Shown: positions 1 to 28,039 of the stretch, piece by piece
How the letters are laid out: each line of letters opens with the position of its first letter
How positions within the stretch are numbered: the first letter of the stretch is position 1
IMG/VR virus record: IMGVR_UViG_3300043427_000281
Span: 1-28,039 of that record
Reading direction: 5' to 3' (one strand)
Source of the DNA: a virus
DNA length: 28,039 bases
Made by a program: the position numbers and the translations under genes
The notes under the pieces: generated by a model
Told to the model about the DNA's origin: nothing
The model's input: the letters and a program-made list of their open reading frames with translations, nothing else
The model's database searches: none

Positions 1-2
1 TA

Positions 3-254
3 CGACCCGATTATCAAGTATTATTGGGAACAGGATACAAAAAAGCCAAACTAAGAGCGCACAGCGATTACATGTGGAATGATGCTGTTAACGACTGGGC
101 ACAGAGTCATTGGGAATGGGCTGATATTATGGTAGAGTCAAAATGTAAAAATCTTGCTAGTATTGCTCTACATAAATACTTTACGGAGAAAAATAATGAC
201 CTATCTAAACAAGATGTATGGCAGAAGTTCGCAACCAGCCCAATCGCAGTCTAA
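3..254 (+). CDS. unrecognised protein, 5' end outside the window
   Basis: The frame is open from the left edge, so the start lies upstream; a TTG at 24 is in frame but has no convincing Shine-Dalgarno and the codons before it also read as protein. The visible 83 residues are rich in Trp, Asp and Lys (for example WNDAVNDWAQSHWEWADIMV) and look like a soluble helical protein without membrane segments. I recognise no family. The 3' end overlaps the next gene by about 59 bases, typical of compact phage genomes. That this is a real gene rests on the open frame, protein-like composition and same-strand neighbour, so confidence is moderate. Confidence 0.5.
   Translation, partial: RPDYQVLLGTGYKKAKLRAHSDYMWNDAVNDWAQSHWEWADIMVESKCKNLASIALHKYFTEKNNDLSKQDVWQKFATSPIAV
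171..178 (+). promoter_or_regulatory. possible T4-type late promoter box (CATAAATA)
   Basis: CATAAATA matches the NATAAATA core and lies 17 nt before the ATG at 196, a little closer than the other boxes in this window (21-26 nt). It lies inside the upstream coding frame and has C where the better boxes have G or T, so it is weaker. Confidence 0.35.
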
Positions 255-483
255 CAAAAACCCTAACCGTGTAGCAGGTGGGCTACGTGCGCAAGGTGTC
301 GATCGTTTTACTATGGTTGCTGAAGACGGTTCTAATCGAGAGATCCCTACACTTGAATATGTTCGCAGTTTAGAAGAACAGCTCAAAAAAACACGAGCCG
401 CTTTCACTGTTTTAGAGAGAAAGCAGGCTCGTCAAGAACGTACTATTGAGCAACTTGTTAACCAAGTTAATTCGAGGTCTTAA
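196..483 (+). CDS. small conserved-type phage protein with C-terminal coiled coil
   Basis: A 95-residue protein. The ATG at 196 is preferred over an in-frame codon at 154 because GGAG lies 8 nt upstream (184-187) and it avoids a long overlap with the preceding gene. The N-terminus is polar and Gln/Ser/Asn rich. The middle holds a Gly/Arg segment (NRVAGGLRAQGVDRFTMV). The last 45 or so residues, from EYVRSLEEQLKKT onward, form a charged heptad-like helix consistent with a coiled coil. No enzymatic motif is visible. It might be a small structural or assembly factor, but that is a guess. Its stop overlaps the end of the convergent minus-strand gene by 17 bases. Confidence 0.6.
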   Translation: MTYLNKMYGRSSQPAQSQSNKNPNRVAGGLRAQGVDRFTMVAEDGSNREIPTLEYVRSLEEQLKKTRAAFTVLERKQARQERTIEQLVNQVNSRS

Positions 484-763
484 GTCTTTCTAACAGTTCT
501 TCTCGCTTTAGACTGGCATTGGCTTTTACACCACGGCTTTTAGCTTCTGCAAGAAGTTGTGTTTTACTCATTAAATCAAAATCAACAGCATCAACTTTTT
601 TAGTTGGTGCTTTTTTCTTTTTAGGCTTTTCTGTTTTAGGTTTAATAGGGGTAGGTTCAGGCAGACTTTCAGTTACTTTAACTTCATCTTCGTGTTTGAT
701 GGGATCAGTTAGCAGTAAAGGTTCAGTCTTTTTACTGAATAAGTTTTTAATCCATGAAAACAT
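467..763 (-). CDS. Lys/Pro-rich protein with C-terminal Rho-N/SAP-like helix-extended-helix domain
   Basis: A 98-residue minus-strand gene. The N-terminus MFSWIKNLFSKK is a short amphipathic or basic segment. Residues of roughly 15-58 are a low-complexity Pro/Lys/Glu linker. The last 40 residues (DFDLMSKTQLLAEAKSRGVK, then a second helix KREELLERLK) fit the small helix-extended-helix fold of Rho N-terminal, HeH/LEM or SAP domains, which often bind nucleic acid. The Shine-Dalgarno AAGGAG lies just upstream of the ATG. A TATAAATA box ahead of it suggests late expression. DNA or RNA binding is inferred from domain shape only. Confidence 0.7.
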   Translation of the reverse strand: MFSWIKNLFSKKTEPLLLTDPIKHEDEVKVTESLPEPTPIKPKTEKPKKKKAPTKKVDAVDFDLMSKTQLLAEAKSRGVKANASLKREELLERLKTSN

Positions 764-784
764 TGGGTTCTCCTTTTAGAAATT

Positions 785-792
785 TATTTATA
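785..792 (-). promoter_or_regulatory. T4-type late promoter box TATAAATA
   Basis: On the minus strand this reads exactly TATAAATA, the T4 late -10 consensus, 21 nt before the ATG at 763 and followed by an AAGGAG ribosome binding site. It is the only box in the window with the canonical first base T. Confidence 0.75.
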
Positions 793-810
793 GACTATTT
801 GCAAAAAAAT

Positions 811-1098
811 TTATAACTTTGAAATAGGTATACTACTACTAGCATGTAAATTCCAGACCTGCTTGCGTTCTACACCTTTTTTTTGGGCAAAGCGTTTGGC
901 ATCGCAATTTTCACACACATGAAAATAATTGTTGCTTAGACGCTTTGGATCCATGCTTCCTCTAGGTCTAGAAAATTCTGTATCGCAACTGTCGCAACGA
1001 AACACTGCAAATGTTTTAGATCTCAAATATTCGTGTGCCGCGCCCAACTTGCTGGTTCTAGTGTGCCGTGTTTGCTCTGTATATTCTCGAATGAACAT
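811..1098 (-). CDS. zinc-ribbon protein (two CxxC knuckles)
   Basis: A 95-residue basic protein. It has CDSC in the middle and CENC about 28 residues later, with a conserved-looking RPRGSMDPKRLSNNY segment between them, an arrangement expected for a four-cysteine zinc ribbon. The segment after the second knuckle (KRFAQKKGVERKQVW) is strongly basic, which suits nucleic-acid binding. HNH endonucleases sometimes carry such ribbons, but I see no H-N-H motif, so I do not call a nuclease. The ATG at 1098 lacks an obvious Shine-Dalgarno. A TATAAT hexamer 19 nt upstream would give a leader of only about 12 nt. Confidence 0.7.
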   Translation of the reverse strand: MFIREYTEQTRHTRTSKLGAAHEYLRSKTFAVFRCDSCDTEFSRPRGSMDPKRLSNNYFHVCENCDAKRFAQKKGVERKQVWNLHASSSIPISKL

Positions 1099-1116
1099 AC
1101 ATATATTTACATTAAG

Positions 1117-1143
1117 ATTATAAAATCATACGATAAATATCAA
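1117..1143 (-). promoter_or_regulatory. candidate sigma70-like promoter for the zinc-ribbon gene
   Basis: On the minus strand, TTGATA (1138-1143) and a perfect TATAAT (1117-1122) are separated by 15 bp, shorter than ideal. The -35 overlaps the plus-strand late box at 1132-1139. The predicted start near 1110 leaves about 12 nt before the ATG. AT-rich DNA gives such matches by chance, hence low confidence. Confidence 0.3.
1132..1139 (+). promoter_or_regulatory. late promoter box GATAAATA for the IscA-like gene and fibre block
   Basis: The sequence is CGATAAATAT, 21 nt before the ATG at 1161, with AAGGAAAGG as ribosome binding site in between. It is the same decamer as at 13308 and close to the other plus-strand boxes. 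It probably drives the IscA-like gene and the giant fibre gene as one late unit. Confidence 0.75.
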
Positions 1144-1160
1144 TAAGGAAAGGTAAAATC

Positions 1161-1526
1161 ATGAGCATTTGCACTCTCACAGAATCTGCCAAACACCAGA
1201 TAGACCTACTGTGTAAAGAAAACAACTGTTATGCAATCAGTCTAAACATACGTGGCGGCGGCTGTGCAGGCTTTGAGTATGACTGGGGTACAGTAGTACA
1301 CCCTTCAGATTTAGAACCAGGCGACGAAATAGTTCACACAGACCATGCTGGACGTTTTGTAGTTGGCGCACACAGTCTTATGTTTTTGATCGGAACCGAA
1401 GTTGACTATATAAAAAGTCTAGTAGGTTCAAACTTTGAAATAAGAAACCCTAACGCAAAGTCAAGTTGTGGCTGCGGAGTTAGTGTAAATTTTGATATGG
1501 ATACAATTCCACATTTTATGGAATAA
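1161..1526 (+). CDS. A-type iron-sulfur carrier, IscA/HesB/ErpA family
   Basis: A 121-residue protein, close to the usual A-type carrier length. It has the three family cysteines: Cys35 in IRGGGCAGFEY, and Cys103 and Cys105 in SSCGCGVSVNF near the C-terminus. In cellular homologues these bind an Fe-S cluster or iron and pass it to apoproteins. The start is supported by AAGGAAAGG upstream and a late promoter box. It sits directly ahead of the giant fibre gene, only 11 bases away and translationally close. Genes of this family are known in marine T4-like phages, but their role is not settled. Supply of a cluster to a virion or host protein during late infection is inference. Family assignment is firm. 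Confidence 0.92.
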   Translation: MSICTLTESAKHQIDLLCKENNCYAISLNIRGGGCAGFEYDWGTVVHPSDLEPGDEIVHTDHAGRFVVGAHSLMFLIGTEVDYIKSLVGSNFEIRNPNAKSSCGCGVSVNFDMDTIPHFME

Positions 1527-1537
1527 TGGAGTAATAG

Positions 1538-4500
1538 ATGGCAAGACAACAGGTTGATATTGGTGTAGAAGGTAATGACGGCACTGGCGATAGCATTCGC
1601 GAAAGTTTCCGTAAAGTTAACGAAAACTTTCAAGAATTGTATGCTGTTTTTGGTATTGGCGGCCAGATCAATTTTACTGACCTAAGCGATACTCCGGACA
1701 CCTATGAAGGTAACGAAAACAAAGTACCCGCTGTGAAGTCCGACGGTAGCGGTATTAATCTGCTTGAGCTTGCTTCAGATAACGCTCTAAATGGATCTAT
1801 TGATACTATAGGTTTTGACTTTAGTGTAGACGGAAAACTGATTGTTCGCCAGTTAGTTTCTAGAGTTAGCAATGACCCGGAACCAACACTGGGCGGGCCG
1901 TTAAACGCAGCTACACAACCAATTGCTGGTGTAACAGTTAGCCAAAGTGCAGTAGACACATTTAACTCAGTATATGGTACAAACTACGATCTTGGCGATC
2001 TTGTTATTAATAAAAGTTATGCTGACAGAAGCTATCAAGAAAAAGAAGTTGCAGGCGGCGGCTTACGTCTAGATGACGAACCAGCAACAGTATCACAGTA
2101 TACAAAAACTGCAACTGGTCTTAGTTTAGGTAACTTTACTGTTCCAAATCACGGATTAAGTGATGCATTTAACGGTGCTGAATTTATCTTCCGCACCACA
2201 GGAACAGCGCCGTTTGGTGTAACCAACGAAGGCTCAGTTTATATCCGTATTGTAGATAATAATACACTATCTTTCTACAACAGTGAATCAGACGCTATTA
2301 ACAGTACTGGTCGTATACTCCTAAGTGGAGGATCGGGAACATTTACTATTACTGACGCTGCATATGATCCAAGTCTAACGGGCAACTGGTTAAGCAATGT
2401 TGCTATACCAAGAAAGAGTGCTGTTCGCCGTCAAGGCGATAACATGACTGGTGCTCTTAACCTATTCGACCATCCGGGCGAACTAGCAGGTACTGGTCTT
2501 CCTAACGGTCCAGATGATCTGCAAGCTGCTACTAAACTTTATGTAGACAATGCTGCGTCTTCTAGTCAAGTTAATCTTTATGTGAGCACTAGCGGTAGTG
2601 ATCTGCAAACATTTACTCCTGACGGTAAGGAAGGTCGTGCGCCAGGTTATGCTTTCCGTACGATCAATGCTGCGGCTAGAAAAGCAGAAGAACTAATCGA
2701 AGCTGCTCCATTTGAGCCAGGTCCGTATCAGCAGACTATGACCTTTAACAACGGTGCAGGTGTAGCAACGATTACTACAGCAGGTATTACTAGTCCTATT
2801 GCTGGTAGAACAAATGCTAGGACACTGATTTTAGCTAACAAAGAATTTGTAGCCAAAGAAGTTACAGGCTACATTGACGCTACGTTCCCAGATTTTGCTG
2901 ACAGCTATAGCAAAGAAATCTGTCAACGAGATGTTGAGTATATTCTAGACAGCGTTAGTTTAGACGCATTACTAGGTAATAACGCCAACTATCTATCTCG
3001 TTGGTCAGGTATAAGATATTATTCAAGTGTAAGTGCGCAACGTGCTATTGGATCACAGCGTGTACAAACAATTGCTGGTATCGAATATGCTAAAACACTG
3101 GTTGTACAGTACATCTTAACAAACACAGCACCACCTACACTGTATCAATCTCGTGTTGCACAATATATTGAACCTCTTATTGTTCCTGACAGTTCTGCAG
3201 ACGAAGCAATTGGTGCTAAGTTTGATATTGTGCTCGATGTTATAGCCGACGGTGTTCTAGATGCTCCACCTATTGTTGACGGTCAAACTACATACAAACT
3301 AAATGTATCTAATGGTAACTTTGGATTTATCGATCAAGCTAACCCGGAGAATACTGATATTATTCCAGGTAAAGTTGTGCGTGGTAAAAACTCAGGTGCA
3401 ATTGGTCGTATTATTGACTATAAGTATGAAGCTGGTCCTAGAGCAGTTAGCTTACCTACTACAGATGAAATTGAAGTACAACTGTTAGAACCATTTGAGT
3501 TTGAAAATGGTGAAGAACTGGAATATGGAAATGTTGTTCGCGAAACACAGATCACTATACGTGTAGAATCAGGAATCTATGAAGAAGATTATCCAATCCG
3601 TGTTCCTGCTAACGTGTCTATCAAAGGCGATGAATTCCGTCGTGTAATTGTGCGTCCAAAGCTGCGTGTATCGCAATCACGCTGGGCTAATACGTTCTTC
3701 TATAGAGATGCTGAGTTTGACGGATTGATACTTGGTAAAAGTTCAATTGAAACTATAGAAGCTGTGTCAACTGCTGATGCTCTTAGAACAGCAGGAACTT
3801 ATACTGTTGACAGTTTTACATCGACTGGTATAGGTTCAGGTGCAGAGTTTGAAATTACAGTGAACGGATCTGGTGCAGTAAGTGCAATAACAGTTGTTGG
3901 TGCAGGCACCAACTTTGTTAAAGATGAACTGATAACTATAGATGATTCTCTTTTAGGAGCAGGTGGTGCAGCAAACGTTGTTCTTAGAGTAACTAAAGTT
4001 CCAAATGGTATAGAATACGTAAATCCATTAACAGGTAACGTCGATGGGTATTTTGGCTATCACTATCTACTTAAACCAGACCAACTACGTAACACAGGTG
4101 CTGGCTATGAAAATATAGGCAAGTGGGAAACAGCAGCACTTGCACTGATTGACAACAGAGAATTTATACAAGAACAGGTTGCAAACTATGTTGAAACTAC
4201 ATACCCTGCTATTGTAGGTGTTTACAGTAGAACCAAGTTTGCTAGAGATGTTGGACTAACAGTAGATGCACTGGTAAAAGACCTTCGCAATGGAGGTAAT
4301 GAATTTAGTCTAGAAGCACAAGGCGAATACTACGCTGATGCTATAGAAACAGGAACCGAAGTAGAGACTGTGGCAGGTATACAGTATATTGCTACTATTG
4401 CAAAAAGAATTATTAGAGGTCTTGCTCCAGTTACACTATACGGAGTATCACCTGATTTTAGCTTTGATGACTTTAATGGCGATGGTGATCCGGCTGTTTG

Positions 4501-7500
4501 GCAATCGGGCATTACTTATAGACTAGGCGCAGTTGTTAAATTTAATTTTGCCGGAACTGATCGTTACTATACTCCAACAAAAGAACACATTTCTGGAAGT
4601 GTGTTTAACGTAGGTGAAATCAACGAATACTGGAGAGAAATTGACGGACCACAAACAGTATTACAAAACTTGATTGATACTGTAGCATTTGCATTTAATG
4701 TTGATTATAACCCACCGCTTCGCAATGACGAAATGGATGCGTTCTTGATGAACGATGCTACTATCCTACGTAATTTAACAGTTCAAGGACATGGCGGATT
4801 TATGTTGGTACTAGATCCTGAAGGACAGGTTCTTACAAAGTCGCCATATATTCAAACTGGATCTAGCTTCTCTAGATCCAGAAATAGACAAGTGTTCAGC
4901 GGCGGCTTATTTGTAGATGCTTTTGTAGGCAACTCGGCAGTACAAGTATCAGACAGAGTAGACGGTTCACCGTTTAGACTAAGCATACAAAGTTTACCGG
5001 GACAAGGTTTGTTTATAAGACGTCCTCAAACTCCATGTGCGTTCTATATAGACGGTAGACGCTTCCAAGTTAACGCTGTTACACAATATGATCCAGATTT
5101 TGGTACAGCCGAACTTATACTTGATCCTAGTTCAAATGCAGGTCAAGGATTTACTGGAGTTACCAGTTTGCTATCAACTGGTGTTGACCTTGATGATTTT
5201 AGCTCACCTATTCCTCTCACACTACAAACCGCAGGTAATAGAAGTATCTTAGGTAACGACTTTACACAAGTTAACGATCTAGGTTATGGTCTTGTTGCAG
5301 TAAACGGTGCGTTATCAGAAATGGTCAGTATGTTTACATATTATTGCCATGTATCTTACTATGCAAAAAATGGCGCTGAAATTCGTTCACTAACGGGTTC
5401 AAGTTGCTATGGCGAGTTTGGACTGGTTGCTGAAGGCTCAGATCCAAACGAAATTCCTGACAGCATACAGCTAGTAGAAGATATGACACAGCCTGCTAAA
5501 ACATTTGCAGCAGATGTTGTACTATACCTAACGGGTCCGGTTGTACTACAAGCAGGTGACGTTGTTACACAAGCCAGTACCGGCGCAACTGGTACTGTTA
5601 GTGCCAATACCAGTCAAGCCGATGCTGGTGGTACTGGTTCTATAGTAGTATACTTAACCAATACAGCCAATGCGTTTGATACTACTAATCAAATAAGCAT
5701 TACTGGACCTATTACTGGAGACTCAACTGTTACATCATTAGGAGCAAACAGTGTTCCAGTTAGAGTAGACAGTACAGGGTTTGGAAATGCAAGACAAAAT
5801 CTGTATCTACATGTGTATGATATGAAGGATGCGCCTAGCAACAGATCAGAATTTGACATTTATCATCCTCTACGTCCTGCATTTGCTAGATATGAAGTTG
5901 CTAATGTTGAAGTAATTGACCACATAGTTGGCGGCTACGAAAATGTAGGCACTGATATAGCATACACTTTTGTAGGTGGCCCTGATGCAACTGGCTCAGA
6001 TGCTGGTGCTATATTTAGAATTAAAAAGACCATTACAGACGGGTATAGTGTAGATATTATAAATGGCGGCACAGGCTATGGATGGAATGATTCTTTTGTT
6101 GTAAGTGGTGCATTACTGGGAGGACAAGACGGCGTAAATGATTGTACTATTTTAGTAGATGAAATTGATGATGATGACAGTACAGATGGTGCAGGCATAA
6201 TTACACAAGCATCTGCTAGCGGAACTATTTTTATTGAAAATACAACGCCAATGTTTAGTGGAACTGTTTATAAACTTAACTTCTCAACTAGCGACGCACA
6301 ATTTTCTGATACAGGACTATTAGAAGCAGTACCGTTTGGGATTTTAATACAGTACAGAAGAAACCAAACACACATTATCTCAGATTTGGCTAGACCTGAC
6401 ATATTAACTATACGTCCAAGTACTGCGGTAATATTCGACGAAAATCCAGGATTTGTTTATAGAAGTATCAGTTTCTTAACATCAAACAGTATTGGTACAG
6501 AACTTCCTAACGATACACTACAAACTGGATTTGATTCAGGTTACGATTATATTAGACTTATTGTTGACAGTTCTAAAGCTCAAGAAACAGATCTTGCTGG
6601 TAGCGGAACAACCAAAGGCGGTACTGCCGGAGACGTGAGAATTGCACTGTTACCAGTAGCCGACAGCAACGAGATATTTAGACTTAACAATAACACAAAT
6701 ACACCAGAGGCTAATAGACCACTAGGATGGACTGTTGAAACTTTAAAAACGCCGCCAATTATTACTTGGCAGGGCAAGAAGCATTATGTATTCAACTATC
6801 GAGGTGTTAGAACTATTGCTACTGTAGAAACAGAAGTTCCTGCCGCAGAAGATAACGAATATGCAATCGTAGACATTGCAGAAGTAGGAGAAGAAATTAA
6901 CTATCCTGCTACTGCTACAGGTCTAGCAAGTCCAGTAGTGTTAGGCAGCGAAGTTGTTACACTCAGAGCTGGCTTAAAAGCAGGTGCTACAGGTGACGTT
7001 ACAGTTAATATTTCAACATGCCGTGCAACTGGCCATGACTTCTTAGACATTGGTACAGGCGGATTTAACGCTAGTAACTATCCAAACGTTATCTTTGGTG
7101 AACCTGCTGATAAGAACGATGCCAACGAAGTAGACGAGCGCGGTAAGGGTCGTGTGTTCTATGTAAGCACGGACCAAAACGGTGTTTTCCGTGTGGGACG
7201 TTTCTTTAGCGTTGATCAAGGTACTGGTACAGTTACATTTAGCGCAAGTATTGCACTGTCAGATGTTGATGGCTTAGGATTCAAACGTGGAGTTGTTGTT
7301 ACTGAGTTTTCAACCGATACCGCAATGACTGACAACGCATCAGACACTGTTCCTACAGAACTTGCTGTGCGTGGATATGTTAATAGACGTTTAGGCTATG
7401 ACTCTAACGGTAATCCTGTAGCTAATAAAATAGGACCCGGTGTACTTGCTCCTAACGGATCAGTACCTATGACTGACGATTTAAATGCAGCAGGAAATAC

Positions 7501-9406
7501 TATCACTAATCTAAGAGCACCTGCTACAGATTCAGATGCTGCAACTAAAGCATATGTCGACAATGCTTCCGCTGGTTTAGATGAACTGCAAGATCTACGC
7601 AGTATAGAATACAATCAGTATGACGAAGGACAATTTATTGTTGCTACAGGTTATAAAAAACTAATCATTAGCGCAGGCAGCGTAGTTGGAGGACCTTTTG
7701 TACGAGGTCAAACAATTACAGGTAGTATTACCGGAGCAACTGGCCAGATAGTTGATGTTAAAACTTCAACAGGACTAGAGGGTAATATTGTCGAAATAAC
7801 GTATACTCCACTGACTGGTGAATTCAGTGACGGCAAACCTGCAGGACTATCGCCTGATCCTGATGTTGTGACTGTACTAGGTGGTGCAGAAGGATTAGTA
7901 GTAGACGGACCTGTAGATGAATGGGCAAACGGTGTTGCTAACCCGGCCAGTGACATTGTTATCACTACCAACAGAGAAGTTACTGTTGTAGGCAGTGCAG
8001 TTACAGACAGATACACAACACTAAACTTCCAACTCAAAACAAACAGTATAGTAAATTCAGATGTATCAGCTAGCGCCAATATATCACAAAGCAAACTTAA
8101 CCTAAACAGTGCTGGTACTAGAGCAAATGCTACTGCAATTAGTCAAGCTGATTTAGGTGTAGCAGCATTTGATCCTCAGGTGTTTACTACAACAAATGGA
8201 TGGGTTACTATAGACAATGGCCAACTTCCGTTAAGAAAAATACAGCGTATTCAAGACGGAAACGTTTTAGGTAACTGGAGCGGAGATAGTTCAGATAACG
8301 ATATTGATCAAATACCATTCAGTACAGTTATACAAGAAGGTGGCGGCCTCGCTGATGTTGACTTTGGTGCAGGAACTGTTATATCTGCTGTAAGTGATCC
8401 TGGGTTTGCTTTAATCAAAACAGGTGAGGGTACTTACGGTATTAGTAATGTTACTACAACTGGTGAAGTAAACAGTATTGTAAAAACTAGAGCAAATGGT
8501 AGTATACAAGCTAACAGTTTGATACTAGGCGGTGACAGTAACTATGAAATACTAGCACTAGATACTACTACTGTGGTATTTAAAACACCAGCACAGGGTG
8601 AAATACTCAGAGCTGTCGGCGGTAGTGGCGGAGCAAGTCCTACTTATCCTACGGTACAAATACCTGGTAGCGTAAACATTGATGGCACAGGAGTTACACA
8701 GAGTATACTTCAAAGTACATCAACACTAGCAGGCGAAAGCAGACTGGGAGTTGACTGGATATTCTCGAGCTTTATAGAAGCACCGGGGGAAAGAGGAGCT
8801 GCTTCAACTGGCATCGCAATAGGTGCAGGAACTGGTGTTACAACAGCAGGGCAGGTTGCTATAGTTACAGCAGACAGCGGAACTAGTTCAAGTGTTGCTC
8901 CATTTGTGTTTAGTTCAACAGGTGCAAGACCGGATATTAATAATAGATATGATATAGGTACTGCTTCGTTTAAGTATGCAAACATTTATGCTACTACCTT
9001 CCGTGGTACTGCTACAGAAGCATACTACGCTGACTTAGCAGAAAACTATCTAGCAGACGGTATCTATGAACCAGGAACAGTGCTAGTGTTTGGTGGTGCT
9101 GAAGAAGTTACTGTAAGCACAGAAAAAGATACACATCGTGTAGCTGGTGTTGTAAGTACAAATCCAGCACACCTTATGAACAGTCATCTCAAAGGCGAGA
9201 ATGTAGCAGCAATAGCACTGCAAGGTCGTGTGCCATGTAAGGTTATAGGCAAGGTATCTAAAGGTGATCTGTTGGTAGCCAGTGCAGTTCCAGGTTATGC
9301 TATGGTTAACAATACACCTAGTGTTGGTACTGTGATAGGTAAAGCTCTAGAAGATAAGTTAAATACAGAACGTGGTGTAATAGAAGTAGTGGTAGGCAAG
9401 CACTAA
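1538..9406 (+). CDS. giant modular tail fibre / virion adhesin-type protein (2622 aa)
   Basis: The start ATG has TGGAG 6 nt upstream. Residues about 5-36 carry the module VDIGVEGNDGTGDSIRESF...NENFQELY, shared with two other proteins here. A collar-type repeat ending AATKLYVDNA occurs near residue 330 and again (AATKAYVDNA) near 2010. Residues 345-392 (VSTSGSD...FRTINAA) and 670-728 (RVESGIYEEDYPIRVPANVS) look like the entry of a beta-helix. Two related helical modules occupy about 428-541 and 863-969. Near 1870 is VFYVSTDQNGVFRVGRFFSV. The C-terminus has YDIGTASFKYANIY, then AYYADLAENYLADGIYEPG and a VAGVVSTNPAHLMN domain, resembling C-terminal chaperone/Peptidase_G2-like fibre domains. Host-surface binding is inferred; being a virion fibre-type protein is well supported. 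Confidence 0.88.
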   Translation: MARQQVDIGVEGNDGTGDSIRESFRKVNENFQELYAVFGIGGQINFTDLSDTPDTYEGNENKVPAVKSDGSGINLLELASDNALNGSIDTIGFDFSVDGKLIVRQLVSRVSNDPEPTLGGPLNAATQPIAGVTVSQSAVDTFNSVYGTNYDLGDLVINKSYADRSYQEKEVAGGGLRLDDEPATVSQYTKTATGLSLGNFTVPNHGLSDAFNGAEFIFRTTGTAPFGVTNEGSVYIRIVDNNTLSFYNSESDAINSTGRILLSGGSGTFTITDAAYDPSLTGNWLSNVAIPRKSAVRRQGDNMTGALNLFDHPGELAGTGLPNGPDDLQAATKLYVDNAASSSQVNLYVSTSGSDLQTFTPDGKEGRAPGYAFRTINAAARKAEELIEAAPFEPGPYQQTMTFNNGAGVATITTAGITSPIAGRTNARTLILANKEFVAKEVTGYIDATFPDFADSYSKEICQRDVEYILDSVSLDALLGNNANYLSRWSGIRYYSSVSAQRAIGSQRVQTIAGIEYAKTLVVQYILTNTAPPTLYQSRVAQYIEPLIVPDSSADEAIGAKFDIVLDVIADGVLDAPPIVDGQTTYKLNVSNGNFGFIDQANPENTDIIPGKVVRGKNSGAIGRIIDYKYEAGPRAVSLPTTDEIEVQLLEPFEFENGEELEYGNVVRETQITIRVESGIYEEDYPIRVPANVSIKGDEFRRVIVRPKLRVSQSRWANTFFYRDAEFDGLILGKSSIETIEAVSTADALRTAGTYTVDSFTSTGIGSGAEFEITVNGSGAVSAITVVGAGTNFVKDELITIDDSLLGAGGAANVVLRVTKVPNGIEYVNPLTGNVDGYFGYHYLLKPDQLRNTGAGYENIGKWETAALALIDNREFIQEQVANYVETTYPAIVGVYSRTKFARDVGLTVDALVKDLRNGGNEFSLEAQGEYYADAIETGTEVETVAGIQYIATIAKRIIRGLAPVTLYGVSPDFSFDDFNGDGDPAVWQSGITYRLGAVVKFNFAGTDRYYTPTKEHISGSVFNVGEINEYWREIDGPQTVLQNLIDTVAFAFNVDYNPPLRNDEMDAFLMNDATILRNLTVQGHGGFMLVLDPEGQVLTKSPYIQTGSSFSRSRNRQVFSGGLFVDAFVGNSAVQVSDRVDGSPFRLSIQSLPGQGLFIRRPQTPCAFYIDGRRFQVNAVTQYDPDFGTAELILDPSSNAGQGFTGVTSLLSTGVDLDDFSSPIPLTLQTAGNRSILGNDFTQVNDLGYGLVAVNGALSEMVSMFTYYCHVSYYAKNGAEIRSLTGSSCYGEFGLVAEGSDPNEIPDSIQLVEDMTQPAKTFAADVVLYLTGPVVLQAGDVVTQASTGATGTVSANTSQADAGGTGSIVVYLTNTANAFDTTNQISITGPITGDSTVTSLGANSVPVRVDSTGFGNARQNLYLHVYDMKDAPSNRSEFDIYHPLRPAFARYEVANVEVIDHIVGGYENVGTDIAYTFVGGPDATGSDAGAIFRIKKTITDGYSVDIINGGTGYGWNDSFVVSGALLGGQDGVNDCTILVDEIDDDDSTDGAGIITQASASGTIFIENTTPMFSGTVYKLNFSTSDAQFSDTGLLEAVPFGILIQYRRNQTHIISDLARPDILTIRPSTAVIFDENPGFVYRSISFLTSNSIGTELPNDTLQTGFDSGYDYIRLIVDSSKAQETDLAGSGTTKGGTAGDVRIALLPVADSNEIFRLNNNTNTPEANRPLGWTVETLKTPPIITWQGKKHYVFNYRGVRTIATVETEVPAAEDNEYAIVDIAEVGEEINYPATATGLASPVVLGSEVVTLRAGLKAGATGDVTVNISTCRATGHDFLDIGTGGFNASNYPNVIFGEPADKNDANEVDERGKGRVFYVSTDQNGVFRVGRFFSVDQGTGTVTFSASIALSDVDGLGFKRGVVVTEFSTDTAMTDNASDTVPTELAVRGYVNRRLGYDSNGNPVANKIGPGVLAPNGSVPMTDDLNAAGNTITNLRAPATDSDAATKAYVDNASAGLDELQDLRSIEYNQYDEGQFIVATGYKKLIISAGSVVGGPFVRGQTITGSITGATGQIVDVKTSTGLEGNIVEITYTPLTGEFSDGKPAGLSPDPDVVTVLGGAEGLVVDGPVDEWANGVANPASDIVITTNREVTVVGSAVTDRYTTLNFQLKTNSIVNSDVSASANISQSKLNLNSAGTRANATAISQADLGVAAFDPQVFTTTNGWVTIDNGQLPLRKIQRIQDGNVLGNWSGDSSDNDIDQIPFSTVIQEGGGLADVDFGAGTVISAVSDPGFALIKTGEGTYGISNVTTTGEVNSIVKTRANGSIQANSLILGGDSNYEILALDTTTVVFKTPAQGEILRAVGGSGGASPTYPTVQIPGSVNIDGTGVTQSILQSTSTLAGESRLGVDWIFSSFIEAPGERGAASTGIAIGAGTGVTTAGQVAIVTADSGTSSSVAPFVFSSTGARPDINNRYDIGTASFKYANIYATTFRGTATEAYYADLAENYLADGIYEPGTVLVFGGAEEVTVSTEKDTHRVAGVVSTNPAHLMNSHLKGENVAAIALQGRVPCKVIGKVSKGDLLVASAVPGYAMVNNTPSVGTVIGKALEDKLNTERGVIEVVVGKH

Positions 9407-9561
9407 TGAACAAACTTTATGTAAAAGATTTAGTGCAGCAAGGTGCTAAAGCTAGCACAGATACAAAAAATCCGCAGCAGCGTCAAGTGGTTGCTGCGGC
9501 AGGAAAACTGAGAATACAAGTGGGCAAAGGAAAACCAACACATGGCAAAACAAACAATTAA
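9406..9561 (+). CDS. small basic protein (51 aa) between fibre genes
   Basis: The ATG overlaps the stop of the giant fibre gene (TAATG), implying translational coupling. The 51 residues are Lys/Gln rich (MNKLYVKDLVQQGAKAS at the N-terminus, GKLRIQVGKGKPTHGK near the C-terminus), without cysteine or membrane segments. The frame ends 20 bases inside the next gene, whose ribosome binding site AAAGGA (about 9526-9531) lies in this coding region. No family is recognised. The position suggests a small fibre-associated or chaperone-like factor, which is only inference. It fills the only gap between the two large genes. Confidence 0.6.
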   Translation: MNKLYVKDLVQQGAKASTDTKNPQQRQVVAAAGKLRIQVGKGKPTHGKTNN

Positions 9562-12500
9562 TCTAGGAACCACGCCTAACAAAGGAGACGGTGATCCTTT
9601 ACGCACAGCGTTCCGTAAAATAAATGAAAACTTTGACGAGCTATATTCCGGCGCTGCTTCAGAGCTAGGTGCTTTTGAGTTTGAAGGTAGTACTATTACT
9701 ACCACAGACAGTTCAGATATAACTATTGCACAAAATGTAACTATTACATCTGATTTAATAATGAGCGGAGATATTGTTCCTGCCGCAGACAATGCCTACG
9801 ATCTCGGTTCGCCTACACAGCAGTGGCGTAGTTTATATCTTACAGGAAATACAGTTTATTTCGATGGGATTCCGTTAAGTGTAACCGACGATGGTACATT
9901 GATAATAGATGGGCAAGTAGCAGCTACTCCAGGCGGTGCCACAACTTGGGACAGCGTAACAAATAAGCCCGCATTCGCCAACGTGGCTACATCGGGCAGT
10001 TATAACGATTTAACAGATACTCCTACAATCCCAGATGTATCAAACTTTATTACTGCGGCAGACATTCCTAGAGACTATCAAGGCAGCGTATTCGCAGACG
10101 ACAGTACACTATTAGTAGACGGAGTAAATGCTAGTATTCCTTACTCGGTGTTAAGCGGCGTTCCTACTATCCCCGCAGACATTAGTGATTTAACTGACAC
10201 CGGAAATTTATTAGGTGCTGGTTCAGCGGATAGTCTAACCAGCAACAACGATATTAATATTATCATCAACAATGACGACAGCAGTAGTTATATTTGGAAC
10301 TATGGTAACACTGGTATATTAACTCTGCCAAATGGACAGCAAATTGATGCTGAAGATCCTACCCTGTTACAAATAGGCTCAGCCGATGCTGGTGTGAGAT
10401 TGAACAGCCTAAACCAATCTGCTCTGCTCATAGCCAAGAAAACTTTTAATAGAGAATTTTTTAATGACAATGGAGATTATACTATTACTGCCACTGCGGG
10501 CACACCGCACATAGTAACAGTAACATTTAGTCCTAACTTAGGCTTATATTTTAGACAGTTGTTAGAGCGACTAGAAACTAAATTAAATGTTGGAAGCACT
10601 GATTTCATCTGGGACTACAGCAATGTTCAGATCAATCTCAATCCTAACGATCAGGCAGTAGTGGCCAATATAACTTTAGTATCTCAAACTAACTCTGATC
10701 CGTTAACCTACGAACTAACTATAGATCAAGACCCTACCGCAGTAGTAGGCAGTCTTACAGACATCATCATATCCTATGACTACAACAACACCATAGGTCT
10801 AGATGTGACAGAAGACCGATTTGGTATGGCCACTGACAATGATGATATTGACTTACGATCAGGCAGAGACATCGATCTTATCGCGGCAGATGATATTACG
10901 CTCACAGCCGGCAGCACATTAGAAATAACACTCAATCAAAATGATGGCCAGACTGACGACAGCGGCATACAACTTATAACAAACACCCTCAATGCTACCA
11001 ACACTTGGACATTTGGTTTTAATGGTAGTTTAACTTTACCTAACGATGCCAGTATAACTCTTGGTGGAGATATGGATCAAAATGCCATCAACTTCTCCAT
11101 TCCAGATTCATTAAATCCAAGCACACGCTACGAATGGTCCTTTGACGCCAGCCTCGGATCGCCCTACTTACAGTTCCCTGACAACACACTACAGGCCACA
11201 GCATTTAAGACAGAAACTGTCGCACAGGTCGGCTACCAGCTGATGTTCGACACTGACGCATATGCTAACTCAACTGGTGGAGCAGTTGCTCCATACCAGA
11301 CATTAGTCTTATTAGAATCAAACGCACAGGTCCGAGCATTGTTTCAAGTAGAGGCGTTTGCTACATCTACTACTGCCAGAGCCTACAATCATCCCACAAA
11401 CTTCGGTGAAATCATACTGGAAGTGGCTTCGGTCACTGGAGCACCTATCGACCCTAATACATCAGTGTGGGCTATTATTAATGGTACTCCTATTCCAGTT
11501 GGTGATATTCAATCTCAGATAGGTGACACTTCATGGGTATTGCTGGGAGAACCGTTAGCGGCAGAAATAGTCTTAGGCACTGAATTTGAATTTTATGCTA
11601 GTGGATTCCCTAGTTACTCGCCCACACAGACTATAATACTTGAGTGGGACGATGGCACCGAAACCGAAGTTGTAGCAGGTGAAACTAATAACCCCTACGG
11701 TCTTGCCATATCCTTAGTCACTGCCGAAGATCAGACCGCGTTAAGTTATCCTATGATCTTGACCACTGCGGACTATGAGCCCAGAGAATTCTCACATGTC
11801 ATAGACGTAGATAATGATTTCAAGATCACAACCAGAGCCAACGACTTTATTATCAACAGCAACGACGGTCCCTTGGTCATACGCAATGCCTCCGGCGAAT
11901 ACATATTCGAAGGCGGCACACTGACAGTTCCGGGAACTATAAACATAGAAGGTGTTGGCAGCGTGGTAGGGTTCGCTACCGGTGAGGATAATTTCATCGG
12001 CCTGGAAGGTCAGGCCAATTGGGGAGTGGCATTGAGAGCCACTGATTCGCAACTGGATAGTAAAAATTGGTTGTTTGGAACTAATGGTGTTTTAACTTTA
12101 CCAGGCGAGGGTGTTATCCGTAGCAACAATGACACAGTTATACTACAGAGTTACGACACCACTTTCAATGTAAGTAAAGGCATAAGGATCGGAACTAACG
12201 GTTATGTGTATTTTGAGCTAGGCGACGATCCTGCTTACTTCCAAATAGAAGAAGGCGAAGGTGATGCTCAACTGGTAGCACGTACAAACTTGACCATTAT
12301 GGCAAATGGTGGCAGCACCATCAAACAATGGACTTTCAACACAGACGGCAGCATAACATTACCTAACGATGCTGTGATCCGTACAGACGGTAGTAATGTA
12401 GAGGTTGGCGGTGTAACTAACTTCAATGTGGAAGCCTCAGGTGTTGTTAATATCTATACAGATACTGAAGGAACTGGGTACCAGTGGCAATTTGGCGATG

Positions 12501-13303
12501 ACGGCAGCATAATATTCCCAGACAGTACTGTACAGACCACTGCCTACACAGGTGGCGGAACAGCAGACACAGGCAACGTCACTTTTGATGACAACACTAT
12601 ACAGGGCAATACGTTAGGCACGGTGGGCACACAGATCACTGTTAATTCAAACTATCTTGGTGCTACAAGTCAAAACTCAAACGTATTCGCATTAAGCAAG
12701 ACCGCAGATACAGATCAGGTTCAAGCGGGATGGATCATCCGTGGCAGTGGCGGCGGACCACAGACAATTACCAACAAGATTGACAGTGGCAGTTACTGGA
12801 GTTTCTACGTTGCCGGTGGAATTCAAACATCATACCCTATAACTATCGAAAGCAGTGACTATCAATTAGGCGGTGGTGCTCAATTAATATTGGCAGTCAA
12901 TCCTGGTGATAGTTCAGTTAAATCTTGGACATTTGATTCTGACGGCAGCATAACATTCCCAGGCGGAATGACCATAGAAACAGAATACGGCGGATCTCCC
13001 TCATTAGTAATAGATGGCGGTGGAAATTATGTAGATATCAGAGACAGCGGAACTATCCTTATTGGATACAACAGCACCGGCAGTGTTGCAATAGGTAATC
13101 CCGAAGGCGGCACACTAACAGAGATTATATCAGAAAAAGTTATATTCCTAAATCAGTCTGTGCCTGCCACAAGCATAGGAGTAGCAGGTGATTCTCCAGG
13201 AAGGGTAGCGTTTGATGCTACATACATCTATTATTGTACAGGGTTATATAACGGTGCAAGTAACATCTGGAAGCGTGTGGCCTGGAGTGGTGATACTTGG
13301 TAA
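9542..13303 (+). CDS. large tail fibre-type protein with seven W-F-G...L-P repeats (1253 aa)
   Basis: AAAGGA precedes the ATG by about 10 nt. Residues 4-35 (INLGTTPNKGDGDPLRTAF...NENFDELY) are the N-terminal module shared with the 1538 and 14187 genes. Residues about 80-100 hold YDLGSPTQQWRSLYL, and about 180 has QGSVFADDSTLLVDG, also found in the 13341 protein. A short repeat, W-x-F/Y-G-x-x-G-x-L/I-T-L/F-P, begins at residues 252, 489, 532 (degenerate), 843, 930, 982 and 1129 and probably marks beta-helix or fibre strands. Residues of about 557-755 form a non-repeating inserted domain with more C-rich codons than neighbouring genes. The C-terminus (SPGRVAFDATYIYYCTG...NIWKRVAWSGDTW) resembles C-terminal domains of marine phage structural proteins. 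Exact fibre position unknown. Confidence 0.85.
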   Translation: MAKQTINLGTTPNKGDGDPLRTAFRKINENFDELYSGAASELGAFEFEGSTITTTDSSDITIAQNVTITSDLIMSGDIVPAADNAYDLGSPTQQWRSLYLTGNTVYFDGIPLSVTDDGTLIIDGQVAATPGGATTWDSVTNKPAFANVATSGSYNDLTDTPTIPDVSNFITAADIPRDYQGSVFADDSTLLVDGVNASIPYSVLSGVPTIPADISDLTDTGNLLGAGSADSLTSNNDINIIINNDDSSSYIWNYGNTGILTLPNGQQIDAEDPTLLQIGSADAGVRLNSLNQSALLIAKKTFNREFFNDNGDYTITATAGTPHIVTVTFSPNLGLYFRQLLERLETKLNVGSTDFIWDYSNVQINLNPNDQAVVANITLVSQTNSDPLTYELTIDQDPTAVVGSLTDIIISYDYNNTIGLDVTEDRFGMATDNDDIDLRSGRDIDLIAADDITLTAGSTLEITLNQNDGQTDDSGIQLITNTLNATNTWTFGFNGSLTLPNDASITLGGDMDQNAINFSIPDSLNPSTRYEWSFDASLGSPYLQFPDNTLQATAFKTETVAQVGYQLMFDTDAYANSTGGAVAPYQTLVLLESNAQVRALFQVEAFATSTTARAYNHPTNFGEIILEVASVTGAPIDPNTSVWAIINGTPIPVGDIQSQIGDTSWVLLGEPLAAEIVLGTEFEFYASGFPSYSPTQTIILEWDDGTETEVVAGETNNPYGLAISLVTAEDQTALSYPMILTTADYEPREFSHVIDVDNDFKITTRANDFIINSNDGPLVIRNASGEYIFEGGTLTVPGTINIEGVGSVVGFATGEDNFIGLEGQANWGVALRATDSQLDSKNWLFGTNGVLTLPGEGVIRSNNDTVILQSYDTTFNVSKGIRIGTNGYVYFELGDDPAYFQIEEGEGDAQLVARTNLTIMANGGSTIKQWTFNTDGSITLPNDAVIRTDGSNVEVGGVTNFNVEASGVVNIYTDTEGTGYQWQFGDDGSIIFPDSTVQTTAYTGGGTADTGNVTFDDNTIQGNTLGTVGTQITVNSNYLGATSQNSNVFALSKTADTDQVQAGWIIRGSGGGPQTITNKIDSGSYWSFYVAGGIQTSYPITIESSDYQLGGGAQLILAVNPGDSSVKSWTFDSDGSITFPGGMTIETEYGGSPSLVIDGGGNYVDIRDSGTILIGYNSTGSVAIGNPEGGTLTEIISEKVIFLNQSVPATSIGVAGDSPGRVAFDATYIYYCTGLYNGASNIWKRVAWSGDTW

Positions 13304-13308
13304 GATAC

Positions 13309-13316
13309 GATAAATA
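13309..13316 (+). promoter_or_regulatory. late promoter box GATAAATA
   Basis: CGATAAATAT lies 24 nt before the ATG at 13341 and just after the stop of the preceding fibre gene. It would start a separate late transcript for the two smaller fibre-type genes. Confidence 0.75.
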
Positions 13317-13340
13317 TGTATAACAATAGGATTTTTGAGA

Positions 13341-14168
13341 ATGGCAAATAGATTTCCACTAGTATTAGACACAGGTGATGGCAACAAAATAAAAGAACTG
13401 CCTAGTGGCGACAATCTTAACCTAAGAGAAAGTTCAATAGTTAATGTGCAAGACATTACAGCACTGGGTACTATAAATGCAGCAGACATCCGTGTAAATG
13501 GAAACCGTTTGGTTGCACAAAGTTTTGCTGATCTTACTGATACCCCTAACACATTTGCTGGTGCAGCTAACTATTTTGTTAAAGTTAAAGAAGACGGTAC
13601 TGGATTAGAATTCCGTCCGTTCAGCGACATTGGTAACATAGAAGTTGAGATCATAGAAGTCGGCGATATAGTATTACCTACTGTAACTAATACCGTTGAT
13701 ATAGGCTCAGATTTACTGCGTTTTCGAACTGTAACAGCACGAGAATTCAAGGGCGACCTATTAGCCAACAATGAATCTAAAGTTTTTGATGCTGCTACAG
13801 GTTTTATTAGCTATGCTGCACTGCAAGGTGCTCCACAATTTCTGTCAGAATTTACTGACGATCTTGGGTTTTTAAGAACAAACGATTTAGATGATGCACT
13901 AAATGATTTATTTGATCAGGGCACAGCTTTCTCTACAGATATAAAAGGATCAGTATTTGCAGATGACAGCAGTGTAATGGTTGATGCGTTAAACTATGTA
14001 ATGTTCTCTGATGCTATGATTCTTACTCCACTTAATGTAGAACCTATATCTCCTGTAGCAGGTACAATAGTAGCAGCTGACGGAGTAAGTTGGGACCCAG
14101 CATCAAAAGCAGGCGCAGTGTCTTATCCAGTATTCTACGATGGTGTTGCATGGAATGCGTTGTATTAA
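13341..14168 (+). CDS. fibre-type structural protein (275 aa)
   Basis: The ATG at 13341 is chosen over an in-frame TTG 6 bases earlier because TAGG lies about 11 nt upstream and the ATG gives the usual MANRFPLVLD start. The N-terminal 40 residues (LPSGDNLNLRESSIVNVQDI) look like a fibre-docking strand segment. FADLTDTPNTFAGAANYFVK near residue 65 matches a motif in the giant fibre. TVDIGSDLLRFRTVTAREF and KGSVFADDSSVMVDALNYV are shared with the 9542 protein. It ends in VSYPVFYDGVAWNALY, a short aromatic tail that may close a trimer. The role is inferred as a virion fibre or fibre-tip subunit. It lies between two genes of the same type. Confidence 0.78.
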   Translation: MANRFPLVLDTGDGNKIKELPSGDNLNLRESSIVNVQDITALGTINAADIRVNGNRLVAQSFADLTDTPNTFAGAANYFVKVKEDGTGLEFRPFSDIGNIEVEIIEVGDIVLPTVTNTVDIGSDLLRFRTVTAREFKGDLLANNESKVFDAATGFISYAALQGAPQFLSEFTDDLGFLRTNDLDDALNDLFDQGTAFSTDIKGSVFADDSSVMVDALNYVMFSDAMILTPLNVEPISPVAGTIVAADGVSWDPASKAGAVSYPVFYDGVAWNALY

Positions 14169-14186
14169 TAGAAGGTAAATTATAAA

Positions 14187-14879
14187 ATGGCAATACAGTT
14201 AATCAATGTAGGACAGATAGCTAACGACGGTACTGGCGACGATTTACGCGAAGCCTTTATCAAAATAAATCAGAATTTTGATGAATTAGATTTACGAGAC
14301 GATGAACAGACCACTGCCAGTAACTTAGGAAACATAGGGCAAGGCATATTCTTTAATCGTGTAAATTATGATCTACAGTTTAAAAAGATAGCAGGTGGCG
14401 ATAATATCACACTGTCTGCTGACAATGAAAAAATCATAATCAATGCTTCGAATGTTGTAACTGATATTACAGTAAGTGCAGACACGGGTAGTGTTACACT
14501 AGATACTAGTTCTAGTATTTCTATAGCAGGTGGCGACGGAATTACTACCAGTATTACAGGTAATACACTTACAATTACTAATGATTATGTATCAGAAATA
14601 GTAGAAGATACTACACCACAACTGGGTGGAAATCTAGACGCTCAAGGGTTTAATATTTTAAATTTAGGTACTGCAACAGGTAGTTTTGTAGGAAATTTAA
14701 CTGGAAATGTAAACGGGGTAGATCCTGCGGCTACAGCTTACTATTTTAATAACATTGATCTAGGCAATATCAGCTTAAACATTACTAATATTATAGAACT
14801 GCTGGCTGCTACAGTAGATATTAACCTTGGAACATTTGGAAGTCCTGCTCCGTTTAGTGTAGATCTAGGTTCAATTTAA
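14187..14879 (+). CDS. fibre-type structural protein with shared N-terminal module (230 aa)
   Basis: GAAGG precedes the ATG by about 10 nt. Residues 4-35 (LINVGQIANDGTGDDLREAF...NQNFDELD) are the clearest copy of the module shared with the 1538 and 9542 proteins. The middle (DITVSADTGSVTLDTSSSIS and GGDGITTSITGNTLTITND) is Thr/Ser-rich beta-strand sequence. Then come QLGGNLDAQGFNILNLGTAT and GSFVGNLTGNVNG, repeats common in phage tail fibres. No enzymatic motif is visible. It likely forms one short fibre or a connecting segment that docks at the same virion site type as the longer proteins; the docking is inference from the shared N-terminus. Confidence 0.8.
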   Translation: MAIQLINVGQIANDGTGDDLREAFIKINQNFDELDLRDDEQTTASNLGNIGQGIFFNRVNYDLQFKKIAGGDNITLSADNEKIIINASNVVTDITVSADTGSVTLDTSSSISIAGGDGITTSITGNTLTITNDYVSEIVEDTTPQLGGNLDAQGFNILNLGTATGSFVGNLTGNVNGVDPAATAYYFNNIDLGNISLNITNIIELLAATVDINLGTFGSPAPFSVDLGSI

Positions 14880-14885
14880 TATTCC

Positions 14886-14893
14886 GATAAATA
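14886..14893 (+). promoter_or_regulatory. late promoter box GATAAATA
   Basis: CCGATAAATAC lies 22 nt before the ATG at 14916, followed by TAAGGA as ribosome binding site. It sits in the 36-base gap after the preceding stop. Confidence 0.75.
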
Positions 14894-14915
14894 CGTTGTA
14901 TAAGGAATATAACGA

Positions 14916-17900
14916 ATGATTGTAGACACTAACCTATGGAGCATAAGTTCGGGTTCAAGATTAACTACACTGATAGAAAGAAGTGTAGTTGAACTGAATC
15001 TGCCGCTAGCAAACAACATAACTGGGATAGAACTAGAATTAATCAGCGGCGAGTTACCTACTGGTACTAGGTTAGAAGGCACTAAAATTGTTGGTACTGT
15101 GTACGAAGTTGCTTACAACAGAACTTTTACAGCAGTTATAAGAGCGTATCACGAAGATAGATTCCAAGACAGAACTGTAGAGATTGCAGTAACAGGTCCA
15201 GACGACCCGCAATGGCAAACTAATGCAGGACTATTGCCTGTAGGACCAAATGACACACTTTATGTGCTAGATAACGAACTGATAGATTTCCAATTAATTG
15301 CTACAGACACTGACCTTCCTGCTGGTGACAGTCTCAGATATTTCATAGCTAATGCTGACGGGGAACTTCCGCCAGGCATTACACTTACAGAAGATGGCAG
15401 ATTATTTGGTGTTGTAGAGCCACTGCTTAGTCTAGACAAACGTTTCCAAGCAGGCGGATATGACAGTGCGCCCTACGGTGGATTGCCGGCAGACTACGGA
15501 ACACTTAGTTCAAATGGTTTTGCCAGCTTCTTTTACGACTCACAAGATTATGACTATAACGAACCAACAATTAATTTTAGAAAGCTAAACAGATATTATC
15601 CTTTTGCTGTAACAGTTACAGACGGAGACACTTTTGTACGCAGAGAATTTAGAATTTATGTGGTAGGTGATGATTATCTTAAAGCAGATAACACTGTAAT
15701 GAGATCTAGTACAGGTGTGTTTAGAGCAGATGCTACAAATGTTCGTACACCAACTTGGTTAACACCTAGTGATTTAGGATTTAAACGTGCTAACAACTAT
15801 ACTACACTTTATCTAGATGTAATAGATAATCCTACATTGGAGGGTATAATAACTTTTACACTAGAAAGTGTAAACAACGATGGATCACCTAGCGAACTGC
15901 CGCCCGGTCTAAGTCTAGACAGTCAAACAGGTGAAATAGTGGGTTATATTCCCTATCAACCTGCTATTACTACAGACTACAAGTTTACAGTTAGAGCCAC
16001 ACGTATAACTACAGATCTAGACATTGTGGAGATATTTGCCAACTTCTACGAAGACACTCTGTTAGGCAAAACATCATTTAAAATATTTAAAGTAGATCTT
16101 ACTGGAAACATAGACGGAGTACAGGATCTATTTGATCTGATTGGCAGAGACATTCTGTTAGGACGCAGACAATATCGTGTTACCAACGTAGACAGTAGAA
16201 ATGCTGACTATGACATTATATTTCTTGATCAAACACTTGCTCCTAATATCAGCTTACTGTTAAGCAGAACTGCACTTACTGGCCAAGACTACATGTTTGT
16301 TCAAAGACTAAACGAAGCCGATAAAGAAAAATATAATAAACGTATACTTCGCTTTGAAGAAAGTGAAACTTATACCATAGACAGTATCACTCCATACATT
16401 GAATATGAAATATCACAAACAGATCCGTTTAATAACGAGATTTATCCTAGCAGTTCGCCGCAAAATATACAGGTAAATGAAAACTACTTTGTAGGCGACT
16501 ACGTTGTATATACTACAGAATCAGGCGGGAATGGATTCATTTATAGATGCATTGTTTCTCACAATGTTACTCCACAATTAGATATAGACGGTGATTTAGT
16601 TCTAGACGAAGACGGTAATATACAAATAAACTTTATAACTGCTAATTGGACACAGGTTGCCGAAACTCTAGAGGAACTAAGCCTAAGTGATAGACTAACG
16701 GCTACAACACAAGCATTAGAATCAGCATATGGTGGTGTAGCATACATAGAAGTTATAGAACGCACACGCTGGCGTATAAAAATACCTAGCACTGCTAGAA
16801 GTCGTGTGATATCTAACATTAGAAGTTTCTTCCTTACTTCTGGCGATAGTGGGGAAATACGTGTATCACTGCTAAGAGATAACGAAGACAGAATACAGTT
16901 TGACAGAAATCTATCACGTCAACTGAATCAAGGTCGCAATGTAGGCATAGCACTGTTTAGAAACGATTTCTTTAGTGAAACTTTAGTATTAGCTACTAGC
17001 GACGATGTTGATATACCTAGTACTATCAAAACATTTGATTTACGTGTGATAGGTGAAATTGATACAAATATCAGTTGGATTACACCTGTGGATCTAGGCA
17101 CTATCAATGCCAACTTTGTTAGTACACTAAAAATAGAAGCAGAGACCACAGTACCTGATACTAGAATGATCTATACTCTAAAAAGTGGTAAACTGCCTAA
17201 TGGCATGACACTGAGATATGATGGTGAAATAGTAGGATTTGCTAGACAGTTTCCTGACAATGAAGGTGCAGGACTTACCACATTCGACAATAAAACTTTA
17301 AGTTGGGACGGTGTATTCCCAAGTGATACTACATTTGATAGAGTCTATAGATTTACCGCAGAAGCTAGAGATAGATTTGGATACACTGCTATAGAGCGTG
17401 AGTTTATATTAAAAGTAGAAGACCTTGACGATGTACAGTACACTGATATCTATATGAGACCAATGCTCAAGGACGTAGAGCGTACATTGTATAGAAACTT
17501 TGTAAGCAACACAGACGTATTCAACCCTTCAAAGATTTATAGACTAGGCGATCCTGCGTTTGGTATTCAAAAAAATCTTGACATGCTGGTCTATGCTGGC
17601 ATAGAAGCTAAAACTGTAGGTAACTTTGTAGCTGCGGCTGCTAAAAATCATCGTAGAAAACAGTACGGTCTAGGAGAGTTTAAAACTGCTATTGCTAGAG
17701 AACCAGGCAGTAATGAAACAGTATATGAAGTTGTATATATAGAAGTAAAAGACTTCGCTCAAAGTTCTAGAGGAAAAACTGCTAGTACCTTTAAGATTAA
17801 TACACAAAATCGTATCACAGCAGATAGTTTGTTGTATGCTGCTAAGGATGATCAAACCAAAACGGGCTTAGGGTATGAAGCACTGCCTGTGTACGGGCGT

Positions 17901-18446
17901 GGCGGATATGTGAGATTTATATTTGCTGAAAATGATGAACTAGTAATAGAAACTAGAGATGGTAGTTTTGATCTTAATGTAGACAACGCAGATTTTGAAT
18001 TAGAACTGTTTGATACTAGTGACGTAAGTGTCGCACTTGAAAAGAGTGACAGTGAGCCGCAGCGTCTAAGACCAAATCCTCCTAACACTATCAAAGCTGA
18101 CACTAATGCTATCAAAGTTAGTCAAACTAAAGACAATGTGAGATACAGATCCAGCATTGAGCATATGAGAGATAACATAGAAACTGTAGGTAAAAAAGAA
18201 AGAAACTATTTGCCACTGTGGATGAGAACTCCGCAAAACGGTTTCCAAGAACTTGACTATGTGACTGCGATACCTGTATGCTACTGTAAGCCTGGAACCA
18301 GCGCAGACATACTGGCTAATATTAAAAATAGCGACTTTGATCAAAAAAACATAAACTATGATATTGATAGATATATAATAAAAAGAACAGAAAATTCTCA
18401 ACAGGAACAGTTTATACTGTTCGCAAATTATCAATTTAACGTATAA
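14916..18446 (+). CDS. large virion-type protein with four Ig-like (He_PIG-type) motifs (1176 aa)
   Basis: The start is supported by TAAGGA upstream and a late promoter box. Four copies of an Ig-like fold signature, L-P-x-G-x-x-L...G-x-I/L-x-G, occur near residues 45-65 (GELPTGTRLEGTKIVG), 148-170 (GELPPGITLTEDGRLFG), 326-348 (LPPGLSLDSQTGEIVGYI) and 758-779 (GKLPNGMTLRYDGEIVGF). These are typical of putative Ig domains of surface adhesins and phage virion proteins. The stretch around residues 390-700 between the third and fourth copies is non-repetitive. The C-terminal third is charged and includes RYRSSIEHMRDNIETVGKKE and a C-Y-C pair. It is most likely an adhesin or a tail/baseplate fibre that binds carbohydrate or anchors fibres. 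Exact location unknown. Confidence 0.82.
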   Translation: MIVDTNLWSISSGSRLTTLIERSVVELNLPLANNITGIELELISGELPTGTRLEGTKIVGTVYEVAYNRTFTAVIRAYHEDRFQDRTVEIAVTGPDDPQWQTNAGLLPVGPNDTLYVLDNELIDFQLIATDTDLPAGDSLRYFIANADGELPPGITLTEDGRLFGVVEPLLSLDKRFQAGGYDSAPYGGLPADYGTLSSNGFASFFYDSQDYDYNEPTINFRKLNRYYPFAVTVTDGDTFVRREFRIYVVGDDYLKADNTVMRSSTGVFRADATNVRTPTWLTPSDLGFKRANNYTTLYLDVIDNPTLEGIITFTLESVNNDGSPSELPPGLSLDSQTGEIVGYIPYQPAITTDYKFTVRATRITTDLDIVEIFANFYEDTLLGKTSFKIFKVDLTGNIDGVQDLFDLIGRDILLGRRQYRVTNVDSRNADYDIIFLDQTLAPNISLLLSRTALTGQDYMFVQRLNEADKEKYNKRILRFEESETYTIDSITPYIEYEISQTDPFNNEIYPSSSPQNIQVNENYFVGDYVVYTTESGGNGFIYRCIVSHNVTPQLDIDGDLVLDEDGNIQINFITANWTQVAETLEELSLSDRLTATTQALESAYGGVAYIEVIERTRWRIKIPSTARSRVISNIRSFFLTSGDSGEIRVSLLRDNEDRIQFDRNLSRQLNQGRNVGIALFRNDFFSETLVLATSDDVDIPSTIKTFDLRVIGEIDTNISWITPVDLGTINANFVSTLKIEAETTVPDTRMIYTLKSGKLPNGMTLRYDGEIVGFARQFPDNEGAGLTTFDNKTLSWDGVFPSDTTFDRVYRFTAEARDRFGYTAIEREFILKVEDLDDVQYTDIYMRPMLKDVERTLYRNFVSNTDVFNPSKIYRLGDPAFGIQKNLDMLVYAGIEAKTVGNFVAAAAKNHRRKQYGLGEFKTAIAREPGSNETVYEVVYIEVKDFAQSSRGKTASTFKINTQNRITADSLLYAAKDDQTKTGLGYEALPVYGRGGYVRFIFAENDELVIETRDGSFDLNVDNADFELELFDTSDVSVALEKSDSEPQRLRPNPPNTIKADTNAIKVSQTKDNVRYRSSIEHMRDNIETVGKKERNYLPLWMRTPQNGFQELDYVTAIPVCYCKPGTSADILANIKNSDFDQKNINYDIDRYIIKRTENSQQEQFILFANYQFNV

Positions 18447-18450
18447 TAGC

Positions 18451-18458
18451 GATAAATA
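18451..18458 (+). promoter_or_regulatory. late promoter box GATAAATA
   Basis: GCGATAAATATG lies 21 nt before the ATG at 18480, with AAGGA in between. It starts only 5 bases after the preceding stop codon. Confidence 0.75.
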
Positions 18459-18479
18459 TGTGTATAACAAGGAAAACAA

Positions 18480-19085
18480 ATGACCAGTAATATCGTAAGC
18501 GAAACTATTGACGCAGCATATCCAGTAGCTGGTGTAGACAATGACACACAGGGATTTCGCGATAACTTTAGTATTATAAAAACAGGTCTTGCTACAGCAG
18601 CAAGCGAAGTTACACAGCTACAAAACTCAACTGCTAAATTAGATGCATCCAACGACTTTAATGGAACTACTATTGCCGATGCGTCACTAACACAGACTAC
18701 AGAACAGTATTTCAATGCAGGTACAAAGATTGCAGGAGATAGTATCAGTTTTCTAAACGGTCATTATCAAAGGATTGCACTAAATCTAAACAGTAATGCT
18801 ACACCCGGCACTGCTAACTTTACACTATCCGATTGGCCCAATCGCGACGGCTATGCTAAGATTACTGTAGAGTTTAGAGGCACAGCCGCAGACGGAGATG
18901 TTAGTGTTGTTCATACTGTGACACTGACTGTAGAAGGTGGCGGCACTCTTAAGAAAAGCGGCAACTTCCCTGCTTCACTAACTGTAGATAGCGTAACTAA
19001 TAGAGACAATCCAGTTATTGTAGAATTTTGGACAGTGAACCAAGGCAATACTGTTTATGCAAACTATTTAGGCGTATTTGCATGA
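18480..19085 (+). CDS. virion-type structural protein (201 aa)
   Basis: The N-terminus SETIDAAYPVAGVDNDTQGF followed by RDNFSIIKTGLATAA is a recognisable start in T4-like marine phage structural proteins and is loosely related to the NDGTGD...F...NF module of the fibre genes. The middle is strand-rich and the C-terminal half (ITVEFRGTAADGDVSVVHTV, then FPASLTVDSV) looks like a beta-sandwich without cysteine or catalytic residues. A ribosome binding site and late box precede it. The stop overlaps the next start by 4 bases (ATGA). A fibre, collar or decoration role is inferred. Confidence 0.75.
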   Translation: MTSNIVSETIDAAYPVAGVDNDTQGFRDNFSIIKTGLATAASEVTQLQNSTAKLDASNDFNGTTIADASLTQTTEQYFNAGTKIAGDSISFLNGHYQRIALNLNSNATPGTANFTLSDWPNRDGYAKITVEFRGTAADGDVSVVHTVTLTVEGGGTLKKSGNFPASLTVDSVTNRDNPVIVEFWTVNQGNTVYANYLGVFA

Positions 19086-19327
19086 TAAACCCGTTGATAG
19101 ACAGTCTATCAAATCTTACAGAAACACAGCTGGAGTCCAAGGTTATGGAACTCCAGCGCAAGTATTTTCTAACTCAAAATCCAGGATTAAGATCACAAAT
19201 ATCTGGTGTATTAGAAATATACAAAGAAGAACTATACCATAGAAGAGCTATGTCAGCTCAACGCCAAAGAGAGCAATATCAACAAAATGGCGGAAATGAT
19301 CTTGACAGTTTAATCAATATCAGTTAA
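19082..19327 (+). CDS. small helical protein (81 aa), unrecognised
   Basis: The ATG overlaps the previous stop (ATGA), so translation is probably coupled; longer upstream frames would overlap the previous gene by 58 bases. The protein is almost entirely helical and charged: SNLTETQLESKVMELQRKYF, then a segment QISGVLEIYKEELYHRR and a Gln-rich tail. It resembles small conserved hypothetical proteins seen near the tail-fibre region in T4-like marine phages, but I cannot name it. The end of this gene contains the -35 and one arm of the inverted repeat that precedes the DnaE-like gene. Confidence 0.7.
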   Translation: MINPLIDSLSNLTETQLESKVMELQRKYFLTQNPGLRSQISGVLEIYKEELYHRRAMSAQRQREQYQQNGGNDLDSLINIS

Positions 19328-19330
19328 ACT
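19302..19330 (+). promoter_or_regulatory. candidate sigma70-like promoter with overlapping inverted repeat
   Basis: TTGACA (19302-19307) and TAAACT (19325-19330) are separated by 17 bp. The -35 is perfect and the -10 matches 4 of 6. The predicted start falls at or next to the ATG at 19337, which would give a leaderless message and would fit the absence of a Shine-Dalgarno there. The -35 lies in the coding end of the preceding gene. Confidence 0.35.
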
Positions 19331-19332
19331 GT
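19305..19332 (+). repeat. 9-bp inverted repeat spanning the promoter before the DnaE-like gene
   Basis: ACAGTTTAA (19305-19313) and TTAAACTGT (19324-19332) are perfect complements around a 10-base loop. The arms overlap the candidate -35 and -10. A transcript reading through from the late promoter at 18451 would form this hairpin 4 bases ahead of the next ATG. There is no strong T-run after it, so a terminator is less likely. Confidence 0.6.
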
Positions 19333-19336
19333 TCTT

Positions 19337-19894
19337 ATGCTAATGAAAACAGACGACTTAGGTATTCCACGTTTCACGAACCGTGATCTAATAGATATGA
19401 TATACAGTGGCAATATTGACAAGTGCCACGTAGTTCTCTGCGATCCAAACGATGATGTTGACCGGTTTAACAGTGCTATGGAAGACCAAGGTCTTCCTAC
19501 ACTACAAAAATATATTCCTATCGATGTAGATCAAAAGACGTTTGACAGTGTGTGTCAGAGTGAATGGTACATGCCTGACGAATATAAAACCCTTGATGTA
19601 GGTGCGTATATTATATCCAAACTTATGTCTAAAACTGGTATCTTTGAAGCATACGAAATACAAGAAACACCGGAATGGAATAGAGTCTGCGAAGAACTCA
19701 AAGCATTTGAAGAACGCAGTATGATAAATCTATTACGCTATATGATCTATCTTGTAGACTTTATGCGTGAGAATGGTATTGTGTGGGGTGTGGGCCGAGG
19801 CTCAAGTGTGGCAAGTTATGTGCTATATTTGATTGGTGTACATCGCATAGATTCAATTCAATATGGCCTTGATTGGCGCGAGTTCTTACGATAA
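19337..19894 (+). CDS. short protein resembling the GRGS palm segment of DNA polymerase III alpha (DnaE)
   Basis: A 185-residue protein. Residues 147-185 (GIVWGVGRGSSVASYVLYLI, then HRIDSIQYGL and a final REFLR) align by eye with the DnaE segment that has GxGRGSxxGSLVAY, D-P-L and the LLFERFLN end. The preceding helix LLRYMIYLVDFMRENG also matches the DnaE helix before that motif. The protein stops where DnaE continues to its catalytic aspartates, so polymerase activity is unlikely. The first 120 residues are not recognised. Starts at 19337 and 19343 are both possible; neither has a Shine-Dalgarno. It may bind nucleotides or the host replisome, or be a relic, but expression signals and intact length argue for a functioning gene. 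Confidence 0.72.
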   Translation: MLMKTDDLGIPRFTNRDLIDMIYSGNIDKCHVVLCDPNDDVDRFNSAMEDQGLPTLQKYIPIDVDQKTFDSVCQSEWYMPDEYKTLDVGAYIISKLMSKTGIFEAYEIQETPEWNRVCEELKAFEERSMINLLRYMIYLVDFMRENGIVWGVGRGSSVASYVLYLIGVHRIDSIQYGLDWREFLR

Positions 19895-19897
19895 ATA
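19890..19897 (+). promoter_or_regulatory. late promoter box GATAAATA overlapping a stop codon
   Basis: ACGATAAATATAC lies 24 nt before the ATG at 19922, with AAGGAGA between. The TAA stop of the DnaE-like gene (19892-19894) lies within the box. Confidence 0.75.
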
Positions 19898-19921
19898 TAC
19901 GCATATTATAAGGAGACTGAT

Positions 19922-20326
19922 ATGTCTAAAGTATCACCAGGAAAGAAACAACATCGTTCAATGCGTGGAAAAGTAGTAGATATGGATCTACTGCGCAAGC
20001 GTAACGAACTTACACCTGCTGCTGGCAATGCTAAAGTTAATGCTAGAGGCGACGAACTAGGCCCAGGTGGCATGATTGTTCGCAAACGTGAAGACATTGT
20101 AAAAGAGCATTATGCACAAGCTGGCAAAGCTAGACCTGATTCAGGTACAGCTAAACCTAAAACTGCGGAAGTTGAAGAACAGCCTGTAGTAGAAACTAAG
20201 CCAGTTGCTCGTAGGACTACTAGAAAAGCAGTAATCGAAGAACCGTTAACTGCGGCAGAAAAAGAACTGGTAGAAGACGACTGGATCGAAGACGCAAACG
20301 GAAACTTTGTACAAAAAGGTGAATAA
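19922..20326 (+). CDS. conserved-type T4-like phage protein, basic N-terminus and acidic C-terminus
   Basis: A 134-residue protein. AAGGAGA precedes the ATG by a few bases. The N-terminus is basic (KKQHRSMRGKVVDMDLLRKR) and continues NELTPAAGNAKVNARGDELG and GPGGMIVRKRED, a pattern I associate with a conserved protein of marine T4-like phages. The second half is a Lys/Pro/Glu linker, then an acidic tail (EKELVEDDWIEDANGNF). No catalytic motif is visible. The late promoter suggests a virion or assembly role, which is inference. Its stop overlaps the co-chaperonin start by one base. Confidence 0.7.
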   Translation: MSKVSPGKKQHRSMRGKVVDMDLLRKRNELTPAAGNAKVNARGDELGPGGMIVRKREDIVKEHYAQAGKARPDSGTAKPKTAEVEEQPVVETKPVARRTTRKAVIEEPLTAAEKELVEDDWIEDANGNFVQKGE

Positions 20327-20736
20327 TGGCAATTAATCTTGATGCTCTAAAAGTAAATGGTCTAAAGGCTATCGGCAATCGTGTACTAGTCTCTGACATG
20401 TATTTTGGAGAACAACGCACTAAAAGCGGACTTATCATTACAGAAGATGATGGTAAAACACGCGGCATTTATCCCCGCTGGGGCCGAGTGTATGCTAAAG
20501 GTCCAGACAACAACGATGATTACAATATCGGTGATTGGATCCTAGTAGAACATGGTCGTTGGACTAGAGGTGTTAAACTAGAAACACCCACAGAAGGTGC
20601 TATTGAAGTTAGAATGGTTGAAGCTGAAAGTGTATTGGCATATTCAGACGTCAAACCAGAAGGTGTTGTTATTGGTAAAGAATATAGCGATGGCCAATCA
20701 GCAACCATCGATCCGTCAGCATTTATGAGAGTTTAA
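20326..20736 (+). CDS. GroES/gp31-like co-chaperonin
   Basis: A 136-residue protein. Its body follows the Cpn10 pattern: IGNRVLVSDMYFGEQRTKSG then LIITEDDGKTRGIYPRWGRV, YAKGP, YNIGDWILVEHGRWTRGVKL. The TKSGLII segment and the GxV and GDxVL-like strands are the main matches. In T4, gp31 replaces GroES and works with host GroEL to fold the major capsid protein; a similar role here is established for the family but inferred for this copy. The C-terminal 40 residues (KPEGVVIGKEYSDGQSATID) extend beyond the usual Cpn10 length. The start overlaps the previous stop (TAATG), implying late co-expression. Confidence 0.85.
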   Translation: MAINLDALKVNGLKAIGNRVLVSDMYFGEQRTKSGLIITEDDGKTRGIYPRWGRVYAKGPDNNDDYNIGDWILVEHGRWTRGVKLETPTEGAIEVRMVEAESVLAYSDVKPEGVVIGKEYSDGQSATIDPSAFMRV

Positions 20737-20737
20737 A

Positions 20738-21103
20738 ATGACAAATCCATTTAAAGATATTGATACGTTTCATACAGCATGTGATCAAACACCTAGTGAA
20801 GCAAACTACAAAATGTATCTTGGTCTTATTGACGAAGAATACACCGAACTGCAAGATGCCATTGAAGCAAATGACCGTGTAGAACAACTGGATGCTCTTG
20901 TTGACATTCTTGTTGTTACTATGGGTGCTATTCGTGCAGGAGGCTTTGACGGAGAAGGTGCTTGGAATGAAGTGATGCGTACAAACTTTGCTAAGATTGA
21001 TTCTGCTACAGGCAAAGTTCGTAAGCGCGAAGATGGAAAAGTTCTCAAGCCAGAAGGTTGGCAACCTCCGCAACTTGCTAACTTTGTAGAAAATAGAGAA
21101 TAA
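20738..21103 (+). CDS. MazG-like / PRA-PH-type nucleoside triphosphate pyrophosphohydrolase
   Basis: A 121-residue protein. It has E33-E34-x-x-E37 in IDEEYTELQDAIE and a second acidic helix with Glu49, Asp52 and Asp56 in VEQLDALVDILVV, the metal-binding pattern of all-alpha NTP pyrophosphatases. The C-terminal half (NFAKIDSATGKVRKREDGKV, then LKPEGW) is typical of phage and bacterial members of the phosphoribosyl-ATP pyrophosphohydrolase-like family. It likely cleaves non-canonical or excess NTPs to NMP and pyrophosphate. It starts 1 base after the co-chaperonin stop, so it can be co-transcribed late as well. A second MazG-like gene lies at 22066. Confidence 0.85.
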   Translation: MTNPFKDIDTFHTACDQTPSEANYKMYLGLIDEEYTELQDAIEANDRVEQLDALVDILVVTMGAIRAGGFDGEGAWNEVMRTNFAKIDSATGKVRKREDGKVLKPEGWQPPQLANFVENRE

Positions 21104-21109
21104 AAACCG

Positions 21110-21138
21110 TTGACTCCTTGCTTGTGATATGCTAATAT
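21110..21138 (+). promoter_or_regulatory. candidate early sigma70-like promoter
   Basis: TTGACT (21110-21115), 17 bp spacer, TAATAT (21133-21138). It is the best sigma70 match in the window and lies in the gap between two genes. The predicted start is near 21145, at the beginning of the right arm of the inverted repeat, leaving a leader of about 15 nt that holds AAGGAG. Confidence 0.6.
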
Positions 21139-21155
21139 ACTGCAAAGCAAGGAGT
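21113..21155 (+). repeat. 11-bp inverted repeat enclosing the -10 and covering the Shine-Dalgarno
   Basis: ACTCCTTGCTT (21113-21123) and AAGCAAGGAGT (21145-21155) are perfect complements with a 21-base loop. The right arm contains the whole AAGGAG of the gene at 21160. The loop holds the -10 TAATAT. Only transcripts that start upstream can form the hairpin; those from the local promoter lack the left arm. Confidence 0.8.
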
Positions 21156-21159
21156 TCTC

Positions 21160-21324
21160 ATGAAGTTACCAGTACCACAAACTAGCGGTATAGGCACAAC
21201 TGGTGCTACAGGTATTGCACTAATGATTCTACACACAACGGGATATTTGACAGGGTGGGCTTGGCCTTTACTGTATGTGTTCCTTATTATCTCAGGCATA
21301 GGACAGGAGAATAGAAAACGATGA
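21160..21324 (+). CDS. small membrane protein (54 aa)
   Basis: AAGGAG lies 6 nt before the ATG. The N-terminus is short and polar (MKLPVPQTSGIG). It is followed by a Gly/Thr/Ala-rich segment GTTGATGIALMILHTTG and a strongly hydrophobic WAWPLLYVFLIISGIG, giving one or two membrane helices and a basic tail ENRKR. Positive charges at the C-terminus suggest that end is cytoplasmic. The stop overlaps the exonuclease start by 4 bases (ATGA), so the two are likely translated together. No family is recognised. A role at the host inner membrane is inferred from hydrophobicity only. Confidence 0.75.
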   Translation: MKLPVPQTSGIGTTGATGIALMILHTTGYLTGWAWPLLYVFLIISGIGQENRKR

Positions 21325-21857
21325 CCATTCATGGCATGATTGACTTGGAAACCCTTGACGTGTTTCCTACCGCAACTGTTCTTAGTCTTGGAGCAGTTAA
21401 ATTTGACCCGACTACTGACGCCGAACCACATTCAGAGCTGTATCTTAAAATTCTTGTAGATGATCAAGACCGGCTTGGACGCACAACAAGCGACAGCACT
21501 ATTGAATGGTGGGGTCGACAAGATCCTGCTGTTATGGAAGAAGCATTTGATCAGACTGGTGCTGTTACTGTAGAAGAAGCATTGTCACAACTTAATCGGT
21601 GGGTTGTGGGTGTTGATGAGATTTGGGGCCAAGGCTATGGCTTTGACATTACTATTCTTGAAAACATGTACCGTATGGTAGGCAAACCTATTCCGTGGCA
21701 GTTTTGGCAGATTAATGATTCTAGAACAATCACCAAACGTATGCCTAAGGATCCTCGCAAAGACATGCAGACCAATCTACACAATGCTCTTGCAGATGCT
21801 TACTTCCAAGCCAAGAGTGTACAAATTATCTTTAAACACCACGGATGGACAAAATAA
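21321..21857 (+). CDS. dexA: DexA-like 3'-5' exonuclease (DEDDh superfamily)
   Basis: A 178-residue protein. The DEDDh catalytic set is visible: Asp8 and Glu10 in HGMIDLETL, Asp109 in GQGYGFDITIL, and His154 with Asp159 in NLHNALADAYFQA. The length and order fit the T4 DexA / Rv2179c-like family of 3'-5' exonucleases, some of which act on RNA. It would degrade single-stranded DNA or RNA 3' ends. The ATG overlaps the membrane protein stop. The gene symbol rests on family resemblance, not on a shown orthologue. Confidence 0.85.
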   Translation: MTIHGMIDLETLDVFPTATVLSLGAVKFDPTTDAEPHSELYLKILVDDQDRLGRTTSDSTIEWWGRQDPAVMEEAFDQTGAVTVEEALSQLNRWVVGVDEIWGQGYGFDITILENMYRMVGKPIPWQFWQINDSRTITKRMPKDPRKDMQTNLHNALADAYFQAKSVQIIFKHHGWTK

Positions 21858-21887
21858 TGGGTAAACATATTTTATATTGAGGTAGGT

Positions 21888-22076
21888 ATGATACGTTGGT
21901 ATGATTGGGCGATTGCTATTCTTGCAGCAGATATAATACTTAGTTTTAGTATAGCCAGTATAACTAGTGATAACTTTTGGATGAATATTTCATACGGTCT
22001 ACTAGCAGGATTAGTATACTCTCTCTGGACTGTTGACTATTGCGATCTTAGAAAAAGACAAGAACATGGTAAGTAA
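21888..22076 (+). CDS. small two-helix membrane protein (62 aa)
   Basis: GAGGTAGGT just upstream supports the ATG. Two hydrophobic stretches are visible, WAIAILAADIILSFSIASI and WMNISYGLLAGLVYSLW, separated by a short polar turn (TSDNF), then a charged tail (CDLRKRQEHGK). This is the layout of a two-pass inner-membrane protein. It could be a lysis or superinfection factor, but no family pattern proves that. The end overlaps the start of the second MazG-like gene by 11 bases. Confidence 0.75.
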   Translation: MIRWYDWAIAILAADIILSFSIASITSDNFWMNISYGLLAGLVYSLWTVDYCDLRKRQEHGK

Positions 22077-22371
22077 TCAAGATCTCGAAACGCCTATCAA
22101 TGACTTCCAACAGTTAATGGCTATTACAGCAGAAGAATGTGCAGAACTTACACAGGTGTGCATGAAACTTATGCGCAAGTACGATAGTCTTGACAATGCA
22201 AAGAATGACAAGTATATTAGTATGTTAGTAGAAGAGGCAGGAGATGTGCTGTGTATGCTAGAACTAATGAGCGAACATGGATTATTTGATTGGCAAGAAA
22301 TCTATGCTAGAGCAGATCTAAAGCGTGAAAAACTTAAAACATGGAGTACTTTAATCAATGAAAAAGCATAA
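22066..22371 (+). CDS. second MazG-like NTP pyrophosphohydrolase
   Basis: The ATG at 22066 gives 101 residues; an in-frame TTG at 22033 would add 11 residues and overlap the membrane gene further. EECAELTQVCMKLMRKY carries Glu23, Glu24 and Glu27, and MLVEEAGDVLCML carries Glu56, Glu57 and Asp60, the E-E-x-x-E ... E-x-x-D metal-binding pattern of MazG-type enzymes. In marine phages MazG is known to be common, with dGTP/dCTP or ppGpp proposed as substrate; substrate here is unknown. This copy is not a close duplicate of the one at 20738: segment lengths and flanks differ. Confidence 0.85.
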   Translation: MVSNQDLETPINDFQQLMAITAEECAELTQVCMKLMRKYDSLDNAKNDKYISMLVEEAGDVLCMLELMSEHGLFDWQEIYARADLKREKLKTWSTLINEKA

Positions 22372-22504
22372 GGTTAGTCTTAGAGAAATTATGGAAAATG
22401 ATAACAGCCCTATGATGGCTGCATTGATTAAAAAGTTTGAAAAAGAATACGGAGAAGAACTTGAAAGAATTATGGGTAGAGAAGTATCGACCAAAAACGG
22501 TTGA
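22358..22504 (+). CDS. small charged protein (48 aa) overlapping the clamp-loader gene
   Basis: Reads MKKHKVSLREIMENDNSPMM and then a charged helix KKFEKEYGEELERIMGRE. The ATG is 14 bases before the end of the MazG-like gene, with GGAG about 11 nt upstream, a bit long. Its last 44 bases overlap the clamp-loader start in another frame. The helix-rich composition looks like a real phage micro-protein, but it may also be only a link for coupled translation. No family is recognised. Confidence 0.5.
   Translation: MKKHKVSLREIMENDNSPMMAALIKKFEKEYGEELERIMGREVSTKNG
22451..22456 (+). promoter_or_regulatory. ribosome binding site deciding a TTG start
   Basis: GGAGAA lies 4 bases before TTG 22461, a good spacing, and is followed by KELWVEKYRPKT, the usual clamp-loader N-terminus. 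An in-frame TTG at 22437 lacks such a site. Confidence 0.6.
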
Positions 22505-23375
22505 TGGTTATGTGTTTCGTGACGAAGCACAACGTAGCCAAGTAAAAACATGGATCAAGGACAGAAGTATTCCACATCTGTTGTTCAGTGGCAATGCTGG
22601 CATTGGTAAAACAACACTTGCAAAACTGTTGTTCAATGAACTGGATGTTAATCCATTGGACATTTTAGAAATCAACGCAAGTCGTACAAACAGCGTAGAT
22701 GATGTACGTGACAAGATTGTTAACTTTGTACAAATGATTCCGTTTGGTGATTTTAAGGTAGTGTTGTTAGACGAAGCTGATTATTTGTCTCCAAACGCAC
22801 AAGCAGCACTACGTGGTGTTATGGAAGAATATCACAGCACTGCTAGGTTTATTTTAACCTGTAACTATCCTAATCGTATTATTCCTGCTATCCACAGCAG
22901 ATGTCAAGGTTTCCATATTGCTAAGATTGACCAAACTGAATTTACTGCTCGTGTAGCAGAAATTCTTATCACAGAAGGCATTACGCCCGACTTGGATACG
23001 CTGGACACTTACGTAAAAGCAACATATCCTGATCTTCGTAAATGCATCAACATGGTGCAAATGAACAGTCAAAACGGCGAATTAACTGCTCCTAGTCAAG
23101 GAGACGCTGGTGAGAGTGACTGGAAAATCGAAATGGTTGAGTTGTTTAAGGCAGGGAAAATTACAGAAGCTCGTAAACTGTTGTGCGGTGCAGTACGTGC
23201 AGAAGAAATGGAAGAAATTTATCGTTGGCTCTATGACAATATCGAACTGTTTGGTGACAACGAAAAACAAGATTCAGCTGTATTAATTATTAAACAAGGG
23301 CTAGTAGATCACACACTAGTAGCCGATCCTGAAATTAATCTTGCGGCTGTGCTTATTAGATTGGCAAGATTATAA
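22461..23375 (+). CDS. 44: sliding-clamp loader ATPase, gp44-like
   Basis: A 304-residue protein if the TTG at 22461 is used. It begins WVEKYRPKT, the classic clamp-loader start. Walker A is GNAGIGKTT (Lys50). Walker B is LLDEADYLS (about 102-110). The SRC motif (HSRCQGF, 145-151) contacts the neighbouring ATP site. These are the AAA+ features of T4 gp44 and RFC small subunits, which load the sliding clamp on primer-template DNA. No gp62 or gp45 gene follows; the next gene is DHFR, unlike the 44-62-45 arrangement of T4. The neighbours are nucleotide enzymes. A longer start at 22437 would add 8 residues. Confidence 0.92.
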   Translation: MKELWVEKYRPKTVDGYVFRDEAQRSQVKTWIKDRSIPHLLFSGNAGIGKTTLAKLLFNELDVNPLDILEINASRTNSVDDVRDKIVNFVQMIPFGDFKVVLLDEADYLSPNAQAALRGVMEEYHSTARFILTCNYPNRIIPAIHSRCQGFHIAKIDQTEFTARVAEILITEGITPDLDTLDTYVKATYPDLRKCINMVQMNSQNGELTAPSQGDAGESDWKIEMVELFKAGKITEARKLLCGAVRAEEMEEIYRWLYDNIELFGDNEKQDSAVLIIKQGLVDHTLVADPEINLAAVLIRLARL

Positions 23376-23377
23376 TT

Positions 23378-23854
23378 ATGATTAGAGCAATTTTAGCACA
23401 CGATTCTTATTGGGGTATAGGTAAAGACGGTGATTTGCCTTGGCCTAAAAACTCAGACGATTTAAAGTGGTTTAAAGAATGCACCAAAGGTGGCACTGTA
23501 GTTATGGGTCGTAAGACCTGGGAAAGTTTACCTGTGAAACCGCTTCCTAATAGAAAAAACATTGTATGTTCTACAAAAAATTTATCTCATTTTCCAGGTG
23601 CGGATTCTGTAATGAATATAAATGCAATTGTACAAACATTACCATACATATCGGGCGGAGATAAGTGGATCATTGGCGGAGCAACACTATTAGAAAGTTG
23701 CTTACCTATTTGTGACGAGCTGTGGCTAAACAATGTGGAAGGCGATTATCAATGCGACACATTTTTGCCAAAACAAGAAATTACAAAACAATTTCATATG
23801 GGCAGTGTAGAAGTTCTAAGTTTTGGTATAGTTACCAAATGGATTAAACGATGA
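23378..23854 (+). CDS. frd: dihydrofolate reductase
   Basis: A 158-residue protein of normal DHFR length. Motifs in order: YWGIGKDGDLPWP (Met20-loop region), DDLKWFKE (the acidic substrate-binding residue), VVMGRKTWESLP (NADPH-binding), PNRKNIVCST, and WIIGGATLLES. It reduces dihydrofolate to tetrahydrofolate with NADPH, restoring the folate used up by thymidylate synthase, which is encoded by the next gene with a 4-base overlap. That pairing strongly supports the function. No convincing Shine-Dalgarno; it starts 2 bases after the clamp-loader stop. Confidence 0.93.
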   Translation: MIRAILAHDSYWGIGKDGDLPWPKNSDDLKWFKECTKGGTVVMGRKTWESLPVKPLPNRKNIVCSTKNLSHFPGADSVMNINAIVQTLPYISGGDKWIIGGATLLESCLPICDELWLNNVEGDYQCDTFLPKQEITKQFHMGSVEVLSFGIVTKWIKR

Positions 23855-24717
23855 AACAATATCAAGAAGCATTAGAATATATTTTAGAACACGGCAAAGA
23901 TAGAAGTGACCGTACCGGTGTAGGTACCCGCGGTGTGTTCGGTTATCAAATGCGGTTTGATCTGCGTAATGAATTTCCAGCTGTAACTACTAAAAAGTTA
24001 GCTTGGCGGGCAGTAGTAGGTGAACTATTGTGGATGCTGGAAGGTTCTAGCGATGAACGCAGACTTGCTGAGATTACATTTGAAAAATCAAGGGAAGAAC
24101 TTGTAGGTAAATCTACTATTTGGACTGCTAATGCTGATAAACAAGCACGAGATTTAGGATATGTTAACACTGATATAATCAAAGATCTCGGGCCAGTGTA
24201 TGGCCATCAATGGCGCACTTGGGATGCACAACTAGGTTTTGTTGATCAAATTGCAGAAGTTTTAGAAAATATGTATCACGATCCATACAGCAGACGACAC
24301 ATTGTAAGTGCCTGGAATGCCGATCGTGTAAACGTAATGGCACTGCCGCCATGTCATACACTGTTCCAGTTTCATATACAAGATGGCGAACTTAGCTGTC
24401 AATTGTATCAACGTAGTGCAGACATGTTTTTAGGTGTTCCGTTTAACATTGCGAGTTATAGTTTGCTAACTCACATGTTTGCTCAGTTACTTGATCTAAA
24501 GGTTGGTGAATTTATCTGGACTGGAGGTGATTGCCACATATACCTCAACCATTTAGATCAAGTACAAGAGCAGATTACGCGAAAACCACGTATAGGACCT
24601 ACACTGGAAATGCCTAAGTTTAAAGATCTAGATCAGTTAGTAAAAACTAAGCCTAGCCAATACAAACTTATAGGATATGATCCAATGGATAGTATTCCGG
24701 CACCAATGGCAGTATGA
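23851..24717 (+). CDS. td: thymidylate synthase (ThyA family)
   Basis: A 288-residue protein. It has DRTGVGTRGVFG (Arg21, phosphate binding), WRAVVGELLWML, GPVYGHQWRTW, SRRHIVSAWN (dimer-partner arginines 148-149), the catalytic Cys168 in MALPPCHTLFQ, and RSADMFLGVPFNIASYS with Asn199. It ends in IGYDPMDSIPAPMAV, the usual C-terminal closure. It methylates dUMP to dTMP with methylene-tetrahydrofolate. ATGA overlap with DHFR couples them. The frame is uninterrupted, so no intron is present, unlike T4 td. Confidence 0.95.
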   Translation: MKQYQEALEYILEHGKDRSDRTGVGTRGVFGYQMRFDLRNEFPAVTTKKLAWRAVVGELLWMLEGSSDERRLAEITFEKSREELVGKSTIWTANADKQARDLGYVNTDIIKDLGPVYGHQWRTWDAQLGFVDQIAEVLENMYHDPYSRRHIVSAWNADRVNVMALPPCHTLFQFHIQDGELSCQLYQRSADMFLGVPFNIASYSLLTHMFAQLLDLKVGEFIWTGGDCHIYLNHLDQVQEQITRKPRIGPTLEMPKFKDLDQLVKTKPSQYKLIGYDPMDSIPAPMAV

Positions 24718-24956
24718 AACATATTAGTGCATACATAGGAAATCAGCAAGAACAGGCATTTGAACGCTTTGCATGGTTTCCTGTGTATAGTAATTTCAGC
24801 AAAAAACGTGTTTGGTTAAAAAAATATGTTGAATTACACATATATTACGACAATATGGGTAAGCCGCCAGTAAAAGGCACATCTTGGAATCTTATCTTTA
24901 CAGAAAACGAATATACTCTTTATTTGTTAAAAAAGAAAAATGATGCCCCAAATTGA
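24714..24956 (+). CDS. small protein, tandem paralogue A (80 aa)
   Basis: The ATG overlaps the thyA stop (ATGA). After an N-terminal segment (YIGNQQEQAFE) it reads FAWFPVYSNFSKKRVWLKKY, then IYYDNMGKPPV and FTENEYTLYLL. The next gene has the same order of landmarks: FAW-PV, W..KY, IY...G..PV, FTE-E--L. These two therefore form a tandem pair. It is Trp/Tyr/Lys rich and lacks membrane helices. The function is unknown. Confidence 0.7.
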   Translation: MKHISAYIGNQQEQAFERFAWFPVYSNFSKKRVWLKKYVELHIYYDNMGKPPVKGTSWNLIFTENEYTLYLLKKKNDAPN

Positions 24957-25176
24957 AGTTAAAGAAAAGTTTGCTTGGAGGCCTGTGCTTACTACCAGTG
25001 GTAAATGGCTATGGTGGCGTAAGTACATTAAGCGTATAAAAATTTATTGGGGGCCTGCTGGTGAAGATCCTGTAATTGATGCTGAGTTTTTTACTGAAGG
25101 AGAATGGTTATTGGAGGAGATTAAAAATCCTATTCAACCTCCTCCAATAGTAAGTTTTAAATCAACACGAAGATAA
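24940..25176 (+). CDS. small protein, tandem paralogue B (78 aa)
   Basis: Starts at 24940 or 24943 (adjacent ATGs), overlapping the previous gene by up to 17 bases; no strong Shine-Dalgarno. It reads FAWRPVLTTSGKWLWWRKYI, then IYWGPAGEDPV and FTEGEWLLEEI, aligning with the previous gene. A Pro-rich tail (NPIQPPPIVSFK) is unique to this copy. It ends 6 bases before the convergent phoH stop. The function is unknown. Confidence 0.7.
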   Translation: MMPQIEVKEKFAWRPVLTTSGKWLWWRKYIKRIKIYWGPAGEDPVIDAEFFTEGEWLLEEIKNPIQPPPIVSFKSTRR

Positions 25177-25182
25177 AATTAG

Positions 25183-25908
25183 TTATTCGTCTCCGTATAT
25201 CTGAAGGACTTCTTTAACTGCATCATGTCGTTCAATGTCTTGTTGTCCAAAGTTAACTATATCTATATGGGTTGCTTGACTTTCTTTAAGAAGATTAACA
25301 AAGTTAATTAGGCCATTGTCTTTTAAACGATCTGCTTGTGCTAGGTCTCCTGTTACAGCCATTTGACTGCCTTGGCCTAAACGAGTTAACAACATCTTCA
25401 TTTGATTAGGTGTTGCGTTCTGCATTTCGTCTGCTAGAATAAAACTATTTTTGAATGTACGTCCACGCATATATGCAAGTGGAGCAATTTCAATAATACC
25501 TTCTTCTATCATGCCTTCAATTTCTCTTGAGTTGAAATACTCTCTCAACACATCAAAAATTGGTCTTGTCCATGGAGCCATTTTATCTTCTAATGTTCCT
25601 GGAAGAAATCCTAGATTTTCATCTACTGACACTGCTGGTCTAGTAACAATGATTTTATCGATAGCACCTTCTTTGAATAGTTTTACAGCTACCTGCACAG
25701 CTAATAGAGTTTTACCTGTTCCTGCTGGACCAATTCCAAAGACTATATCTTTTGTTTCGTCTAGCAGCTTTAACACATAGCTTTCTTGATTTCTATTTCT
25801 TGGAAGTATTGTTACCGGTTTCTTTTTTTGATAAGTGTTGATTTCAACTACGTTTGTGTTGAATGGTTGAACGTTATTGCGCTTTCTAGAAGCTCTTTTA
25901 GCACCCAT
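25183..25908 (-). CDS. phoH: PhoH-like P-loop ATPase
   Basis: A 241-residue minus-strand protein. Walker A is GIGPAGTGKTLLA (residues 58-70, Lys66). The family segment TRPAVSVDENLGFLPG follows, then Walker B in FILADEMQNATPNQMK (Asp160, Glu161) and the VTGDLAQAD sensor-like motif. Length and motifs fit the single-domain phage PhoH family, widespread in marine phages; the ATPase activity is known for relatives but the biological role is unsettled. The basic N-terminus (RASRKRNN) is low complexity. AAAGGAGG at 25916-25923 gives a strong ribosome binding site. The leader carries a terminator-like structure, suggesting control at transcription. Confidence 0.92.
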   Translation of the reverse strand: MGAKRASRKRNNVQPFNTNVVEINTYQKKKPVTILPRNRNQESYVLKLLDETKDIVFGIGPAGTGKTLLAVQVAVKLFKEGAIDKIIVTRPAVSVDENLGFLPGTLEDKMAPWTRPIFDVLREYFNSREIEGMIEEGIIEIAPLAYMRGRTFKNSFILADEMQNATPNQMKMLLTRLGQGSQMAVTGDLAQADRLKDNGLINFVNLLKESQATHIDIVNFGQQDIERHDAVKEVLQIYGDE

Positions 25909-25915
25909 TAAGTGT

Positions 25916-25923
25916 CCTCCTTT
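25916..25923 (-). promoter_or_regulatory. strong Shine-Dalgarno of phoH
   Basis: AAAGGAGG on the minus strand, 7 bases before the phoH ATG and just after the T-run of the leader hairpin. Confidence 0.8.
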
Positions 25924-25928
25924 GGGTT

Positions 25929-25976
25929 AAAAAACAATAAGGACCGTATTTGCTGTAAGGCAAACTTGTCCTTACA
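25929..25976 (-). terminator. terminator-like hairpin with alternative fold in the phoH leader (possible attenuator)
   Basis: On the minus strand TAAGGAC (25974-25968) pairs with GTCCTTA (25944-25938), with an inner TTTGC/GCAAA stem (25964-25960 with 25953-25949), followed by ATTG and six T (25934-25929): a factor-independent terminator shape. The same TAAGG bases can instead form TGTAAGG/CCTTACA (25976-25970 with 25960-25954), a 7-bp hairpin with a 9-base loop. The two folds cannot coexist. The element lies in the leader, about 25-65 nt after the predicted start, ahead of the ribosome binding site. Confidence 0.55.
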
Positions 25977-26005
25977 AAGATATTTACCATCTAGACATAA
26001 AAGAA

Positions 26006-26033
26006 ATAATATAGTTTAAGTTTGTCTTGTCGA
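26006..26033 (-). promoter_or_regulatory. candidate sigma70-like promoter for phoH
   Basis: On the minus strand TCGACA (26028-26033, 5/6 match) and TATTAT (26006-26011, 5/6 match) are 16 bp apart. The start would fall near 25999, giving a leader of about 90 nt. The -35 shares two bases with the plus-strand late box at 26032. Confidence 0.4.
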
Positions 26034-26039
26034 TAAATA
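26032..26039 (+). promoter_or_regulatory. late promoter box GATAAATA
   Basis: CGATAAATAAC lies 26 nt before the ATG at 26066. It would drive the rightward virion/lysis-type genes. Confidence 0.7.
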
Positions 26040-26065
26040 ACTATAGTAAAATAGGTTAACTAATC

Positions 26066-26578
26066 ATGCATGACGTACTCGATATAATTAAGAATATAGA
26101 AAATATCTATGATTCAAATACTGCTTTTCAAATCTTAAAAGATTTTGAGCGTGTGTTGGATCAACTAGATATCTATGTTTATGCTAACTGGGAAGATGGC
26201 GAATTAGCAGAAGGCCCAAAGATTGATCGTCACTGGGTTACTTGTAGTTTTATGTGGCCAGAAGATAAAATGCCAGACCCTATGGGCGGCAAGCGTTTAC
26301 TAGATTATGATTGTAAGGTAGGATACAGACGCAGTAATCTTATTGTACCTAGAAAAATAGAAAACCCAGATGACATTCGCCCCGGTACAAAAAAAGGTAA
26401 ACTGGATCGTAAGCCAATTTGGATTGTACAGATACAGATGCCTAAGAAGCTAATAGCTGATATATACACCGGATATATCGAAGACGCATTTATAGAACCA
26501 ACTAAAACTCCTGAGCCTACTCCAGAACAACAACCTGCCGATCAAACAGTAACAGGAGATGAGGGTCTAGCAATATGA
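26066..26578 (+). CDS. conserved-type T4-like phage protein (170 aa)
   Basis: The N-terminus MHDVLDIIKNIENIYDSNTA, then FQILKDFERVLDQLDIYVYA and NWEDGELAEGPKIDRHWV, is a pattern I associate with a conserved uncharacterised protein of marine T4-like phages. The middle holds MPDPMGGKRLLDYDCKVGYR and a KPIWIVQIQMPKK strand. The C-terminus is a Pro/Glu/Thr linker. No catalytic motif is clear. A late box precedes it and a second conserved protein overlaps its end by 4 bases, so a virion or assembly role is likely but not shown. The ribosome binding site (TAGG) is weak. Confidence 0.72.
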   Translation: MHDVLDIIKNIENIYDSNTAFQILKDFERVLDQLDIYVYANWEDGELAEGPKIDRHWVTCSFMWPEDKMPDPMGGKRLLDYDCKVGYRRSNLIVPRKIENPDDIRPGTKKGKLDRKPIWIVQIQMPKKLIADIYTGYIEDAFIEPTKTPEPTPEQQPADQTVTGDEGLAI

Positions 26579-27294
26579 GCCTAAGAACAGAAGATCTTAA
26601 AAATCTAGTAGATAAAATTGTAGAAATTGACAGCTATAAAAGTAAAATGGGCGCTGACCAAGATATTATTACTATTGCGTTTAGCACTAAAACCAAAGAA
26701 AGCGCAGATGACCTTGTAGGTTTTGTTGAGCGTGGCTATCCTTTTGTACTAGATGCTGATGCTACCAGTGGTGAACAAAGTGATGGCACCTACAAAGTTT
26801 TTGTTGAAATTGAGAGAGATCGCAAAGCTAGTGAACAAATAGTAGAACTGGCAGACGGCATAAGTAAACTCACTGGTATCGACGATCTAAAGTTTCGTTA
26901 CTACAAAAACTTTCGCAGTGTTCCATTAGAACAATCAGCACTTGAAGCTGCTATACCCACTAGTGCTGATGAATACAGTGTCAGGGTTACTGAATCTAGA
27001 TTAGATAATTACAAAAACTTTTTTAATAAGAGTTTTGTAGAAAGTGTTGACATGTGGGATGACATACTACGAATCAAAAAAGCATATGCTGATCCAGTGT
27101 TTTTTAAGTTTGTGGACTATGGACCTACACAACAAACACTAGACGCAATTAATGAGAGTTTTAATCCTTGGGAATTTGCCGAAATAATATATCTTTCAAA
27201 ATATATTGGGGATTATAATATTACCAAATATGGTGATAAACTCACATTTGAAAACAATGGTAACACACTTGTTTTAGAAAGAATTAACAAATAA
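26575..27294 (+). CDS. conserved-type T4-like phage protein (239 aa)
   Basis: ATGA overlap with the previous gene. It is a soluble alpha/beta-looking protein with an N-terminal helix (LRTEDLKNLVDKIVEID), a strand-rich centre (DIITIAFSTKTKESADDLVG, then KVFVEIERDRKASEQIVE), FRYYKNFRSVPLEQSALEAA in the middle, and a C-terminal domain with NPWEFAEIIYLSKYIGDYN and KYGDKLTFENNGNTLVLER. No catalytic signature is seen. I do not recognise a named family. The late box upstream and its neighbours suggest a virion or assembly function. Confidence 0.7.
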   Translation: MSLRTEDLKNLVDKIVEIDSYKSKMGADQDIITIAFSTKTKESADDLVGFVERGYPFVLDADATSGEQSDGTYKVFVEIERDRKASEQIVELADGISKLTGIDDLKFRYYKNFRSVPLEQSALEAAIPTSADEYSVRVTESRLDNYKNFFNKSFVESVDMWDDILRIKKAYADPVFFKFVDYGPTQQTLDAINESFNPWEFAEIIYLSKYIGDYNITKYGDKLTFENNGNTLVLERINK

Positions 27295-27306
27295 GGATTT
27301 TACACA

Positions 27307-28039
27307 ATGAGTTTTAAATTTAAATTTACCAAAGAACAACTAGCTGCACTTATACCAGGAAACAAAAAAGTAGACGAATGGTATGATGCACTAGCTGATA
27401 TTCTTCCAAAATATGATATTACAACAGAAGCAAGAGTTGCAGGGTTTATCGCTCAGTGTGCTCACGAAAGCGGAAACTTTATGACCTTAGAAGAGAACCT
27501 GAACTACAAAGAAGAAACTCTACTAAAAATATTTGGTCGTTACTTTGGACCAGGCAAGCGTGATGCAAAAGAGTATGCTCGCAATCCAGAAAAGATCGCA
27601 AACTATGTTTACATGGATGAGTTCCGTAGTTCTAAAATGGGCAACGTAAAAGAAGGCGACGGATGGAGATTCCGTGGTCGTGGACTAAAGCAACTTACTG
27701 GCCGTGAGAACTATACCAACTTTGGTAAGAGTGTTAACATGACTGCTGAACAAGCTGCTGATTATGTTGCAACAGAAAAAGGTGCAATCGAAAGTGCTTG
27801 CTGGTTCTGGAATGCAAAGAAGCTGAATGCAGTTGCGGATACCGGTGATGTTGTTAAAATGACAAAGATCATCAACGGTGGCGACATTGGTCTTGCTGAT
27901 CGTCAGGCACGTTACAAAAAAGCAATGGAAGTGTTTGGTGGCAAGATTGATTTAAAAGCAGTTGTAACTGAAGATTCCGATACTCCACCTGTGTTGAAAA
28001 AAGGTTCAAAAGGTGAGTGGGTAAAGAAGATGCAAAAAG
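27307..28039 (+). CDS. GH19-type endolysin with start of a peptidoglycan-binding domain (3' end outside window)
   Basis: The frame runs from an ATG at 27307, with TAAGGA about 9 nt upstream, to the right edge (244 residues visible). AQCAHESGNF contains the probable catalytic Glu54, and Glu63 follows nine residues later, the spacing of the catalytic acid pair in phage GH19 endolysins. GWRFRGRGLKQLTGRENYTN is the typical GH19 lysozyme/chitinase core; WFWNAKKLNAVAD and IINGG complete it. From residue 230 VLKKGSKGEWVKKMQK begins a PG_binding_1 repeat cut by the edge. It cleaves peptidoglycan glycan strands. It could be the endolysin or a virion-carried lysin. No signal peptide is seen. Confidence 0.85.
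   Translation, partial: MSFKFKFTKEQLAALIPGNKKVDEWYDALADILPKYDITTEARVAGFIAQCAHESGNFMTLEENLNYKEETLLKIFGRYFGPGKRDAKEYARNPEKIANYVYMDEFRSSKMGNVKEGDGWRFRGRGLKQLTGRENYTNFGKSVNMTAEQAADYVATEKGAIESACWFWNAKKLNAVADTGDVVKMTKIINGGDIGLADRQARYKKAMEVFGGKIDLKAVVTEDSDTPPVLKKGSKGEWVKKMQK

Follow-up and report, generated by a model that had tools for sequence, protein, structure and literature searches.

We analyzed a 28-kb virus fragment (IMG/VR record IMGVR_UViG_3300043427_000281, positions 1 to 28,039; this whole stretch of 28,039 nucleotides is called the window below). It encodes a clamp-loader-like ATPase, thymidylate synthase, a GroES-like head protein, virion proteins, and PhoH, and its closest cultured relatives are the PA5oct-like jumbo phages (54% for PhoH, 56% for the clamp loader). 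A small protein is also encoded at 1161-1526 (plus strand); its C-terminal CGCG motif, as read from the sequence, resembles A-type iron-sulphur assembly proteins, and its sole PHROGs match is phrog_17776, a family with no function assigned there.

The phoH gene (PF02562; 25183-25908, minus strand, 241 aa) is a lone gene oriented opposite to its neighbours, and this orientation is kept in the relatives. In 88 of 89 relatives, phoH is preceded by a divergent late promoter, which reads TATTTATC, and in 75 of 88 a convergent ORF adjoins the gene. In the window, the divergent promoter is the GATAAATA of the upstream virion gene (26032-26039, plus strand). Six copies of GATAAATA occur in the window, all on the plus strand and each just ahead of an open frame, a number equalled in 1 of 100 shuffles. 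Judged from these sequences, GATAAATA is a promoter of the T4 late type.

Directly after phoH, the window contains a strong hairpin (25110-25149, minus strand; 17 bp, -23.7 kcal/mol, z -5.1), which lies within the end of the convergent ORF and shows no clear U-run. A 45-nt stretch folding below -12 kcal/mol was found 0-100 nt after the phoH stop in 87 of 88 loci (versus 9 of 88 for a control region). This hairpin is probably a shared bidirectional terminator or a 3' stabiliser.

The phoH leader and its promoter

Two folds that exclude each other are available to the phoH leader on the minus strand. Segment a, GTAAGGAC (25968-25975), can pair either with segment b, GCCTTACA (25954-25961), or with segment c, GTCCTTAT (25937-25944). 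When a pairs with c, an inner hairpin GTTTGC-CTTACA-GCAAAT (25948-25965) forms, and b is taken up in its loop and 5' strand. The original prediction described both arrangements, and its pairings are present: the outer stem GTAAGGAC (25975-25968)/GTCCTTAT (25944-25937), the inner stem GTTTGC/GCAAAT, TG and then six T (25934-25929) after the outer stem, and the competing TGTAAGG (25976-25970)/CCTTACA (25960-25954). The ribosome-binding site, AAGGAGGAC, follows at 25914-25922; segment c can pair with it when free. We ran the proposed folding check with RNAfold and found both folds to be better than chance. The terminator-shaped fold reached -14.7 kcal/mol (z -3.1) and the alternative hairpin folded alone -9.3 kcal/mol (z -3.4), and in each case 1 of 200 shuffles was as good.

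Five PhoH searches of IMG/VR yielded 93 distinct 95-nt leaders; with the window, these gave 90 distinct parsed RNAs. Cyanophage phoH genes were also listed as matches; the leader comparison covers the non-cyanophage leaders. The family carrying the element comprises dozens of uncultured large phages, most of them marine. All 90 leaders share a plan of TAAATA, a gap of 4-5 nt, and then segment a (GUAGGG or GUAAGG). The 77 long leaders continue with b, the inner hairpin, and c. The other 13 were called short by the parser, and several of these have a single hairpin at +1 alone, for example GTAGAACATACTTTCTAC or GTACAATATGTCATTGTAC. As the parser used identified no clear c in these 13, strand exchange is not essential. 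In six leaders (L027, L035, L060, L072, L152, and L242), a second small hairpin, CTTACAT...ATGTAAG, directly adjoins the ribosome-binding site.

Where does the phoH message start? The sequence TAA[A/G]TA precedes segment a in 90 of 90 parsed leaders, with a gap of 5 nt (75 leaders) or 4 nt (15). A sigma70-like promoter match at 26033-26006 coincides in part with the divergent GATAAATA of the next gene, and we rejected it, as phoH is preceded by a TAAATA of its own, set at a constant distance. The candidate promoter is better read as the T4-type late promoter GGTAAATA at 25988-25981 (minus strand). The 8-bp box of T4 late promoters begins at -13 (PMC2988020), which places the phoH +1 at the first G of segment a (about 25975, minus strand). 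From this geometry and the fixed spacing, we infer that transcription starts at the first base of the hairpin, although T4 geometry may not hold for the late factors of the window phage.

Covariation of the two pairings

Segment b matched at least six of the seven bases of segment a in 66 of the 77 long leaders, versus 17.9±3.4 (maximum 29) when the inner region was shuffled and 28 when it was reverse-complemented, a control that preserves the inner hairpin. All seven pairs were present in 29 long leaders (shuffled mean 1.5, maximum 6). The 11 long leaders below six pairs mostly had five. A strict test, requiring contiguous pairing of at least 5 bp from base 1, failed in 22 of 77 leaders; about half of these failures reach 6/7 with one mismatch, mostly at position 3. 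When each 90%-identity PhoH cluster was represented by a single leader, the mean a:b score was 11.7 versus 6.95±0.36 for shuffled sequences, and the mean a:c score was 14.1 versus 8.7±0.4 with shuffled downstream regions; the shuffles ignore kinship among the leaders, a problem that clustering and the swaps described below lessen and do not eliminate.

We then swapped partners 2000 times among 11 cluster representatives whose segment a differs from GTAGGG. A leader's own b scored 14.2 versus 9.3±1.2 for swapped b, and its own c scored 16.2 versus 10.6±0.8 for swapped c. None of the 2000 swaps was as good in either case. The PhoH tree requires at least 21 changes in positions 1-6 of segment a, and the covariation is thus not the product of one inherited change. 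With the register set by GUA:UAC alone, pairs 4-6 of the b-like sites comprised 100 Watson-Crick, 71 G-U, 3 A-C, and 12 other combinations. Since G-U is tolerated and A-C hardly at all, selection acts on the phoH mRNA strand as the folding strand. Loops and inner stems vary freely; beyond the initial GUA, what is conserved is complementarity to a. When RNAalifold was applied to a 30-leader subset, it returned the outer stem only.

The compensatory changes sought in homologous leaders were therefore found, for a:b as well as for a:c. Comparison of the leaders establishes, at the level of sequence, the position of the hairpin, both pairings, their covariation, and the strand acted upon. That the mutually exclusive a:b and a:c folds are both conserved and make up a real RNA element is well supported by these comparisons. 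The part of the original prediction that described attenuator-like exclusive folds stands insofar as two such folds are conserved and covary; its attenuator reading does not (see below).

The two folds differ in stability. Fold a:c was the more stable in 54 of 55 leaders (median -14.8 versus -7.4 kcal/mol for a:b), and a:b often contains G-U pairs, which make it weaker than a:c. The upper bound of the barrier from a:b to a:c was 10.7 kcal/mol at 37 C and 13.6 at 15 C.

Hairpins at other late promoters

We wondered whether the element occurs elsewhere. In two related genomes, the covariance model was convincing only at the phoH leader. It found nothing convincing in PA5oct, whose phoH hairpin differs in sequence: TAAATAACAAT-GTAAAGATTAGATCTTTATAC lies ahead of phoH, in the same place and with different letters, and forms a simple hairpin. 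Leader L394 also has a simple hairpin at +1. In the more distant phoH genes of Atu_ph07 and Phosso, TAAATA is present and no such hairpin was found. One of the extra TAAATA-GTAGG matches (L306) was inspected and does not form the hairpin.

In G001, G002, and PA5oct, a hairpin beginning 3-9 nt downstream of TAAATA accompanies a minority of the late promoters that precede genes; hairpins with later starts are rarer (small numbers). Thus, a closed 5' end recurs on some late messages, and the phoH leader is an elaborate two-state version of it. Among the loci from these three genomes (L347-L387), a near-perfect hairpin at about +1 precedes the MTRLTTLDLP gene, for example GTACATTATAAGAGTTATAATGTAC, and a GCCGAGC...GCTCGGT hairpin precedes the MDA[LF]TLWSLVGF gene. 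In a distant relative (L391, 1390-1440), CATAGCAGCCT at the start of the transcript appears complementary to AGGAGGCTATG, which holds the ribosome-binding site and start codon; judging by these letters, the 5' end there looks able to pair directly with the ribosome site.

Possible functions of the leader

Our preferred reading, to which we give a probability of about 0.6, is that the late phoH mRNA is monocistronic and has this structured leader at its 5' end, in which a:b forms first, a:c replaces it, and the 5' end is protected. What we infer here, namely start site, folding order, protection, and translation delay, would combine as follows. RNA polymerase would start at the T4-type late promoter and make segment a first. 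As b emerges, it would pair with a, and the metastable hairpin would close the 5' end. Once c emerges, strand exchange would lead to the more stable a:c fold with its inner hairpin. The 5' end would be base-paired throughout, and the short message would be shielded from 5'-end-dependent decay. While b holds a, the free c may, in the window, cover the ribosome-binding site, and the exchange may delay translation. The element probably controls the stability or translation of the phoH message and is not an early stop signal. Because some leaders, like PA5oct, keep just a simple hairpin at +1, the core common to all would be a closed 5' end on a late mRNA of one gene. The simplest common function may then be 5'-end protection, by analogy with ompA and papA; a translation delay is possible in the window and in part of the relatives.

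Several known systems resemble parts of this arrangement. 5'-terminal stem-loops stabilise E. coli mRNAs such as ompA and papA, according to the studies listed as references 92-95 in PMC3997798. As in these mRNAs, the phoH stem would stand at the very 5' end, given its predicted start. We know of no description of a conserved alternative partner for the 5' strand of the ompA or papA stem-loops. In the late T4 genes e and soc, promoter-linked leader hairpins affect translation: early read-through RNA folds into a hairpin that masks the ribosome site, and late transcription begins within that hairpin. The phoH messages would likewise be T4-like late transcripts with leader hairpins; however, the phoH hairpin begins at the predicted +1, and the upstream gene is divergent.

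By analogy, the nearest mechanism would be that of the hok mRNA (hok/Sok, plasmid R1), in which a metastable 5' hairpin forms first and yields to a stable fold, as outlined in PMC6733600; covariation support for this folding path is credited there to Gultyaev 1997. In both leaders, an early metastable 5' hairpin would give way to a stable fold, and covariation supports the path. We found that the phoH leader, too, has an early local fold and a more stable late fold that share one strand, both conserved. In contrast, the hok pairing sequesters the ribosome site and keeps a toxin mRNA inert, whereas the stable fold of phoH stays local, with the ribosome-binding site more exposed; kinship between the two was compared by Rfam scan only. 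The maturation-gene leader of MS2 would be similar with the opposite sign. In this phage leader too, translation depends on a transient fold instead of the final one (PMC6733600), as we suppose for phoH. However, the MS2 transient fold is translatable, whereas that of phoH would be less so, and MS2 is an RNA phage with no promoter.

Could translation itself be the target? The leader may be a kinetic switch whose nascent form is OFF (a:b paired, c on the ribosome site) and turns ON as a:c forms, with the timing under selection. We consider this possible and on balance doubtful. In its favor, the ribosome-binding site was less accessible by more than 0.2 with a:b than with a:c in 24 of 55 leaders and the reverse was seen in none, and the frequent G-U pairs weaken a:b relative to a:c. 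In the window, the duplex of c with the site has a predicted energy of -9.2 kcal/mol, and c, free in the a:b state, can pair with the site in this model. Moreover, AC follows GGAGG in 75 of 90 phoH leaders versus 3 of 44 GGAGG sites of ORFs in two related genomes. This AC matches the GU of GUCC in c and lengthens the match, an excess that common descent could explain. One leader (L270) shows a paired change, GACC in c with GGTC at the site, the sole such case. On the other hand, c reads CCCTAC in many leaders and pairs weakly with the site, some leaders have no c, and refolding is possibly too fast to matter. Swapping ribosome sites between leaders made no difference to c:site pairing, a result that is uninformative because the site is nearly invariant. 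The c:site pairing thus lacks independent support from covariation.

The leader could instead be bound by a protein with a preference for one of the folds; candidates are PhoH, acting on RNA as an ATPase, and a translational repressor of the phage. PhoH-family proteins have been linked to RNA metabolism, with RNA modification noted for one group (PMC3037559), and the element is specific to phoH, as the sole convincing model matches in the two related genomes are phoH leaders. We nevertheless find this unlikely: loops and inner stems vary, and there is no fixed recognition sequence beyond the initial GUA.

The terminator shape seen originally suggested a transcription attenuator, in which a:c and the T-run terminate and a:b lets RNA polymerase through. 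The window does have a mutually exclusive, antiterminator-like fold that covaries, and its stem is followed by TGTTTTTT, in the window alone. The six T (25929-25934, minus strand) are peculiar to the window and do not reflect a conserved terminator. The run of six occurs at this site in no relative; of 9 nt there, 7 are T in the window and 2-4 in most relatives, and the four nearest sisters on the tree (L002, L009, L013, and L023) read TTCTTTAAT, with 6 of 9 T and no run of six. In addition, the base of the stem is weak (GUAA), a terminator scan did not list the stem, and the predicted start is the hairpin's first base, so there would be no leader transcript ahead of the hairpin. Attenuation is therefore very improbable, and this part of the original prediction is not supported.

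We give almost no credence to a ligand riboswitch, the other architecture proposed at the outset: two exclusive folds do lie ahead of the ribosome-binding site, but the related leaders have no strongly conserved unpaired core of the kind that would bind a ligand, their conserved feature being complementarity to a, and Rfam 15 gave no match at gathering score in the window or 20 related loci, while a lax threshold brought up no credible match near the window leader.

The phoH gene is widespread in marine phages, and in the open-access literature, the scope of our search, we found no description of leader control of phoH. A cis element on the phoH message, with a reduced form in the cultured phage PA5oct, makes its function testable. 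It is also a natural case of two competing RNA folds that are both under selection, of value for work on cotranscriptional folding, and a useful test case for covariation methods, only one of the two folds having been detected here. A further idea, which we rate as rather unlikely, is that the leader is a folding-time clock: each new message would have a closed 5' end and a covered ribosome site, and could be translated only once the strands had exchanged. If so, the delay would be set by the barrier from a:b to a:c, and hence by the temperature of the sea.
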